Source of the DNA: Rhodococcus gordoniae
GTDB taxonomy: Bacteria > Actinomycetota > Actinomycetes > Mycobacteriales > Mycobacteriaceae
Assembly: GCF_001646655.1 (NCBI RefSeq)
Contig: NZ_LPZN01000002.1
Span: 62,001-126,000, forward strand
Length of the DNA stretch: 64,000 nt
Direction: 5' to 3'
Numbering within the stretch: the stretch's first letter is position 1; every line of letters starts with the position of its first letter. Under the pieces are notes generated by a model. It was not told where the DNA came from, ran no database searches, and saw only the letters and a list, made by a program, of their open reading frames with translations. Shown here one piece after another: positions 1-64,000 of the stretch. Both the position numbers and the translations under genes were made by a program.

Positions 1-465
1 ACCGAGCGCTACCTCCGGGCACTCGCGGGCTGCGATTACCGGCCCGACGAGCAGACTCTGCGGTGGTCCTGCCGCGTGGGTGCGTACTGCACGTCGCTGA
101 CGAACCTGCCCCGCCTCGATCGAGCCGTACTGCGTCGCTGGCGCGGGCATCCGGTCGAGGTGGTCGTGGGCGTCAAGGATCCCCTCGTACAGGTCGACGC
201 GCTGAACAAGCTGGCCGACGACATGGGAGCGCATTTCGTGGCGATTCCCGACGCGGGTCATCTCCTCGCGGTCGAGGCGCCGGCGGCTCTGGCGGCGATG
301 AGCGCTGCTGTGTCGGTCTCGGAGAACCGAGTTACGGTCGACCGAGGCGGAAGTGGCGATGCCGGGCTGCCCCCGACGGGCGTAGTTACCAGTCCGGCAT
401 CGCCACCTCCGGTCACCTCCCGGCGGAACCCGAGCAATCGGGTACCCGATCCAGGGCTGCGATAG
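1..465 (+). CDS. Alpha/beta hydrolase, C-terminal part (5' end outside window)
   Basis: The reading frame is open from base 1, so the gene starts upstream of the window. The visible part holds the end of an alpha/beta-hydrolase fold. An Asp in a VVVGVKDPLV strand and a His in PDAGHLLAVEAP fit the acid and histidine of the catalytic triad; the nucleophile would lie upstream. The fold should end near AALAAMSAAV (about base 310). The last 50 or so residues are Pro/Ser/Arg-rich, look unlike the family and read through a strong inverted repeat at 353-406, so the native stop may have been lost or the tail may be non-functional. The substrate is unknown. Confidence 0.75.
   Translation, partial: TERYLRALAGCDYRPDEQTLRWSCRVGAYCTSLTNLPRLDRAVLRRWRGHPVEVVVGVKDPLVQVDALNKLADDMGAHFVAIPDAGHLLAVEAPAALAAMSAAVSVSENRVTVDRGGSGDAGLPPTGVVTSPASPPPVTSRRNPSNRVPDPGLR
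353..406. repeat. 13-bp inverted repeat inside the hydrolase 3' tail
   Basis: GTGGCGATGCCGG at 353-365 is exactly reversed as CCGGCATCGCCAC at 394-406, with a 28-base spacer. If one mismatch is allowed the arms extend inward by four bases. It could be a terminator-like hairpin that the hydrolase frame happens to read through, or a protein-binding dyad. There is no T-run after it. Confidence 0.6.
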
Positions 466-584
466 TCCCCGAATTGTTACGGTTTGGTCACGGGGACGCT
501 CATGACGGTACCACTGAAAGCCGAGTCGTTGCAGATGTCTGTATCGGCGCGTCACACATCCGCGATAACGGAGTTGCGGCCGCG

Positions 585-1049
585 TCACGCGACGGCACGG
601 CTCCAATCGACGACGACCGACCTCGCGCCGATGTATTCCAGCAGGTCGCGAACCGGCCCGCCGAAGCGGAGCTGACGGTCGACCTCCAGCTCGTCGAGAT
701 CGTCGTCCTCCGTGCCGACGAGGATCCCGTTCGCCACGCTGCGGGCCGCGGACAGCACGAGCATCTCCTCCGCGGCAACCCGTACCGGCACATCGGTCTC
801 ACCCGCGACCGCACCGACCGTCACGGCCACGTAGTCCCTGTCCTCGCCTGCGTCGTGATACGCGACCAGACGGCCGTGCAGCAGGGACTCGGGCAGGAGC
901 CGGTCGAGCGTCACACCCGAGGGAACGCTCTCGTCGTCGGAAGGGGTGCTCGAACCGGGTGCGGCCGATGTAGCCGGGAGCTGCGCGGCGGCGTACAGAG
1001 GTACGCGCCGAGACGTCCAGCCGAAGTAGGTTTCGCGTTGCGCATACAT
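585..1049 (-). CDS. Hypothetical protein, 154 aa
   Basis: The start is chosen at the ATG ending at 1049 because a GAGGAGG ribosome site lies about 10 bases upstream. The protein begins MYAQRETYFGW, then has a Ser/Pro-rich stretch (about residues 28-42), then an acidic alpha/beta part rich in Val and Asp (DDDLDELEVDRQL). It has no signal peptide, membrane segment or recognisable catalytic motif. It is encoded on the same strand as the downstream osmoprotectant transporter but lies past that operon's last gene, 101 bases away. I do not recognise the family. Confidence 0.6.
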   Translation of the reverse strand: MYAQRETYFGWTSRRVPLYAAAQLPATSAAPGSSTPSDDESVPSGVTLDRLLPESLLHGRLVAYHDAGEDRDYVAVTVGAVAGETDVPVRVAAEEMLVLSAARSVANGILVGTEDDDLDELEVDRQLRFGGPVRDLLEYIGARSVVVDWSRAVA

Positions 1050-1150
1050 CGCACCTGCGCCTCCTCGATAGGACTTCGTCTCTACTCGTAGTGTGCTCCG
1101 GGCCACCGACAGGTTTCCGGGCCGCCCAAGGCGTCGGAGGCCGTCCGAGG

Positions 1151-1825
1151 CTAGTCCCGTGAGGCGCGGACGCCGGGCGAGACGAGCAGCCGACCGAGGA
1201 CGGCGAAGATCGCGAGCACCAGCAACGAGCAGATCCCGGCGAGAGCGGCACCGCCCACGACCAGTGCATAGTCGCTGCGTGCGAGACCGTCCACGATCGG
1301 TCTTCCCACTCCACCGAAACTCACCGCCGCGGCGATGGTCGCGGTCGCGACGATCTGGACGGCGGCGGTACGCATACCGACGAGCACGAGCGGCAGTGCG
1401 ACCGGTAGTTGGGCCCGCAGGAGGATCTGGGACGAGGTCATCCCCATCCCTCGGGCGGCATCGGTCAGCGCCGGGTCGACCCCGCGGATCCCTTCGTAGG
1501 AGTTCAGCAGGATGGGCGGGATCGCGAGTGCCACGAGCGGCACCAGCACCGGTACCAGTCCGATCCCGTACAGCACCACGAGCAACACGAGCAGGCCGTA
1601 GGTGGGGAGAGCGCGTGCGGCGTTCGCCGTGAGGGATACGAGCACACCGCCGCGACCCGTGTGCCCTGTCCACAGGCCGACAGGCAACGCGAGGAGAACG
1701 GAGATCACGAACGCGAGCAGCGTGTACCCGAAGTGCTGGGCCAGTCGCGTCGGGATCCCGGAAGCACCCGACCAGTTCGCGGCGTCACCGAAGTACTCGG
1801 CGAGGTAGTGCAGCAGCGTCGTCAT
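1151..1825 (-). CDS. proZ: Osmoprotectant ABC transporter permease (ProZ/OpuCD type)
   Basis: This is a 224-residue integral membrane permease with about five to six hydrophobic helices and the BPD_transp_1 coupling region (EGIRGVDPALTDAARGMGMTS, then the QLPVALPLVLVGMR helix), which docks on the ATPase. It is the last gene of a four-gene unit and overlaps the preceding permease gene by ATGA. Two permeases with one ATPase and one lipoprotein is the arrangement of OpuC/ProU-like importers for glycine betaine, choline or carnitine. The substrate is inferred from the family only. Confidence 0.88.
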   Translation of the reverse strand: MTTLLHYLAEYFGDAANWSGASGIPTRLAQHFGYTLLAFVISVLLALPVGLWTGHTGRGGVLVSLTANAARALPTYGLLVLLVVLYGIGLVPVLVPLVALAIPPILLNSYEGIRGVDPALTDAARGMGMTSSQILLRAQLPVALPLVLVGMRTAAVQIVATATIAAAVSFGGVGRPIVDGLARSDYALVVGGAALAGICSLLVLAIFAVLGRLLVSPGVRASRD

Positions 1826-2466
1826 CGGCGCGCTCTCGAGGGGCCACGCATCCACGGAGTGGTGAGGCGCTGGACGAGTACGAGCACCGCGTCGACGACC
1901 AGCGCCATCACGACGGTCGCGACGATGCCGATGATCGCCAGATCGAGCCGGTCGAGTTGGACCGACGCGGTGAACAGCGCACCGAAGGCTCCCATGCCGA
2001 TCAGCGCCCCGACGCTCACCATGCTGATGTTCGCTACCGTGGCCACACGCAGCCCGGCAATGACCGCGGGGATCGCCAACGGCAGGTCGACGGTGAGCAG
2101 CCGGCGGGGTGTCGAGAACCCCATCGCCACCGCCGACTGGCGCACACTGTCCGGTACGGCGCGCAACCCGTCGACGACATTGGGGACGAGTCCCGCCAGT
2201 GCGTAGACGGCGAGCGGAAGGATCACCGTGGTCCGGCTGATCCCGGTGAACGCGATGAGCAGAACGAAGAAGGCAAGCGACGGAATGGAATACAGAACGC
2301 TGCAGACCGTGAGCACCGGCGCATACACCCGCGGCCACCGCACACACGCCAGGCCCAGGGGCAACGCGATGACCAGGCCGAGCAGCGACGCGCCGAGCGC
2401 CATGACGAGATGATCGCCGAGCAGTTCCCAGAACGTCCCGAGGTAACCGGGAATGCGCAGGCTCAC
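1822..2466 (-). CDS. proW: Osmoprotectant ABC transporter permease (ProW/OpuCB type)
   Basis: This is a 214-residue membrane permease. A GTG start at 2466 is preferred because it overlaps the TGA of the ATPase gene (GTGA) and gives the usual N-terminus (SLRIPGYLGTFWELLGDHLVM). The coupling-loop motif DGLRAVPDSVRQSAVAMGFS is present, followed by the LPLAIPAVIAGLR helix typical of this family. It is expected to pair with the 1151-1825 permease as a heterodimeric channel. The GTGA and ATGA junctions on both sides indicate translational coupling within one operon. Confidence 0.88.
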   Translation of the reverse strand: MSLRIPGYLGTFWELLGDHLVMALGASLLGLVIALPLGLACVRWPRVYAPVLTVCSVLYSIPSLAFFVLLIAFTGISRTTVILPLAVYALAGLVPNVVDGLRAVPDSVRQSAVAMGFSTPRRLLTVDLPLAIPAVIAGLRVATVANISMVSVGALIGMGAFGALFTASVQLDRLDLAIIGIVATVVMALVVDAVLVLVQRLTTPWMRGPSRARR

Positions 2467-3590
2467 GGCGATTTCCGCATCTCGAGCCGAGGTGCGGCAC
2501 CGGACTGCCGGCCGTCGTGGGCCGCGCGGGCCGCCGCCGCCACCTCTTCGCCGCTGATCACCCCGAGCACGCGGCCGTCGTCGTCCACCGCCACGGCATG
2601 ACCCGACGGTGAGAGCACCGCCGCGTCGAGTACGACGCGCAGTGGATCGCGTCCGGGAACGAATGCTCTTCCTACCGGGACGAATTCCGTATCGGCATTT
2701 CCGTCGCGGGCGCTGCCGTCGAGCCACCCTGCCGGATGCCTCTCGTCGTCGACGACGAGGGTCCAGCGACCGTCGCCGACGACGGGTTCGGCGTCGTCCC
2801 GGGTGACGATCGGATCCGTGCGCAAGGGCAGGTCGGCGGACGAGAAGAACGACATGAGCCGCACCCCGCGATCGACGCCGAGGAAGCCGGCGACGAAGTC
2901 GTCGGCGGGAGCAGTGAGAAGCTCCTCCGGCGTCGCGTACTGGGCGAGCACTCCGCCGGGCCGCAGGACGGCCACGCGATCGCCGAGCTTGATCGCCTCG
3001 TCGATGTCGTGGGTGACGAGCACGATGGTCTTGGCCAGCACCGACTGCAGGCGCAGGAGTTCGTCCTGCAGGTCCTTGCGGACCACGGGATCGACCGCGG
3101 AGAACGGCTCGTCCATCAACAGGATCGGGGGATCGGCCGCCAATGCGCGTGCCACGCCGACACGCTGCTGCTGCCCACCGGAGAGCTGCGACGGATAGCG
3201 TTGCGCCAGTTCCTTTCCGAGTCCGACCCGCATGAGCACGTCCATCGCTGTGGCGCGGGCCTCCTTACGGCTCGCACCGAGCAACCGGGGCACGGTGGCG
3301 ACGTTGTCGACCACCGTGCGGTGGGGGAACAGCCCGGCGTGCTGGATGACGTATCCGATGCCGCGGCGCAGGATCCGGGGATCCTCGTCGAGGACGTCGC
3401 GGCCCTCGACGAGCACACGCCCGCCCGTGGGTTCGACCATCCGGTTGATCATGCGTAGCGAGGTGGTCTTCCCGCACCCCGACGGCCCGACGAACACCGT
3501 CAGGGTACCCGTCGGGACCTCGAGCGAGAGTCCGTCGACCGCGACGGTCCCGTCGGGATAACGCTTCTCGACGTTGTCGAATGTGATCAC
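2463..3590 (-). CDS. proV: Osmoprotectant ABC transporter ATP-binding protein with C-terminal CBS-like region
   Basis: This 375-residue ATPase powers the importer. It shows a Walker A GPSGCGKTT (residues 35-43), the signature LSGGQ (136-140), Walker B ILLMDE (156-161) and the switch histidine in VTHD (193-195). After residue about 240 the chain continues past the ABC domain; the last 60 residues (AVAVDDDGRVLGVISGEEV) look like a single degenerate CBS motif, the ionic-strength sensor of OpuA/ProV-type ATPases. It lies 16 bases after the binding-protein gene and overlaps the next permease gene. Confidence 0.92.
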   Translation of the reverse strand: MITFDNVEKRYPDGTVAVDGLSLEVPTGTLTVFVGPSGCGKTTSLRMINRMVEPTGGRVLVEGRDVLDEDPRILRRGIGYVIQHAGLFPHRTVVDNVATVPRLLGASRKEARATAMDVLMRVGLGKELAQRYPSQLSGGQQQRVGVARALAADPPILLMDEPFSAVDPVVRKDLQDELLRLQSVLAKTIVLVTHDIDEAIKLGDRVAVLRPGGVLAQYATPEELLTAPADDFVAGFLGVDRGVRLMSFFSSADLPLRTDPIVTRDDAEPVVGDGRWTLVVDDERHPAGWLDGSARDGNADTEFVPVGRAFVPGRDPLRVVLDAAVLSPSGHAVAVDDDGRVLGVISGEEVAAAARAAHDGRQSGAAPRLEMRKSP

Positions 3591-3606
3591 GCGGCACCGA
3601 TTTCCG

Positions 3607-4518
3607 TCAGTTCAGATCGTTCTGCTGCAGCCATTCCTCGGCGACGACGTCGATGTCGCGGCCGTCGGTGACCACCTGTCCGACCAGTACGACGAGGGTG
3701 TCGGTGGTGAGCTTCTCGGACACGGCATCGATCTTTGCGACGTCGTCGTCGTCGAGATCGGCGCGATGCACCAGCGGGGTGACGTTCTGGGCTCCGAACA
3801 CCGACTTCGGGTCCTCCAGTGCCACAAAAGGTTCGGTGCTCAACGACGGGTCGGTGGTGAAGATGTTCGCGGCCTGCACGGTGCCGTCCGAGAGCGCCCG
3901 GATGGTGATGGGGCCACCCGTGTCGGTGGGCACGAACTCGCGGAACTCGACTCCGTACACCTCGCGCAGACCCACGACACCCTGCTGCCGGGTCTCGAAC
4001 TCCGGGGGACCCCCGAGGGCGAGCTCGCCCGCGACCGGTGCGAGATCGGCGATACTCGTCAGGTTGTACCGCTGCGCCGTCTCCTCGGTGACGACCAGGG
4101 CATCCTTGTTCTCACCGGGAGCGGAGGCCAGGATCTCGAGCCCGTCCGGAAGAGCTTCGGACAGAGCCGCATCGACATCCTCGGTCGTGGTGGCCGTGCT
4201 GTCGGGATCGACCCGCGCGAGAAGCGCGCCGTTGTACTCCGGAACGAGCGTGATGGCACCCGATGCGACCTGGTCGTAGTAGATCTCGCGGCTGCCGATG
4301 TTGAACTGTCGGGTGACCTCGGACCCTGCGCTCTCGAGCGCCTGCGAGTAGATCTCCGCGAGCAGGACGTTCTCGGGGAAGTTCGCCGAACCGACGACGA
4401 TCGCGCCGCCGTCCGCCGAATCCCCGGCGAGGGGATCGTCGTCCCCGCCACCGGAGCAGGCCGCCAGGGCGAATGCGGACACGGCGAGAAGTGCTGTGGT
4501 GCGCGCGAAGCGTTTCAC
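3607..4518 (-). CDS. proX: Osmoprotectant-binding lipoprotein (ProX/OpuCC type)
   Basis: This is the substrate-binding protein of the importer and the first gene of the operon. The GTG start at 4518 has a GGGAG ribosome site six to seven bases upstream and gives a clean lipoprotein signal: KR, a hydrophobic run, then the lipobox LAAC followed by a Gly/Asp-rich linker. An upstream in-frame GTG at 4542 lacks such support. The mature part shows OpuAC-type features such as VVGSANFPENVLLAEIYSQAL and the EYNGALLARV segment. About 303 residues is normal for the family. The ligand (betaine, choline or another quaternary ammonium) is not determined by sequence. Confidence 0.9.
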   Translation of the reverse strand: MKRFARTTALLAVSAFALAACSGGGDDDPLAGDSADGGAIVVGSANFPENVLLAEIYSQALESAGSEVTRQFNIGSREIYYDQVASGAITLVPEYNGALLARVDPDSTATTTEDVDAALSEALPDGLEILASAPGENKDALVVTEETAQRYNLTSIADLAPVAGELALGGPPEFETRQQGVVGLREVYGVEFREFVPTDTGGPITIRALSDGTVQAANIFTTDPSLSTEPFVALEDPKSVFGAQNVTPLVHRADLDDDDVAKIDAVSEKLTTDTLVVLVGQVVTDGRDIDVVAEEWLQQNDLN

Positions 4519-4680
4519 GGGTTGCTCCCTCGGATACGGCACGGTCGAGGTCCGACTCTATCCCGCCGGATACCCACCGTGCCGGATTTGTCGCACGAGT
4601 GGGTCACCGGTCGTCACTCGCGCGCTCCGAGTCGGCGGGGGTGAGGATGCCGTTCACGAGCCGGGACGGCAGACTGCCTG

Positions 4681-6771
4681 TCACTGTCCCGCGCCGCCGG
4701 GAACCCGTCGTTCGTGCAGTCGACCGCGTCGGATGCCCGGGCTCGTCCCGGGTGTCGCGAGAACGTGTGCGGGCGCGGGCTGCCGGTTCCCGGCCGTCGG
4801 CTGCGACACGGACACCGGGTCGGCGTGATACTGCTCGGTGCGGTACTGCTCGGTGCGCTCCGGAGTAGGGTCGGGCAGGCGGCGCGGCCGATCGATCCGG
4901 TACGGATCGTCGTAGTTCCTGCCGGTTCCCTTGAGCAGGCTGGTCGGCAGGTAGATGCTCGCGGTGATGCCGGCGTCGGAGGTCGAGTCGAAGGTCGGAC
5001 GCAGCCGCACCGTGATGTTGTGCCGATCGGCGAGGCGCGCGACCACGAACAGGCCCATTCGGCGTGCGGCACCGGATCCGGCTTCGCCGGCCGAACCGAG
5101 TCGCATGTTGATCTCGAGGAGTTCGTCTGCGGGAATACCGATTCCGCGGTCGGCGATCTCGAGGAGAAGACCGCCGTCGACGGCGCGCGAGAACGCGAAC
5201 GCCACGTTGCTCTCGGGTGGTGAGGCACGCAGTGCGTTGTCGAGGAGTTCGGCGATCATGTGGACGACGTCGGTGACTGCGCTGCCGACCAGACTGCCTT
5301 CCGGTGCATTGCCGATGTTCACGCGCTGGTAGTTCTCGACCTGCGAGACGGAGGCGCGCAGGACATCGACGAGCCGTGTGTCGGGGACCCGGCCCAGGCG
5401 TTGGCGGGTGCCGGCGAGGACGAGCAGCGAGTCGCCCGTGCGCCGCATGCGGGCGGCGAGGTGGTCGAGTGCGAACAGGTTCTGCAGACGCATCGGGTCG
5501 CGTTCCTCGTGTTCGAGCGAATCGATAAGCGCCAGCTGCTGTTCCACGAGTGTCTTGTTGCGGCGGGCGAGAGTCTCGAGCATCTCGTTCACCTGCCGTC
5601 GCAACTGGGCCTGTTCGCCGGCCAGACGCAGGGCACCCTCTTTCATGTTGTCGACGGCGCGCGCGACCTCACCGATCTCCTCGCGGGTGCGGACGCGAAC
5701 CGGATCGAGTGTGACGGACTCGATTTCGGCGCCGTCCTTGATCGCGGCCAAGGCGGCAGGAAGGTCCTGTTCGGCGGTGCGCAGGGTGTCGTCGCGCAGT
5801 CGGCGCAGCGGCCGCACGAGCGACATCGCGATCACGATCGCCAGGGTGAGGGCGAGCAGGAGGATGATCGCGACACCGATGGCGTTCTTGAGAGCCTCGG
5901 TGCGCGCTCCGGCCGCGAGATCGTCGAGGACGGCCACCGCGCGGGTCGCGGAACCGGAGACCTCCTCCTGGTAGACCATGAGACTCTCGAAGATCGACCC
6001 GCGCAGGGCGGCGACGTTGCCTTCGTCGTTGTCGAGGTTGGCCGTGATGCTGCGGCGGTTCTGGAGCTGGGACATGAGGCCGTCGACCCGGGCGGCGTCG
6101 GCGGCGTCGTTCTCGACGAAGGTGTCGCGAAGGACGGCCAGTCGCGCGGACTCGACGCCGAGTGCGTTGTTCCACATGAGCAGGGCGCCGTCGGTTCCCG
6201 TGCTGAGCGCGGAGTACGCGAGGACCTGGTCGAGCAGGGACCACTGGGTGTCCCACAGATCGAGGAGTGTCGCGCTCTCGCGCTGGACGGTGAGATCGTC
6301 GGTGGTGGTCGTGATGGCGCGGTAGGCGGCCTGGGCGCGGCTGACGAATCCTTCGGCGCGTTCGCTGGCCACGGTCGGCGCGAGTGTTCCCGACGATGCG
6401 CTGTCGAGCAGGCTCTCGCCTTCGGCGAGCATGCGGTTGATCATCGCGGCGATCTGCGGATCGAGATCCTTGCCGTCGATGTGATCGCGCAGGGTCGCAG
6501 CGGATTCGCGGGCGACCTGGGCGCCGTTGTCGACGGGGAGGGACAGGATCGTCGCCGCGGCGGCACCGGTGACGCTGGTGGCGTAATCGGCGAGGGTCGG
6601 CAGGATCGAGACGTTCTCGGCAGCGGCGCTGTAGGCGTCGTTCTCCTGGTACAGGTCGTACACGCGGAGCGAGCCGTACAGGGTGGCGGCGACGATGGGG
6701 ACGGCGACGACCACGGTCATCCTGCGCCACAGACGCCAGTTCTCCGGTGTGTGGCGCCGGAATTGCCTCAT
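4681..6771 (-). CDS. Membrane sensor histidine kinase with long extracytoplasmic (NIT-like) domain
   Basis: The protein has about 696 residues. It has a first membrane helix at about 18-36, an all-helical extracytoplasmic domain of about 260 residues resembling nitrate/nitrite-sensing domains, a second helix at about 297-318, a HAMP linker, a coiled coil with a DHLAARMRRTGDSLLVLAG dimerisation box (His437), and an ATPase domain with N512 in ELLDNALRASPP and a G1 box (ADRGIGIP). A Pro/Arg-rich tail follows. This layout matches actinobacterial conservon CvnA kinases, but no roadblock, DUF742 or GTPase partner genes are adjacent. The start is uncertain: a GTG at 6780 preceded by GGGGG is an alternative. 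Confidence 0.85.
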   Translation of the reverse strand: MRQFRRHTPENWRLWRRMTVVVAVPIVAATLYGSLRVYDLYQENDAYSAAAENVSILPTLADYATSVTGAAAATILSLPVDNGAQVARESAATLRDHIDGKDLDPQIAAMINRMLAEGESLLDSASSGTLAPTVASERAEGFVSRAQAAYRAITTTTDDLTVQRESATLLDLWDTQWSLLDQVLAYSALSTGTDGALLMWNNALGVESARLAVLRDTFVENDAADAARVDGLMSQLQNRRSITANLDNDEGNVAALRGSIFESLMVYQEEVSGSATRAVAVLDDLAAGARTEALKNAIGVAIILLLALTLAIVIAMSLVRPLRRLRDDTLRTAEQDLPAALAAIKDGAEIESVTLDPVRVRTREEIGEVARAVDNMKEGALRLAGEQAQLRRQVNEMLETLARRNKTLVEQQLALIDSLEHEERDPMRLQNLFALDHLAARMRRTGDSLLVLAGTRQRLGRVPDTRLVDVLRASVSQVENYQRVNIGNAPEGSLVGSAVTDVVHMIAELLDNALRASPPESNVAFAFSRAVDGGLLLEIADRGIGIPADELLEINMRLGSAGEAGSGAARRMGLFVVARLADRHNITVRLRPTFDSTSDAGITASIYLPTSLLKGTGRNYDDPYRIDRPRRLPDPTPERTEQYRTEQYHADPVSVSQPTAGNRQPAPAHVLATPGTSPGIRRGRLHERRVPGGAGQ

Positions 6772-7054
6772 GAGACCCACGATGTTCTGCCCCCGAACCT
6801 CTCTGCATGCCTGAGTCGGCGGCCGCCGAAACGGACTTCGGCGAGGAAGAGCGTCGCCTTCGCAATTCGGGCCAGGGCGAATCACGGTTCGCTGCCGTCA
6901 GGACGGGGGTCAGAGTAGGTAGTACGTCGTGGCGCTCACAAGATCACTGTCCAAGTCCGATAGCTGGTATCCGACCTTGCGTATACATCACGGTCGTGCG
7001 TTACGATGCCGCCGGAATTTCCCGTTCCGCCGGGTTTCGATGTCAGGGGGGCAC

Positions 7055-7981
7055 ATGGATCTGCGACGGGTCGATCTCAACCTGCTCGTCGTACTCGATG
7101 TCCTGCTCTCCGAACGCAATGTGACCCGTGCGGCCCGTCGCCTGAACATGTCGCAGCCCGCGACGAGTACGGCTCTTGCACGCTTGCGCAAGCAATTCGA
7201 CGATCCGCTCCTCGTCAAGAGCGGCCGCACGCTGCGGCTCACCGCGCGGGCCCAGGCGATCGTCGAACCGCTCCGCGAGGTGTTGCGAACCCTCGAACGT
7301 TCGGTGCTGACCGCACCCGGTTTCGACCCCGCGACGGATTCGCGCACCTTCACCATCATGACCGGCGACTACGCAGAGATCACCCTCCTGCGCCTGCTGG
7401 TCCGGGGGAGCACCCCGGCCGATATCCGTTTCGATCTGCTGCCGCTCAACGGCGCCGGACTCGATGCCTTCCGTCGATTCGAGATCGACCTGGCCGTCCT
7501 GCCGGAATACGTCCTCGAATCCCCGGAGTTCGAGAACTGCAGGAAGAGGGTCGTGCTGTCCGACAGATTCGTCGGGGCGGTGTGGTCCGGGCACCCGTAC
7601 ACCGGCACGAAGCTCACGCGCGAAGTGCTCGGTCGGTACCCACTGCTGTCCTATGCGCCGTACTCCGAGGACACCAACCTCGGTCGAGCGTTACTGCGTG
7701 CCGGTGTGGTGGCGCGGGTCGGCGCGACCAGCGGCAACCTGGCGGTTCTCCCGTATGCACTGGAGAACACACGCCTGATCACGTTCCTCCCCGAGCGCAT
7801 GGCCCGGCACCTCGCAGAAGCGGCGTCCCTGCGCATTCTCGAACCGACCTTCCCGTTGCCGCCCCTGCGCGAATTCGCCGTATGGCACGCCGAACGTGAT
7901 GCGGATCCCGCGCACACCTGGCTCCGAGCGCAACTGGACCCGGTGGTCGAGCGCCGGCGCGTCGCAGCTCAGGCGGGCTGA
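7055..7981 (+). CDS. LysR-family transcriptional regulator (NodD/NahR-like)
   Basis: The 308-residue regulator starts at ATG 7055, seven bases after an AGGGGGG ribosome site. The N-terminus has the winged helix-turn-helix typical of the NodD/NahR branch (RRVDLNLLVVLDVLL, then NVTRAARRLNMSQPATSTALARLR), followed by an effector-binding domain that contains FTIMTGDYAE. It is transcribed away from the histidine kinase gene across a 283-base gap. Its 3' end converges on the molybdenum hydroxylase operon. LysR regulators usually act on a neighbouring divergent gene, here the kinase, but this is inference. Confidence 0.9.
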   Translation: MDLRRVDLNLLVVLDVLLSERNVTRAARRLNMSQPATSTALARLRKQFDDPLLVKSGRTLRLTARAQAIVEPLREVLRTLERSVLTAPGFDPATDSRTFTIMTGDYAEITLLRLLVRGSTPADIRFDLLPLNGAGLDAFRRFEIDLAVLPEYVLESPEFENCRKRVVLSDRFVGAVWSGHPYTGTKLTREVLGRYPLLSYAPYSEDTNLGRALLRAGVVARVGATSGNLAVLPYALENTRLITFLPERMARHLAEAASLRILEPTFPLPPLREFAVWHAERDADPAHTWLRAQLDPVVERRRVAAQAG

Positions 7982-7987
7982 CCACGA

Positions 7988-8036
7988 CGAACGCTGCGGA
8001 CCGGTCCGTTCGACGGGGTCCGATCCGCAGCGTTCG
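7988..8036. terminator. Bidirectional terminator-like hairpin
   Basis: CGAACGCTGCGGA (7988-8000) pairs perfectly with TCCGCAGCGTTCG (8024-8036). It lies between the convergent stops of the LysR gene (7981) and coxG (8053), the expected place for a shared terminator. There is no obvious U-tract. Confidence 0.7.
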
Positions 8037-8052
8037 AGTGGATCCGGCGAGG

Positions 8053-8898
8053 TCAGCGTCCCGATCGACGCTGAAGTATCACCGCGATGACCACGACGAG
8101 AATCGCGATCACTCCCACCGGCGCGACCCGCGTCACGACCGATCCCTTCGCGTACTGCATGAGGTCGAGCGGTTCGGCCTCGGGCTGCGAGGGTGCGGCC
8201 GGGGAGGGAATCGTCGACGGCGTGGGAGGTGCCGGCGTCATCGCCGGTGCCGGGGAGGCGCTCACCGGGCTGGGTGGCACCGACTCGTTCGGCCGCGCCT
8301 GCGCGGAGTCGCCGTCCCCGGCGCCGGGCCCGACGAATGCGCCGCCGGGCGCCTCGTCTCCCGAGCCCGCGGTGGTGAGTGGCGGGCTCGCCGGCACGGA
8401 TTCGTTGGGCTGCGACTCGGCTGCCTCGGCGGTCGTCCCGGCGGGGGCCGCCGCCTCGGGCCCGAGCTTCTTCGACAGGCAGTCCGCGAACTGCTCGAGG
8501 ATCTTGCCGCCGACATCCGAGATCATTCCCCGCCCGAACTGGGCAGGTTTGCCGGTGATCTTCATGTCGGTCTTCACGGTGCCGTCGGTGCGGTCGCCGT
8601 CGCCGGTGAGGACGACCGTGATCGTCGCGGCCACCGTGCCGTTGCCCCGGGTGTCCTTCGCATTGGCCTCGATGACCGCCCGGCGGGCGTTCTCGTCCTT
8701 CTCCACGTACACGCCGGTGCCCTTGAACGTGAGCGCCACCGGTCCGAGTTTCACCTTGACGGTCCCGGTGAAGGTGTCGCCGTCGACGCCGGTGAGCGTC
8801 GCGCCGGGCATGCACGGCGCGACCTTCTCCGGATTCAGCAGGGCGGTCCACACCTCCTCGACCGGTGCGGGAACGGACAGTGTGTGTTCGAGTTGCAT
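8053..8898 (-). CDS. coxG: CoxG-like SRPBCC protein with C-terminal membrane anchor
   Basis: The ATG at 8898 has an AAGGA ribosome site. Residues 1 to about 145 match the CoxG/polyketide-cyclase-like SRPBCC fold (MQLEHTLSVPAPVEEVWTAL, CMPGATLTG, GVYVEKDENARRAV). About 110 residues of Pro/Ala/Ser-rich linker follow, then a hydrophobic helix (APVGVIAILVVVIAVIL) and a positive tail. CoxG is reported to tether carbon monoxide dehydrogenase to the membrane; the anchor here fits that role. It is the last gene of the coxSLM-G unit, 51 bases after coxM. Confidence 0.87.
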   Translation of the reverse strand: MQLEHTLSVPAPVEEVWTALLNPEKVAPCMPGATLTGVDGDTFTGTVKVKLGPVALTFKGTGVYVEKDENARRAVIEANAKDTRGNGTVAATITVVLTGDGDRTDGTVKTDMKITGKPAQFGRGMISDVGGKILEQFADCLSKKLGPEAAAPAGTTAEAAESQPNESVPASPPLTTAGSGDEAPGGAFVGPGAGDGDSAQARPNESVPPSPVSASPAPAMTPAPPTPSTIPSPAAPSQPEAEPLDLMQYAKGSVVTRVAPVGVIAILVVVIAVILQRRSGR

Positions 8899-8949
8899 GG
8901 GGTCCTTTCCGAACAAGTGGTTCCGGGAGCAGGACGTTCTGCGGAACGC

Positions 8950-9804
8950 CTAGACCCCGGAGGCAGTGGTGATCGCTCGTCGGGTGAGTACCCGGGCGAG
9001 GTGGCTCCGATACTCGGCGTCGGCATTTCCGTCGGTCATGGGAGCCGTGCCCTCGGTGGCGCGCTCGGCGGCGGCGTGGATCGTCTCGGCCGTCGCAGGC
9101 TTGCCGACCAGCGATTCCTCGACGCTGCGTGCCCGGACCGGGACGGCCGCCATGTTCGTGAGGGCGATCCTGGCCCGCTCGATGGTGCCGCCCGACGCTT
9201 CGAGGGTCGCCGCGACGCCGACGATGGACCACTGCTGAGCTGCGCGATGGAACTTCTCGTAGCGCGCCGACCAGCCCGTGTGCTTGGGAATCCGGACCTC
9301 GACGAGGATCTCCCCGGGTTCGACGGCGGTCGTGAAGTAGTCCTGGAAGAAGTCGTCCGTCGCGATGGTACGACGACCGGACGGTCCGGCCACGGTGAAG
9401 GTCGCCTCGAGCGCCACGGCGGGTGCGGCGAGGTCCCCGGCCGGATCGGCGTGCACGAGCGACCCGCCGAACGTGCCGCGATGCCGGATCTGGGGGTCGG
9501 CGACGGTTGCCGTCGCCTCGGCCAGCAGCCGTGCGTGCTCCGCGACGAGCTGGTCGTGCAACACGTCGTGGTGAGTGGTGGTCGCGCCGATCACCAGCGC
9601 GTCGCCGTCGTCGCGGATGCCGCGCAGTTCGGGGATCCTGCCGAGGTCGACGAGCACCGTCGGTGCCGCCATCCGCAGGCGCAGGACGGGCATCAGGCTC
9701 TGCCCACCGGCGATGACCTTCGCATCCTCACCGGCCTCCGCCAGCGCGGCGACTGCTTCGTCGACGTTGGACGGAGCGACGTAGTCGAACGGGGCCGGAA
9801 TCAT
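8950..9804 (-). CDS. coxM: Molybdenum hydroxylase FAD-binding medium subunit (CoxM-like)
   Basis: This 284-residue subunit would carry FAD and pass electrons from the iron-sulphur small subunit to an acceptor. The family FAD motifs are visible: AGGQSLMP near residue 40 and the HRGTFGGSLVHADPAGDL segment near residue 110. The ATG at 9804 has a GAGGAGG ribosome site and overlaps the coxL stop by ATGA. Its length is typical for medium subunits of the CO dehydrogenase/xanthine dehydrogenase family. Confidence 0.92.
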   Translation of the reverse strand: MIPAPFDYVAPSNVDEAVAALAEAGEDAKVIAGGQSLMPVLRLRMAAPTVLVDLGRIPELRGIRDDGDALVIGATTTHHDVLHDQLVAEHARLLAEATATVADPQIRHRGTFGGSLVHADPAGDLAAPAVALEATFTVAGPSGRRTIATDDFFQDYFTTAVEPGEILVEVRIPKHTGWSARYEKFHRAAQQWSIVGVAATLEASGGTIERARIALTNMAAVPVRARSVEESLVGKPATAETIHAAAERATEGTAPMTDGNADAEYRSHLARVLTRRAITTASGV

Positions 9805-12200
9805 TTCGTGCCTCCTCGGGCGTCGCGGAGAGCATGCCATATCCGCATCGGTGTACAGGGCATCTCGACGTCGGTGACGCCGAACGGCCGTACCGCGTCG
9901 AGTACGGCATTGACGACCGCCGGCGTGGAAGCGATGGTGCCCGCCTCGCCGACTCCCTTGACACCCAACGGATTACCCGGTGCGGGGGTATCGGTACGAT
10001 CGGTGACGAAGGGCGGCAGATCCACCGCCGTGGGCAACAGATATTCGGCGAACGACGAACTCAGCAAGGTACCGGACTCGTCGTGCACCGCCTCCTCGTA
10101 GAGGGCCTGGGCGATGCCCTGGGCGAGTCCGCCGTGCACCTGACCTTCGACGATGAGCGGGTTCACGACGTGGCCGACATCGTCCACACACACGTACTTG
10201 CGAATGCGCGCGTGTCCCGTCTCGGTGTCGACCTCGATCGCGCACAGATGGGTGCCGTGCGGGAACGAGAAGTTGTCGGGGTCGTAGGTCGCCTCGGAGT
10301 CGAGATTCGGTTCGACGCCGTCCGGCAGGTCGTGCGCGGCGAACACCGCGAGCGCGACGTCGGTGAGCCCGACGGACTTCGACGTTCCCTTGACGCGGAA
10401 CTGCCCGGCCTCGAAATCCAGGTCGTCCTCGGAGCATTCGAGCAGATGCGCGGCGATCGGCCGGGCCTTGGCCACCACCTTCTCGGCGGCCTTGACGACC
10501 GCGATGCCGCCCACCGCGAGCGACCGGGAGCCGTAGGTGTCGAGACCACGCGGTGAGCTCTGCGTGTCGCCGTGCAGGATCTCGATGTCGTCGAACGGGA
10601 TTCCGAGCCGGTCGGCGACGATCTGACTCCACGCCGTCTCGTGGCCCTGGCCGTGCGCGGACGCACCGGTGACGACCTCGACCTTGCCGGTCGGCAGCAT
10701 ACGGATCGCGGCGTGCTCCCACCCGCCGGCACCGTAGGAGAGCGAACCGAGCACCCGCGACGGGGCCAGGCCGCACATCTCCGTGAACGTGGAGACACCG
10801 AGACCGAGCTGGACCGGGTCGTCGCGTTCGCGCCGTTCGGCCTGCTCACGTCGTAATGCGTCGTAGTCGAACAACTCTCGCGCCTTGGCGGTCGCGGCCT
10901 CGTAGTTGCCCGAGTCGTAGGTCAGACCCGCGACCGTATCGAACGGGAACTCCTCGTGCTTGATCCAGTTCTTCTCACGGAGCTCGAGGGGGTCCATGGA
11001 CAATTCGACGGCGAGCTCGTCCATGATGCGTTCGATCGCGAAGGTGGCCTCGGGACGGCCGGCGCCGCGGTAGGCGTCGGTGGGCACCTTGTCGGTGAAC
11101 ACGTTGGTGCACGCGAAGCGATAGGAGCCGAACTTGTAGATGCCGGTGAACATGAACGCGCCGAGGATCGGTACACCCGGCGTCACCAGCCGCAGATAGG
11201 CGCCCATGTCGGCGAGCAGTTCCACCTTCAGGCCCGTGACGGTGCCGTCGCGGCGGGCGGCGAGGGTGAGCTTCTGGACCTGGTCGCGTCCGTGATGCGC
11301 GGCGAGCATCGACTCGCTGCGCGTCTCGGTGTACTTGACGGGCTTGTGCAGGCGACGCGCGATGAGGAGGGTGAGCACTTCCTCCGGCGTGACCTGCAGC
11401 TTGCCACCGAAACCACCGCCGACGTCGGGGGCGATCACGCGCAGTTTGTGCTCGGGGAGGCCGAGTGTCATCGCGAGCATCAATCTCAGGATGTGCGGCA
11501 CCTGAGTGGCCGACCACATGGTGATCTGTGAGGCGGTGGGATCGACGACGACCGAACGCGGTTCCATGAAGGCCGGGATGAGCCGCTGCTGCCGGAAGGT
11601 TCGTTCGACGACGACCTCCGCATCGCGGATCGCGTCCTCGACGTCGCCGCCGCTGCCGGCCTCGGCCGAGTCGAACACCCACGTCGCGCTGACGTTGGTG
11701 CCGAGATCGGGATGGACGAGGTCGTCGTCTCGTGCCGCGGTCTCGAGGTCGAGGACCACGGGCAGGTCCTCGTAGTCGACGTCGATGGCATCGAGGGCGT
11801 CGTGGGCCTCGTATGCGCTGCGGGCCACCACGACTGCGACGGCCTCACCCGCGAAGCGCACGGTGTCGACGGCGAGGGCGGGGGCGTTCGGGGTCTTCAT
11901 GTCCTCGGTGATCGGCCACGCGCACGGCAGGCTGCCCTGCTCCTCGGCGAGGTCGGCGCCCGTGTAGACGGCGACGACCCCCGGCTTGCCGCGAGCCTCG
12001 GAGACGTCGAGGGCGGTGATGCGGGCGTGCGCGACCGGGCTGCGCAGGATCGCGGCGTGCAGCATCCCGGGGAGCACGATGTTGTCGGTCCAGCGCGTGC
12101 GGCCGGTGATGAGGTGCTCGTCCTCCTTGCGGCGGCGCGCCCGGCCGAGTTCGGAGTCGCCGGCGCCCTCGTCGGTGGTCGGATCCACGGTGCTCGTCAT
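9801..12200 (-). CDS. coxL: Molybdenum hydroxylase large subunit, form II CO-dehydrogenase-like (CoxL-like)
   Basis: The 799-residue subunit would hold the molybdopterin cytosine dinucleotide cofactor. Mo-binding loops such as PDVGGGFGGK and GASAHGQGHETAW are present, and a Glu in GVGEAG (residue 752) fits the catalytic base. The active-site loop reads DAYRGAGR (375-382). True (form I) CO dehydrogenases carry a Cys in AYXCSFR here, so this is form II, whose substrate is unknown and is probably not CO. It overlaps both coxS and coxM by four bases, consistent with a tightly coupled heterotrimer. Confidence 0.93.
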   Translation of the reverse strand: MTSTVDPTTDEGAGDSELGRARRRKEDEHLITGRTRWTDNIVLPGMLHAAILRSPVAHARITALDVSEARGKPGVVAVYTGADLAEEQGSLPCAWPITEDMKTPNAPALAVDTVRFAGEAVAVVVARSAYEAHDALDAIDVDYEDLPVVLDLETAARDDDLVHPDLGTNVSATWVFDSAEAGSGGDVEDAIRDAEVVVERTFRQQRLIPAFMEPRSVVVDPTASQITMWSATQVPHILRLMLAMTLGLPEHKLRVIAPDVGGGFGGKLQVTPEEVLTLLIARRLHKPVKYTETRSESMLAAHHGRDQVQKLTLAARRDGTVTGLKVELLADMGAYLRLVTPGVPILGAFMFTGIYKFGSYRFACTNVFTDKVPTDAYRGAGRPEATFAIERIMDELAVELSMDPLELREKNWIKHEEFPFDTVAGLTYDSGNYEAATAKARELFDYDALRREQAERRERDDPVQLGLGVSTFTEMCGLAPSRVLGSLSYGAGGWEHAAIRMLPTGKVEVVTGASAHGQGHETAWSQIVADRLGIPFDDIEILHGDTQSSPRGLDTYGSRSLAVGGIAVVKAAEKVVAKARPIAAHLLECSEDDLDFEAGQFRVKGTSKSVGLTDVALAVFAAHDLPDGVEPNLDSEATYDPDNFSFPHGTHLCAIEVDTETGHARIRKYVCVDDVGHVVNPLIVEGQVHGGLAQGIAQALYEEAVHDESGTLLSSSFAEYLLPTAVDLPPFVTDRTDTPAPGNPLGVKGVGEAGTIASTPAVVNAVLDAVRPFGVTDVEMPCTPMRIWHALRDARGGTK

Positions 12201-12691
12201 CGTGCGGCCTCCTCGGTAGCTGCCGGGTTCTCGCGCAGCCGCTGCGCGGCGTCACGCGCGGCGGCCACGATGTTCTGGTATCCGGTGCAGCGGCACAGAT
12301 TTCCTTCGAGACCGTGCCGTACGTCCTCGTCGTTCGGATCGGAGTTCTCGGAGAGCAGGTCGATGGTCGCCATGATCATCCCGGGCGTACAGAAGCCGCA
12401 TTGCAGTGCGTGCTTCTCGCGGAACGCTTCCTGGACCGGATGCAGGTTGCCGTCCTCGGCGAGCCCTTCGACGGTGGTGACGGAGTGCCCGTCGGTCTGC
12501 ACCGCGAGCACCGAGCACGACTTGACGCTGCGGTCGTCGAACAACACGGTGCAGGCACCGCAGTTGCTCGTGTCGCAACCGACCACCGTGCCCACCTTCC
12601 CGAGTCGATCTCTGAGGTAGTGGACGAGAAGCAGTCGCGGTTCCACGTCGTCCGTGTACTGCGTTCCGTCTACGGTGACAGTGATGCGCAT
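12197..12691 (-). CDS. coxS: Molybdenum hydroxylase 2Fe-2S small subunit (CoxS-like)
   Basis: This 164-residue electron-transfer subunit has two [2Fe-2S] clusters. The plant-type ferredoxin cluster uses Cys39, 44, 47 and 59 (GCDTSNCGAC ... SC). The second, all-helical cluster uses Cys98, 101, 133 and 135 (CGFC ... CRC). The ATG at 12691 follows a GGAGG ribosome site. It is the first gene of the SLM-G unit; a perfect dyad lies 27-44 bases upstream of its start. The gene order S-L-M differs from the classic cox order M-S-L, as is common for form II loci. Confidence 0.93.
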   Translation of the reverse strand: MRITVTVDGTQYTDDVEPRLLLVHYLRDRLGKVGTVVGCDTSNCGACTVLFDDRSVKSCSVLAVQTDGHSVTTVEGLAEDGNLHPVQEAFREKHALQCGFCTPGMIMATIDLLSENSDPNDEDVRHGLEGNLCRCTGYQNIVAAARDAAQRLRENPAATEEAAR

Positions 12692-12717
12692 GGGTCCTCC
12701 AAGTACCTCACGTGACG

Positions 12718-12735
12718 CAGTGATACAGATCACTG
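12718..12735. promoter_or_regulatory. Perfect dyad, candidate operator of coxSLM-G
   Basis: CAGTGAT-ACAG-ATCACTG is a perfect inverted repeat with 7-base arms and a 4-base spacer. It lies 27-44 bases upstream of the coxS start, in the 212-base gap after the XdhC gene. Its position near the expected core promoter suggests a repressor or activator site. The binding protein is unknown. Confidence 0.6.
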
Positions 12736-12903
12736 ACACTCTGCTGCATATCGCGCACAGGAAGGACCCGAATCGCCGAAATCGCCTTCGCGCCGATCGG
12801 AGGCGGAACCTGCCCCGAGGAACTGCATGACCGCCGCCTCGAGGACAAGCCTGGAGGAGTCCGGCTCCGTCACCGCCCAGAGCTTCGCGATCGACGAGGG
12901 CGC

Positions 12904-14046
12904 TCAGGACTTCCGAACGCCGATGTGCTCCTCGTGGATGTGGATCGGTCCGCGTGTCTCCGCGAGCCGGCCGCCGCCCCCGCCCCATCGCAGCGCGATG
13001 ATCTCGGCGGCGATGGACACGGCGGTCTCCTCGGGGGTGCGGGCACCGAGGTCCAGACCGATCGGCGACGACAGGCGTCCCAGTTCCTCCTCGGTCAGGT
13101 CCGTCTCCCGCAGGCGCTCCATGCGGTCGTCGTGGGTGCGGCGCGAACCCATCGCGCCGACGTACGCCACGTCGAGCCGCAGCGCGACCTCGAGGAGCGG
13201 CACGTCGAACTTCGGATCGTGGGTGAGAACCGTGATGACGGTGCGGGCATCCACGCGACCCGCTTCGGCCTCGGCCGCGAGATAACGGTGCGGCCAGTCC
13301 ACGATCACCTCGTGGGCACCGGGGAAGCGGGCTTCGGTGGCGAACACCCCGCGCGCGTCGCACACGGTCACCGTGTAACCCAGGAACGAACCGAGCCGGG
13401 CCATCGCCGACGCGAAGTCGATCGCCCCGAACACGATCAACCGGGGCGGGGGCTGGAAAACGTTGACGAACACCGACATTCCCTCACCACGACGTTCACC
13501 GTCCGTGCCGTAGTGCAGGGTGCCCGAACGTCCGGCCTCGAGCAGGCCGCGCGCGTCGTCGACGACGGCGTCGTGCATGCGTGACGAGGCGAGCTGCCCG
13601 TCCGCGCGGTCGCGCCACACGACCATCCGCCGCCCCCGCACCGCCGGGTCGGGATGGGCGGTGACGGTCGCGAGAGCGACGGGCTCGCCCGCCCGGACGG
13701 AGCCGAGCAGGTCGGTGAAGGCGGGAAAGGAGTCCGCATCGATCCGTTCGACGAAGACGTCGATGATGCCGCCGCACGTGAGGCCGACGGAGAACGCGTC
13801 GTCGTCGGAGACCCCGTAGCGCTGCAGCACCGGCTGCCCGCTCGCGATGATCGATCGGCCGAGTTCGTAGACATCGCCCTCGACGCATCCGCCCGAGACA
13901 CTGCCGGTGACGGTCCCGTCCTGGGCGACCAGCATCGATGCACCCGGGCCCCGCGGTGCCGACCGGAAGGTGGAGACCACGGTGCCCACCGCGACGGTCT
14001 CCCCGGCCCGGTATCGCCGGTCGAGTTCGTCCAGAATTTCACGCAC
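12904..14046 (-). CDS. XdhC/CoxI-family molybdenum hydroxylase maturation protein
   Basis: The 380-residue protein starts MREILDELDRRYRAGE and has the XdhC-CoxI domain (GTVVSTFRSAPRGPGASMLV, VSGGCVEGDV, GLTCGGIIDVF) in the first 200 residues, then a Rossmann-type XdhC_C domain. The family inserts sulphurated Mo cofactor into xanthine and CO dehydrogenase-type enzymes. One oddity is that the Rossmann segment reads LIVFGAIDFASAM where many relatives have a GAG(H/P) glycine pattern. It overlaps the VWA gene upstream and precedes coxS by 212 bases, so it belongs to the accessory half of the locus. Confidence 0.9.
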   Translation of the reverse strand: MREILDELDRRYRAGETVAVGTVVSTFRSAPRGPGASMLVAQDGTVTGSVSGGCVEGDVYELGRSIIASGQPVLQRYGVSDDDAFSVGLTCGGIIDVFVERIDADSFPAFTDLLGSVRAGEPVALATVTAHPDPAVRGRRMVVWRDRADGQLASSRMHDAVVDDARGLLEAGRSGTLHYGTDGERRGEGMSVFVNVFQPPPRLIVFGAIDFASAMARLGSFLGYTVTVCDARGVFATEARFPGAHEVIVDWPHRYLAAEAEAGRVDARTVITVLTHDPKFDVPLLEVALRLDVAYVGAMGSRRTHDDRMERLRETDLTEEELGRLSSPIGLDLGARTPEETAVSIAAEIIALRWGGGGGRLAETRGPIHIHEEHIGVRKS

Positions 14047-15151
14047 GCCGAACCTCCTCGAGAAGTTCTTCCAGTGTCGCGAGGCTGTGTCCCGCGAGCA
14101 GACGATCGATGTGCGGCAGCGCCGCGGAGATACCCGACTGGATCGGTTCGTAGCCCTCGCCGCCGGCGTGCGGGTTCACCCACAGCACGCGGTGCGCGAG
14201 GCGGTGCAGCTGCGCCATCTGCTCCCCGAGCAGTGAGGCGTCGCCGCGTTCCCAGCCGTCGGAGAAGATCACGACCACCGCACCCCGCGCGAAACCCCTA
14301 CGCCCCCAACGGTCCAGGAAGGCGTGGAGAGTGTCGCCGAGGCGTGTCCCGCCGGCCCAGTCGGGTACCGCTCGTGCGGTCCCGGCGAGCGCGACGTCCG
14401 GGTCGCGGGCTCTCAGCGCCCGCGACAGGCGGGTCAGCCGCGTGCCGAGGGAGAACACCTCGGTGGACGACGGGGCGGCACGTGTGACGACGTGCGCCAA
14501 CCGCAGCAGCGCGTCGGCGTAGGGACTCATCGACCCGGACACGTCGATGAGCAACACCACCCGGCGCGTTCGGGTCGCCCGCGCACGGTGCCGTGGCCGG
14601 ACGGGTTCGCCTCCGCTCGCCAGCATGTCGCGCAGGGTGTGCCGCGGATCCACCGGTCCGCGCCGGGAAGGCTTCGAACGCAGTGCCCGACGTGTCGGCG
14701 GACGGGGCTGCAACCGCGCGAGCAGTTCGGCGAGATGAGCGCGTTCGGCGGTCGTCAGTTCGGCCACGTCGCGATGACGGAGGACATCGGTGTCGTCCGC
14801 CGCGACCTGCAGTCGTGGTGCCTCGTCCCCGGAGTCGCCGTCGGCGCCCTCGCCTCGGGACAACGCGGCGATCCGCGCGGTGCGGGTGCGCTGCCCGTGG
14901 GTCCGCGAACCGGTCGGGACGGTGTCGCCGAACCAGTGGACGAAGGCCGCGTCGTAGCGGGCCGTATCGTCCGGTGTGCGGCACAGCGTGGCGCGACCCG
15001 CCCAATAGACCTGGACGGGATCCCCGACGTCGACGTGTCCCAGGGCGTCGAGATAGGTGGCGGTCGCGTCGAGAGCGACGGGCAGACCGGCGGCGGCGAG
15101 GGCGCGGCCGAAACCTGCGAGGCCGACGACCGGGCCGGCGGCGGTCGTCAC
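14039..15151 (-). CDS. coxE: CoxE-like VWA-domain protein
   Basis: This is a 370-residue protein with a GTG start that overlaps the moxR stop (GTGA). The C-terminal half is a von Willebrand A domain with a complete MIDAS start, DVSGS at 203-207, and later TRLGDTL and FSDGWERGD. The N-terminal half is Arg-rich with an acidic insert. CoxE works with the MoxR-type ATPase CoxD in maturing the Mo/Cu site of CO dehydrogenase; in form II loci the pair probably serves a similar cofactor-remodelling role. It overlaps the XdhC gene by eight bases. Confidence 0.9.
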   Translation of the reverse strand: MTTAAGPVVGLAGFGRALAAAGLPVALDATATYLDALGHVDVGDPVQVYWAGRATLCRTPDDTARYDAAFVHWFGDTVPTGSRTHGQRTRTARIAALSRGEGADGDSGDEAPRLQVAADDTDVLRHRDVAELTTAERAHLAELLARLQPRPPTRRALRSKPSRRGPVDPRHTLRDMLASGGEPVRPRHRARATRTRRVVLLIDVSGSMSPYADALLRLAHVVTRAAPSSTEVFSLGTRLTRLSRALRARDPDVALAGTARAVPDWAGGTRLGDTLHAFLDRWGRRGFARGAVVVIFSDGWERGDASLLGEQMAQLHRLAHRVLWVNPHAGGEGYEPIQSGISAALPHIDRLLAGHSLATLEELLEEVRRA

Positions 15152-16041
15152 CCCGCCCTCGACAGGTCGAGACCGGTTCGGGTGACACGGTCGATGTCCT
15201 CGCGGTACTTCAGGACCGCGCCGAGTGTCGCCGCGGCCGTCGCCGCGTCGAGGGCGTCGCGATCGAGGGCGAGCAGTGCGCGTGCCCAGTCGAGGGATTC
15301 GGCGATACCGGGCGGTTTGAGAAGTTCCTGTCCGCGGAGCAACTGCACCGCGCGGGCGATCTGCTCGGCGAGCGGGCGCCCCAGTCCCGGTAGCCGCCGC
15401 TGCAGGATCGCGACCTCGCGTTCGAGATCGGGATGCTCCACCCAGTGGTACAGACAGCGGCGTTTGAGTGCATCGTGCACCTCGCGGGTCCGGTTGGAGG
15501 TGAGCACCACCAGAGGTGGGACCTCGGCACGGACCTCACCGAGTTCGGGGATCGTCACGGCGTTCTCGTCGAGCAACTGGAGCAGAAATGCCTCGAACTC
15601 GTCGTCGGCACGGTCGATCTCGTCGACGAGCAGCACGCACGGTGATTCGGTGAGTGCTCGCAGCAACGGGCGGACGAGGAGATAGCGCTCCGTGTACAGG
15701 GAACGTTCGGCGGTGTCCGCGTCGAGCGCACCGTCGCTCGCCGCCTCGAGCGACCGTAGGTGGAGCAGCTGCCGGGGAAAATCCCAGTCGTAGAGGGCCT
15801 GCGAGGCGTCGATGCCCTCGTGGCACTGCAGACGGATCATCGGAAGGCCCAGGGCCCGGGCGAGTGCCGCTGCGAGCGAGGTCTTCCCGGTGCCGGGTTC
15901 GCCTTCGCAGAAGAGCGGGCGGCCCATGCGCATCGCGAGGAAGACGACGGTCGCCAGTCCGTCGTCGGCGAGATAACCCGTCGTGTCGAGCGCAGCCGAG
16001 AGCTTCTCGGGTGAATCGATGCGTGTCGCGTCGCCGGCCAT
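15148..16041 (-). CDS. MoxR-family AAA+ ATPase (CoxD-like)
   Basis: The 297-residue AAA+ ATPase has Walker A GEPGTGKTS (47-55), Walker B CVLLVDEIDRAD, the sensor segment VLTSNRTREV, and a C-terminal lid with QIARAVQLLRGQELLKPPGIAESLDWA. It is the first gene of the accessory trio MoxR-VWA-XdhC. MoxR ATPases with VWA partners act as chaperones for metal-cofactor enzymes; here the client is expected to be the coxSLM product. Upstream of the start lies a 25-bp tandem repeat. Confidence 0.93.
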   Translation of the reverse strand: MAGDATRIDSPEKLSAALDTTGYLADDGLATVVFLAMRMGRPLFCEGEPGTGKTSLAAALARALGLPMIRLQCHEGIDASQALYDWDFPRQLLHLRSLEAASDGALDADTAERSLYTERYLLVRPLLRALTESPCVLLVDEIDRADDEFEAFLLQLLDENAVTIPELGEVRAEVPPLVVLTSNRTREVHDALKRRCLYHWVEHPDLEREVAILQRRLPGLGRPLAEQIARAVQLLRGQELLKPPGIAESLDWARALLALDRDALDAATAAATLGAVLKYREDIDRVTRTGLDLSRAG

Positions 16042-16085
16042 GAGGCGAGCCTAGATGCTCACCCGCCTCCGGACCGGCGACTGCC

Positions 16086-16163
16086 ACGATCGAACGGCTC
16101 AGCCGTCGGGACGATCGGACGGCTCAGCCGTCGGGACGATCGGGCGGCCGGTTCAGCCGTCGG
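16086..16163. repeat. Three tandem copies of a 25-bp unit
   Basis: The unit ACGATCGGACGGCTCAGCCG + TCGGG occurs at 16086-16110 (one base differs) and 16111-16135. A third, slightly longer and degenerate copy spans 16136-16163. Each unit contains the internal dyad CGGCTCAGCCG. It lies upstream of the moxR start, overlapping the 3' end of the zinc-ribbon gene. Confidence 0.8.
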
Positions 16164-16365
16164 TGTGCGCGAGCTGTGTTGCCCCGTCGACGAACAGGGT
16201 GGCGCATCCGGGGCACAGCGTGGTCGGCCCGGTGGCCCAGCCGTTCACCTGGGCGTGGAGTTCGGCCTGCAGTCGACTCCGTGCGGCAGTGCGGTAGCAG
16301 TGATCGCAATGATCGCAACGGAAGACCCACCGGTCACCGGCAAGCGGGTCGCGGCGCGGCATCAT
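16153..16365 (-). CDS. Small zinc-ribbon-like protein, 70 aa
   Basis: The short protein has two cysteine knuckles, CDHCDHC near residue 17 and CPGC near residue 51, that could bind one zinc ion. The sequence between is helical (ARSRLQAELHAQVNGW). It starts MMPRRDPLAGDRWVF. The spacing of the knuckles and conserved-looking composition suggest a real gene, but I do not know its role. Its stop lies inside the third copy of the tandem repeat, 112 bases before the moxR start on the same strand. Confidence 0.55.
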   Translation of the reverse strand: MMPRRDPLAGDRWVFRCDHCDHCYRTAARSRLQAELHAQVNGWATGPTTLCPGCATLFVDGATQLAHTDG

Positions 16366-16725
16366 GTGTCCACCTCGGTGTGGTCGAATCGGTCGGAACT
16401 GCCTGCGGGGGTGTCGGTCCGGTCAGGGAACGGACTTTCCCATGACACGGGCCCACCATGCGTCGAGTGGGCTGGGATCAGGCCAGCGAATCGTGTCGTC
16501 TGCGATGGAATGCGACCGGGACGCGGTGTCTTCACGTCCGTTTTCGGCGCTCGGTGAATCGGAATGTGCATTACGCACTGAGGTCACCCCTTATTGCTAT
16601 CGGCGCGTCCGTTCGTCGGACACACACCTACGCACCTGTGAGGCGTTCTTCGATGCTAGCCTCCTTTGCGCGTTCCGGGTCCGTTTTCCGGTATCTCCGC
16701 TGTTCGTCGCGCGGAGACCGAAGAC
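16366..16725. other. Intergenic stretch, no convincing gene
   Basis: About 360 bases between the zinc-ribbon gene and hspR. It is less GC-rich around 16560-16680 than its surroundings. Open frames here lack family motifs and codon bias. CTCCC-GGTAG-GGGAG just past the hspR stop (16732-16750) may be a weak terminator for hspR. Promoters for the zinc-ribbon and moxR genes could lie here. Confidence 0.5.
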
Positions 16726-17058
16726 CTACGACCCTCCCGGTAGGGGAGGTGGGCCGCCGTCGAGTGCGGAACGCAGACGTGTGTTGTCCGCCTGCAGCGC
16801 CGCATTGCTTGCTTCGAGTTCGAGGATCCGGGCGACGCCGGCGATATTGACACCCGATGCCACGAGCTCGACGATCCGTTGCACGGTCTCGAGATCGTTC
16901 TCGCTGTAGCGACGCGTTCCACCCGCTGTACGGGCAGGATTGAGCAGGCCCCGGCGTTCGTACAGGCGCAGGGTCTGTGGGTCGAGTCCCGAGAGTTCGG
17001 CGGCCACGGAGATCCCGTAGACCCCGCGCTGGGCGCGCAGAAAAGGATCGTGCGTCAT
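16726..17058 (-). CDS. hspR: MerR-family regulator, HspR-like
   Basis: This 110-residue regulator starts at ATG 17058, after a GGAGGAG ribosome site. The winged-helix signature GVYGISVAAELSGLDPQTLRLYERRGLL matches HspR, the repressor of heat-shock genes in actinobacteria, followed by RTAGGTRRYSENDLETVQRIVEL and a coiled coil. The C-terminus is short and Pro/Gly-rich. It diverges from an hsp20 gene; HspR controls an hsp20 gene (acr2) in Mycobacterium, so this is a likely regulator-target pair. The usual HspR gene lies in the dnaK operon, so this may be a second, dedicated paralogue. Confidence 0.85.
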   Translation of the reverse strand: MTHDPFLRAQRGVYGISVAAELSGLDPQTLRLYERRGLLNPARTAGGTRRYSENDLETVQRIVELVASGVNIAGVARILELEASNAALQADNTRLRSALDGGPPPLPGGS

Positions 17059-17100
17059 CGTCTCCTCCGGTGGGCCGTGGGGCCGCAGCTGACCAAAGCC

Positions 17101-17130
17101 TTGACCGAAGTGTATCAGCAGCGCCATAAT
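17101..17130 (+). promoter_or_regulatory. Candidate sigma-70 type promoter of hsp20
   Basis: TTGACC (17101-17106) and CATAAT (17125-17130) are spaced by 18 bases and point toward hsp20, whose ATG is 79 bases beyond the -10 box. The match to the vegetative consensus is good for a GC-rich genome. Confidence 0.55.
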
Positions 17131-17132
17131 AA

Positions 17133-17154
17133 ATCTGTGTCAACTGGCACAGAT
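17133..17154. promoter_or_regulatory. Dyad between hspR and hsp20, candidate operator
   Basis: ATCTGTG-TCAACTGG-CACAGAT is a perfect 7-base-arm inverted repeat starting two bases after the putative hsp20 -10 box. A second, overlapping dyad is GTCAA (17139-17143) with TTGAC (17158-17162). It is not an obvious match to the mycobacterial HAIR element, but its place over the likely transcription start fits a repressor site. Confidence 0.5.
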
Positions 17155-17208
17155 AATTGACGGAGTGTGGCCGTCACGAACGGCCGGACAGTCGGAGGTG
17201 ACAGACCG

Positions 17209-17634
17209 ATGTTGATGCGCACCGACCCGTTCCGCGACGTCGATCGTCTCGCGCAGCAGGTGCTCGGCACCATGGCCCGTCCCGCGGTGATGCCGCTCGA
17301 CGCATGGCGGGAGGGCGACCGTTTCGTCGCGGAGTTCGATCTCCCCGGCGTCGACGCCGGGTCGATCGAACTCGATGTCGAGCGCAACGTGCTCACCGTT
17401 CGCGCCGAACGCCCGGAAGTCGACCGGGACAAGGAGTTCATCTCGACCGAGAGGCCGCGAGGCGTCTTCACCCGTCGGTTGTTCCTCGGCGACACCCTGG
17501 ACACCGATCGAATCGAAGCACAATATCGGGGTGGTGTTCTGCGCGTGACGATTCCGGTCGCGGAGAAGGCGAAGCCGCGCAAGATCTCCGTGATCGACGC
17601 GGAAGGCAACGGACAGACCGCGATCGAGAACTGA
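17209..17634 (+). CDS. Hsp20/alpha-crystallin family small heat-shock protein
   Basis: The 141-residue chaperone starts at ATG 17209 with a GGAGG ribosome site. It has a short N-terminal arm ([20 protein letters not shown]), an alpha-crystallin domain ([31 protein letters not shown]), the family pattern [32 protein letters not shown], and a basic tail (KPRKISV) that usually carries the IXI-like assembly motif. Small heat-shock proteins hold unfolding proteins without ATP. It diverges from the HspR-type repressor. Confidence 0.95.
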
Positions 17635-17645
17635 GTCACTGCGAC

Positions 17646-17678
17646 GAACCGGGCCCGGGATCATCCCGGGCCCGGTTC
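17646..17678. terminator. Strong bidirectional terminator hairpin
   Basis: GAACCGGGCCCGGGA (17646-17660), a three-base loop, then the perfect complement TCCCGGGCCCGGTTC (17664-17678). It lies between the convergent ends of hsp20 and the alcohol dehydrogenase gene. Confidence 0.9.
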
Positions 17679-17690
17679 CTGTTGCTCCGC

Positions 17691-18872
17691 TTACGGTTTG
17701 AGGCCGATCTTGATTGCGCCGTCCTGCTTCTTCTGGAAGATCTCGTACGCGCGCGGTGCGTCGTCGAGCGGGAGGCGGTGGGTGGCGAAGTCGTCGACCC
17801 CCAGCGGATCCTCGTCGGTCAGCAGCGGCAGGATCTCCGGAACCCAGTTCAACACGTTCGCCTGCCCCATACGGAGACGGATCTGCTTGTCGAACAGGGT
17901 GAGCATCGGCATCGGGTCCGCCGCCCCGCCGTACACGCCGCTCAGCGAGATCGCGCCACCACGTCGCACGACGTCGATCGCGGTGTACAGCGCGTGGAGA
18001 CGATCGAGGCCGGCCTTCTCCATGAACGGCTCGGCGATCGCCGACGGCAGGAGGCCCGCAACGCTCTGGGCGAGCTTCGCAACGGGGGAGCCGTGCGCTT
18101 CCATGCCCACCGCGTCGATCACCGAATCGGTGCCGCGCCCGTTCGTCATGTCGCGGATCATGTCGCCCGGGTTGTCGTCGACCTCACGGAGATCGACGAC
18201 CTCGATGCCGCGAGACGCCGCCCGGGCGAGCCGTTCGGGAACGAGATCCACCCCGATCACCCGGGCGCCCTTGTGTGCGGCGATGCGGGCGGCCATCTCC
18301 CCGATGGGGCCGAGGCCGAGCACCGTCACGCTGCCCCCGTCGGGGATCTCCGCGTATTCGACGGCCTGCCATGCGGTGGGCAGCACGTCGGAGAGGTAGA
18401 CGAAGCGATCGTCCGCCGGACCTTCGGGGACCTTGATGTGGGTGGCATCGGCGTGAGGTACCCGCAGGTACTCGGCCTGCCCGCCCGGCACGCTGCCGTA
18501 GAGCTTCGAGTAGCCGAACAGGGCGGCACCCGTACCCTCCTCCCGGACCTGCGTGGTCTCGCACTGCGAGTGCAGTCCGTGGGAACACATGAAGCACTGA
18601 CCGCAGCACACCTGGAAGGGGATCACCACCCGATCGCCGGGCTTCAGCTTCGTGACTCCGGAACCCACCTCCTCGACGATGCCCATCGGCTCATGGCCGA
18701 GGATGTCGCCGGGAGTCATGAAGGCTCCCAACACCTCGTACAGGTGCAGGTCGGAGCCGCAGATGTTCGTGGTGGTGACGCGGATGACGGCGTCACCGGC
18801 CTCCTGGATCGTCGGGTCGGGCACCGTGTCGACGCTGACGTTGCGGCGGCCCTGCCATGTCACTGCCTTCAT
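17691..18872 (-). CDS. Zinc-dependent alcohol dehydrogenase (formaldehyde-dehydrogenase-like MDR)
   Basis: The 393-residue medium-chain dehydrogenase has catalytic zinc ligands Cys38 and His60-Glu61, a structural-zinc lobe with Cys90, 93, 96 and 104, and an NAD(P) fold with GLGPIGEMAA. An insert (SVAGLLPSAIAEPFMEKAGLDR) is typical of the glutathione-independent formaldehyde dehydrogenase-like subgroup, whose members oxidise aldehydes or alcohols of varied type. The gene stands alone between hsp20 and a one-TM protein. Substrate is unknown; stress-related aldehyde detoxification is a guess from context. Confidence 0.88.
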   Translation of the reverse strand: MKAVTWQGRRNVSVDTVPDPTIQEAGDAVIRVTTTNICGSDLHLYEVLGAFMTPGDILGHEPMGIVEEVGSGVTKLKPGDRVVIPFQVCCGQCFMCSHGLHSQCETTQVREEGTGAALFGYSKLYGSVPGGQAEYLRVPHADATHIKVPEGPADDRFVYLSDVLPTAWQAVEYAEIPDGGSVTVLGLGPIGEMAARIAAHKGARVIGVDLVPERLARAASRGIEVVDLREVDDNPGDMIRDMTNGRGTDSVIDAVGMEAHGSPVAKLAQSVAGLLPSAIAEPFMEKAGLDRLHALYTAIDVVRRGGAISLSGVYGGAADPMPMLTLFDKQIRLRMGQANVLNWVPEILPLLTDEDPLGVDDFATHRLPLDDAPRAYEIFQKKQDGAIKIGLKP

Positions 18873-18949
18873 GTCGCTCCTCGCCTCCTCGGGTGAAGGA
18901 ATGTCGGGCCGTGCCCGGCATGTGTCTCCCGATGCCTACCCGCGCTCGG

Positions 18950-18970
18950 CGCGGGCAAACGCTGCCCGCG
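18950..18970. other. Small perfect hairpin in the ADH upstream region
   Basis: CGCGGGCA-AACGC-TGCCCGCG forms an 8-bp stem in the 227-base gap between the divergent alcohol dehydrogenase (start 18872) and one-TM protein (start 19100). It could be a regulatory dyad. Confidence 0.4.
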
Positions 18971-19099
18971 AGTGGGTCCCTGCCACGCCGCACATGTTTG
19001 CGCGTGCCGGAGGAGAGGTATGTCGCCACAGAACCGAATCACCGCGACACATGTCTGTGGCCGCTCTTGCGGGAGCGCAGCCGCACAGGAGGAGGTCAG

Positions 19100-19345
19100 G
19101 TGACCACTTCGGACCCCGAACACCACGGAAGCCAGGATCCCGAACCTTCGCGCACCCCGGATCTCGAGCCCGGTGGCGGCGTGGCACCCGGATCGACGCC
19201 CCCGGACTCGGGGACGACGTCCGGGCTGTCCGCTCCGGAACCGGACACGAGAAAGCGATTCCCCATCAGCGGGTGGCTCACGCTTCTCGCCGTCGCGGTG
19301 ATCGTGATCATCTTCGTGGCCGCGATCTTCGGCATCCTCGCCTGA
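19100..19345 (+). CDS. Small single-TM protein, DUF6480-like
   Basis: This 81-residue protein starts at GTG 19100, preceded by AGGAGGAGG. The first 50 residues are hydrophilic and rich in Pro, Gly, Ser and acidic residues (PEPSRTPDLEPGGG). A single membrane helix follows (SGWLTLLAVAVIVIIFVAAIFGIL) at the extreme C-terminus. The layout matches small actinobacterial DUF6480-type tail proteins of unknown role, often found near stress genes. An in-frame continuation upstream is not supported by a ribosome site. Confidence 0.75.
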   Translation: MTTSDPEHHGSQDPEPSRTPDLEPGGGVAPGSTPPDSGTTSGLSAPEPDTRKRFPISGWLTLLAVAVIVIIFVAAIFGILA

Positions 19346-19350
19346 CGGTT

Positions 19351-19363
19351 CGCTCGGCGAGCG
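19351..19363. terminator. Short hairpin between convergent genes
   Basis: CGCTC-GGC-GAGCG lies six bases after the one-TM gene stop and 13 bases from the response-regulator stop. It is short (5-bp stem), so termination is only suggested by its position. Confidence 0.35.
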
Positions 19364-19375
19364 CCCGGGACGATC

Positions 19376-19828
19376 TCAGGGACGTCCGCGGCGCGGTAAC
19401 CGCACGACCTGCACGAAGAACTCGTCGATCTGCTTCACGGCACCGATGAACTGGTCGAGATCGACCGGCTTGGTGACGTATGCGTTGGCGTGCAGCTTGT
19501 AGCTGCGCAGGATGTCCTCCTCGGCCGAGGAGGTCGTGAGTACCACGATGGGGATGTCGGACAGTTCGGGATCGGACTTGATCTTCGTCAGGACCTGCCG
19601 GCCGTCGTATTTCGGCAGGTTGAGGTCGAGCAGGATCAGGTCCGGGCGCGGAGCGTTCTCGTGGGCACCCCGTCGGTACAGGAAGTCGAGGGCTTCCTCC
19701 CCATCGTGGACGACGTGGAGGGCATTGCCGATCTTGTTGTCCTCGAATGCTTCGCGGGTCATGAGCTCGTCGCCCGGATCGTCCTCGACCAGCAGGACGT
19801 CCACCGGACGGGCAGCGGGATAGGTCAC
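19376..19828 (-). CDS. Single-domain response regulator (Rcp1/CheY-like)
   Basis: The 150-residue protein is a receiver domain alone. The acid pocket (Glu15, Asp16, Asp17 in LVEDDPGD), phosphoacceptor Asp68 (LLDLNLPKYDG), Thr99 and Lys120 (VTKPVD) are all present. The insert FLYRRGAHENAPRPD is characteristic of Rcp1-type regulators that pair with phytochrome-like kinases. The start is GTG 19828 after a GAGGAG site, ten bases downstream of the kinase stop, so the two are co-transcribed. With no output domain it must signal by protein contact. Confidence 0.93.
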   Translation of the reverse strand: MTYPAARPVDVLLVEDDPGDELMTREAFEDNKIGNALHVVHDGEEALDFLYRRGAHENAPRPDLILLDLNLPKYDGRQVLTKIKSDPELSDIPIVVLTTSSAEEDILRSYKLHANAYVTKPVDLDQFIGAVKQIDEFFVQVVRLPRRGRP

Positions 19829-19838
19829 GTAATGCTCC

Positions 19839-21476
19839 TCATGCGGTGGTCCCGTGCTTCTGCTCGCCGGGTAGTGGTGCGGTTCCGAGGGTGAAGCAGA
19901 TTCGAGTGCCCTCGGGGTGAGTATCGCTGTACTCGGTGTCGATCCAGATTCTTCCCGCGTGATACTCGACGATTTTCTTGCACAATGCCAATCCGATACC
20001 GGTGCCCTGATAGTCCTCGCGGGGATGGAGGCGCTGGAAGATCACGAACACCTTCTCCGCGTATTCGCTGTCGATCCCGAGGCCGTTGTCGATTACGCAG
20101 AACTGCCACTGCGAGCTCGACTCGTCCTCGACCTTCTCGCACTCGATCCGGATGACGGGGGTGCGATCGGGATGCCGGAACTTGATCGCATTGCCGAGCA
20201 GGTTCTGCCACAACATCGTCAGCAGTGTCGGGTCGCCCGTCAGTTCGGGCAGTGAGTCGGGTCGTTCGATCCGAGCCTGCGACTCCTCGATCGACGCCGA
20301 GAGATTGAACAACGCCTTGTCGAGCGGTCGCCCGAGGTCCACCCGGACGTAGGCATCGTGCACGCGCCCGACCCGCGAGAAAGCGAGCAGATCGCTGATC
20401 AGGACCTGCATGCGCTTCGCACCGTCCACGGCGTATTCGACGTACTGCCGGCCACGATCGTCGAGGACGTCCCCGTAGCGCTTCTCGAGGAGCTGGCAGA
20501 AGGACGCGACCTTCCGGAGTGGCTCCTGCAGGTCGTGCGATGCGACATAGGCGAACTGCTCGAGTTCGGCGTTGGAACGTCGTAGTTCCTCGGCCTGGGC
20601 GTCGAGATCCTCCGCTTGTCTGGCCAACAGGGTCTGTTGCTTGCGGGAATCCGACAGCGCATCGGCGATACGACCGCGCATCGTCTCGACGTCGAGGGCC
20701 AGTGCCCGGATGTCCTTCGGTCCCTGCGGATAGATGTGCTGGTAGAAGTTCTCCTCGAGCGCGACCCGGCGACTGGCGTTGCGGAGTTTGCTGAGCGGCA
20801 CGGCGACGAGATTGTGGACGAGGGCCACCATCGCGAGGCCGGTGAGGATGAACGTGATCACCATGGCGATCAGGACCGAGTTGCGGATCGTCCGGGACTG
20901 CACGAGATCGTCGAGGTTCTCTTCGAGCACACGGGAGAGCGCGCTGTTCTCCTGGACGAACATCGACCGGATCTCACCGAAGGTCAGCCGGTCCTCCTCG
21001 GCCAGGTTCGCATCGACGGGGCGCGGCTGCCCGGGCACGACTGTGGCGATGATCGGCTCTGCATATTGCGTCTGCCACTGCCGGGCGGTGGCGTCGATGG
21101 AGTCGATGTCGGCGAGGAGCTCGGGATGGTCGGCGAGGAGTTCACGGAGGCGATCGAGGGCGACCTGCTGATCGGCCCGGCCGGCGCGATACGGCCCGAG
21201 GAAGATCGGGTCGGTCGTGAGCGCATACCCGCGGACTGCGGTCTGCTGATCGAGCAGTGAGCTCTGCAGCCGGTAGGCCTCCGTCATCGCGGGCTGGATC
21301 CGCCCGGTCACCTCGTCGGTGATCTGCACGGTGCGCTGGATGAAGATTCCGCCCACGATCGAGCCGAGGACGGCGAAGACCGCGAGGACCGCGAACGCGA
21401 CCTGGAACCAGCTCTGCACGACCAGCCGCGACGAGAACCGCTCGATACGCGGTTCGGGAACCGAAGGATCCCTCAT
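19839..21476 (-). CDS. CHASE3-type membrane sensor histidine kinase
   Basis: The 545-residue kinase has TM1 at about 23-46, a helical extracytoplasmic CHASE3-like domain (LLDQQTAVRGYALTTDPIFL...), TM2 at about 200-222, HAMP, a coiled coil (LARQAEDLDAQAEELRRSN), a HisKA box with His314 (FAYVASHDLQEPLRK) and an ATPase domain (NLLGNAIKF, VIDNGLGID, GTGIGLALCKK). The catalytic core is closest to bacteriophytochrome-type kinases, matching its Rcp1-like partner downstream. The extracytoplasmic signal is unknown. Confidence 0.93.
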   Translation of the reverse strand: MRDPSVPEPRIERFSSRLVVQSWFQVAFAVLAVFAVLGSIVGGIFIQRTVQITDEVTGRIQPAMTEAYRLQSSLLDQQTAVRGYALTTDPIFLGPYRAGRADQQVALDRLRELLADHPELLADIDSIDATARQWQTQYAEPIIATVVPGQPRPVDANLAEEDRLTFGEIRSMFVQENSALSRVLEENLDDLVQSRTIRNSVLIAMVITFILTGLAMVALVHNLVAVPLSKLRNASRRVALEENFYQHIYPQGPKDIRALALDVETMRGRIADALSDSRKQQTLLARQAEDLDAQAEELRRSNAELEQFAYVASHDLQEPLRKVASFCQLLEKRYGDVLDDRGRQYVEYAVDGAKRMQVLISDLLAFSRVGRVHDAYVRVDLGRPLDKALFNLSASIEESQARIERPDSLPELTGDPTLLTMLWQNLLGNAIKFRHPDRTPVIRIECEKVEDESSSQWQFCVIDNGLGIDSEYAEKVFVIFQRLHPREDYQGTGIGLALCKKIVEYHAGRIWIDTEYSDTHPEGTRICFTLGTAPLPGEQKHGTTA

Positions 21477-21794
21477 CGCTGCACCGTCGCTCCGACCTCG
21501 GCGGAACGCACGATACCGATCACATCCACCCCAGCTTCCCGGTCCGTGCCCGATTCACGCCGAAGGCGAGGAATCCCGACGGCGGTGCGGACCGGACCTT
21601 TCGGTCTGCGAACACACGTTTGGACGGGCTGCCTGCTGAACCCAGGAGCGAACTGTAACCCACCGGTGCGGCGCCTCCGGAGCCAGCCATGGGCTCGGAA
21701 AACTCCCGGGCGCCGGAACGGCTCCAGGGTCGCTCGGGTACCGGCAGCTCGCGTCCTCGGCCGCGCCCTCGGGAGCCGAACTCGGTGCGATCGA
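21477..21794. other. Intergenic stretch, no gene seen
   Basis: About 318 bases between the kinase start and the thioesterase-like gene stop, both on the minus strand. It should hold the promoter of the kinase and regulator pair. No hairpin with a T-run, no ribosome site with a credible frame and no RNA gene were recognised. Confidence 0.5.
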
Positions 21795-22565
21795 TCAGAT
21801 CGGTCGCACCGTGAGGATCTGGGACATCGTGCCGATCGGGCCGGTGGTGTCGTGCAGCACCGTGCTCGTCAGACCGATGCCGTCGGCACCGAACGAGACC
21901 GACGTGTCGAAACCGACCCATTCCCCGCGCGGTTCGGTGAACAGGTGCGCGGTGAGATCGAGATTGGGGAAGGCGACCTTACTCGGGTCGGCGCGCACCG
22001 CCATGCCGTTGGCGATGTCGAACAGACCGGCCGTGGCGGCGAGACCGCTGACCTTCTCGCCGTCCACGAGCGCGAGCGGCGTGCGCACCCAGAAGGAGGC
22101 CCGTCCGGGACCGGACGAGGTGCGACGCACCTCGACGGAGTCGATGAATCCTCCCGGCCACAGGGTCGTCGGATCCCAGGGTTCGCTGTCCTCGGGCGAC
22201 GGGATCGACTGCAGAACGGTGCCGGCGATCTCCGCGGTGGTCCGGGTCTGCATCAGCCACGCCCGGGCGCGCACGATCGCGCGCCCGTCGTGGGCCAGGG
22301 TGGCCTCGACGAGTTCGATGGTGCGACCGGGACGCAGGACCTCGACGGTCGTGACGACGGAACCGACCGGCACGGTGCCGAGGATGTCGTACGACAGGCG
22401 CCCGATCACCAGTCCGTCGTCGCGTCGGGTGTCGCGGTCGCATTCGATGACGTGGGCGATCAGACCGAGGGCGGGAGCGATGTGCTGTTCGGCTTCGTTC
22501 CACGCCCCGCCGACGTGCTCGGTGGCGCGGAAGGATGTCGGACCGAGTCGTTCGAAATAGCTCAT
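21795..22565 (-). CDS. Thioesterase-superfamily (hot-dog fold) protein
   Basis: The 256-residue protein resembles TesB-like double hot-dog acyl-CoA thioesterases of actinobacteria: an N-terminal module (WNEAEQHIAPALGLIAHVIE, SYDILGTVPVGSVVTTVEVLRPGRTIELVEATL) and a C-terminal one (ASFWVRTPLALVDGEK, FPNLDLTAHLF, GWVGFDTSVSFGADGIGLTSTVLHD). It overlaps the TetR gene by four bases and is probably co-transcribed with it. A role in hydrolysing acyl-CoA from the divergent leucine pathway is possible but unproven. Confidence 0.75.
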   Translation of the reverse strand: MSYFERLGPTSFRATEHVGGAWNEAEQHIAPALGLIAHVIECDRDTRRDDGLVIGRLSYDILGTVPVGSVVTTVEVLRPGRTIELVEATLAHDGRAIVRARAWLMQTRTTAEIAGTVLQSIPSPEDSEPWDPTTLWPGGFIDSVEVRRTSSGPGRASFWVRTPLALVDGEKVSGLAATAGLFDIANGMAVRADPSKVAFPNLDLTAHLFTEPRGEWVGFDTSVSFGADGIGLTSTVLHDTTGPIGTMSQILTVRPI

Positions 22566-23239
22566 GCGGTCTCCGTTCGGGCCGTGTCGGCCGGGGATGC
22601 TGTGTCTGCCGGGAATGCCGAGGGGGTCGCGGTGAGGGCCGACAGGGCCATGCGTCGCAACACCGCGCGAGTGCTCTCCGGGGAGCGCGGGTCGGCGCTG
22701 TGCGGTGTGGAGTTGATGAGCCCGAAGGTCGCGTGCGCCATCGTGCGTGCATCGGATTCGGGCAGTACCGGGTCGATGCGGCGCAGTACGCCGACCCAGA
22801 TCTCGACGTAACGACGCTGGGTCACCCGCACCTCCCGCTGTGCCTCGTCGGGGAGGGACGCGAACTCGCGGTCCTGCACGCGGATGAGGTCGGGCTCGCC
22901 CAAGGCGAAGTCGAGATGGAAGTCGACCAGGCCCTCGAGGGCGCCGCGCGGTTCGGGATTCGTCTCGGCGACCTGCGTGCCACCTGCGAGCAGGCGGCGG
23001 CTGATCTCGACGAGGATCTCGACGAGCAGGGCGTCCTTGTTGGGGAAGTGCCGGTACACGGCGGGTCCGCTGATACCCACGGCGGCACCGAGATCCTCGA
23101 GGCGGACCCCGGGGAATCCGCGTTCGGCGATCAGGTGCGCTGCGGCACGCAGGAGGTCGCGTCGGCGTTCCGCCTTGGCGAGGCTACGCCGCGTCGGGCG
23201 TCCCGAGGCGGTCGAGACGTCGATCGCGGACTGGGTCAT
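22562..23239 (-). CDS. TetR-family regulator of the leucine-degradation operon (BkaR/Rv2506-like)
   Basis: This 225-residue repressor starts at ATG 23239 after GGAGA. The helix-turn-helix is clear (RRDLLRAAAHLIAERGFPGVRLEDLGAAVGISGPAVYRHFPNKDALL). The C-terminal ligand domain is variable, as usual. It diverges from accD1 with a 98-base gap; the Mycobacterium orthologue Rv2506 has the same position and is known to repress branched-chain catabolism. A palindrome with GTTA half-sites lies between the two genes. Confidence 0.88.
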   Translation of the reverse strand: MTQSAIDVSTASGRPTRRSLAKAERRRDLLRAAAHLIAERGFPGVRLEDLGAAVGISGPAVYRHFPNKDALLVEILVEISRRLLAGGTQVAETNPEPRGALEGLVDFHLDFALGEPDLIRVQDREFASLPDEAQREVRVTQRRYVEIWVGVLRRIDPVLPESDARTMAHATFGLINSTPHSADPRSPESTRAVLRRMALSALTATPSAFPADTASPADTARTETA

Positions 23240-23272
23240 GAAAATCTCCGCTCGGTGTGGTCTGGACAACTC

Positions 23273-23290
23273 GGTTAATCATAACTAACC
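23273..23290. promoter_or_regulatory. Candidate TetR operator between regulator and accD1
   Basis: GGTTAATCATAACTAACC has 5-base inverted arms (GGTTA/TAACC). A further AGTTAAT follows at 23299-23305. It is AT-rich against a GC-rich background and sits in the short divergent promoter region, where a TetR dimer could block both genes. Confidence 0.55.
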
Positions 23291-23337
23291 TGGATTTCAG
23301 TTAATGACGATTATTCGATCTACCGAGGATGGTGTTC

Positions 23338-24924
23338 GTGACGACCGCTGAGACGGCCTCGACAACCAGCCGCGACCAGCACGAACAGCTGGTCGGAGAG
23401 CTCCGGGACAAGCTCGCTGCCGCGGCGCGGGGTGGTAGTGAGAAATCACGGGAGCGGCACGTCGCACGGGGCAAACTGCTTCCCCGCGACCGCGTGGACG
23501 AACTGCTCGACACCGGCAGTCCGTTCCTCGAGCTGTCACCCCTCGCGGCGAGCGGCATGTACGACGACGAGTGCCCCGGCGCCGGCATGATCGCCGGAAT
23601 CGGCCGCGTCGCCGGCCGTGAGTGCGTGATCGTCGCCAACGACGCCACCGTCAAGGGCGGCACCTACTACCCGATCACGGTCAAGAAGCACCTGCGGGCA
23701 CAGGAAGTCGCACTGCAGAACAACCTGCCGTGCCTGTACCTCGTCGACTCGGGTGGCGCCTTCCTGCCGCGGCAGGACGAGGTCTTCCCCGACCGCGAGC
23801 ACTTCGGCCGCATCTTCTACAACCAGGCCACCATGAGCGCCAAGGGAATTCCGCAGATCGCCGCGGTCCTGGGCTCGTGCACCGCCGGCGGTGCCTACGT
23901 CCCCGCGATGAGCGACGAGGCCGTCATCGTCCGCAACCAGGGCACCATCTTCCTCGGCGGCCCGCCGCTGGTGAAGGCCGCGACCGGTGAGGTCGTCACC
24001 GCGGAGGAACTCGGCGGCGGCGACCTGCACTCGAAGGTCTCGGGCGTCACCGACCACCTGGCCGAGGACGACCGCGACGCGCTGCGCATCGTGCGCGACA
24101 TCGTCTCCACCTTCGGTCCGCGCACTCCGCGCCCGTGGGACGTCGAACCCACCACCGAGCCCGAGGCCGACCCCGCCGAGCTGTACGACGTGGTGCCCAC
24201 CGATCCGCGCATCCCCTACGATGTGCACGAGGTCATCACCCGCGTGGTCGACGGCTCCTCCTTCCACGAGTTCAAGGCCGAGTACGGCAAGACCCTCGTC
24301 ACCGGCTTCGCGCGTATCCACGGCCACCCGGTCGGCATCGTCGCGAACAACGGGGTGCTCTTCGGCGAATCCGCCGTCAAGGGCGCGCATTTCATCGAAC
24401 TGTGCGACAAGCGGTCGATCCCGCTGGTGTTCCTGCAGAACATCTCCGGCTTCATGGTCGGCCGCGACTACGAGGCCGGTGGCATCGCCAAGCACGGCGC
24501 GAAGATGGTCACCGCGGTCGCGTGCGCGCGGGTGCCGAAGCTGACCGTCGTCATCGGTGGCTCGTACGGTGCGGGCAACTACTCGATGTGCGGTCGCGCG
24601 TATTCGCCTCGCTTCCTGTGGATGTGGCCGAACGCCCGCATCTCCGTCATGGGCGGCGAGCAGGCCGCCTCGGTGCTGGCCACGGTGCGCTCCGACCAGC
24701 TCGACGCCTCGGGCAAGCCCTGGACGGCCGAGCAGGAGGAGGAGTTCAAGGCTCCGATCCGCGCCCAGTACGAGGAACAGGGCAATCCCTACTACTCGAC
24801 CGCGCGCCTGTGGGACGACGGCATCATCGATCCCGCAGACACCAGAAAAGTCCTCGGACTGGCACTGTCGGTGTGCGCCAACGCCCCGCTCGAGCCGGTC
24901 TCCTACGGCGTCTTCCGGATGTGA
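23338..24924 (+). CDS. accD1: Acyl-CoA carboxylase beta (carboxyltransferase) subunit, methylcrotonyl-CoA type
   Basis: The 528-residue carboxyltransferase moves the carboxyl group from biotin to an acyl-CoA. Oxyanion-forming motifs are seen in the N half ([28 protein letters not shown]) and C half ([24 protein letters not shown]). These match methylcrotonyl-CoA carboxylase beta subunits rather than the propionyl type. GTG 23338 is preferred since a GAGG site lies nine bases upstream; an ATG at 23329 is too close to it. It is the first gene of the operon, followed after eight bases by the biotin subunit. Confidence 0.92.
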
Positions 24925-24932
24925 GTGCACCC

Positions 24933-26936
24933 ATGACTGATACGACTCGGATCGACACGGTGTTGGTCGCCAACCGCGGCGAGATCGCGGTGCGCGTCAT
25001 CCGCACCCTGAAGGCGATGGGCATCCGCTCGGTCGCCGTGTTCAGCGAGGCCGACCGCGACGCCCGGCACGTGCAGGAGGCCGACACCGCGGTGCTGCTC
25101 GGACCCGCGGCGGCGCGCGAGAGCTACCTGGTGATCGACAAGGTCATCGACGCGGCGCTCGCCACCGGCGCGCAGGGCATCCATCCCGGCTACGGATTCC
25201 TCTCGGAGAACTCGGCTTTCGCCGCCGCATGCGCCACCGCCGGTATCGCCTTTCTCGGTCCGTCCGCCCACGCGATCGAGACCATGGGCGACAAGATCAC
25301 CGCCAAGGCCGCGGTGTCGGAGTTCGGCGTTCCCGTCGTGCCCGGAATCTCCCGGCCCGGACTGAGCGACGACGAACTGATCGCGGGCGCCGAGGAAGTC
25401 GGCTACCCCGTGCTCGTCAAGCCGTCCGCCGGTGGTGGCGGCAAGGGCATGCGCCTCGTCGAGGACCCGAAGGATCTGCCCGCCGCGCTCGAATCCGCCC
25501 GTCGCGAAGCGGCATCGGCATTCGGTGACGACACCCTCTTCCTCGAGCGGTTCGTCCAGCGCCCCCGGCACATCGAGGTCCAGGTCCTCGCCGACGCGCA
25601 CGGCAACGTCGTCCACCTCGGCGAGCGCGAGTGTAGCCTCCAGCGACGGCACCAGAAGGTCATCGAGGAAGCGCCCTCGCCGCTGCTCGACGAGGCCACC
25701 CGCGCCCGCATCGGTGAGGCCGCGTGCAACACCGCGCGCAGCGTCGACTACACCGGCGCCGGCACCGTCGAGTTCATCGTCTCCGCCGACAAGCCGGACG
25801 AGTTCTTCTTCATGGAGATGAACACCCGACTGCAGGTCGAGCATCCGGTCACCGAGATGGTCACCGGCCTCGATCTCGTCGAGTGGCAGGTGCGCATCGC
25901 CGCGGGCGAGCCGCTCGGCTTCACCCAGGACGACATCACCCTCACCGGCCACGCGATCGAGGCCCGCGTCTACGCCGAGGATCCGGCCCGCGGCTTCCTC
26001 CCGACCGGTGGTGAGATCGCTGACGTCGTCGAACCCACCGGCCCCGGTGTGCGCGTCGACTCCGGTATCCGTGCCGGCACCGTGGTCGGCAGCGACTACG
26101 ACCCGATGCTCGCCAAGGTCATCGCCCACGCCGACGACCGCGCCGGCGCGCTGCGACGCCTCGACCGGGCGCTCGCACAGACCGCCGTGCTCGGCGTCGT
26201 CACCAACGTCGACTTCGTGCGGTTCCTGCTCGCCGACGACGACGTCGTGGCCGGTGCGCTCGACACCGGACTCCTCGACCGCCGGGTCGGCGACTACACC
26301 GCCCCCACGACCGCCGATTCCACGCTCGTCGCCGCGGCGATCCTGCGGTGGCTCGACCGCTGGGCGGGCGACACCACCGATCCGTGGGCAGTGCCCGACG
26401 GATGGCGCGTCGGTGCCCACCGGCCCGTCACGTCGCGGCTCACCTCCGGCGACCGCACCGCACACGTGCGCCTGACCGGAAGCCCGGCGGCCGGTGTCGC
26501 CGAGGTCGAGGACGGCGAGACCTACCGGTTCAGCGCCGTGCTGCACGGTTCCGATCTGGCGGTCGTGCTCGACGGCCGGCGTCACAGCTACCGCGTCGGC
26601 GAATCCGACGGTGCGGTCTGGCTTTCCGACGGCCACGGCAGCGTCGCCGTCCGCGAGGTGCGCGAGGCATCGGTGCGTGGCGACGACGCGCACGCCGGCG
26701 ACGCCGACATCACCAGCCCGATGCCCGGCGCCGTCATCGCGGTGTCCGTCGCCTCCGGCGACACCGTCACGGCCGGGCAGACGCTCGTCGTCGTCGAGGC
26801 CATGAAGATGGAACATTCGCTCACCGCCCCCATCGACGGCACCGTCGAACTGTTCGCGGCCGCCGGTGAGCAGGTCAAGGTCGATCAACTTCTCGTGCGA
26901 GTCACCCCGCACGCCGACACGGAAGAGGCACAGTGA
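24933..26936 (+). CDS. accA1: Acyl-CoA carboxylase alpha subunit (biotin carboxylase plus biotin carrier)
   Basis: The 667-residue subunit carboxylates and carries biotin. It shows the biotin carboxylase start ([22 protein letters not shown]), the ATP-grasp glycine loop ([12 protein letters not shown]), the active-site stretch [15 protein letters not shown], a variable linker, and a C-terminal biotinyl domain with VEAMKMEH, where Lys625 is the attachment site. With AccD1 it would convert 3-methylcrotonyl-CoA to 3-methylglutaconyl-CoA. Its stop overlaps the fadE start. Confidence 0.94.
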
Positions 26937-28099
26937 TGACGGAATACCTTGCTACGGGTCAACTTCCCGACGAGTACGAGCAGCTGCGCAAGACGGTCGC
27001 CGACTTCGCCCGCACGGTGGTCGCGCCGGTCGCCGCCAAGCACGACGCCGAGCACTCGTTCCCCTACGAGGTCGTGCAGGGCATGGCCGAGATGGGCCTG
27101 TTCGGTCTGCCGTTCCCCGAGGAGTACGGCGGCATGGGCGGCGACTACTTCGCGCTGTGCCTCGCGCTCGAGGAACTCGGCAAGGTCGACCAGTCCGTCG
27201 CCATCACCCTCGAGGCCGGTGTCTCGCTCGGTGCGATGCCGATCTACCGATTCGGCAACGAGAAGCAGAAGGAGGAGTGGCTGCCGCAGCTCGCGAGCGG
27301 TCGCAACCTCGCTGCCTTCGGTCTCACCGAGCCGGGTGCGGGCAGCGACGCCGGAGGCACGAAGACCACCGCCAAGCTCGAGAACGGCGAGTGGATCATC
27401 AACGGCAACAAGCAGTTCATCACCAACTCCGGCACCGACATCACCTCGCTCGTGACCGTCACCGCCGTCACCGGTGTGCGGGAGAACGGCAAGAAGGAGA
27501 TCTCCACGATCCTCGTGCCGACCTCCACGCCGGGCTTCACCGCCGAACCCGCCTACAACAAGGTCGGCTGGAATGCCTCCGACACGCATCCGCTCACCTT
27601 CGCCGACGTGCGGGTGCCCGAGGAGAACCTCCTCGGCGAGCGGGGCCGCGGCTACGCCAACTTCCTGCGCATCCTCGACGAGGGCCGCATCGCGATCGCC
27701 GCGCTGTCGACCGGAGCCGCGCAGGGTTGCGTCGACGAATCGGTGAAGTACGCCAAGGAGCGCGAGGCCTTCGGCAGCCCGATCGGCAACAACCAGGCCA
27801 TCGCCTTCAAGATCGCCCGCATGGAGGCACGTGCGCACGCCGCACGCACCGCCTACTACGACGCCGCCGCCGCGATGCTCGCCGGCAAGCCGTTCAAGAA
27901 GCAGGCCGCGGTCGCCAAGCTCGTCGCGTCCGAGGCCGCGATGGACAACGCGCGCGACGCGACGCAGATCCACGGCGGCTACGGCTTCATGAACGAGTAC
28001 GCCGTGGCGCGCCACTACCGCGACAGCAAGATCCTGGAGATCGGTGAGGGCACCACCGAGGTGCAGCTCATGCTCATCGGACGGGAGCTGGGACTGTGA
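26936..28099 (+). CDS. fadE19: Acyl-CoA dehydrogenase, isovaleryl-CoA type (FadE19-like)
   Basis: The 387-residue flavoenzyme is predicted to oxidise isovaleryl-CoA to 3-methylcrotonyl-CoA. It has the FAD/substrate signatures FGLTEPGAGSDAGG and QIHGGYGFMNEYAVARHYRDSKI. A catalytic Glu is available in the C-terminal IGEGTTEVQ. The ATG at 26936 overlaps the accA1 stop; a GTG three bases earlier is an alternative. Position between the carboxylase and MaoC genes matches Mycobacterium fadE19. Confidence 0.92.
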   Translation: MTEYLATGQLPDEYEQLRKTVADFARTVVAPVAAKHDAEHSFPYEVVQGMAEMGLFGLPFPEEYGGMGGDYFALCLALEELGKVDQSVAITLEAGVSLGAMPIYRFGNEKQKEEWLPQLASGRNLAAFGLTEPGAGSDAGGTKTTAKLENGEWIINGNKQFITNSGTDITSLVTVTAVTGVRENGKKEISTILVPTSTPGFTAEPAYNKVGWNASDTHPLTFADVRVPEENLLGERGRGYANFLRILDEGRIAIAALSTGAAQGCVDESVKYAKEREAFGSPIGNNQAIAFKIARMEARAHAARTAYYDAAAAMLAGKPFKKQAAVAKLVASEAAMDNARDATQIHGGYGFMNEYAVARHYRDSKILEIGEGTTEVQLMLIGRELGL

Positions 28100-28590
28100 G
28101 CGAGACCGACACCACCGTGGAGAAGCGGATCGTCCAGCGCGGCCTGTGGTTCGAGGAATTCGAACTCGGCGCGATCTACGAGCACCGCCCCGGCCGGACG
28201 ATCACCGAGGCCGACAACACGCTGTTCACGACGCAGACGATGAACACGCAGGCGCTGCACCTCGACGCCGCCTACGCTGCCGAGACCAGTTTCGGTGAGC
28301 GTCTGGTCAATTCGATGTTCACGCTCTCGACGATCGTGGGACTGTCGGTCGCCCAGCTCACGCAGGGCACGATCGTCGCGAACCTCGGGTTCTCCGAGAT
28401 CTCCTTCCCCAAGCCGCTCTTCCACGGCGACACGCTCTACGCCGAGACGAAGATCGTCGACAAGCGCGAGTCGAAGAGCCGGCCGGGGGAGGGCATCGTC
28501 ACCCTCGAACACACCGGTCGCAACCAGCACGGCGATGTCGTCGCCGTCGCCGTGCGCAAGACCCTCGTCCAGAAGAGGCCCTCGACATGA
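28096..28590 (+). CDS. MaoC-like hot-dog hydratase
   Basis: The 164-residue protein starts at a GTG overlapping the fadE stop. It has a MaoC-type hot-dog fold (WFEEFELGAIYEHRPGRTITEADNTLFTTQTMNTQALHLD) and a second half with LGFSEISFPKPLFHGDTLYAETKI. The catalytic Asp/His pattern is partly altered (ADN ... H). By position it corresponds to Mycobacterium Rv2499c. A hydratase is needed to turn 3-methylglutaconyl-CoA into HMG-CoA, and no other candidate is in this operon, so I infer that role. Confidence 0.85.
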   Translation: MSETDTTVEKRIVQRGLWFEEFELGAIYEHRPGRTITEADNTLFTTQTMNTQALHLDAAYAAETSFGERLVNSMFTLSTIVGLSVAQLTQGTIVANLGFSEISFPKPLFHGDTLYAETKIVDKRESKSRPGEGIVTLEHTGRNQHGDVVAVAVRKTLVQKRPST

Positions 28591-29408
28591 CCTGGGAACT
28601 CCCCGGCCCCGCATGGCTTTTCTGTCCCGCCGATCGTCCGGAGCGCTACGCCAAGGCCACCGAGCGTTCCGACGTGGTGATCCTCGACCTCGAGGATGCC
28701 GTCGCACCGGCCGACAAGCAGGCGGCCCGTGAGGCGCTGATCGCCACGCCGCTCGACCCCGAACGCACCGTGGTGCGGGTCAACCCGGTGGGCACGGCCG
28801 ACCACGAGGCCGATCTCGAGGCGCTGCGCCGCACGTCGTACACGCGGGTCATGCTGCCCAAGTGCGAGAGCGGCGACGAGGTGCGCTCGCTCGCACCGCT
28901 CGAGGTGGTCGCGCTCATCGAGTCGCCGCTCGGGGTGCTCGCGGTGGAGGACATCGCCGTCGCCGAGAACACCCTCGGAATGATGTGGGGTGCCGAGGAT
29001 CTCGTAGCCGGACTCGGAGGCAACGCGAGCCGTCGCGCCGACGGGACGTACCGCGCGGTGGCGCAGCACGCCCGGTCGGTGACCCTGCTCGCCGCGAAGG
29101 GTCACGCCCGCTGGGCGCTCGACTCGGTGTACCTGGATATCAAGGACACCGACGGTCTCCACGAGGAGGCCCTCGACGCCGTGGCGGTCGGATTCGACAT
29201 CAAGGTGTCGATCCATCCGAGCCAGGTCGACGTCGTCCGCCGGGCGTACGCGCCCACCCCCGAGGAGGAGGCGTGGGCGCGGCGCGTCCTCGAGGCCGCC
29301 GAATCGGAGCGCGGCGTCTTCGATTTCGAAGGGAAGATGGTCGACGCTCCGGTGCTGCGTCACGCCGAGCGCGTGCTGCAGCGCGCGTCGGCTGCCGCCT
29401 CGGCATGA
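28587..29408 (+). CDS. citE: CitE-like beta-hydroxyacyl-CoA lyase
   Basis: The 273-residue TIM-barrel lyase has HpcH/HpaI-CitE features: FCPADRPERYAKA, VILDLEDAVAP (metal-binding Asp/Glu), RVNPVGT, MLPKCES, ALIESPLGV and MMWGAEDLVAGLGG. The Mycobacterium orthologue Rv2498c is described as cleaving HMG-CoA and citramalyl-CoA. Here it would split HMG-CoA into acetoacetate and acetyl-CoA, replacing a classical HMG-CoA lyase. It overlaps the MaoC gene by four bases and ends the operon just before a hairpin. Confidence 0.92.
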   Translation: MTWELPGPAWLFCPADRPERYAKATERSDVVILDLEDAVAPADKQAAREALIATPLDPERTVVRVNPVGTADHEADLEALRRTSYTRVMLPKCESGDEVRSLAPLEVVALIESPLGVLAVEDIAVAENTLGMMWGAEDLVAGLGGNASRRADGTYRAVAQHARSVTLLAAKGHARWALDSVYLDIKDTDGLHEEALDAVAVGFDIKVSIHPSQVDVVRRAYAPTPEEEAWARRVLEAAESERGVFDFEGKMVDAPVLRHAERVLQRASAAASA

Positions 29409-29412
29409 CCGC

Positions 29413-29434
29413 GCGTCACCGGGGACGGTGACGC
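29413..29434. terminator. Bidirectional hairpin after citE
   Basis: GCGTCACCG-GGGA-CGGTGACGC is a perfect 9-bp stem. It begins five bases after the citE stop and overlaps the last codons of the convergent IclR gene. Confidence 0.7.
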
Positions 29435-30189
29435 AACAACTGAGTGAGACGGTGGGCGCTGTCGAGCAGCGCCTCACCGAGTTCGGGCACACGATCGGGC
29501 CGGAACCGGCTCTCCACGCCGGTAAGACTCAACGCCCAGGTCGGGGCGCCGCGGTGATCGAACACCGCGGCGCCCATTCCCCAACTGCCCTCGACGATCA
29601 GCGCCGGATTGACGGCGTAGCCGGCCAATCGTGTCGCCTCGATCCGCTTCTCCAGTGCGGGTCGCGCATGGTCCGGCCCCCAGTCCTCCGTGAGATCCAC
29701 CCGCGACAGATACGCCTCGATCTCCTGATCGGGCATGTGCGCGAGGATCGCCAGCCCCGCCGACGCCACCCCGAGCGGGAACCGGATCCCGATGTGGAGC
29801 ACGTGCGAACGCAGCGGGAAGCTGCCCTCCTCCATCGCCAGACAGACCGTCTCGTCGCCCCGCCGCGCGGAGAGGAAGACGCTCTCGCCGGTCGCGCGCG
29901 CCAGATCGCGCAGCACGTCACCCGCGAGATCGGTGATGTCGTAGCGCGCGGAGGCGAGCGATCCCAGCAGGTAGAGCTCGGGTCCGAGGGCCCAGCGTCC
30001 CGACGCCGGATCCCGGTCGACGAGCCCCTCGTCGGCGAGTGAGCTGAGCAGCCGGTGCACCGTAGGCCGGGCGAGGTCGGTCGTGCGGGCGACCTCCGAG
30101 GTCGTCACCCCTTCCGGTTCGTGCGACGAGACGGTGCGCAGCAGGGCGGCGATCCGCGTGACCAGTTGACCCCGTGCATCGGACGACAT
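29416..30189 (-). CDS. IclR-family transcriptional regulator
   Basis: The 257-residue regulator has an N-terminal winged helix (VTTSEVARTTDLARPTVHRLLSSLADEGLVDRDPASGRWALGPEL) and the IclR effector domain (SVFLSARRGDETVCLAMEEGSFPLRSHVLHIGIRFPLGVASAGLAILAH). It diverges from the scoAB CoA-transferase genes across a 202-base region with repeated ATGAACG motifs, so it probably controls scoAB and itself. IclR regulators of CoA-transferases are known in the beta-ketoadipate pathway, which leaves open whether scoAB serves acetoacetate or 3-oxoadipate. Confidence 0.92.
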   Translation of the reverse strand: MSSDARGQLVTRIAALLRTVSSHEPEGVTTSEVARTTDLARPTVHRLLSSLADEGLVDRDPASGRWALGPELYLLGSLASARYDITDLAGDVLRDLARATGESVFLSARRGDETVCLAMEEGSFPLRSHVLHIGIRFPLGVASAGLAILAHMPDQEIEAYLSRVDLTEDWGPDHARPALEKRIEATRLAGYAVNPALIVEGSWGMGAAVFDHRGAPTWALSLTGVESRFRPDRVPELGEALLDSAHRLTQLLRHRPR

Positions 30190-30211
30190 GTCTCGATTCT
30201 ACGTCCACTCA

Positions 30212-30329
30212 ATGAACGCATAGAGCGTCTCCGTTCGATGAACGACCAATTTCAGAGAGATTCCGGCAGGACCTTGTGTTCGCCAACTGCAGGATCTTTA
30301 GTAGAAGCCGAGAATGTGACCGCGTTCAT
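30212..30329. promoter_or_regulatory. ATGAACG motif cluster between iclR and scoA
   Basis: ATGAACG occurs at 30212-30218 and 30238-30244, and reversed (CGTTCAT) at 30323-30329. The middle copy is half of CGTTC-GAT-GAACG (30232-30244), a perfect dyad. The first two copies are 26 bases apart. This arrangement over the iclR start side and upstream of scoA fits multiple IclR-type binding sites. Confidence 0.55.
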
Positions 30330-30391
30330 CCAGTGGACGTGATCCGTCCAGCGGGGCCCCGGCGGCTCCCCCGGAACCCGAGAGGTGAGAG

Positions 30392-31153
30392 TTGGCAACG
30401 AAAGTGTTCGAGACGGCGGCGGAGGCCGTCGCCGACATCCGTGACGGTGCGACGCTCGCGGTGGGCGGATTCGGACTGTGCGGTATCCCCGACATCCTGA
30501 TCCAGGCCATCGCCGACACCGGGGCCACCGACCTCGAGGTGTTCTCCAACAACTGCGGCGTCGACGGCCACGGACTCGGAATCCTGCTGGGCAGCAAGCG
30601 CATCCGCCGGGTCACCGCATCGTACGTCGGGGAGAACAAGGAATTCGCCCGGCAGTACCTCTCGGGTGAGCTCGAGGTGGAGCTGACTCCGCAGGGCACT
30701 CTCGCCGAGAAGCTCCGCGCCGGCGGCGCGGGCATCCCCGCCTTCTTCACCCCCGCCGGTGTCGGCACGCCCATCTCGCAGGGCGGACTGCCGTGGAAGT
30801 ACAACGCCGACGGTTCGATCGCCGTGGCGTCACCGGCGAAGGAGATCCGCGAGTTCCGCGGCAAGCGGTACGTGCTCGAGGAGTCCATCACCGCCGACTT
30901 CTCGCTCGTGCACGCCCTCAAGGGCGACACCGAGGGCAACCTGGTGTTCAACAAGGCCGCGATGAACTTCAACCCGCTCGCCGCGATGGCCGGTCGCGTG
31001 TGCATCGCCCAGGTCGAAGAACTCGTCGAGCCGGGCGAGATCGATCCGGGCGAGGTGCACCTGCCGGGAATCTTCGTGAACCGGGTCGTGCACACCGGTG
31101 TCCAGGACAAGCAGATCGAAAAGCGCACCGTCAGCGCCGCGAAGGGAGCGTAG
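30392..31153 (+). CDS. scoA: 3-oxoacid CoA-transferase subunit A (ScoA-like)
   Basis: The 253-residue subunit starts at TTG 30392 behind a GAGAGGTGAGAG ribosome region. It has the class I CoA-transferase motifs VGGFGLCGIPDILI, SNNCGVDGHGLG and TPAGVGTPISQGG. It pairs with the B subunit three bases downstream. It is expected to move CoA from succinyl-CoA to acetoacetate, the end product of leucine breakdown; the family also includes 3-oxoadipate CoA-transferases, so the substrate is inferred from the neighbouring operon. Confidence 0.92.
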   Translation: MATKVFETAAEAVADIRDGATLAVGGFGLCGIPDILIQAIADTGATDLEVFSNNCGVDGHGLGILLGSKRIRRVTASYVGENKEFARQYLSGELEVELTPQGTLAEKLRAGGAGIPAFFTPAGVGTPISQGGLPWKYNADGSIAVASPAKEIREFRGKRYVLEESITADFSLVHALKGDTEGNLVFNKAAMNFNPLAAMAGRVCIAQVEELVEPGEIDPGEVHLPGIFVNRVVHTGVQDKQIEKRTVSAAKGA

Positions 31154-31156
31154 AAG

Positions 31157-31810
31157 ATGACCACAGCTGTCGAGACACAGGGGTGGACGCGCACGCAGAT
31201 GGCCGCGCGTGCCGCGCAGGAACTCTCGCCGGGGGAGTACGTCAACCTCGGTATCGGCCTGCCGACGCTGATCCCCAATTACCTGCCCGAGGGTGTGCAC
31301 GTGACCCTGCACAGTGAGAACGGCATCCTGGGCACCGGGCCGTACCCCACCGAGGATTCGGTCGATCCCGACCTGATCAACGCCGGCAAGGAGACCGTGA
31401 CGGTCAACCCCGGCGCTGCCTTCTTCGACTCGGCGCTGAGCTTCGGCATGATCCGCGGCGGCCACATCGACACCGCGGTGCTCGGTGGCATGGAGGTCTC
31501 GGCCACCGGCGATCTGGCCAACTGGATGGTGCCCGGCAAGATGGTCAAGGGCATGGGCGGGGCGATGGATCTCGTCCACGGTGCCCGCAAGGTCATCGTG
31601 CTCATGGAGCACACCGACAAGCAGGGCAACCCGAAGATCGTCTCGGAGTGCTCGCTGCCGCTCACCGGTGAGGGCGTGGTGCAGCGCATCATCACCAACC
31701 TCGCGGTGATCGATGTGACCGCCGACGGCCTCGTCCTGACCGAGTGCGCCCCGGGCGTCACCGAGGAGCAGGTGCGCGCTGCGACCGGAGCACCGCTCAC
31801 CCTTCCCTGA
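31157..31810 (+). CDS. scoB: 3-oxoacid CoA-transferase subunit B (ScoB-like)
   Basis: The 217-residue subunit carries the catalytic glutamate in [10 protein letters not shown] (about residue 54) that forms the covalent CoA thioester. [15 protein letters not shown] precedes it and [30 protein letters not shown] is the expected domain pattern. It is translationally close to scoA. Its 3' end overlaps that of the convergent DUF1992 gene by 14 bases, so the two transcripts would be antisense at their ends. Confidence 0.93.
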
Positions 31811-32333
31811 CGACCGGCCGGTTCCGCCTGCGGAACCACCGGAAGATCCACCTTCTCCGCGCGACCCCGGTCTCGGACTCCGTCTCGAGCCGGGGTCGCG
31901 TCGAGTTCAGGGCCGTGCGGGCCTCCTCGCGACGACGTGCCCGCTCGACCCTCCACACCTCCACCATCTCCTCGGCGTCGACCTTGTGGATCGGTACGGG
32001 CAGGCCGCTCGGGAAACGCAGACAGTCGGCGATCCGCCGGTTGAGATCGGAGACGATCTCGCGCACCACCTTCTCGCTGGGCGCCGAGCCGACCGTGTCG
32101 GGCAGCCGCTCGATCTCGCGCCGCAACTGCAGTTCGGGCGGCAGCAGCGCCTCCGTCGACAGTCCCTCGCGCGCCAGATAACTCTTCACCCACCACAGCT
32201 CGTCGTCGCCGTGATCGGGGATGGGTTTGCCGTAACCGGGCAGATCGTCGAAATCACCCCGGTCCTGCGCCACGCGGATCTGACGTTCGATCCATGTCTC
32301 GAACGTCAGATCCCACCGCTTGCGCTCGGTCAC
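31797..32333 (-). CDS. DUF1992 (DnaJ-homologue subfamily C member 28 domain) protein
   Basis: The 178-residue protein has the DUF1992 signature near the N-terminus: [25 protein letters not shown], then [16 protein letters not shown] and [15 protein letters not shown]. The rest is helical and basic, ending in an Arg/Trp-rich tail. The family's function is unknown. The gene converges on scoB with overlapping 3' ends and is divergent from the next IclR gene. Confidence 0.9.
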
Positions 32334-32398
32334 ACATCCAGGATGCCAGCGCGGGCGCGTGTCCCGCGTGTGGTGCGAGGTGTCCTAACCTGAGCCAC

Positions 32399-33205
32399 GT
32401 GGAAGGACAGCGCGAGTCGCCGGTGCATGCCCGCCCGCCGGGCGACGGGGTGGACACCAACACGGTGCTCGGCAAGGTCGTCACCGTGCTGTGGGCGTTC
32501 ACCGCCGACGACCACGTTCTCACCCTCGCCGAACTGGGCCGACGCACCGGTCTGCCGAAGGGGACGCTGCACCGCGTCGTCACCGATCTCGTCGCCGTCC
32601 GGCTGCTCGACAAAGACCCCGCGGGCTACCGCCTGAGCGGTCAGCTCTTCGAACTGGGTCTGCGCGCCTCCCTCGAGCGGGGACTGGTCGAGGTCGCCAT
32701 CCCGTTCATGGAGGACCTCTACGAACGCACCCACGAGACCGTGCACCTCGGTGTCCCCGAAGGTGTCGAGGTCGTCTACGTCTCGAAGATCGGCGGACAT
32801 CGCCCCGCGTCCACGCCGTCCCGGATCGGTGGTCGAATGCCCATGTACTGCACCGGGATCGGCAAGGCGCTTCTCGCGTTCTCTCCACCGGAGCTGCTGG
32901 CCGAGGTGGTCGAGGCCGGGTTGGCGCGCAAGACTCCCCGCACCATCACGACCCCCGGACGGCTCGGGGCGAATCTCGCGACCGTGCTCGAGCGCGGGGT
33001 GGCGTTCGAATTCGAGGAGTCCGCGGTCGGTCTCGCCTGCGTGGCCGCTCCGATCCTCGATGCGGACGAGCGCCCCATCGCGGCCGTGAGCGTCACCGGT
33101 CCCGTCACCCGGTTCCGTCCGGAGAAGCACGAGGGCGCGGTGAAGGCCGCCGCCGCGGGCATCGCCGCCACCCACGCCCGGCGCGAGGCCATCCGCAACC
33201 TCTGA
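32399..33205 (+). CDS. IclR-family regulator of the meta-cleavage lower-pathway genes
   Basis: The 268-residue regulator has an IclR winged helix (LTLAELGRRTGLPKGTLHRVVTDLVAVRLLDKDPAGYRLS) and effector domain (THETVHLGVPEGVEVVYVSKIGG, MYCTGIGKALLAF, GLACVAAPILDADERPIAAVSVTGP). The GTG at 32399 has no ribosome site, but a TAACCT box just upstream would fit a leaderless transcript; GTG starts at 32423 or 32450 are alternatives. It reads in the same direction as the hydratase-dehydrogenase-aldolase genes 91 bases downstream, its likely targets. Confidence 0.88.
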   Translation: MEGQRESPVHARPPGDGVDTNTVLGKVVTVLWAFTADDHVLTLAELGRRTGLPKGTLHRVVTDLVAVRLLDKDPAGYRLSGQLFELGLRASLERGLVEVAIPFMEDLYERTHETVHLGVPEGVEVVYVSKIGGHRPASTPSRIGGRMPMYCTGIGKALLAFSPPELLAEVVEAGLARKTPRTITTPGRLGANLATVLERGVAFEFEESAVGLACVAAPILDADERPIAAVSVTGPVTRFRPEKHEGAVKAAAAGIAATHARREAIRNL

Positions 33206-33296
33206 GCGCGCACGTTCCACTCACCGGAACGACCCCCTGTACGGGGGCGGACCTCGCCGCCACGATGGTCGTAATCCATCGAACGACGAGGACGTG

Positions 33297-34142
33297 ATGA
33301 CTACCAGCTCCAACACCACATCAGCGACGGATCGCACCCGCATCGCCGGTGCGGCGGCCGACCGTCTCATCGAGGCCACACGCAGCTCCACACCGTGCGG
33401 TCCGGTCCGCGACCTGCTCGGGGAGACCGACATCGACCTGGCATACGCGGTGCAGCAGCAGCTCACCGACCGCCGGCTCGCCGAAGGTGCCCGCATCGTC
33501 GGACGCAAGATCGGCCTGACCTCCCCGGCGGTGCAGCAGCAGCTCGGTGTCGACCGCCCCGACTTCGGTGTCCTCTTCGAGGACATGGACGTCACCGCTC
33601 TGGACGAGGTGCCCAGCGAGCGCCTGCTGCAGCCGAAGGCCGAGGCCGAGATTGCGTTCGTCCTCTCCGCCGACCTCGATTCGGACGATCTCGATCTCGC
33701 GACCGTCCGCGCCGCCGTCGGCCACGCGGTCGCCGCTCTCGAGATCGTCGACAGCCGCGTCGCCGGCTGGGACATCAAGATCACGGATACGGTCGCGGAC
33801 AACGCATCCAGCGGCCTGTACGTGCTCGGCTCGCAGACGCTCACTCTCGACGAGTTCGAGCCGATCGACGCCACCATGCGGATGTACGTCGACGACGAGC
33901 TCGTCTCCGAGGGCAACGGCGCAGCCTGCCTCGGCGATCCGCTGAACGCCCTGCTGTGGCTCGCACGCACGGCACGCGAGTTCGGGCAGCCCCTGCGCGC
34001 AGGGCAGGTCGTGCTGTCGGGGGCACTCGGCCCGATGGTTCCGGCGCCGCCCGGCGTCACGGTCCGCACCGAGATCTCTTCGCTCGGCACCGTCACCGCG
34101 CGTTTCTCTTCCGAAAGCTCCACCGCACAGGAGAACTCATGA
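33297..34142 (+). CDS. 2-keto-4-pentenoate (2-hydroxypenta-2,4-dienoate) hydratase
   Basis: The 281-residue enzyme adds water to 2-hydroxypenta-2,4-dienoate to give 4-hydroxy-2-oxovalerate. Family motifs include [40 protein letters not shown] (metal-binding Glu), [25 protein letters not shown] and [11 protein letters not shown]. This is the MhpD/HsaE/BphH family. It overlaps the next gene by ATGA, giving the classic hydratase-dehydrogenase-aldolase trio. ATG 33297 is preferred to the GTG three bases earlier. Confidence 0.93.
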
Positions 34143-35071
34143 CCACCAAGGTTGCCATCATCGGGTCGGGCAACATCGGCACCGACCTGCTCATCAAGAT
34201 CAAGCGACTGGCCGACGCCGAACTCGAGACCGTCGCCCTCGTCGGCATCGATCCCGAATCCGACGGCCTCGCACGGGCGAAGCGCCTCGGCATCGATGCC
34301 ATCTCGACCGGTGTCGAAGGGCTCGTCGAGCACCCGCGCTTCGACGAGATCGAGATCGTCTTCGACGCGACCTCGGCGAAGGCCCACGAGTACAACGAGA
34401 AGGTCCTGCGCCCGCACGGGAAGATGCTCATCGACCTGACGCCGGCCGCGATCGGCCCGTACACGGTGCCGCCGGTGAACCTCACCGAGCACCTCGACGC
34501 CCCGAACGTCAACATGGTCACCTGCGGTGGTCAGGCCACCATCCCGATCGTCGCGGCCATCTCGCAGGTAACCAAGGTGCACTGGGCCGAGATCGTCGCC
34601 TCGATCTCCTCGAAGTCGGCCGGCCCCGGTACCCGCGCCAACATCGACGAGTTCACCGAGACCACCTCGCAGGCCATCGAAAAGATCGGTGGCGCCACGC
34701 GCGGCAAGGCGATCATCATCCTCAACCCGGCCGAGCCGCCGATGATCATGCGCGACACCGTGCTTGCTCTCGTCGGTGAGGACCGCAAGGACGAGATCGT
34801 CGCGTCCGTCGAGGCGATGGTCGCGAAGGTCCAGGAATACGTGCCCGGTTACACCCTCAAGCAGGAGGTGCAGTTCACCGAGGTCACCGAGCCCATGGAG
34901 ACGCTCACCGACCACACCGGCCCCCTGTGGAAGGTCGCGGTGTTCCTCGAGGTCAAGGGCGCAGCGCACTACCTGCCCGAGTACGCGGGCAATCTCGACA
35001 TCATGACCTCCGCGGCGCTGCAGGTCGCACGCGCCGTGGCGGCACGCAAGAAGGATCAGGTGACGGCATGA
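34139..35071 (+). CDS. mhpF: Acetaldehyde dehydrogenase (acylating)
   Basis: The 310-residue enzyme converts acetaldehyde or propanal to the acyl-CoA using NAD. The dinucleotide loop is [12 protein letters not shown] (residues 6-17), and the catalytic cysteine is in [35 protein letters not shown] is the family hallmark. It forms a channelling complex with the aldolase encoded next, with which it overlaps by four bases. Equivalent names in other pathways are HsaG, BphJ and DmpF. Confidence 0.95.
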
Positions 35072-36123
35072 CCGCGGCAACGACGACGACTCGCGAATTC
35101 GCAAGCGACGGAACGGCTCTGTACATCCAGGACGTGACCCTGCGCGACGGCATGCACGCCATCCGTCACCGCATCACGCCGCAGGACGTCGCGAAGATCG
35201 CCGGTGCGCTCGACCGTGCCGGTGTGGATGCCATCGAGGTCTCCCACGGCGACGGTCTCGCCGGTCACTCGCTGACCTACGGTCCCGGTAGCAACACCGA
35301 CTGGGAGTGGCTCGAAGCCGCTGCCGGAGCGATCAATTCGGCCACGCTCACCACGCTGCTCCTGCCCGGTATCGGAACCGTCCACGAGCTGAAGCGTGCC
35401 TACGAGATCGGCGTGCGGTCGGTGCGCATCGCGACGCACTGCACCGAGGCCGACGTCTCCGCGCAGCACATCGCCGCGGCGAAGGAGCTGGGCATGGACG
35501 TGTCCGGCTTCCTGATGATGTCGCACATGGCCCCGTCCGAGGAGCTCGCCCGCCAGGCGAAGCTCATGGAGTCCTACGGCGCCGACTGCGTCTACGTCAC
35601 CGATTCCGGCGGACGCCTGACGATGGACGGTGTCCGCGAGCGTGTGCGTGCCTACCGTGAGGTCCTGAACGAGACCACGCAGATCGGCATCCACGCGCAC
35701 CAGAACCTGTCGCTGTCGGTCGCCAACTCCGTGTGTGCCGTCGAGGAAGGCGTCATCCGCGTCGACGCATCGCTGGCCGGACACGGTGCCGGCGCCGGTA
35801 ACTGCCCGATCGAGCCGTTCGTCGCCGTCGCCGACCTGCTCGGCTGGAAGCACTCCTGTGATCTGTTCGGGCTGCAGGACGCCGCCGACGATCTCGTGCG
35901 TCCGTTGCAGGACCGTCCGGTGCAGGTCGACCGCGAGACCCTCACCCTCGGCTACGCCGGCGTGTACTCGAGCTTCCTGCGTCACGCCGAGACTGCCGCG
36001 AGCATCTACGGTCTCGACACCCGCGACATCCTCGTCGAGATCGGCCGCCGCGGGCTCGTCGGTGGTCAGGAGGACATGATCACCGACGTCGCACTCGACC
36101 TGCGCAATCGCGCAGGACACTGA
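35068..36123 (+). CDS. dmpG: 4-hydroxy-2-oxovalerate aldolase
   Basis: The 351-residue TIM-barrel enzyme splits 4-hydroxy-2-oxoacids into pyruvate and an aldehyde. [13 protein letters not shown] carries the metal-binding Asp and catalytic Arg and His; [16 protein letters not shown] holds the other metal histidines. [19 protein letters not shown] is family-typical. It is the last gene of the trio and hands acetaldehyde to the MhpF-type partner. It is equivalent to HsaF, BphI and MhpE. No ring-cleavage dioxygenase is nearby, so the upstream pathway is encoded elsewhere. Confidence 0.95.
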
Positions 36124-36154
36124 TCCGGTCGCATCCGACCGGAACAGCTGCGTC

Positions 36155-36189
36155 GGGCGCGGCACGACCCACCCGGTCGTGCCGCGCCC
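36155..36189. terminator. Strong bidirectional terminator hairpin
   Basis: GGGCGCGGCACGACC (36155-36169), loop CACCC, then its perfect complement (36175-36189). It lies between the convergent aldolase and acetyltransferase genes. A smaller hairpin, CCGGTCG-CATC-CGACCGG, precedes it at 36125-36142. Confidence 0.9.
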
Positions 36190-36199
36190 GCGTGCATGT

Positions 36200-36490
36200 C
36201 TAGGTAGTCAGATCCTGGTAGTCGGGGTGTTCGGTGACGAACTTGTCGACGTACGAGCAGATCGCGACGATGCGCTTGCCGCGTTCGCGGACGTCGTCGA
36301 GAGCGAAACCGACGAGTGTGCCCCCGAGTCCCTGCCCGGAGTAGCCCTTGTCGATCTCGGTGTGGTCGAAGACGAGGCGACCGTCGTCGTCGGGGTGGTA
36401 CTGCGTGTACCCGATGACGGCGTCGTCGTCCCGGACTTCGTAACGTTGCTTCTCGGCGTTGTGCACCACGGTCACGGACGAATCGCTCAT
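36200..36490 (-). CDS. Small GNAT-type N-acetyltransferase (NATD1-like)
   Basis: This is a 96-residue mini acetyltransferase starting at ATG 36490 (GGAGAGGAAG site). It has AVIGYTQYHPDDDGRLVFDHTEI, then the acetyl-CoA loop KGYSGQGLGGTLVGFALDDVRERGKRIVAICSYV. The length and the SYVxxFVxxHPxY ending (SYVDKFVTEHPDYQDL) match the YjdJ/NATD1 family. The substrate is unknown. Confidence 0.88.
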   Translation of the reverse strand: MSDSSVTVVHNAEKQRYEVRDDDAVIGYTQYHPDDDGRLVFDHTEIDKGYSGQGLGGTLVGFALDDVRERGKRIVAICSYVDKFVTEHPDYQDLTT

Positions 36491-36539
36491 GGTCTTCCTC
36501 TCCACCGACGACGGGCTGGTGTGTCCCACAGCATAGAGA

Positions 36540-36570
36540 AACGGGCCGCGGCGCAGTGCCGCGGCCCGTT
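36540..36570. terminator. Terminator hairpin after bfr
   Basis: AACGGGCCGCGGC-GCAGT-GCCGCGGCCCGTT is a perfect 13-bp stem. It lies 14 bases after the bfr stop, upstream of the acetyltransferase gene on the same strand. Confidence 0.85.
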
Positions 36571-36583
36571 CCGTCGTGCCGGG

Positions 36584-37060
36584 TTATTCCGGCGGAGAGA
36601 TGTGCTGAGCGAGGTACAACGGCTCACCGAGCTGCTCGATCAGATCGAGCTGGGTTTCGAGGTAGTCGATGTGTTCCTCCTCGTCGGCGAGGATCTCCTC
36701 GAAGATGTTGGCCGAGGTGATGTCGCTGACCGAGCGCATGTACTCCGATCCCTTCCGGAGCCGGTCGCGGGCCTCGATCTCCACCTGCAGGTCGGCCTCG
36801 AGCATCTCCTTGACGGTCTGGCCCAGACGCAACGCCCCGAGGCGCTGGTAGTTGGGGAGCCCGTCGAGATACAGGATCCGATCGGTGAGTCTCTCGGCGT
36901 GACGCATCTCGTCGAACGACTCGTCGCGGGTGTGCTTCGCGAGTTTCGCCCATCCGCGGTTGTCCTGCATCTTCGAATGCAGGAAGTACTGGTTGATCGC
37001 GGTGAGCTCGGCGGTGAGTTGTTCGTTGAGCAACTCGATGACCTTCTTGTCGCCCTTCAT
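36584..37060 (-). CDS. bfr: Bacterioferritin
   Basis: The 158-residue protein stores iron as ferric oxide in a 24-subunit shell. The ferroxidase ligands appear as Glu18 (QLTAELTAINQYF), Glu51 and His54 (DEMRHAERL), Glu94 (LQVEIEAR) and Glu127/His130 (LADEEEHIDYLE). The methionine in FDEMRHAE (about residue 52) is the expected heme ligand. The gene lies 48 bases downstream of bfd on the same strand, so both are likely under the two iron boxes upstream of bfd. Confidence 0.96.
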   Translation of the reverse strand: MKGDKKVIELLNEQLTAELTAINQYFLHSKMQDNRGWAKLAKHTRDESFDEMRHAERLTDRILYLDGLPNYQRLGALRLGQTVKEMLEADLQVEIEARDRLRKGSEYMRSVSDITSANIFEEILADEEEHIDYLETQLDLIEQLGEPLYLAQHISPPE

Positions 37061-37108
37061 GGCACCTCCCGGGGTGAACCATCAGGTTTACCGCCGGGTA
37101 GGGGCTGG

Positions 37109-37306
37109 CTACACGGCGGTCTCGAGTTCGATGGTCTCATTCCGCCCGCGTGCCTGCCGGATGATCGCCGAGATGTTCCGGACGCAGCTGCCGCAATCGG
37201 TGCCGGCGCGGCACTTGGCACTCACCTCGCGGGTGCATCGTGCGCCCGCGGCCACCTCGGCCTCGATGTGGTGGTGGGTAAGAGCGTGGCAACTGCAGAC
37301 GATCAT
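37109..37306 (-). CDS. bfd: Bacterioferritin-associated ferredoxin-like [2Fe-2S] protein
   Basis: This is a 65-residue BFD-like protein starting at ATG 37306 after AAAGGTGG. The cluster cysteines are in MIVCSCHAL (Cys4, Cys6) and in the C-terminal DCGSC pair, as in E. coli Bfd. Two extra cysteines (GARC, SAKC) lie between. Bfd reduces the bacterioferritin core to release iron, and the adjacent bfr is its partner. Two IdeR/DtxR-type boxes lie 36-80 bases upstream of the start. Confidence 0.9.
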   Translation of the reverse strand: MIVCSCHALTHHHIEAEVAAGARCTREVSAKCRAGTDCGSCVRNISAIIRQARGRNETIELETAV

Positions 37307-37341
37307 CAGAGCCACCTTTCTGCGACCGAGGGAACACTCAC

Positions 37342-37360
37342 TTAGGTAGTCCAAACCTTA
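37342..37360. promoter_or_regulatory. IdeR/DtxR-type iron box 1
   Basis: TTAGGTAGTCCAAACCTTA read on the minus strand agrees with the 19-base consensus TTAGGTTAGGCTAACCTAA at about 14 positions. It lies about 36 bases upstream of the bfd start. Confidence 0.75.
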
Positions 37361-37367
37361 CACCGGC

Positions 37368-37386
37368 TTAGGCTAGCCTAGCTTGT
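37368..37386. promoter_or_regulatory. IdeR/DtxR-type iron box 2
   Basis: TTAGGCTAGCCTAGCTTGT agrees with the DtxR/IdeR consensus at about 14 of 19 positions, with a perfect TAGGCTAGCCTA core. It follows box 1 by seven bases. Paired boxes upstream of storage genes are a mark of activation by iron-loaded IdeR. Confidence 0.7.
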
Positions 37387-37448
37387 GAGCGTAGTCACAG
37401 AACGAGGGGTGCGGATCGGTGTTGTGCCCAGTTCCCCGCCAGGGTGTG

Positions 37449-38207
37449 TCACAGCTGTTGCTGTTGTTGCATCTGTTGCGACACCACCTGGTTGATCCGC
37501 TGTAGTCCCGGCGACGTGAGGCCCGGGATCTGGTTCTCGATCGTGCGCACCAGCGGTGAATCGTCGAGGACCTTCTCGCTGGACTGGATCAGGACGGTGC
37601 CCGCACCGGTGAAATCGAACTGCCGCTCCTCGCCCGACTGCACCCCGAAACGGCGCGCCCCGGCAGAGACGAAGCCTGTGATCCACGATTCGTCGTAGTG
37701 GTGGCTGGGGGACGGACAGTCGGCCCATCCGACCAGCGCCTCCGGATCCACCCGCAGTGGCGGTTCGGCGAACATCACCGGGCCGTTCGACGACGCGAGG
37801 AACCGGCCCGTGCCGATCAGGGTGAGGAAGCCCGGCACGATCGACTGGTTCAACGACAGGCCCGGCTCGAACGCGAGCAGGTTCGCCTGACGGATGGTGA
37901 GGTTGCCGTCGTCGAGGTCGTAGGAGTTGATGTCGTAACCGCGGTCGCCGAGGATCAGCTTCCCGAAGCCCTCGGCGACGACGTAATCGCCGAGGTAGAG
38001 CGGCGCCGAGAACTGCTGCGCCACCATCTGCAGCAGGCCGCCCTGCAAACCGTGGGTGAGCGCCGAGAACTGCATCTGCCCGTAGTAGGCGATCATCGCG
38101 CCCTTCGACAGGAACCACGGCGACTGCAGGTCGATGCAGTAGGCGTACGAGTTACCGGGCACGTTGTCGCTGCCCGTGAAGCTCGAGGGATTCAGGACGG
38201 TACTCAC
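37449..38207 (-). CDS. AIM24-family protein, 252 aa, with poly-Gln C-terminus
   Basis: GTG 38207 follows GGAGGAG and overlaps the preceding stop (GTGA). The protein is a beta-rich AIM24 (TerB-associated) fold: YAYCIDLQSPWFLSKGAMIAYYGQMQF, GDRGYDINSYDLDDGNLTIRQANLLAFEPGL and GSGRFL-like repeats. It ends with QQMQQQQQL. It is the last of three consecutive AIM24-family genes. Bacterial AIM24 proteins are linked by gene neighbourhood to stress and membrane-associated Ter systems, but their biochemical role is unknown. Confidence 0.85.
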   Translation of the reverse strand: MSTVLNPSSFTGSDNVPGNSYAYCIDLQSPWFLSKGAMIAYYGQMQFSALTHGLQGGLLQMVAQQFSAPLYLGDYVVAEGFGKLILGDRGYDINSYDLDDGNLTIRQANLLAFEPGLSLNQSIVPGFLTLIGTGRFLASSNGPVMFAEPPLRVDPEALVGWADCPSPSHHYDESWITGFVSAGARRFGVQSGEERQFDFTGAGTVLIQSSEKVLDDSPLVRTIENQIPGLTSPGLQRINQVVSQQMQQQQQL

Positions 38208-38908
38208 AGTTTCTCCTCCGATGCCTGCACGTAGACGATTCCCTGACCGGTGCACTCGAGTTGCATGGCCTCCCCGCCGGTGCGCCCGACGTTCCGCCAG
38301 CTCATCGAGGACTTCAGCTCGGTGCGGACCGGGCCGTAGGACGCCACGAACGCCTGCGGGTCGACGACCACCGGAGTCGGGCCCCCCACCTGCAGCTCGA
38401 ACACTCCGCCGTGGGCGAGCAGCACCGCCGCACCCTGGCCGGTCAGCTGGGTGGTGAACATGCCCGTGCCGGTCATCGCGCCGGTGGCCGCGCCCCGCAG
38501 CGCACCGAACAGACCCCCACCGCCACCGCCGCCACCGGAAGCCGCGGCCACCGAGACGACGGCGGACTGCAGTCCGGGTGTGTGAGCGAGCAGGCGGGAG
38601 GCCTCCACGCGCAGTTCCCCGCCGGCGGACATGTCGACGATGTGCGTCTCCAGTCCGCGGAAGCCGTAGTGCACGACACCGTCGCCCTGCGCGAGCATCG
38701 TGGCCTCGTGCTCGCCCTGCAGCATGCGCCCCGCCATGCCGGCGAGTCCGCCGAGGCCGGGCGCACCCCCGGCCCCGCCGGGAATGCCGTGAGGGGAGAA
38801 CCGCACGTTGCCGGTGTAGAACAGCATCGCGCCGCGCCGCGCCACGACGGGACCGGACTGCCGCAGGTCGACACGGACGACCTTGCCGTTGATCTTCGTG
38901 AAGCTCAT
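38204..38908 (-). CDS. AIM24-family protein, 234 aa
   Basis: This is the middle of the AIM24 trio, six bases after the first and overlapping the third by four bases. It starts MSFTKINGKVVRVDLRQSGPVVARRGAMLFYTGNVRF. It contains Gly-rich inserts (GGAGGAPGLGGLAGMAG and an eight-Gly run) and the family pattern GTGMFTTQLTGQGAAVLLAHGGVFELQV, then VVVDPQAFVASYGPV and MSWRNVGRTGGEAMQLECTGQGIVYVQ. These resemble beta-helix repeats ending in an 'xGxGxVYV' strand. Confidence 0.87.
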   Translation of the reverse strand: MSFTKINGKVVRVDLRQSGPVVARRGAMLFYTGNVRFSPHGIPGGAGGAPGLGGLAGMAGRMLQGEHEATMLAQGDGVVHYGFRGLETHIVDMSAGGELRVEASRLLAHTPGLQSAVVSVAAASGGGGGGGGLFGALRGAATGAMTGTGMFTTQLTGQGAAVLLAHGGVFELQVGGPTPVVVDPQAFVASYGPVRTELKSSMSWRNVGRTGGEAMQLECTGQGIVYVQASEEKL

Positions 38909-38914
38909 CTGTTC

Positions 38915-39535
38915 CTACCGTTCCGCCGGCTGGATGGAGACGACGCCCACGCCGTCCCATTTCAGGGAGAAGGCCTCGCCGCTGCCCTGACCGATGGCCG
39001 AGCGCCACGACACGTCGGTGACGAACGACTGCGAGAGTTGGCCTTTCGCACACACGAAGGCGTCGGGATCGACGACGAGCGGATACTGTGGCGACACCTC
39101 GAGATGGATGAGCGGACCCCCGGCCGACAGCAACGCGACCTGTCCGGTGCCGGTGACGGTGGTGGTGAACAGCCCCTGCCCGCTCATGCCGCCACGCAGG
39201 CCCGCGAAGGTGACGTTGGTGTTCAGGTTTCCGCTCAGGGCGAGCAGCTGCTCGGATTCGACCTGCAGGGTCTCGTTGTTCAACTCCAGGATCGTGACGT
39301 CCTGCGCCTGGTGCGCGAGATACACGACGCCCGTGCCGGCGCATTCCATGAGGGACAGGCCCTCGCCGGTCGCGCGTTGCCGCAGACCGGCGAGAACGCC
39401 TTCGCCACCGCCGAACCCGGCGGACTTGAAAGTGATCTGTCCCTCGTAGGCCACCATCGACCCGGAGAGTGCCCGGACCGCGGAACTACTGAGCCGAGCC
39501 TCGATGACCCGTTTCGATTTCACGAGCAGTTGCAT
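38915..39535 (-). CDS. AIM24-family protein, 206 aa
   Basis: This is the first and shortest gene of the trio (ATG 39535; ribosome site weak). It shows MVAYEGQITFKSAGFGGGEG, AGTGVVYLAHQAQDVTILELNNETLQVESEQLLALSGNLN, GQGLFTTTVTGTGQVALLSAGGPLIHLEV and VVDPDAFVCAKGQLSQSFV, all AIM24-type. The three paralogues differ mainly in the presence of Gly-rich inserts or long tails, suggesting a hetero-oligomer. A strong terminator separates it from the acyl-CoA dehydrogenase upstream, so the promoter must lie within about 30 bases or the gene is leaderless. Confidence 0.85.
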   Translation of the reverse strand: MQLLVKSKRVIEARLSSSAVRALSGSMVAYEGQITFKSAGFGGGEGVLAGLRQRATGEGLSLMECAGTGVVYLAHQAQDVTILELNNETLQVESEQLLALSGNLNTNVTFAGLRGGMSGQGLFTTTVTGTGQVALLSAGGPLIHLEVSPQYPLVVDPDAFVCAKGQLSQSFVTDVSWRSAIGQGSGEAFSLKWDGVGVVSIQPAER

Positions 39536-39561
39536 GGGGCAAGACGATAGCCGGAAAAGAC

Positions 39562-39604
39562 TTCGGTGGAGTGGACCCCGGGTCGCGGGGTCCACTCCAC
39601 CGAA
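39562..39604. terminator. Very strong terminator hairpin after acyl-CoA dehydrogenase
   Basis: A perfect 19-bp stem (39562-39580 with 39586-39604) and a five-base loop GGTCG. The left arm begins TTCGGTGGAG. It lies 15 bases beyond the dehydrogenase stop and insulates it from the AIM24 genes. Confidence 0.92.
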
Positions 39605-39618
39605 ATGATTCAGCAGAC

Positions 39619-40776
39619 CTACAGGCCGAGATCCTTGGCGATGATCGTCTTCATGACCTCGCTGGTGCCGCCGTAGATGCGGCTGACACGGGTGTCCGCG
39701 TACAGGCGCGCGATGGGGTATTCGGTGATGTATCCGTACCCACCGTGCAGTTGCAGGCACTTGTCGATGATGCGGCCGGCCGCCTCGGTCGAGAACAGCT
39801 TCGCGCGGGCCGCGTCGGCCACCGACAGCTCACCGCGGTCGTTGAGCTCGATCGCGTTGTCGACCATGATCTGCATCGCCTGCAGTTCCGTCGAGCACTC
39901 GGCGAGCACGAACTTGGAATTCTGGAACGAGGCGACGGGCTTTCCGAAAACCTTGCGCTCCTTGGTGTATGCAATCGCGTGCTGGATGGCGGCCGCGGCG
40001 GTGGCGGCAGCACCGAACGCGATCGTCAGGCGTTCCTGGGCGAGGTTCTGCGTCAGGTACGAGAAGGCCTCACCCTCCTTGCCGAGCAGATCGGTGACGG
40101 GCACCTTCACGTCGTCGAACGACAGTTCGGCGGTGTCGGAGGCCTTGAGGCCGATCTTGTCGAGCTTGCGTCCGACGGAGAAACCTTCGGAGGTGGTGTC
40201 GACGACCAGGATCGACAGGCCACCGCGACGGTTGTCGGGATCGAACGGAGTCGTCCGGCACACCACGAGGATGCGATCGGCGAGGGCACCGCCCGTGATG
40301 AACGTCTTCGCGCCGTTGACGACGTAGTGGCTGCCGTCCTCCGACAGCTTCGCGGTGGTCGCGATGTTGGCGAGGTCGGAACCGGTGCCGGGCTCGGTCA
40401 TTGCGATCGCGAACATCAGCTCGCCCGAAGCGAATCCGGGGATCCACCGTTGCTTCTGTTCGTCGGTGGCGTTCTCCATGAGGTACGGCAGGATCAGGTT
40501 CGAGTGCACCGAGTACGAGCCGAACGTCACACCGGCAGCGGAGGTTTCCTCGGCGACGACAACGTTGAACTTGAGTGACGACTCGCCGCCGCCACCGAAC
40601 TCCTCGGGCGCCTGGATTCCGAGGATGCCCAGTTCGCCGAGGCGGTTGTAGAACGTGCGCGGCGGGTGGCCGGCGTCTTCCCACTCGTGGTAGACGGGAG
40701 TGACTTCCTTGGCGATGAAGTCGCGCACCGTCTGCCGGAACGCCTCGTGATCCTCGTCGAATACCGTACGCTTCAC
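39619..40776 (-). CDS. Acyl-CoA dehydrogenase, long-chain/isovaleryl-like catalytic layout
   Basis: The 385-residue flavoenzyme starts at GTG 40776 (AAGGA site). FAD and substrate motifs are AIAMTEPGTGSDLA and QLHGGYGYITEYPIARLYAD. At the usual catalytic Glu position the sequence is IYGGTSEV (Gly369), so the base is more likely Glu248 in AQERLTIAFG, as in long-chain and isovaleryl-CoA dehydrogenases. It lies 56 bases after the next acyl-CoA dehydrogenase gene and is probably co-transcribed. Substrate unknown. Confidence 0.93.
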   Translation of the reverse strand: MKRTVFDEDHEAFRQTVRDFIAKEVTPVYHEWEDAGHPPRTFYNRLGELGILGIQAPEEFGGGGESSLKFNVVVAEETSAAGVTFGSYSVHSNLILPYLMENATDEQKQRWIPGFASGELMFAIAMTEPGTGSDLANIATTAKLSEDGSHYVVNGAKTFITGGALADRILVVCRTTPFDPDNRRGGLSILVVDTTSEGFSVGRKLDKIGLKASDTAELSFDDVKVPVTDLLGKEGEAFSYLTQNLAQERLTIAFGAAATAAAAIQHAIAYTKERKVFGKPVASFQNSKFVLAECSTELQAMQIMVDNAIELNDRGELSVADAARAKLFSTEAAGRIIDKCLQLHGGYGYITEYPIARLYADTRVSRIYGGTSEVMKTIIAKDLGL

Positions 40777-40832
40777 GCGTTGTCCTTCCGGATGTATAGG
40801 TATGGAAACCGATCCAATTGCGGCGCAATCTA

Positions 40833-42026
40833 TTACAGTGCGTAGCTGCGGAGGATGCCCTTGCCGATGATGGTCTTCTGGATCTCGCTGGTGCCCTCAC
40901 CGATCAGCAGGAAGGGAGCCTCGCGCATGAGACGTTCGATCTCGTACTCCTTGGAGTAGCCGTAGCCGCCGTGGATGCGGAAACTGGCCTGGGTGACCTC
41001 GGAGCAGTACTCGCTGGTGAGGTACTTCGCCATGCCGGCGGCGACGTCGTTGCGCTCACCCGAGTCCTTCAGGCGGGCGGCGTTGACCATCATCAGGTGG
41101 GCCGCCTCGACCTTGGTGGCCATCTCCGCGAGGGAGAACGAGATCGCCTGGTGCTGGGCGATGGGTTTACCGAAGGTGGTGCGCTGCTGGGCGTACCGCG
41201 CGGCGAGCTCGAAGGCACGGATCGCGACACCGCAGGCACGGGCCGAGACGTTGACGCGGCCGATCTCGACGCCGTCCATCATCTGGAAGAAGCCCTTGCC
41301 GGGCTCACCGCCGAGAATCGAATCGGCCGATGCCTTGTAGTTGTCGAAGACGAGTTCGGTGGTGTCGATGCCCTTGTACCCCATCTTGTCGATCTTGCCG
41401 GGGATGGTGACGCCCGGGACGACCTCACCGAAGCCGGCGGGCTTCTCGACGAGGAACGCCGTGAGGTTCTTGTGCGCCTTGTCGGAGCCTTCCTCGGTCT
41501 TGACCAGCGCTGCGACGAGGGTGGAGCTACCGCCGTTGGTCAGCCACATCTTCTGGCCGTTGATGACGTAGTCGCCGTCGGCGTCGCGCTCGGCCTTGGT
41601 GCGGATCGCGGCGACGTCGGAGCCGAGTTCGGGCTCGGACATCGAGAACGCGCCGCGGACCTCGCCGGTGGCCATGCGCGGCAGATAGTACTGCTTCTGC
41701 GCTTCGGTGCCGTGCCGGCGGATCATGTACGCGACGATGAAGTGCGTGTTGACGACACCCGAGACGCTCATCCAGCCGCGGGCGAGTTCTTCGACGCACA
41801 GCGCGTAGGTCAGCAGCGACTCGCCGAGTCCGCCGTACTCCTCGGGGATCATCAGCCCGAACAGACCCATATCGCGCATCCGGTCGACGATGGCCTGCGG
41901 GTAGGTGTCCGAGTGCTCGAGTTCCTGAGCGTTCGGGATGATCTCGCGGTCGACGAAGGTGCGGACCGTGTCGAGGATCTCGGACTGCAATTCCGTCAGA
42001 CCGAGGGTCTGGGCGAGGCGGGTCAT
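40833..42026 (-). CDS. Acyl-CoA dehydrogenase
   Basis: This 397-residue enzyme starts at ATG 42026, overlapping the CoA-transferase stop (ATGA). Motifs include FSMSEPELGSDVAAIRTKA, MWLTNGG, RIHGGYGYSKEYEIERLMRE and LIGEGTSEIQ, which holds the expected catalytic Glu. The unusual SEPELGSD (Leu in place of Gly-Ala/Thr-Gly) is found in a subset of dehydrogenases acting on branched or cyclic acyl-CoAs. With the class III CoA-transferase it likely performs the first activation and desaturation steps on one substrate. Confidence 0.93.
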   Translation of the reverse strand: MTRLAQTLGLTELQSEILDTVRTFVDREIIPNAQELEHSDTYPQAIVDRMRDMGLFGLMIPEEYGGLGESLLTYALCVEELARGWMSVSGVVNTHFIVAYMIRRHGTEAQKQYYLPRMATGEVRGAFSMSEPELGSDVAAIRTKAERDADGDYVINGQKMWLTNGGSSTLVAALVKTEEGSDKAHKNLTAFLVEKPAGFGEVVPGVTIPGKIDKMGYKGIDTTELVFDNYKASADSILGGEPGKGFFQMMDGVEIGRVNVSARACGVAIRAFELAARYAQQRTTFGKPIAQHQAISFSLAEMATKVEAAHLMMVNAARLKDSGERNDVAAGMAKYLTSEYCSEVTQASFRIHGGYGYSKEYEIERLMREAPFLLIGEGTSEIQKTIIGKGILRSYAL

Positions 42027-43267
42027 GCGTGCTCTTTCGGGGAGATGCGGATGGTGCCGGATGCTGCGAGGGCGTCGACCTCGTCGTCGGTCAGCCCGAG
42101 ATGTTCGGTGAGCACCTCGGCGGTGTCGTCGCCGTTGGCCGGTGCGGGACGGACCTCGGGGTACCGGCCGTCGAAGGACATCGGGGTGCTCGGTGCGTGG
42201 TAGCTGCCGATGCGCGGCTGGTCGAGCTTGTGGAACATCGGGTTGTCGGTCACGCGCGGGTCGGCGGCGAGCTCGGCGAAGGTGCGGTAGCGCTCGTGCA
42301 GGATAGAGGTGCCGGCCAGGGTCTTCTCGACCTCGTCGGCGGTGTGACGGGCGAACCAGGCGCCGAACAGGCTGTTCAGCACGTGACGGTGTTCGAACCG
42401 GGTGCCCTCGTCGCGGAAGTTCACGCCCAGTGCGGATTCGAGGGCGGCCACGGCGTCGGCGGTGCCGGTGAGCCCGGTGAGATCGCGGAAGTGCCGTGGC
42501 GTGAGCGCGACGATCATGAAGCGTGCGCCGTCGCTGGTGGCGAAGTCGGCGCCGTAGGTGCCGTAGACGGAGTTGCCGACCTTCTCCCGGACGGGACGGG
42601 CGAGCTGGGCCTCGGCGATGTAGCCGAGATTGCCGACGGTCGCGAACGCGACGTCCTCGAGCGGAAGCACGACCTTCGTTCCGGCGCCGGTGATCTCGCG
42701 TCGATAGACGGCCGAGGCGACCGACAGGGCAGCGTACAGGCCGCACGAGACGTCCCAGGCGGGCAGCACGTGGTTGACCGGGGTCGAGACGTTCTCGGCG
42801 CCGGTGACCTGCGGGAAACCGGCGGCGGCGTTGACGGTGTAGTCGACGGCACCGGTGCCGTCGGCGCGACCGAGGACCTGCACGTGGATCAGGTCGGGGC
42901 GAATCGTGGCGAGCTCGTCGTAGTCGAGCCACGAGCGACCGGCAGCGTTGGTGACCAGCACGCCGGCATCGATGATCAGGTCGCGGATCAGCTTCTGCGC
43001 GTCCGGATTACGGAAATCCGCTGCGAAAGATCGCTTGCCCTTGTTCAGGCCGGCCCAGTAGATCGACTCGTTGTCGTCGGTGACCGGCCAGCGACGGTAG
43101 TCGGCGGCACCGCCGATCGGGTCGACCCGGATCACGTCGGCGCCGAGCGCGGCCAGGGTCATGCCGCACAGGGGTGCGGCCACGAAGCTGGACACCTCGA
43201 CCACGCGCACTCCCGCGAGGGGTGCAGTGGACGAGGGCAGCTCGTCGGTGGAAGCGGTGGAATTCAT
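42023..43267 (-). CDS. Class III CoA-transferase (CaiB/BaiF family)
   Basis: The 414-residue protein has the family start LAGVRVVEVSSFVAAPLCGMTLAALGADVIRVDP, then GKRSFAADFRNPDAQKLI, and PAWDVSCGLYAALSV, in which the Asp matches the catalytic aspartate region. The C-terminal part has ADEVEKTLAGTSILHERYRTFAELAADPRVTDNPMF. Family III enzymes move CoA between carboxylic acids or act as racemases. It is the first gene of a unit with two acyl-CoA dehydrogenases and diverges from an MFS transporter, so it may activate the imported acid. Confidence 0.92.
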   Translation of the reverse strand: MNSTASTDELPSSTAPLAGVRVVEVSSFVAAPLCGMTLAALGADVIRVDPIGGAADYRRWPVTDDNESIYWAGLNKGKRSFAADFRNPDAQKLIRDLIIDAGVLVTNAAGRSWLDYDELATIRPDLIHVQVLGRADGTGAVDYTVNAAAGFPQVTGAENVSTPVNHVLPAWDVSCGLYAALSVASAVYRREITGAGTKVVLPLEDVAFATVGNLGYIAEAQLARPVREKVGNSVYGTYGADFATSDGARFMIVALTPRHFRDLTGLTGTADAVAALESALGVNFRDEGTRFEHRHVLNSLFGAWFARHTADEVEKTLAGTSILHERYRTFAELAADPRVTDNPMFHKLDQPRIGSYHAPSTPMSFDGRYPEVRPAPANGDDTAEVLTEHLGLTDDEVDALAASGTIRISPKEHA

Positions 43268-43568
43268 GCTGGGCTCGCTCGTCGTCGCAGATTGTTTCGG
43301 GCACAGTCAGCATGCCCAGGTTCTGCCGCCGGGAACAGCGCCGATCGGCTATCGCTCGGTTAGCGCAGACCAATACTCGATGCGGACCGAATCCGCCCGG
43401 TGAGGGGTCATAGGTTTCAGTGATCGATTCGTTCATCTTCCGCTCTTTGTGTCGGGTGACCTGGCTCACGTTCAATACATGCAGACGCCAGGCGTGACGT
43501 TCTTCCGACAGCGACATGCAGATTGTTCGCAAGTCGGCCATCCCGCTCGAGTTCTGAAGGGACTCTCA
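43268..43568. other. Divergent promoter region, CoA-transferase / MFS transporter
   Basis: About 300 bases with no gene. ATGCAGA occurs twice (43480-43486 and 43516-43522). The region is less GC-rich than its neighbours and should hold promoters for both divergent transcripts. No clear dyad was seen, and neither transcript has an adjacent dedicated regulator gene. Confidence 0.45.
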
Positions 43569-44915
43569 GTGACCACAGGCGAAATCGCGCACGACAAGTC
43601 GGCCACCGCCGACGGACCCGGCCGGCCGGCGACCGGCTCGACACCTCTCGTGACCCCCGGTCGCGCGTGGAGCATGACCGGCCTGGTCATCTTCCTCTAC
43701 GTCGTCAACTACGCCGACAAGGCCGTCCTCGGCATCATCGCCCAGCCTCTGGCGCGTGAGCTCGGCATGAGCTCCTCCCAGATCGGCCTGGTCGGTTCGC
43801 TGTTCTTCGTCACATTCACCGTCGGCGGATTCTTCGCCGGGCCGCTGAACAAGTACATGACCCTCCGCTGGGCCCTGCTGGCCCTCGGCCTGATCTGGTC
43901 GGTGGTCATGCTGCCGCTCGTCGTCAGCGCGAGCTTCGCGATGCTGGTGGTCACCCGCATGCTGCTCGGTCTCGCCGAAGGACCGAGTTCGGCACTCATG
44001 CACACCGCCGCGTACTCGTGGCACCCGCCGGCCAAGCGTGGCCTGCCCGGCGCCTTCCTGGCCGGTTCCGCCTCGGTTGCCAAGATCGCCCTCGCTCCCG
44101 TCCTGACCTTCATCACCGTCGAGTGGGGATGGCGTGCCGCGCTGATCTCGCTGTCGATCCTCGGTGCGGTCTGGATGGGCTGCTGGCTCCTCGGCTGGAA
44201 GGAAGGCCCTTACACCAGCAAGGCCGTCAAGGGCGCCGCGACCGCCGCCTCCGCCGTGCAGACCGAACCGTCCGTGCCGTGGCGCAGGATCTTCCTCACC
44301 CGCACCTTCCTCAGCTGTGCGATCCTGATCATGGTCGTCTACGCGTTGACCACCGTCGTCCTGACCTGGCTGCCGTCCTACTTCGAGGTCGGTCTCGGCT
44401 ACAGCGCTCTGCAGGCCGGCTCGATGTTCGCCCTGCCGTCCATCATCGGACTGTTCCTCATGATCAGCTCGGGCACGGTCACCGACCGTCTCAGCGCCAA
44501 GGGTTACCGTTCGCGGGTCGTCCGCATCATCGTGCCCGCCGTCGGCGTGCTCATCTGCGGTGCCATCCTGGTCTTCCTCCCCTCGATCGGCACGCCGGGT
44601 CTCGCCGTCGCAGTCGTCTCCATCGGTTACGGATTCGGTGCCATCGCGTTCCCGCTCATCAACGCCGCGATCTCCGAGCTGTGCCCGCCGCAGCAGACCG
44701 CGGGCACGATGGGGGTCTTCCTCGCGCTGATGGCCGTCGGCGGTCTGGTCGCCCCCTACGGCACGGGTGTCCTCGTCGACAACGCCGCCACTGCGGCGGA
44801 GGGTTACGCAACGGCCTTCCAGGTCATCGGTGCACTCGGTGCGCTCGCCGCGATCCTGGTCCTGTTCCTCGCGAACCCGGAGCGCGATCGCAAGATCATC
44901 CGGGCCGCGGCCTGA
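43569..44915 (+). CDS. MFS transporter, organic-acid type
   Basis: The 448-residue protein starts at GTG 43569 after GAAGGGA. About twelve membrane helices are seen. MFS signature features include the helix 2-3 loop GPLNKYMTLRWALL, MLLGLAEGPSSALMHTAAYSW on helix 4-5, and a central hydrophilic loop (KAVKGAATAASAVQTEPSVPW). Helix 1 contains VNYADKAVLGIIAQPLARELG, resembling the glucarate/aromatic-acid anion:cation symporters (ACS branch). It probably imports the acid degraded by the surrounding acyl-CoA genes. Confidence 0.92.
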   Translation: MTTGEIAHDKSATADGPGRPATGSTPLVTPGRAWSMTGLVIFLYVVNYADKAVLGIIAQPLARELGMSSSQIGLVGSLFFVTFTVGGFFAGPLNKYMTLRWALLALGLIWSVVMLPLVVSASFAMLVVTRMLLGLAEGPSSALMHTAAYSWHPPAKRGLPGAFLAGSASVAKIALAPVLTFITVEWGWRAALISLSILGAVWMGCWLLGWKEGPYTSKAVKGAATAASAVQTEPSVPWRRIFLTRTFLSCAILIMVVYALTTVVLTWLPSYFEVGLGYSALQAGSMFALPSIIGLFLMISSGTVTDRLSAKGYRSRVVRIIVPAVGVLICGAILVFLPSIGTPGLAVAVVSIGYGFGAIAFPLINAAISELCPPQQTAGTMGVFLALMAVGGLVAPYGTGVLVDNAATAAEGYATAFQVIGALGALAAILVLFLANPERDRKIIRAAA

Positions 44916-44940
44916 CCAGTTCGGCATAGCTTCCACCTAA

Positions 44941-44952
44941 CGGAAGCTTCCG
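44941..44952. promoter_or_regulatory. 12-bp perfect palindrome after the MFS gene
   Basis: CGGAAGCTTCCG is a perfect palindrome. AGCTTCC at 44928-44934 also pairs with GGAAGCT at 44942-44948, giving a possible alternative hairpin. It could be a regulatory site of the thiolase operon or part of the MFS terminator. Confidence 0.4.
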
Positions 44953-44969
44953 CCGAAAGACTTTCCCCT

Positions 44970-45020
44970 ACCGGCCGGGTGCATGGTCTCCTCGACTGTG
45001 AGGACCACCACCCGGCCGGT
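44970..45020 (+). promoter_or_regulatory. Long hairpin in the leader of the thiolase gene
   Basis: ACCGGCCGGGTG (44970-44981) pairs exactly with CACCCGGCCGGT (45009-45020). The loop contains an inner partial stem (GGTCTCCTC with GAGGACC). It ends 61 bases before the thiolase ATG. It may end MFS transcripts or act as an attenuator for the thiolase-SDR-ligase operon. Confidence 0.6.
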
Positions 45021-45081
45021 CGTCGTTTCCCATCACGGTTGCCCGGCAGCCGTGTCCCGCAACAGCAAAGGACCGATTCGC

Positions 45082-46212
45082 ATGCGCGATGCCGTGATCG
45101 TCGACGCCGTCCGTTCTCCCATCGGACGTCGCGGTGGTGCACTGTCCGAGATCCACCCCGTCAACCTGTCCGCACACGTGCTGACCGTGCTGGCCGAGCG
45201 GACCGGCCTCGACCCCGCCACGATCGACGACGTCCAGTGGGGTTGCGTGAGCCAGGTCGGCGACCAGGCCGGAATCGTGTCGCGCAGCGCCGTGTTCGCG
45301 GCCGGATGGCCGGTCACCGTGCCCGCCACCACGATCAACCGCGCGTGCGGATCGAGCCAGCAGGCCGTGTCCTTCGCCGCCGCGACCGTCATCTCCGGTC
45401 AGAACGACGTCGTGATCGCCGGTGGTGTCGAGTCCATGAGCCGCGTGCCGATGGGCAGCGCCGGCAAGGACGGTCGGCCCTTCCCGCAGAACGTGCTCGA
45501 CCGTTTCGAGGTTGCGGGCTTCAGCCAGGGCATCGGGGCGGAGATGATCGCGGAGAAGTGGGGTTTCTCCCGCACGCAGCTCGACGAATTCTCGCTGCGC
45601 TCGCACGAGCTGTCCGCGGCCGCCACCGACGCGGGCGCGTTCACCGGACAGATCGCCCCGGTCGGCGACTTCGCCACCGACGAGGGCGTCCGCCGCGGCG
45701 GAAGCCTCGAGTCACTCGCCGAGCTCAGGACCGTCTTCAAGGAGGACGGGGTGATCCACGCCGGCAACTCCTCGCAGATCTCCGACGGCGCCGGCGCCCT
45801 GCTCATCACCACCAGCGAATACGCTGCGGCACAAGGCTGGACCCCGCTCGCCCGCATCCACACCGCCGTCGTCGCCGCCGACGACCCGGTCGTCATGCTC
45901 ACCGGCCCGATCCCCGCCACCGAGAAGGCACTGAAGCGTTCCGGCCTGTCCATCGACGACATCGGCGCCTTCGAGATCAACGAGGCGTTCGCACCGGTGC
46001 CGCTCGCATGGCAGGTCGAGACCGGCGCGAAGCCCGACCGCCTCAACCCACTCGGCGGCGCGATCGGTGTCGGTCACCCGCTCGGCGGATCCGGTGCCAT
46101 CCTCATGACCCGCCTCGTGCACCACATGCGCGACAACGGCATCCGTTACGGGCTGCAGTCGATGTGCGAAGCCGGCGGCATGGCCAACGCCACCATCCTC
46201 GAAGTGCTCTGA
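45082..46212 (+). CDS. Acetyl-CoA acyltransferase (thiolase)
   Basis: The 376-residue thiolase starts at ATG 45082 with an AAAGGA site. The nucleophilic Cys89 is in NRACGSSQQA; the C-terminal pair is GGAIGVGHPLGGSGA (His) and MCEAGGMANA (Cys). FEINEAFAPVPLAW is also typical. It belongs to the degradative type II thiolases. It heads a set with an SDR and an acyl-CoA ligase downstream. Start region: the stretch upstream (44983-45081) also reads in frame but lacks a ribosome site. Confidence 0.94.
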   Translation: MRDAVIVDAVRSPIGRRGGALSEIHPVNLSAHVLTVLAERTGLDPATIDDVQWGCVSQVGDQAGIVSRSAVFAAGWPVTVPATTINRACGSSQQAVSFAAATVISGQNDVVIAGGVESMSRVPMGSAGKDGRPFPQNVLDRFEVAGFSQGIGAEMIAEKWGFSRTQLDEFSLRSHELSAAATDAGAFTGQIAPVGDFATDEGVRRGGSLESLAELRTVFKEDGVIHAGNSSQISDGAGALLITTSEYAAAQGWTPLARIHTAVVAADDPVVMLTGPIPATEKALKRSGLSIDDIGAFEINEAFAPVPLAWQVETGAKPDRLNPLGGAIGVGHPLGGSGAILMTRLVHHMRDNGIRYGLQSMCEAGGMANATILEVL

Positions 46213-46281
46213 TTCGAAAGCTCTCCGAGCCGTTCTGATTCCACTTCGTCACCCAGCTGCTACGAACTCGAAGGAAGCACA

Positions 46282-47046
46282 ATGGAACTCAAAGGTCTGT
46301 CCGTCGCCGTCACCGGCGGAGCATCCGGTCTCGGCCTCGCCACCGCACGTCGCGTCCTGGCGACCGGTGGCAACGTCACTCTCATCGACCTCCCCGGCTC
46401 GAACGGTGAGGAGATCGCGAAGGAACTCGGCGACGGCGCCGTCTTCGCCCCCGGCGACGTGACCGATTCGGAGCAGTTCGCGGCAGCACTGGATGTCGCG
46501 CACGAGCGCGGCGGTCTGCGCGGTGTCGTGCACTGCGCCGGTGCCGGACGCAAGATGCGTGTCCTCGACAAGGAGGGCAAGGCCGGTTCGCTCGAGGATT
46601 TCGAGTTCGTGATCCGCCTCAACCTCATCGGCTCGTTCAACGCGCTGCGTCTCGGCGCCGAGCGCATGGCCGAGCTCGACCTCATCGAGGACGAGCGCGG
46701 CGCCGTCGTCATGACCGCCTCCGTCGCGGCCTTCGAGGGCCAGATCGGCCAGATCAATTACTCGGCATCCAAGGCCGGCATCGTCGGCATGACGATCGTC
46801 GCCGCACGCGACCTCGCCAGCAAGGGCATCCGCGTCAACACCATCGCCCCGGGCATCATGGACACCCCGCTGCTCGCCCGTCTACGCGACGACGTCCGCA
46901 AGTCGCTCGAGGCGACGGTGCCCAACCCGTCCCGTCTGGGCAGGCCCGACGAGTTCGGCCGCCTCGCGACCGACATCCTCGAGAACGGCTACCTCAACGG
47001 TGAGACCATCCGCCTCGACGGCGCCATCCGTATGGCACCGCGTTGA
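46282..47046 (+). CDS. Short-chain dehydrogenase (3-hydroxyacyl-CoA dehydrogenase type 2-like)
   Basis: The 254-residue SDR has TGGASGLGLATARRV as the dinucleotide motif, the catalytic YSASK in QINYSASKAGIVGM, and NTIAPGIMDTPLLARL. The last motif and overall length resemble HSD17B10/3-hydroxyacyl-CoA dehydrogenases, which act on branched or cyclic hydroxyacyl-CoA. It is 69 bases after the thiolase gene and overlaps the acyl-CoA ligase gene, so the three are likely one operon. Confidence 0.92.
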   Translation: MELKGLSVAVTGGASGLGLATARRVLATGGNVTLIDLPGSNGEEIAKELGDGAVFAPGDVTDSEQFAAALDVAHERGGLRGVVHCAGAGRKMRVLDKEGKAGSLEDFEFVIRLNLIGSFNALRLGAERMAELDLIEDERGAVVMTASVAAFEGQIGQINYSASKAGIVGMTIVAARDLASKGIRVNTIAPGIMDTPLLARLRDDVRKSLEATVPNPSRLGRPDEFGRLATDILENGYLNGETIRLDGAIRMAPR

Positions 47047-48716
47047 GCCGGGCGTCGACCGTGACTTCGGCTTCCGATCTCGCACAGCGAAGGCTGTCGT
47101 ACCCGGCGACGACGATGGCGGTGTGGGCGCCGAGCCTCGCCGCCGTCTACGGCGACCGGCCGGCAGTGATCGACGGCGACCGGGTCCTCACCTACAACGA
47201 CCTCGACGCACGGTCGGCGCAGTTCGCGAGCGTGCTCCACGAGGCCGGGGTGCGAGCCCGCGACGTCGTTCTCCTGCACCTGGGCAACTGCGTCGAGTTC
47301 CACATCGCCTACTACGGCGCGCTCCGGGTGGGGGCGGCGGTCACGCTGGTCAATCCGCTCCAGCCCGAACCCGGTCTGCGGCGCCAGATCGAGGAGACCT
47401 CCGCGGTCGCGGCGGTCACCGGTGCCGCGCAACTCGACACCTTGCTCCGAGCCGCGGAGGGGACGAGTGTGCGCTTGATCGCAGTCGTCTCCGACGAGGC
47501 GGTGAACGGCTCCCGTGCCGTGCATTTCGGTGATGCACTGGAAGAACGCCCCACGACATTCGAGCCGGTCGTCACCGGCCCGGACGACATTGCGCACATC
47601 GCGTATACCGGTGGCACGACCGGCGTTTCGAAGGGAGTGCGGGTACTGCAGCGCAACGTCGTCGGAAACGTCACCCAGATGTGTGCGTGGCGAGCCGGCC
47701 ATCAGCTGGTCGCCGACGTCGACGGGCGGATCTCGCTCGAACCGATCGACGATCTGGACGTTGCCGGCGTCGTCCCGGCCCACGGGGCCACGATCGTGGT
47801 ATCCCCGCTGTTCCACGCACACGCGTTGATCAACACGTCGTTCCTCCTCGCCTGCGGCCTGACCCAGGTACTTGCCGGACGGTTCGAGCCGGGGCACATG
47901 CTCGCTCTGATCGAGCAGTACGAAGCCAGTTACATCACGGGCAGTCCCGCCATGTGGCATGCGCTCGCCGAGCACCCCGATGTCGCTGTCCGGGATCTGT
48001 CGACCGTGCGGGTTGTCGCGTCCGGTGCGGCGCCGATCGACCACGTGACCCTCGAAAGTCTCGAGCGCGCATTCCCCAATGCGCGTATCGCCGAGGGGTA
48101 CGGGCTGACCGAGGGCACGTGTGTGGTCACGGCGATGCCGCTCGTCGTCGGCACCGAATACCGCCTCGGCAGCGTCGGACTGCCGATCTTCGACACCGAG
48201 GTGCAGATTCGCGCGCAGGGCGACCCGTCGGTCGTCCTCGGGCCGGACGAGCGGGGAGAACTGTGGGTGCGTGGCCCCCAGGTCACCGGCGGTTACCTCG
48301 GGCATCCGGACATCACAGCCGAGCAGTACGTCGACGGCTGGCTCGCGACCGGCGACATCGCCTACGTGGACGCCGACGGTTACGTGTTCATCGCCGACCG
48401 GGCGAAGGACATGTTGATCTACAAGGGCTACAACGTGTATCCACGTGAGCTCGAGGAGATTCTGGTGACGCACCCGAAGGTGTCCACCGCCGCGGTGGTG
48501 GGTCGTGACGTCGGTGCCGTGGGCCAGGAGCCCGTCGCCTTCGTCGTCCCGATTGCCGGCGAGGATGTCGACGAGGAGGAGCTGAAGGCGTTCGTCGCCG
48601 AACGTGTCGTGCCCTACAAGAAGATTCGCGAGGTAGTGATGGTCGAGGCCCTTCCGACCTCCGCTGCGGGCAAGATCCTCAAGACGGATCTGCGTTCGCG
48701 CCTGACGGTTTCCTGA
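47043..48716 (+). CDS. AMP-dependent acyl-CoA synthetase/ligase
   Basis: The 557-residue ligase uses TTG 47043, overlapping the SDR stop (TTGA); GTG 47061 is an alternative. The P-loop-like AMP motif is IAYTGGTTGVSKGV. The adenylation motif GYGLTEGTC and the domain hinge WLATGDIAYVDADGYVFIADR are present. The C-terminal catalytic Lys is in PTSAAGKILK. ANL ligases of this size activate medium-chain or aromatic acids. It probably activates the acid used by this island. Confidence 0.92.
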   Translation: MSRASTVTSASDLAQRRLSYPATTMAVWAPSLAAVYGDRPAVIDGDRVLTYNDLDARSAQFASVLHEAGVRARDVVLLHLGNCVEFHIAYYGALRVGAAVTLVNPLQPEPGLRRQIEETSAVAAVTGAAQLDTLLRAAEGTSVRLIAVVSDEAVNGSRAVHFGDALEERPTTFEPVVTGPDDIAHIAYTGGTTGVSKGVRVLQRNVVGNVTQMCAWRAGHQLVADVDGRISLEPIDDLDVAGVVPAHGATIVVSPLFHAHALINTSFLLACGLTQVLAGRFEPGHMLALIEQYEASYITGSPAMWHALAEHPDVAVRDLSTVRVVASGAAPIDHVTLESLERAFPNARIAEGYGLTEGTCVVTAMPLVVGTEYRLGSVGLPIFDTEVQIRAQGDPSVVLGPDERGELWVRGPQVTGGYLGHPDITAEQYVDGWLATGDIAYVDADGYVFIADRAKDMLIYKGYNVYPRELEEILVTHPKVSTAAVVGRDVGAVGQEPVAFVVPIAGEDVDEEELKAFVAERVVPYKKIREVVMVEALPTSAAGKILKTDLRSRLTVS

Positions 48717-48724
48717 CACCGCCC

Positions 48725-48761
48725 GAACATGCCCCCGGCATCGAATGCCGGGGGCGTGTTC
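48725..48761. terminator. Bidirectional terminator hairpin
   Basis: GAACATGCCCCCGGCA (48725-48740), loop TCGAA, then TGCCGGGGGCGTGTTC (48746-48761), with a single T.G wobble. It lies between the convergent ligase and acyl-CoA dehydrogenase genes. Confidence 0.88.
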
Positions 48762-48770
48762 GTATCTGCG

Positions 48771-49955
48771 TCAGGAGTTCTTCTTCTGCTCCTGCTTCAC
48801 GAGGCCGCCTCCGATGATCAGGCGCTGGATCTCGCTGGTGCCCTCGTACAGACGCAGCAGACGCACGTCGCGATAGATCCGCTCGACCGGCACCTCACGC
48901 ATGTAACCGGTGCCACCGTGGATCTGCACCGCGAGATCGGCGACCTTGCCGACCATCTCGGTGCAGTACAGCTTCGCCACCGACGGCGCGATACGGCGGT
49001 CGGTCTCCTCGACCCACGCCTTGGCAGCGTCGCGGACGAGGGCGCGGCCGGCCATGACGCCGGTCTGCTGGTCGGCGATCATCGCCTGCACCAACTGGAA
49101 GTTGCCGATGGGGTTGCCGCCCTGCGTGGCGGTCGCGGCGTAGGTGACGGACTCGTCGAGGGCGCGCTGGGCCTGCCCGACAGACAGCGCGGCGATGTGC
49201 ACGCGGCCGCGGGCGAGGGAGACCATCGCGGCCTTGTACCCGACGTCCTCGCTGCCCCCGACGAGCGCGGAGTTCGGCACGCGTACGTCGTCGAAGTGCA
49301 CGTCTGCGGTCCAGGCACCTTCCTGGCCCATCTTGGCGTCCTTGTTGCCCACCCGAACGCCGGGGGTGTCGGCGGGGACGAGGAAGACGGCGATGCCGGT
49401 GCCGTTCTCGTCGGCCGGTCGGGTGCGGGCGAACACGACGAACAGGTTCGCAAGCGGAGCGTTGGTGATGAACCGCTTCTCACCGGTGATCACCCAGTCG
49501 TCGCCGTCGCGCACGGCCTTGGTGCGCAGACCCGACGGGTTCGAGCCGGCGCCCGGTTCCGTCAGGGCGAAGGAGGCCACGACGTCGCCGGACGCGATGC
49601 CCTCGAGCCACTGCTCCTTCTGCTCGTCGGTGCCGAAGTTGACGAGCACCTGACCGGCGATGCCGTTGTTGGTGCCGAACATCGAGCGCAGCGACAAGGT
49701 GGTGTAGCCCAGCTCCATCGCGAGTTCCGCGTCCTGCTGCAGATTCAGACCGAGGCCGCCCCACTGCTGCGGGATGGCGTAGCCGAACAGACCCATGTCC
49801 TTCGCGGCCTGGCGGATGTCCTCGGGAACCGCATCGGTCTCGGCGATCTCCTGCTCGCGCGGCACGACCACGTTGCGCACGAACGCGCGGGTCTGCGCGA
49901 GGATCTCGCGGAAGTCGTCTTCGTCGACCTCGGGGGACGGGATGGAGAGTGTCAT
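48771..49955 (-). CDS. Acyl-CoA dehydrogenase
   Basis: The 394-residue enzyme starts at ATG 49955 with an AAGG site. It has SFALTEPGAGSNPSGLRTKA (note GSN where most relatives have GSD), FITNAPLANLFVVFART, QIHGGTGYMREVPVERIYRDVR and LYEGTSEIQ with the catalytic Glu. QIHGGTGYM instead of GGYGY occurs in several branched or cyclic acyl-CoA dehydrogenases. It diverges from an SDR-thiolase pair across a palindrome-containing region, so the three genes are probably co-regulated. Confidence 0.93.
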   Translation of the reverse strand: MTLSIPSPEVDEDDFREILAQTRAFVRNVVVPREQEIAETDAVPEDIRQAAKDMGLFGYAIPQQWGGLGLNLQQDAELAMELGYTTLSLRSMFGTNNGIAGQVLVNFGTDEQKEQWLEGIASGDVVASFALTEPGAGSNPSGLRTKAVRDGDDWVITGEKRFITNAPLANLFVVFARTRPADENGTGIAVFLVPADTPGVRVGNKDAKMGQEGAWTADVHFDDVRVPNSALVGGSEDVGYKAAMVSLARGRVHIAALSVGQAQRALDESVTYAATATQGGNPIGNFQLVQAMIADQQTGVMAGRALVRDAAKAWVEETDRRIAPSVAKLYCTEMVGKVADLAVQIHGGTGYMREVPVERIYRDVRLLRLYEGTSEIQRLIIGGGLVKQEQKKNS

Positions 49956-49995
49956 GTCTACAACCTTCGTGTGGTCGCCGGGAGGTGTCCAATAC

Positions 49996-50009
49996 GAATG
50001 GCGCCATTC
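49996..50009. promoter_or_regulatory. 14-bp perfect palindrome between divergent ACAD and SDR genes
   Basis: GAATGGCGCCATTC is a perfect palindrome. Flanking ATAC on one side and GTAT on the other extend it, apart from two extra bases on one arm. It lies 41-54 bases from the ACAD start. ATATTCGG is repeated nearby (50063-50070 and 50081-50088), upstream of the SDR. Confidence 0.6.
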
Positions 50010-50122
50010 CCGTATAGGCATTCTCGATGGATGAGGGCCGCTCTACCGGCCGGTTCGCCGTTATATTCGGAAACATCGACATATTCGGGGGCCGTCGCGT
50101 GCCCCATCGAAAGGAATCTCGG

Positions 50123-50863
50123 ATGTCTCTGTTGGAGAACCGTACCGCCGTGATCACCGGTGGCGCTCAGGGAATCGGCTTCGCCATCGCGCAGGAGTTC
50201 GTCGACGCCGGCGCTCGTGTCGTGATCGGCGACCTCGATCTCGACGCCGCGAACGCCGCTGCGGAGAAGCTCGGCGGCCGCGACGTGGCCCGCGCGGTGC
50301 GCGCCGACGTCGTCGAGTCCGCCGACTGGGACACCCTCCTCGCCGAGGCCGTCGACGGTTTCGGTTCGCTCGACGTGGTGGTCAACAACGCCGGTATCAC
50401 CCGCGACGCCACGATGCGCACGATGACCGAAGAAGACTTCGACCTGGTCGTCTCGGTACACCTGAAGGGCACCTGGCACGGCACCCGCAAGGCCTCCGCG
50501 ATCATGCGTGAGGCCAAGCGCGGCGCGATCGTCAACATCTCCTCGCTGTCCGGCAAGGTCGGCATGGTCGGCCAGACCAACTACTCCGCCGCCAAGGCGG
50601 GCATCGTCGGCCTGACCAAGGCCGCCGCCAAGGAGATGGCGCACCACGGCGTGCGGGTCAACGCGATCCAGCCCGGCCTGATCCGATCGGCGATGACCGA
50701 GGCGATGCCGCAGAAGGCATGGGATCAGAAGATGAGCGAGATCCCGATGGGCCGTCCCGGCGAGGTCGACGAGATTGCCTCCGTCGCACTGTTCCTCGCA
50801 TCCGATATGTCCTCCTACATGACCGGCACCGTCCTCGAGGTCACCGGCGGCCGCTTCATGTGA
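50123..50863 (+). CDS. Short-chain dehydrogenase (FabG-like 3-oxoacyl reductase)
   Basis: The 246-residue SDR starts at ATG 50123 with an AAAGGA site. It shows [51 protein letters not shown] (catalytic Ser, Tyr and Lys) and [16 protein letters not shown]. Its length and motifs are those of FabG/acetoacetyl-CoA reductase-like enzymes. It is followed at 39 bases by a thiolase, so it probably acts as 3-hydroxyacyl-CoA dehydrogenase in the same pathway. Confidence 0.94.
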
Positions 50864-50902
50864 CGGTCCACCCCGTCACCCGTTCACTTTCGAAAGGTCA
50901 TC

Positions 50903-52114
50903 ATGCGCGAAGTTGTCATCTGCGAGCCGGTCCGTACCCCGATCGGCCGCTACGGTGGAATGTTCAAGTCCCTCACCGCAGTCGACCTCGGTGTCGCGGC
51001 GCTGAAGGGCCTGCTCGAGCGCACCGGTGTTGCCCCCGAACAGGTTCAGGACGTCATCCTCGGTCACTGCAACGGCAACAGCGAGGCCCCGGCCATCGGC
51101 CGCGTCGTGGCCCTCGACGCCGGTCTGCCGATCACGGTGCCCGGCATGCACATCGATCGTCGTTGCGGTTCGGGGCTGCAGGCCGTCGTCCAGGCCGCCT
51201 TCCAGGTCGGTAACGGCGACCACGATCTCGTCGTCGCCGGTGGTACCGAGTCGATGAGCAACGCGGCGTTCTACTCCACCGACATCCGCTGGGGTGGCGC
51301 CCGCACCGGTGTGCAGATGCACGACGGTCTGGTCCGTGCCCGCTCGACCGCCGGCGGCCGCTTCTACCCGGTTCCCGGCGGCATGATCGAGACCGCCGAG
51401 AACTTGCGTCGCGAGTACTCGATCTCCCGCGACGAACAGGACGAGCTGGCCCTGAACTCACACCTGCGTGCCGTCCACGCCCAGAAGAACGGGATCCTCG
51501 CCGAGGAGATCATCCCCGTCACGGTCAGCAGCCGTAGGGGCGACGAGGTCATCGACACCGACGAGCACCCGCGCCCGGACATCAGCCTGGAGACCCTGGC
51601 CCAGCTGAAGCCGATCATGGGTAGGCAGGACCCCGAGGCCACCGTCACCGCCGGCAACGCCAGCGGCCAGAACGACGCCGCCTCCATGGCGATCGTCACC
51701 ACCCCGGAGAAGGCCGCCGAGCTGGGCCTGACCCCGCTGGTGCGGTTCGTCTCCTGGGGTGTCGCCGGTGTCGAGCCCAAGGTCATGGGCATCGGACCCG
51801 TACCGGCCACCGAGGTCGCCCTCGCCAGGGCCGGGATCACCCTCGCGGATGTCGATCTCATCGAGCTCAACGAGGCATTCGCCGCGCAGGCCCTCGCCGT
51901 GACCCGCGAGTGGAAATTCGGCAAGGCCGACTTCGAGCGCACCAACGTCCACGGCTCCGGCATCTCGCTCGGCCACCCGGTGGGCGCGACCGGCGGACGC
52001 ATGCTCGCCACCCTCGCCCGCGAGCTGCAGCGTCGCGAGGCCCGCTACGGCCTCGAAACCATGTGCATCGGTGGCGGCCAGGGGCTGGCCGCGATCTTCG
52101 AGCGCGTCGCGTAA
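50903..52114 (+). CDS. Acetyl-CoA acetyltransferase (thiolase)
   Basis: The 403-residue thiolase has Cys88 in HIDRRCGSGLQA, His in VHGSGISLGHPVGATGG and Cys in ETMCIGGGQGLA. The insert after residue 120 (STDIRWGGARTGVQMHDGLVRARSTAGGRFYPVPGG) is longer than in the thiolase at 45082 and is typical of acetyl-CoA acetyltransferases. It shares a transcript with the SDR and ends at a strong terminator. Confidence 0.95.
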   Translation: MREVVICEPVRTPIGRYGGMFKSLTAVDLGVAALKGLLERTGVAPEQVQDVILGHCNGNSEAPAIGRVVALDAGLPITVPGMHIDRRCGSGLQAVVQAAFQVGNGDHDLVVAGGTESMSNAAFYSTDIRWGGARTGVQMHDGLVRARSTAGGRFYPVPGGMIETAENLRREYSISRDEQDELALNSHLRAVHAQKNGILAEEIIPVTVSSRRGDEVIDTDEHPRPDISLETLAQLKPIMGRQDPEATVTAGNASGQNDAASMAIVTTPEKAAELGLTPLVRFVSWGVAGVEPKVMGIGPVPATEVALARAGITLADVDLIELNEAFAAQALAVTREWKFGKADFERTNVHGSGISLGHPVGATGGRMLATLARELQRREARYGLETMCIGGGQGLAAIFERVA

Positions 52115-52128
52115 GCAGTCGGTTCCCG

Positions 52129-52184
52129 GTTCGGGGAGGTTGCGTCCGGTTCTCTCGAAGAACCCGGACACAGCCTCCCCGAAC
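52129..52184 (+). terminator. Strong terminator after thiolase
   Basis: GTTCGGGGAGG at 52129-52139 pairs with CCTCCCCGAAC at 52174-52184, and CCGGTTCT with AGAACCCGG inside. Only a few positions are unpaired. TTCTTTC follows, giving a partial U-tract for the plus strand. Confidence 0.85.
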
Positions 52185-52353
52185 TTCTTTCGTCGCAGAT
52201 GACCGGCCTGGGGAGGACGTCGAGTTGTCCACAACCGACCCTCGACGCGGCGTCCGGAGGCGAGTCGCGCCCGGCATGCTCGGCGCGTGATCGGCTTCGA
52301 CGAACCGTTCTCGGGACGCGTGACATTCGCTGCCGGCGTTCCGGCGGGCGCTG

Positions 52354-53445
52354 CTATCCGGTGCGGAGGAGGTAGAAGCGGAAGAACCCGAAGTCCTCGA
52401 TGGGCAGCACGTCGACCTCCGTGAAACCGGCGTCGAGCGCATAGCGGCGCAGGGTATCGGGCCGCATGACCGTGCCTGTCGCGGCGCTCGGTGTGTGGCT
52501 CATGCCGTCGGGGAGGCAGATGGTGAGGCTGTAGCCGTACATGAGCCGTTCGACGTCGTCGCCGGGTGCGGTGAAGGTGTCGGCGACTGCTTCGTCCATG
52601 ACGATCATGATGCCGCCGGGTGCGAGTGAACGCCGTACGGCAGCCAGCACCTCGACCGGCCGCGGCATGTCGTGGACGCACTCGAATGCGAAGGCCGCAC
52701 GGAAGTTTCCTTCCGGGAGTTCGGACGCATCGCACTGCGTGAACGTGACCCGTTGCGCCACATCGTCGTTCTCCGCGAGGTTCGATCGGGCGAGTTCGAC
52801 CGACGGCGCATCGATGTCGAAGCCGAACACCTTCGCATCCGGATAGGTCCGCGCGATCGTGATCGTGGACCATCCTCCGCCGCATCCGATGTCGGCGATC
52901 CGCGCACCGGTTTCACCGAGCACCCGGTCGATCTCGGGCACCGAGCGTAGAGCGTCGGGCAACACCTGCTCGAACAACGGTCTGTTCGCGTCGGCCTGCG
53001 ATTCGCACACGTCGCGGCCGAACCGGCTCCAACTCACCCCACCGCCGTCCCGGTACGCCTCGAGCAGGCCGGGCAGTTGCATCGTCGCACCGACGATCAT
53101 CCGGGCGAGCGGCGCCATGTACGTGAGGCTGTGCGGATCGGTGAGTACGTCGCGGCCGGCCGGAGAGAGACCGAAACGCGGTGGATCACCGTCGTCGACG
53201 TCGAGCAGACCGGTGACGGCCTGCTGTTCGAGCCACTCACGGACGTACCGCGGATGGGTTCCGGTGCGTGCGGCCAGTTCGTCGGCGGTGGCAGGTCCGT
53301 CGTCGGCGAGGCTGCGATACCAGCCGAGACGGTCGCCGATCAGGATCGACAGGGTGTCCATGGTGCCGAGGACGGAATCGAGGACGCGCTGCGCGAAGCC
53401 GTCGGCGGAGTCGAGGTGGAGCGGCGAACTCGTCGAAGTGGACAT
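52354..53445 (-). CDS. SAM-dependent methyltransferase with N-terminal winged helix
   Basis: This is a 363-residue protein; ATG 53445 is preferred because GGGAG lies nine bases upstream. Residues 15-90 form a winged-helix dimerisation-type domain (IGDRLGWYRSLADDGPATADELAARTGTHPRYVREWLEQQAVTGLL). The methyltransferase core follows (IADIGCGGGWSTITIARTYPDAKVFGFDID, CDASELPEGNFRAAFAFECVHDM, LAPGGIMIVMDEAVAD). This layout resembles class I O- or C-methyltransferases of natural products and ubiquinone-like type. The target is unknown; it stands between the thiolase operon and the LysR pair. Confidence 0.88.
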   Translation of the reverse strand: MSTSTSSPLHLDSADGFAQRVLDSVLGTMDTLSILIGDRLGWYRSLADDGPATADELAARTGTHPRYVREWLEQQAVTGLLDVDDGDPPRFGLSPAGRDVLTDPHSLTYMAPLARMIVGATMQLPGLLEAYRDGGGVSWSRFGRDVCESQADANRPLFEQVLPDALRSVPEIDRVLGETGARIADIGCGGGWSTITIARTYPDAKVFGFDIDAPSVELARSNLAENDDVAQRVTFTQCDASELPEGNFRAAFAFECVHDMPRPVEVLAAVRRSLAPGGIMIVMDEAVADTFTAPGDDVERLMYGYSLTICLPDGMSHTPSAATGTVMRPDTLRRYALDAGFTEVDVLPIEDFGFFRFYLLRTG

Positions 53446-53529
53446 ACGGATCATCTCCCGAGGGCGGAAATGGGCGTCGTACCCACTTATCGTCGCGCCC
53501 CGATCCCCGGATGTCACCGCCCGGCGGAC

Positions 53530-54423
53530 TCACTCGTCCGGGACGGTCTCCCCGGACGCTCCCACGAAGTCGACGAATGCGCGTCCCGCCCTCGACAGTG
53601 ACACCGGGTCGAACACCATTCCGTACGACTGCGCGAAGGTCGGCTCACACGGGCGGACCACCGCGATGTCCTGCACCGACTCGGCGAGAGAACGTTCGAC
53701 GAACGACCCGCCCAGGCCTGCGAGCACCATCGGCAGGCGGGCTTCGCGATGGTCGGTGAGCACCGAGATGGGTCGCCGTACCTCGGCCCGTCGCATCGCG
53801 TAGTCGATCGCGTCGCTCACCGAACCGCCGCCGCGCGGCACGAACACCATCGGAATGTCGGGGAGTTCGGCCAACGACAGCGGTCCGGGTGGCAGATCGG
53901 TGCCGGGCGGATAGGCGAGCCAGTATTCGGTCTGGCCGAGTTCGATGATCTCGAGCCCCACCTCGTCCTCGACGGGCAGGTGGGTGACGACGAATTCGCA
54001 GTGACCGTCGTGGATGACCGACGCGGTGGATTCCTCGGTCCGCAGGTCGCCGAGTCGCGCGGTGACCTTGGGGTGGCGGCGCCGGAACTCGGAGACCAGG
54101 TCGACGATCGGTCCGGTCGCGAGGGCGGGGAACACCATGAGATCCAGGCGGCCGGTCACTTCCGTCGTGGACACGGTGAGCAGTTCTTCGACGGCGTTCA
54201 CATCGCGCAGGATCTGCCGGCTCGGACCGATGAGAGCCTTACCCGCTGCGGTGAGCACCATGCCGCGTCCGATGCGATGGAACAGCCGCACTCCGAGCTC
54301 GCGTTCGAGACTGCGCAGCGCCTGGGAAACGGTGGGCTGGGCGACCCCGAGCTCGGCGGCCGCGCCGTTGATGCCGTCGTTCTCCACGACGGCGAGGAAA
54401 TACTCGACCTGACGGAACTCCAT
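53530..54423 (-). CDS. LysR-family transcriptional regulator
   Basis: The 297-residue regulator starts at ATG 54423. The DNA-binding helix is FLAVVENDGINGAAAELGVAQPTVSQALRSLERELGVRLFHR. The effector part includes LDLMVFPALATGPIVDLVSEFRRRHP and the CEFVVTHLPVEDEVGLEI strand. The gene lies four bases after a second LysR gene; they are paralogues of about the same length and form a tandem pair on one transcript. Likely targets are the acyl-CoA genes on either side. Confidence 0.93.
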   Translation of the reverse strand: MEFRQVEYFLAVVENDGINGAAAELGVAQPTVSQALRSLERELGVRLFHRIGRGMVLTAAGKALIGPSRQILRDVNAVEELLTVSTTEVTGRLDLMVFPALATGPIVDLVSEFRRRHPKVTARLGDLRTEESTASVIHDGHCEFVVTHLPVEDEVGLEIIELGQTEYWLAYPPGTDLPPGPLSLAELPDIPMVFVPRGGGSVSDAIDYAMRRAEVRRPISVLTDHREARLPMVLAGLGGSFVERSLAESVQDIAVVRPCEPTFAQSYGMVFDPVSLSRAGRAFVDFVGASGETVPDE

Positions 54424-54427
54424 GTCG

Positions 54428-55297
54428 TCACGCTTCCCACGGGGCGGCGGTAGTGGTCTCCACGAACGCGGCGGCAGCGGGGGAGAGATCCCCGGGACGC
54501 ACCACCAACCCGATGGGCCGCCGGAGGGGCGGGTCCAGCGATCGGACGACCGCACCGGGGATCTGCTTCTCGGCGACGCGACGCGGAACGACCGTTCCGG
54601 CGGTGCCCCGCTCGACGAACTGCCACAGAGCTGCCTGGTTGGCGCAGTCGACGACGACGTTCTGTGCCCCCAGCAGTTCGCCGGTGCGCGCCGCGCTCGC
54701 ACGGGAGCCGAGGTCGAGGACGAGTGGGAAGTCGCGGACCTGGGCTCGGGTGACCGGGTCGGGCACATCGGTGGCGAGGTCGGGATGCAGGGCGAGCACC
54801 ATCTCCTGCTCGAGAATCGGGATGGTGATCATGCCGGCGTGCTCGACCGACAGATCGGTGATGCCGATCTCCGCCTCGCCGCGGCGCAACGCCGCGTGCA
54901 CCCCGGGCGGTCCTTCCGCGTCGTTCACCCGCACGGTCAGGTTGGGATAGCGCGCGCGGAAGCGCTGGACGAATTCGATGACCGGATGGATCGAGAACGT
55001 GGCGTAGGTGACGAGCTCGACGCGGCCCGCTTCGAGATCGCGCACCGCCGCGACCTTCTGTTTCGCCCGTTCGACGTCGGCGAGGATCCGGCGCGCGGCG
55101 ACGTCGAGGACGCGACCGTCCTCGGTGAGGGTGAGCCGCCGACCGGTGCGGTCGAACAGGGTGGTGTCGAGGCGCCGTTCGAGGGTGCGGATGGCCTGTG
55201 ACAACGACGGCTGCGAAATATAAAGAGCCTGAGCAGCCTTCGTGATCCCGCCGTGGTCGACGACGGCCACGAAATAGGTCACGAGGTGCAAGTCCAC
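54428..55297 (-). CDS. LysR-family transcriptional regulator, paralogue of the next gene
   Basis: The 289-residue regulator uses GTG 55297. No ribosome site precedes it, but TACGAT six bases upstream could be a -10 box of a leaderless transcript. The DNA-binding domain is YFVAVVDHGGITKAAQALYISQPSLSQAIRTLERRLDTTLFDRTGRRLTLT. The effector domain shows ELVTYATFSIHPVIEFVQRFRARYPNL. It precedes its paralogue by four bases. Hetero-dimer or divided regulation of the catabolic island is possible. Confidence 0.9.
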   Translation of the reverse strand: MDLHLVTYFVAVVDHGGITKAAQALYISQPSLSQAIRTLERRLDTTLFDRTGRRLTLTEDGRVLDVAARRILADVERAKQKVAAVRDLEAGRVELVTYATFSIHPVIEFVQRFRARYPNLTVRVNDAEGPPGVHAALRRGEAEIGITDLSVEHAGMITIPILEQEMVLALHPDLATDVPDPVTRAQVRDFPLVLDLGSRASAARTGELLGAQNVVVDCANQAALWQFVERGTAGTVVPRRVAEKQIPGAVVRSLDPPLRRPIGLVVRPGDLSPAAAAFVETTTAAPWEA

Positions 55298-55341
55298 CCG
55301 ATTATCGTAGGCGACGGCCTCAATCGCCCCGGACCGAACCG

Positions 55342-55536
55342 TCAGGAAGGGGTGCCACCGGCACCCGCCATCCTCCGGTGGCCCTGCTCGAGCATCCGCG
55401 CCGACATGTTCACCTGGAGCGCGTCGGGTTCGACGAGTTCGGTCACCGGCCCCGGGCGTAGGCATCCTCGGCGCGCGCGGACGGAGTCGTCGTTCCGGGT
55501 CGCTCCGAACGTCGGTGCGACCAGCACGTCCGACAT
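55342..55536 (-). CDS. Doubtful small ORF, 64 aa
   Basis: ATG 55536 lies three bases after the stop of the enoyl-CoA hydratase gene on the same strand, in the position of a next operon gene. It reads MSDVLVAPTFGATRNDD and ends MLEQGHRRMAGAGGTPS. There is no recognisable domain. Composition is Arg/Gly-rich, unlike nearby proteins, and it may be a remnant of a longer gene or chance. Only its tight spacing supports it. Confidence 0.3.
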   Translation of the reverse strand: MSDVLVAPTFGATRNDDSVRARRGCLRPGPVTELVEPDALQVNMSARMLEQGHRRMAGAGGTPS

Positions 55537-55538
55537 GT

Positions 55539-56300
55539 CTACTCGCCCTTCCAGACCGGAGCGCGCTTCTCGGCGAACGCCCGGGCGCCTTCCTTGGCGT
55601 CGGCCGAGGCGAAGACCGGATCGATGAACGTGCGTTGCGCGACGAAGGCGTCGGGGTCGGTGTAGCCGGCGGCCATCGCGACGACCTGTTTGGTCGCCTT
55701 CACCGCGAGGGGGCCGTTCGCTGCGACGCGAGCGGCGAGTTCCTTTGCCACCGTCAGTGCTTCACCGGGTTCGGTGACGCGGTTGACCAGACCGTGGTGA
55801 TGGGCGACCTCGGCGGTGAGCGGATCACCGGTGATGGCCAGCTCCATCGCGAGGGGGTAGGGCAGGATCTTGGGCAGACGCAGCAGGCCACCGGCCGCCG
55901 CGGCGAGTCCGCGCTTGACCTCGGGGATGCCGAATTTCGCGTCGCGCGACGCGACGATCAGGTCGGCGGAGAGCGCGAGTTCGCATCCACCGGCCAGGGC
56001 CCAGCCTTCGACGGCGGCGATGAGCGGCTTGCTCGGCGGTGCCTCGGTGATGCCGCCGAAGCCGCGGCCGGGGATCGACGGCTTCTCGCCGCGCGCGAAC
56101 GCCTTCAGGTCCATCCCGGCGCAGAATGTTCCGCCGGCACCGGTGAGGATGCCGATGGTCAGGTCGGGGCGTACCTCGAACTCGTCGATGGCCGCGGCCA
56201 GTGCCTCCGACACCTCGAGGTTCACGGCGTTCTTGGCCTCGGGGCGGTTGAGGGTGAACACCGCGACGCCGTCGGCGAATTCGGTGAGGACAACGCTCAT
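55539..56300 (-). CDS. Enoyl-CoA hydratase/isomerase (crotonase family)
   Basis: The 253-residue crotonase starts at ATG 56300. The oxyanion-hole segments are GTFCAGMDLKAFARGE and VEGWALAGGCELALSADLIVAS. The second Glu expected for hydratase activity lies in FGIPEVKRGLAAAAGG (Glu), so hydration of an enoyl-CoA is plausible. It follows the MBL-fold gene by one base and is likely the last gene of the ligase-MBL-hydratase operon. Confidence 0.94.
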   Translation of the reverse strand: MSVVLTEFADGVAVFTLNRPEAKNAVNLEVSEALAAAIDEFEVRPDLTIGILTGAGGTFCAGMDLKAFARGEKPSIPGRGFGGITEAPPSKPLIAAVEGWALAGGCELALSADLIVASRDAKFGIPEVKRGLAAAAGGLLRLPKILPYPLAMELAITGDPLTAEVAHHHGLVNRVTEPGEALTVAKELAARVAANGPLAVKATKQVVAMAAGYTDPDAFVAQRTFIDPVFASADAKEGARAFAEKRAPVWKGE

Positions 56301-56301
56301 G

Positions 56302-57366
56302 TCAGTTTTCCTTCGTACGGGTCGGAGCGGAGAGAGTCCAGCGGGCGGGAGTTCCACCGTCGGAACGGATGTCGCCTCGGTCGGCGAGGACGATGAGGTG
56401 AGCCTGGGTTTCGCGGACGGCGAGTCGCTGCAGTCGCGGGGTCATCACGTCGATGGGGCGCGACCATGTGACGCGGGTCGTGATCTCCCATGCGGTCGAT
56501 TCGGGACGGGCCGCGACGGTCTCGCGGATCTCGTCGAGGCGGACCTCGTGGTGATCCATGAGTTGGCGTGCGCGCTCGGTGATTCCGCGGAACCGGTACT
56601 CGTGGGCGGGCAGTACCTCGCAGTCGGGCAGTGCCGTCGTCGCGTGCAACGACAACAGGTAGCGGTGCAACGGGTCGACCAGTTCGCCGGGGCCCGAGGA
56701 GATGTTGGGACTGATGCGCGGAAGCATGTGGTCGCCGCTGAACAGCAGGTCGCGGTCGCGGTCGACGAACGCGAGGTGTCCGGGCGTGTGGCCGGGGGTC
56801 CACACCGCCTCGATGTTCCATCCGGGAACGTCCAGCCGATCACCTTGTGCGAGAACAATATCTGCGCTCTTCCCTTCCGGGAAACGTACGAGTTCGAAGC
56901 GGGCCGCCTCGACGACCTCGGGTGGAGCACCCAGCCCGGTGAGATCCACGCGCCACGCTTCCTCGTCGGCGGCGACGTCCTCCGGTGTGAAGTGCCCGAG
57001 GGCGGCGGCGTCGGCGGCGTGCATCGCGATGACGGCGCCGGTCGTCTCCTTCAACCGGGGTGCCAGGCCGAAATGGTCGGGATGCAGGTGGGTGATCGCG
57101 GCGTAGCGCACGTCGGTGATGTGATGGCCGGTCCCGGCGACACCGGCCACGAGGGCATCCCACGACTCCTCGGTGTCCATACCGAGGTCGATCAGGGCGA
57201 GGCCGTCGTCGAGGGCGAGCGCGTAGGACAGCACGTACCGCAGCGGGTTCTTCGGCATCGGGACCGGGATCGACCACAGTCCGGGCCGTACCTCTTCGAC
57301 CGGTGGCAGTACGCCGGCCGCCCACGCTTCACGCTGGACGGTACCGAGATCCTCGGTGACGATCAT
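56302..57366 (-). CDS. MBL-fold metallo-hydrolase
   Basis: The 354-residue protein has the metal signature THLHPDHFG (about residue 94), then WTPGHTPGHLAFV and FSGDHMLP, completing a dinuclear zinc site of the beta-lactamase fold. An extra C-terminal helical region (LDEIRETVAARPESTAWEITTRVTWSRPIDVM) resembles the winged-helix-like tail of LACTB2/YcbL-type hydrolases. It overlaps the ligase stop (ATGA) and lies one base from the hydratase gene. A thioesterase role on an acyl-CoA is possible but not shown. Confidence 0.9.
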   Translation of the reverse strand: MIVTEDLGTVQREAWAAGVLPPVEEVRPGLWSIPVPMPKNPLRYVLSYALALDDGLALIDLGMDTEESWDALVAGVAGTGHHITDVRYAAITHLHPDHFGLAPRLKETTGAVIAMHAADAAALGHFTPEDVAADEEAWRVDLTGLGAPPEVVEAARFELVRFPEGKSADIVLAQGDRLDVPGWNIEAVWTPGHTPGHLAFVDRDRDLLFSGDHMLPRISPNISSGPGELVDPLHRYLLSLHATTALPDCEVLPAHEYRFRGITERARQLMDHHEVRLDEIRETVAARPESTAWEITTRVTWSRPIDVMTPRLQRLAVRETQAHLIVLADRGDIRSDGGTPARWTLSAPTRTKEN

Positions 57367-58928
57367 GGCGTCGTTCCTTCCCGTGCGGGAGCGAACTCGT
57401 CGCGCAGTGTGCGCTTGAGGACCTTGCCGCTCGCGTTGCGGGGCAGTTCGTCGACGAAGTGGATGTGCCGGGGCTTCTTGTACGACGCCAGACGTTCGAG
57501 GGTGAACTCGAGGAGTTCGGCCTCGGTCGGTGCCTCGGCTCCGGGCGCGACCCGCACGACGGCGGTCACGGCTTCGCCCCAGCGGTCGTCCGGGACTCCC
57601 ACCACCGCGACCTCGGCGACGGAAGGGTGTTCGGAGATGACCGATTCGACCTCGATCGGGTAGACGTTCTCCCCGCCGGAGATGATCATGTCCTTCACGC
57701 GGTCGGTGACGAACAGGTAGCCGTCCTCGTCGATGTGCCCGGCATCTCCTGTGCGCAGGAAACCGTCCTCGGTGAACAGCTCGGCGTTCTCGGCCTCGCG
57801 CCGCCAATAACCCGGCGTGTTGTTGCGTGACCGGCTCACGATCTCGCCGGTTTCGCCCTGGGGGAGCGGTTCACCGGTGGCGAGGTCGCGGATCTGGACC
57901 TCCATGCCCGGCAGTCCGGTGCCGGCCGAGCGAAGGAGGTAGGAGCGCGGACCGTGCGGGTCGTGGTCGTCGGCACGCAGCGCGGTGAGAGCGCCCATCG
58001 TCTCGGTCATTCCGTAGCGTTGCACGAACCGGCAACCGAGGGTGTCCATGGCGCGGGCGAGGTGCGTGGGCGTGATGGGGGAGGCGCCGTAGGCGACGAG
58101 GTGCAGGCTCGACAGATCGTAGTCCGACAGGTCGGGCATCTCGACGAGCATGTTGATCACCGATGGCACGAGGAAGGCATGGGTGATGCCGTGTTCGGAG
58201 ATGGCGGCCGCCACCGCATCCGGGCGCATCTCGCCGAGCAGCACCAGATGCAGTCCGGCGGAGAGCGACGTGCTCATCCACCCGACGCCGGCGATGTGGA
58301 ACAGAGGTAGCGCGTCGAGTGAGACCGAGTCCTCGGTGAATTCGTACAGCGCGAAGCTCTGTGGTTCGTTGAACAGGTTGTGATGCGTCGCCACAACGCC
58401 TTTGGGGCGTCCGGTGGTGCCCGAAGTGTAGAGCTGCAGCACTTCGGTCCGCGGGTCGTCACCGAAACCGGGGTCGATGCCGTCGCCTGAGGCGACGAAG
58501 TCGTCCCACGACCGTGCGCCGGGAACAGAGGACGCGTCACCGACCACGACGATCTGCACACCGGGCAGCCCCTCGCCGGCGGCGCGCGCGGAGACGGCGA
58601 ACTCGTCCTCGACGATCAACACGTCGAGCTGCGCGTCGCCGGCGATGTCGGCGATCTCGCCTGGACTCAGGCGCCAGTTGAGCGGAGTGAACACCAGACC
58701 GGCCTTGGCGCAACCGACGAACGAGGCCGCACCGGGAAGGCCCATGCGCAGCAGTGCGCCCACGCGCCTGGAGGTGACCGGAACCGTCGTGAGCGCCGAG
58801 GCGACCCGGTTGGTGAGGGCGTCGAACTCGGAACAGGTGAGTGTCGTGCTGCCGGAGCTGACCGCCGCGCGATCCGGATGCTCTACTGCCAGCTGCCGAA
58901 TTCGGTTGGGAAGGTGCAACCTGCTCAC
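57363..58928 (-). CDS. AMP-dependent acyl-CoA synthetase (FadD-like)
   Basis: The 521-residue ANL ligase uses GTG 58928 after AGGAG. Motifs in order are LQLYTSGTTGRPKGVVATHHN, RYGMTETMGA, GFLRTGDAGHIDEDGYLFVTDRVKDMIISGGENVYP and ELPRNASGKVLKRTLRDEF (catalytic Lys). It is the first gene of a three-gene operon with MBL hydrolase and enoyl-CoA hydratase. The size and motifs fit medium-chain or aromatic acid activation. Substrate unknown. Confidence 0.95.
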   Translation of the reverse strand: MSRLHLPNRIRQLAVEHPDRAAVSSGSTTLTCSEFDALTNRVASALTTVPVTSRRVGALLRMGLPGAASFVGCAKAGLVFTPLNWRLSPGEIADIAGDAQLDVLIVEDEFAVSARAAGEGLPGVQIVVVGDASSVPGARSWDDFVASGDGIDPGFGDDPRTEVLQLYTSGTTGRPKGVVATHHNLFNEPQSFALYEFTEDSVSLDALPLFHIAGVGWMSTSLSAGLHLVLLGEMRPDAVAAAISEHGITHAFLVPSVINMLVEMPDLSDYDLSSLHLVAYGASPITPTHLARAMDTLGCRFVQRYGMTETMGALTALRADDHDPHGPRSYLLRSAGTGLPGMEVQIRDLATGEPLPQGETGEIVSRSRNNTPGYWRREAENAELFTEDGFLRTGDAGHIDEDGYLFVTDRVKDMIISGGENVYPIEVESVISEHPSVAEVAVVGVPDDRWGEAVTAVVRVAPGAEAPTEAELLEFTLERLASYKKPRHIHFVDELPRNASGKVLKRTLRDEFAPAREGTTP

Positions 58929-59081
58929 ATCACGCTCCTGATCGACACGGCCGACGCGCGGACATGCCGCCCGCGCCGGTCCAGTCGATCACGAGAGTGA
59001 CTACTGCCACAAAGACCTGCGGCCGCACGAAACGTTAGGACAAACCTATGGTCCGGAACGATCGAACTCGGGGACCGCCGA

Positions 59082-60575
59082 TCACTCCTGCAGAGAGTTT
59101 CCGCCCAGCGCGCCGCGCAGATGCTCGGTCTCTGCGGGCAGGCTGTCGGGTGTGAACGCCCAACGGCCTTCCGTCCACGGATCGGTCAGTTGTCCGTCCG
59201 CGGGCAGGTGCTGGGCTTCGCCCCGAAGGATCTGCACGACCGGATCGTCGTCGTCCGGTGGATCGCCCGCGAGGACGATCGAGATACGGCCGTCACCACC
59301 GGCTCTCGTGATCCGGACGATCTGCAGCAGGTCGTCGTGCTCGTAGCCGTACGGGAACCCGGCGAGGACGACGAGCACCGGCGACACCGGCAGCCCTCCG
59401 TCGACCTGTTGCGCGAGCGCGTCCAACTCTGCGGCATCGGCCAGGCCCCGGAGCTTCGCCGGGACCTGTGCCCGCTCGTGAACGGGCGGCCCGGCGAATC
59501 TCGCTGCGGTGAGAGGTTCGAGTTCGGGCAGGGTCCGCCCGGGATCGACGAGGTGCAACAGTGTGCCGGGCCGAGCGGCGAGCAGCCGCACGACCAGAGA
59601 CGAGACGACGGGAGCGAGTTCGGTGGGTTCGCCCTCGAGCCACAAGGGACGGACGAGCGGCGCCGGCAGGCACAACGGAATATGCAACAGCCCGCGATCC
59701 GCCGCCACATCACCTACGCGCACACCGTCGCTCGGCGTGAGGGATCGGATCCAGGCGGGAGAGCTCCAGGAGGCGAGAGCCGGCGGCAGGGCCGCATCGA
59801 CGGCGAGCAGTTCCGCAGCCAGCACTGCACTGTCGTTCCGGTAGCGTGTTTCGGCGGCGTCCACGAGTTCGTCGTAGCGCTGTTGCGCACGTTGTCTCGA
59901 CCGCTCGGCCTCGGGGCCGGTACGGCGGGCGGGGTCGGTTACCGCCGCCGAGAGTTCGTCGTCGAGTCGCAGCCGGGCGAACTCGAGGCTCGACGTGCAT
60001 GCGGCCGCCGAACGCGCGGCGTCCTCGAAGATCCGCCACAGCAGTTCGAGCGGCTCGAGTCCGACGGCCGGGGCGGGCGCCGTTTCCGAGTCGGAGGTCT
60101 TCTCCGGGGAGTCGTCCGCGTCGACCCCGTGGGCGGTGAACATCTCGACGAGTCCGCCGGTGTAACCCTGGCCGAGGGCGCGCACCTTCCACACGCCGTT
60201 ACGGCGGTAGATCTCCCAGCACAGCAAAGCCGTCTCGCCGGCGGCCCCGGGTTCCACGTGAAACGTCGCGAGTACCGTGCCGGCCGCATCGGACAGGGAG
60301 GTCGACACCGCAGCGGGTCGTTCGCAGCCGACCGCGCACAGCACACGTGCGCCGGGACGGACGGCGTCGACGTCGACGACGATCACCCCGTCCTCGAGCC
60401 GGACGCCTGTCGTCCTCGATCGGTTGCAGAACACGACATCGTCGGAGGAACCGACCTGCAGGTGGTCGTCCACGACGAACGCGCACACGTCCAGCGGGAC
60501 GGCGGCGGACGCCGTGACACGGACCGTGCTGGTCGCCAGCGGGGCATTCTGTCCCGCTGTGAAACGCTCGCCCAC
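59082..60575 (-). CDS. TerD-domain protein fused to a novel C-terminal domain
   Basis: The 497-residue protein begins with a TerD domain (residues 1 to about 155; LLCWEIYRRNGVWKVRALGQGYTGGLVEMFTAHGVD is diagnostic), then a helical Arg/Glu/Ala stretch (about 175-250), then a 240-residue domain with LLHIPLCLPAPLVRPLWLEGE, LVVRLLAARPGTLLHLVDPGRTLPELE and VLVVLAGFPYGYEHDDLLQIVRITRAGG. The last part resembles a degenerate FtsK/P-loop ATPase-like fold, but no Walker A is visible. TerD proteins bind calcium and act in stress systems. It is last in the module, three bases after the second TerD gene. Confidence 0.85.
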   Translation of the reverse strand: MGERFTAGQNAPLATSTVRVTASAAVPLDVCAFVVDDHLQVGSSDDVVFCNRSRTTGVRLEDGVIVVDVDAVRPGARVLCAVGCERPAAVSTSLSDAAGTVLATFHVEPGAAGETALLCWEIYRRNGVWKVRALGQGYTGGLVEMFTAHGVDADDSPEKTSDSETAPAPAVGLEPLELLWRIFEDAARSAAACTSSLEFARLRLDDELSAAVTDPARRTGPEAERSRQRAQQRYDELVDAAETRYRNDSAVLAAELLAVDAALPPALASWSSPAWIRSLTPSDGVRVGDVAADRGLLHIPLCLPAPLVRPLWLEGEPTELAPVVSSLVVRLLAARPGTLLHLVDPGRTLPELEPLTAARFAGPPVHERAQVPAKLRGLADAAELDALAQQVDGGLPVSPVLVVLAGFPYGYEHDDLLQIVRITRAGGDGRISIVLAGDPPDDDDPVVQILRGEAQHLPADGQLTDPWTEGRWAFTPDSLPAETEHLRGALGGNSLQE

Positions 60576-60578
60576 GGG

Positions 60579-61814
60579 CTACGAGACCAGGAACCGGCCC
60601 AGTTGCGGCGCGGCCTCACCGGGATGCTTCGCCTGTATGCCCTCACCGATGGCCTGCAGCTTCCACTCGCTGCCCTGGCGGTAGACCTTCGCCATCACCA
60701 TCCCCGTGAACGGCATGCCGCCCTGCAGCGTGTAGCGGGCGAGCTCGGTGTCGATCGTGCCGTCGACGAGGCGGCAGAATGCGTTCTGCACCTGCTCGAA
60801 GGTGTGGCCCTTGTAGGAGGTCACGATGAACATCACCGTGGTGACGTGGACGGGGACGCGGGTGAGGTCGACGAGCATGACCTCGTCGTCGCCCTCGCCG
60901 GCACCGGTGAGATTGTCGCCCTGGTGCCGGACCGATCCGTCCTTCGACTGCAGCTGGCCGTAGTACACGACGTCGGCGATCTGGTTGTCGGCGAACATCA
61001 CGGCCGAGGCGTCGAGGTCGATGTCGGCGGAGCGATTGCCGAACAGGCCGCGCTTCTCGACCGGATCCCAGCCGAGACCCATGCGCAGGAAGGTCAGCGC
61101 GACGCCGCCGTCCTTGCGCAGGGTGACTTTCTGACCCTTCACCAGGCTCACCGGACGGTTCTTCGTCAGACTGACCTCGGCGGGCTGTGCAGGCTGTGCC
61201 GGAGGCGGGGTGTGTGCCGGAGGCGGGGTCGGCTGCACCGGCGGAGGGGGCGTGGCAGCGACGGGCTGCGGTGCGGCCGCCGGCTGAGCGGGAGCGTCGT
61301 CGACGCTGACGCCGTGGTCGGTCACCAGCGCCGCGAATCCGCCCGCATATCCCTGCCCCACGGCGCGGACCTTCCACGCACCCTGACGCCGGTACAGCTC
61401 CAGCGCGATGACGATGGATTCGCTGCTCAGTCCGTCGATCCGGTACTCGTACAGCACGGTTCCACTGCTGTCGGACACCCGCGCGGTGGGCGGCGCGAAC
61501 CGGCCGAAGTTGCTCGACGCGTCGTCGAGAGTGATCACGGCGCGCACCTGATCGATGTCGGCGGGCACCTGCGCGAGCGACACGGCGAGCGACGCGGCCT
61601 GACCGGGCGCCCCGGAAACGAGGCGCACGCCCGGTCCCGTGGGCTGGTTGAAGAAGACGAAGTCGGCGTCGGAACGCACCTTGCCGTCGGCCTTGACGAG
61701 CAGTGCGGACAGATCGGCAGGGGTGGTCAGCTCGAGCGAGACGACGACGTCGGACGCGGTGATCGGTCCGTTCTGACCCTTGGAGAGCGGAGTCGGCAAG
61801 AGATGTGTCCTCAC
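60579..61814 (-). CDS. TerD-family protein with two TerD domains
   Basis: The 411-residue protein has TerD domain 1 (about residues 1-170; IVIALELYRRQGAWKVRAVGQGYAGGFAALVTDHGV), a Pro/Ala-rich linker (about 175-215), and TerD domain 2 (VSLVKGQKVTLRKDGGVALTFLRMGLGWDP, ADIDLDASAVMFADN, HQGDNLTGAGEGDDEVMLVDL). The acidic DxDLDxS and GDNLTGxGxGDDE loops are the usual Ca-binding residues of the family. GTG 61814 is the start; the ribosome site is weak. It shares the operon with the HAD and PRTase genes. Confidence 0.92.
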   Translation of the reverse strand: MRTHLLPTPLSKGQNGPITASDVVVSLELTTPADLSALLVKADGKVRSDADFVFFNQPTGPGVRLVSGAPGQAASLAVSLAQVPADIDQVRAVITLDDASSNFGRFAPPTARVSDSSGTVLYEYRIDGLSSESIVIALELYRRQGAWKVRAVGQGYAGGFAALVTDHGVSVDDAPAQPAAAPQPVAATPPPPVQPTPPPAHTPPPAQPAQPAEVSLTKNRPVSLVKGQKVTLRKDGGVALTFLRMGLGWDPVEKRGLFGNRSADIDLDASAVMFADNQIADVVYYGQLQSKDGSVRHQGDNLTGAGEGDDEVMLVDLTRVPVHVTTVMFIVTSYKGHTFEQVQNAFCRLVDGTIDTELARYTLQGGMPFTGMVMAKVYRQGSEWKLQAIGEGIQAKHPGEAAPQLGRFLVS

Positions 61815-61841
61815 TGTGTCGGTGACCGGGCGCCTTCTACT

Positions 61842-62687
61842 CTACGAAGCGGCCGGAAGACGAGCGGATCGGGCGAACCAGGCGAGGATCTCCTCCCCGG
61901 CCGTGACGCCCGCAGCGCCGGTCACCGACACCGTCGGGTGGCACCAGTCCATCAGTTCGAGTTCGCCGTGACGAGGCCGGATCGCGGCATCCGCGGCCTT
62001 GAGCATCTCCGCGTCGAGCGCGCCGTCGCCCGCGGCCAGGACGGGCGCATCGTCCGTGAGCACCCCCCGATCTCGGAGCCTGCGGCGCACCTCCGCCACC
62101 GCGCGGCTCTTGCACACGCTGTTCGGCATCGTGTAGATCTTGCGGCCCTGCTGCGACGCGTTCCAGCCCCGCGCCGAACACCAGTCGTGCCAGTCGTCGA
62201 GGAATCCGGCAGGTTGCGCTGCGACGTCGACGACGAGATAGCAGAACAACTCGTCGGCGATGCGGAACTTCGACACCCAGTCCTCGGAGATGCGACTGCG
62301 CAGTTCGGTCGTGATCTCGTCGAGGCTCGCACCCCCCTCACGTACCGCCGACTCCACGGTTCTGCGCCAGAGTGGGTCGAGATGTCCGTCCTCGAGGATC
62401 GACCCACCGTTGCTCGCGATGGCGTACCGCCACGGGCCGCCGGGGAGGTCGATGCGGCGGAACTGTTCGGGTGTGCGCGTGGTCGTCGGTACCACCGCCG
62501 CCTCGTCGGCGAGGGCACGTAGTTGTCGGGCTGCGCCGTCGGTGACGTACGACAGCGGTGCACCCTCGTAGTACTCGACACACAGCAGGTCCTGCGTGGC
62601 GAACTGGTCGCCGGTCATCGCGGCGCGCGAATAGATGAGGGTGCGGTCGAGGTCGGTGGCGACCAGTGCAGGCACAGGGGTGTTCAC
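61842..62687 (-). CDS. HAD-superfamily hydrolase of the Ter module
   Basis: The 281-residue phosphatase starts at GTG 62687, overlapping the PRTase stop (GTGA), with AAGGA upstream. Motif I is DLDRTL (nucleophile Asp near residue 10), the cap follows with AIASNGGSILEDG, and motif IV is GDGALDAEM. The Cof-like fold fits sugar- or nucleotide-phosphate phosphatases. In published analyses of Ter systems such an HAD is part of a predicted nucleoside-like metabolite pathway with the neighbouring PRTase. Substrate unknown. Confidence 0.9.
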   Translation of the reverse strand: MNTPVPALVATDLDRTLIYSRAAMTGDQFATQDLLCVEYYEGAPLSYVTDGAARQLRALADEAAVVPTTTRTPEQFRRIDLPGGPWRYAIASNGGSILEDGHLDPLWRRTVESAVREGGASLDEITTELRSRISEDWVSKFRIADELFCYLVVDVAAQPAGFLDDWHDWCSARGWNASQQGRKIYTMPNSVCKSRAVAEVRRRLRDRGVLTDDAPVLAAGDGALDAEMLKAADAAIRPRHGELELMDWCHPTVSVTGAAGVTAGEEILAWFARSARLPAAS

Positions 62688-63790
62688 GGCAGGTCCTTGA
62701 TCAGTCCCATACAGGAGTAGGCGAGGTCGGGGACCTCCTCGACGGGGACGTTCCGGGCAGCCGCGAGCATGCGGATGTGGGCGTGTTCGTCCGACGTGAT
62801 GTCGCGCACCAGCACCTTCCAGGGAACGCGGCGCAACAGCACACGAGTCGTCTCCCCGACACCGGGTTTGACGAAGTTGACGCTCGAGATTCCGTACTGT
62901 GCCCGTACTCGTTCGACGGACTCCCAGCCGGCCCAGGTGGGCGTGCGGTCGGAATCGAGCACCGCCCGTGCGGCCGAGTCGACGTCCCCGCACGTGTCGA
63001 ACTCCGCGGTCACAGCGTCGAGCAAGTGATTCGACACGTCGTCGGAAGCCAGCTCGGAGTAGAACTTCGCCCCGTGGAACTCGCCGGGGCCGATCAGCGT
63101 GTCGTTGAGGACCGTCCGTGACACCAAGCCGGAGACGGTGGAGTTCAGGCAGGCCGAGGCGATGAGGAAGTCGTCGCGCGTGCCGTAGGTGCGTACGCAG
63201 TGGCCGGGGTCCGCGAGCACGGCGAGATCGTCGGACAGGCCGGGGCCACCGCGCGCGGCGTATTCGGCGAGGGCGGCGGACAGTTCGCGTGCGATCGCCC
63301 CCTTACCGGTCCAGCCGTCGACGAAGACGACGGATTCGGGGTCGTGTCGCTCGGTAACGTAATCCAGGGCAGCGCAGTCGATTCCGCGCCCGCGAACGAT
63401 CGATGCCGTGTAGTGCGGCAGCGACAGGCCGTGCCGACGCAACGCCCACCGGCGGATCAGGATGCCGATGGGGGTGCCCGCCCGCGCGAGCGACACGAGG
63501 GTCAGGTCCGTCCCGCGTTCGGCGAGAAGCAGTTCGGTGACCGTGCCCACCGCATGCGCCAACCGGCCGGCTGTCGTGGCCAGTGCCTTGTCGAACAGTT
63601 CGCGATAGGCGGCGTCGGGCTGGTACTCGATCGGCAGGGACTCGGCGTAGTGCGCGAGACCCGCCTGGATCCGTGCCTCGCGTTCGGCGATGTCGCCCTC
63701 GAGGTCGACGTGGGAGAGGTCCTCGAGCAGCCACGTCACCTCGTCGGGTGCGTAGGAGCCGAACTCGGGTCCGGTGAGCGGCACGGTCAT
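62684..63790 (-). CDS. Phosphoribosyltransferase/PELOTA-type Ter protein ('cysteine protease StiP' family)
   Basis: The 368-residue protein starts at ATG 63790, overlapping the previous stop. The N-terminus FGSYAPDEVTWLLEDLS matches the family usually labelled StiP. The PRPP-binding loop is VVFVDGWTGKGAI, with VSLARAGTPIGILIRRWA before it. The C-terminal 90 residues (ISSVNFVKPGVGETTRVLLRRVPWKVLVRD) look like a PELOTA-type RNA-binding module. Comparative studies predict it transfers phosphoribose in a Ter-linked nucleoside-like pathway. I see no protease triad. Confidence 0.9.
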   Translation of the reverse strand: MTVPLTGPEFGSYAPDEVTWLLEDLSHVDLEGDIAEREARIQAGLAHYAESLPIEYQPDAAYRELFDKALATTAGRLAHAVGTVTELLLAERGTDLTLVSLARAGTPIGILIRRWALRRHGLSLPHYTASIVRGRGIDCAALDYVTERHDPESVVFVDGWTGKGAIARELSAALAEYAARGGPGLSDDLAVLADPGHCVRTYGTRDDFLIASACLNSTVSGLVSRTVLNDTLIGPGEFHGAKFYSELASDDVSNHLLDAVTAEFDTCGDVDSAARAVLDSDRTPTWAGWESVERVRAQYGISSVNFVKPGVGETTRVLLRRVPWKVLVRDITSDEHAHIRMLAAARNVPVEEVPDLAYSCMGLIKDLP

Positions 63791-64000
63791 GAAATCTCCC
63801 TGTGGGTGCGCAGCACCGTCGGATCGGTTGCGGGCACGACCGCGACGAGGACGTCCTCGCCGGCTGCGGTGAGCACGTCGAGAACACCTCCCGGTGCGTG
63901 GAGGCGGTCGGTGTCGGCGGGCGAATCGATCACGAGGATCAGCTCGGGCCGGACCTCGGTCGGGGTGGGCCACTGCGCGTTGTAGAGATAGCGCGGCACC
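63787..64000 (-). CDS. Partial gene at window end, upstream member of the Ter module
   Basis: The frame is open through the last base, so the gene extends past the window; its last 71 or so residues are visible. PRYLYNAQWPTPTEVRPELILVIDSP resembles the C-terminal TRSP part of Ter-linked phosphoribosyltransferases, where a YLYN motif recurs, but this is a weak match. Its stop overlaps the StiP-type start by four bases, so it is the preceding gene of the same operon. Its full function cannot be stated. Confidence 0.6.
   Translation of the reverse strand, partial: VPRYLYNAQWPTPTEVRPELILVIDSPADTDRLHAPGGVLDVLTAAGEDVLVAVVPATDPTVLRTHREIS

Follow-up and report, generated by a model that had tools for sequence, protein, structure and literature searches.

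A conserved Ter-type stress operon of Rhodococcus gordoniae with four enzyme genes and two candidate scaffold proteins

Results

Gene content and organization of the locus

The DNA analysed here, called the window, is a stretch of 64,000 nucleotides (C37:62001-126000 of a 4.8 Mb genome), and its right-hand end carries the five minus-strand genes delimited by an earlier sequence-only reading (ORFs 59082-60575, 60579-61814, 61842-62687 and. That reading had supposed that the window cuts an operon; indeed, reading past 64000 completes it. The extended locus is numbered as L008 (C37:119001-138000), in which a position becomes a window coordinate by adding 57000. Its main features are the following:

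59082-60575, minus: TerD fusion, 497 aa, with a degenerate TerD, a helical stalk and an FtsK/EccC-like fold, most likely a pseudo-ATPase
60102-60575, minus: degenerate N-terminal TerD domain of the fusion protein, with no metal-loop motifs (Pfam TerD half-domain, 2e-14)
59796-60053, minus: stalk of the fusion, a helical hairpin (model residues 4-89)
59085-59777, minus: FtsK/EccC-like P-loop fold of the fusion, without Walker A (model residues 96-326)
60579-61814, minus: double TerD protein, 411 aa (Pfam TerD, 3.5e-79)
61842-62687, minus: HAD-IIB phosphatase-like protein, 281 aa, with a GTG start and a 4-base overlap with the StiP stop
62684-63790, minus: StiP (PRTase-fold) and PELOTA_1 protein, 368 aa, listed in databases as 'cysteine protease StiP'
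63011-63760, minus: StiP domain, read as PRPP-binding and PRTase-like (Pfam StiP, 7e-104; PyrR, Z 9.9)
62696-62935, minus: PELOTA_1 domain of the StiP protein (Pfam, 8e-36)
63787-64000, minus: 3' part of the PRTase_2 and TRSP gene (whole gene L008:6787-8064, 425 aa)
L008:11341-12447, plus (divergent): TerC/DUF475 protein (DUF475, 8.8e-132; TerC, 6.3e-17)

In the order of transcription, the minus strand encodes Hel, a CitE-like lyase, the PRTase_2/TRSP protein (PRT2), StiP/PELOTA, the HAD protein, the double TerD and the TerD fusion; the plus strand, divergent from this operon, encodes a TerD, the TerC/DUF475 protein and a TerD-like protein without a Pfam match. The genes are as tightly coupled as had been proposed, with overlaps of 4 bases at the Hel/CitE, CitE/PRT2, PRT2/StiP and StiP/HAD junctions and gaps of 27 bases between HAD and the double TerD and of 3 bases between the latter and the fusion, after which the next gene is 153 bases away. 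Such overlaps would be consistent with a single transcript across the operon.

The attribution of these genes to a Ter-type module also stands, as Pfam matches both the TerD and TerC families at the locus, PF02342 (TerD) being found in the double TerD, the TerD fusion and the divergent TerD. The partial gene encodes a PRTase_2 and TRSP protein (PRTase_2, PF15609, 2.6e-61; TRSP, PF12500, 1.4e-29), and the protein described as PRTase/PELOTA carries the StiP and PELOTA_1 domains. The putative HAD phosphatase has no Pfam match, but it gives weak NCBIfam HAD-IIB matches (4e-8) and its motifs DLDRT and GDGALD are intact. Four further genes had been named as possible beyond 64000: the CitE-like C-C_Bond_Lyase (PF15617, 8.2e-121) and TerC are indeed encoded there, but ATP-grasp and vWA genes are not, and in their place we found the unannotated coiled-coil gene, Hel. 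On the opposite strand, an ORF of 1133 aa (59121-62522, plus) runs across the TerD and HAD genes and resembles a high-GC shadow frame more than a gene.

The divergent intergenic region between Hel and TerD is roughly 150-190 bp long in most relatives, many of which have a TAnnAT hexamer just 5' of the aligned Hel start. In this genome TACCAT precedes the GTG at L008:10447, which suggests the shorter Hel start at this codon and perhaps a leaderless message, the signal being a sequence pattern and not a mapped promoter. A sigma-70 promoter scan of the locus found none, and a terminator scan gave few sites beyond those in shuffled sequences, with the exception of one strong hairpin after TerC. 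This perfect 20-pair hairpin (L008:12472-12517), located between TerC and the TerD-like gene and followed by a short T run, is likely a terminator, and the TerD-like gene would then start downstream of it, at about L008:12570. An Rfam search gave no match.

Conservation and co-occurrence

The order Hel-CitE-PRT2-StiP-HAD-double TerD-TerD fusion with a divergent TerD-TerC pair recurs in Rhodococcus, Nocardia, Williamsia, Kitasatospora and others. Rhodococcus jostii (L133) is a non-pathogenic carrier of the complete operon. As the same gene order is found both in family neighbourhoods and in the 80 named loci, compared as far as each contig reaches, the operon is not a chance arrangement. Two Nocardia loci have the TerD pair and the block of enzyme genes pointing towards each other. 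The order CitE-PRT2-StiP-HAD is also kept in ten additional loci from more distant actinomycetes, and in four of them (L182-L185) this enzyme core occurs alone, no ter gene lying closer than about 6 kb. The four-enzyme set is thus a shared actinobacterial core, and one that can stand alone. Several relatives have three tandem AIM24-like genes within or next to the ter locus (L042:16866-18960, L043:3563-5645, L048:2119-4202, L051:3713-5829 and L052:2575-4635), and none was seen in the ter locus of the window itself.

StiP scored above the cut-off in 92 of 395 Actinomycetes genomes. Hel is present in 56 of the 395, all of which also have StiP (hypergeometric 8e-44, uncorrected for shared ancestry), and the same is true of the C-terminal part of the fusion, found in 43 genomes and with StiP in every one (5e-32, likewise uncorrected). 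In Streptomyces-like genomes (f21), hundreds of kilobases separate the fusion homologue from the operon (in G077, 2.32 versus 2.81 Mb), so the co-occurrence there is not simple linkage. Rhodococcus coprophilus and R. phenolicus, of the family Nocardiaceae, are the nearest named relatives with a TerD fusion (about 54% identity).

Components not found at the locus

The ATP-grasp model PF15632 gave no match over the cut-off in this genome, and the same model scored 128.6 bits on the ATP-grasp of an E. coli plasmid ter locus, used as a control. Weak partial matches to ORFs of 1071-1114 aa, carbamoyl-phosphate-synthase-like by their length, were rejected. None of 26 related genomes has an ATP-grasp gene at the ter locus: the strong matches among relatives G011, G028 and G077 lie outside it, and those in G126 and G243 are on separate contigs. 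An AMP-ligase gene downstream of the operon (57363-58928) was considered as the missing ligase and excluded, since only in the closest Rhodococcus relatives is it near the operon, and there its distance varies. Furthermore, a TerF-type vWA gene is missing from this locus, although other actinobacterial loci have one, and no TerB family match was obtained among the ten proteins of the locus. Taken together, the ATP-grasp results suggest that this step is not a requirement of the Ter pathway.

The enzymes

The PRTase_2/TRSP protein has a canonical PRPP loop (LVLVDDEISTGAT). StiP is named a cysteine protease by both Pfam and NCBI. Its AlphaFold model (pLDDT 83) gives its best alignments with PyrR and HGPRT, which are type I PRTases (Z 9-10; rmsd about 3-5 A); Foldseek ranked PLP enzymes at the top, with TM values no higher than about 0.2, and these rows were passed over for the PRTase ones. 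At the position of the PRPP loop lies FVDGWTGKGAI, the longest StiP motif that is invariant from Actinobacteria to E. coli, and SLxRAGxPxG sits at the position of the pyrophosphate loop. We read StiP as a PRTase-like enzyme whose loop is non-canonical: the sequence DGWTGKGAI is not the usual type I motif, and StiP may therefore bind PRPP without transferring it.

The TerD proteins, the fusion and Hel

The first TerD of the double TerD protein is without the acidic metal-loop motifs, and the second retains DLDAS and GDNLTGAGEGDDE. Residues 1-158 of the fusion form a degenerate TerD, which an alignment to E. coli TerD/TerE and to the divergent TerD shows to be without the DxDxxA and GDNxTGxGxGDDE loops. 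The remainder (residues 172-497), modelled by AlphaFold with 44 homologues (pLDDT 93.3), is predicted to consist of a P-loop fold and a stalk of two helices. By Foldseek and VIA-align, this model is closest to EccC ATPase 2 (4nh0_B; Z 17.1 over 220 residues at 3.0 A) and FtsK (Z 16.5), with HerA at 11.7 and RecA-type folds at about 10; stalk and domain together can also be aligned with the stalk and DUF region of EccC from ESX complexes (Z about 12.5, rmsd about 5-6 A).

The fusion thus has in common with the EccC/FtsK translocase ATPases a predicted fold (Z about 17) and a stalk-plus-DUF arrangement, but it differs from them in being joined to TerD and in lacking Walker A, and the likeness is not seen at the sequence level, no sequence profile having detected FtsK. 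Walker A is found in 0 of 45 aligned homologues, and the Walker B aspartate, present in many of them (ADFP), has been lost in the clade of the window. The C-terminal domain, as modelled, is therefore most likely a pseudo-ATPase, and the TerD fusion as a whole probably a non-catalytic scaffold. A Walker-A-less EccC/FtsK-like domain is an unexpected part in a stress operon.

Hel, at the head of the operon, is a coiled-coil protein of 399-409 aa with no Pfam or NCBIfam match. A profile search returned only weak coiled-coil matches (EzrA 6e-5, talin), which were not accepted as homology. An assignment to TelA (PF05816) was also rejected, with no Pfam match and an hhalign probability of 0.4%, the TelA side consisting of two sequences only; TelA is moreover absent from this genome. 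It is a long helical protein found near Ter genes in related loci without Hel (L054:11305-13601 and L060:11034-13316), where TelA, a small protein of ~160 aa and a lone TerD head the enzyme block.

Discussion

A real stress operon, widely conserved among Rhodococcus-type bacteria, is present at this locus, and it probably makes a small nucleotide-like molecule. The founding account of the Ter-dependent stress response and its biosynthetic module is reportedly that of Anantharaman, Iyer and Aravind in 2012. Our literature searches, outside which this paper fell, gave no paper naming the product, and the earlier description of such systems as among the least understood is a fair one.

In Ter systems, PRTase and HAD enzymes are described as making a nucleoside or nucleotide derivative, with TerB and TerD as ligand sensors and TerC at the membrane (PMC7824862, PMC8115787). 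According to these two papers, the module contains PRTase_2/TRSP, StiP/PELOTA, HAD, C-C_Bond_Lyase, TerD and TerC in two divergent halves, all of which are shared by the operon described here; compared with that account, our locus is without ATP-grasp and TerF-type vWA and adds Hel and the TerD-pseudo-ATPase fusion. The ATP-grasp, present in the enterobacterial form, is not in the component list of PMC7824862 and was not counted as defining. The operon is thus best read as a variant, found in actinobacteria, of the Ter biosynthetic system already published. We keep the novelty of Hel and the fusion at the level of a variant, as the 2012 paper may already mention them.

Two known loci can be compared with this variant. 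The ter locus of the E. coli IncHI2 plasmid pMADE-1 (NZ_CP086679) also encodes these four enzyme families next to divergent genes of the terZABCDE type, but in the order ATP-grasp, PRT2, HAD, StiP, CitE instead of Hel, CitE, PRT2, StiP, HAD, and its StiP is about 38% identical to that of the window. As the E. coli form has an ATP-grasp and the form studied here has none, their products may differ. An operon of our type is also found on the Prescottella equi soil plasmid p1-WH99 (NZ_CP121764, L180), where a hypothetical protein at the Hel position is followed by CitE, PRT, StiP, HAD and two TerD, and where no ATP-grasp is annotated. However, this locus is on a 432 kb plasmid and includes TerB and two TerD-vWA (TerF-like) genes.

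We propose, with a probability of about 0.6, that the operon is an actinobacterial Ter-dependent stress system, in which a four-enzyme metabolite route works with TerD and TerC proteins and with a scaffold formed by Hel and the fusion. The CitE-type C-C bond lyase, PRTase_2/TRSP, StiP-PELOTA and HAD phosphatase would make or modify a small metabolite; in the most likely route, a PRPP-derived ribosyl group would be joined to a base-like acceptor, a C-C bond cleaved and a phosphate removed. The TerD proteins would bind metal or the pathway product, and the divergently transcribed TerC may handle metal (Mn-type) at the membrane. Hel and the fusion, both without a recognisable enzyme domain or active site and thus apparently non-enzymatic, are most simply explained as a scaffold that would join the enzymes and the TerD sensors, perhaps near the membrane. 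They could also be linked for regulatory rather than structural reasons, and TelA and Hel may be alternative helical partners. We infer this chemistry, as well as the scaffold role, the membrane site and the physiological trigger; the product is likewise a prediction, as would be any tie to tellurite, manganese or phage resistance.

Could the metal-related genes carry the function instead? In B. subtilis, TerC proteins metalate exported enzymes and export Mn (PMC10550928), and the terZ-F half by itself gives tellurite resistance in Klebsiella and E. coli (PMC8115787); moreover, the divergent TerD-TerC unit is kept beside the enzymes. A metal or oxyanion homeostasis operon, whose enzymes make a metal-binding molecule (metallophore or chelate) and not a signal, would account for these facts. 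However, the absence of a nearby ter gene from the core in L182-L185 argues that the core has its own role, and two PRTases and a phosphatase would be easier to reconcile with a nucleotide-type product than with a typical chelator, so that we consider this explanation rather unlikely. Another possibility is a defence system against phages or mobile elements in which the TerD proteins sense a nucleotide messenger made by the enzymes: Ter systems have been linked to phage and colicin resistance and proposed to signal via nucleoside derivatives (PMC7824862), and TerD is listed as a nucleotide-derivative binder (PMC7159879). Yet PADLOC models match none of the ten proteins of the locus, Pfam recognises no nuclease, pore or other killer gene in the operon, and a synteny that is stable across genera resembles core stress physiology more than a variable defence island, which makes a defence role decidedly improbable.

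The scheme would also change if StiP were, as its Pfam and NCBI name implies, a cysteine protease acting on Ter proteins and not in biosynthesis. Conservation as far as E. coli does extend to one Cys (in PG-C) and several His, but the modelled PRTase fold with its PyrR/HGPRT-type neighbours, and the fact that the longest invariant motif is the PRPP-type loop, together with SLxRAGxPxG, leave little credit to this activity and support StiP as a PRTase.

In conclusion, the actinobacterial enzyme set is narrowed to four genes, which could be cloned together as a single coupled unit from non-pathogenic Rhodococcus or Streptomyces, and two unannotated partners, Hel and the TerD-pseudo-ATPase, are named as scaffold candidates. 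A bolder version of the Ter reading, which we hold only tentatively, is that Actinobacteria run the pathway as a four-enzyme, ATP-grasp-free route on a scaffold made of Hel and a TerD-EccC-like pseudo-translocase, a motor without ATP binding that would serve as an assembly or sensing platform. If true, this would be a Ter signalling body of a sort not described so far.
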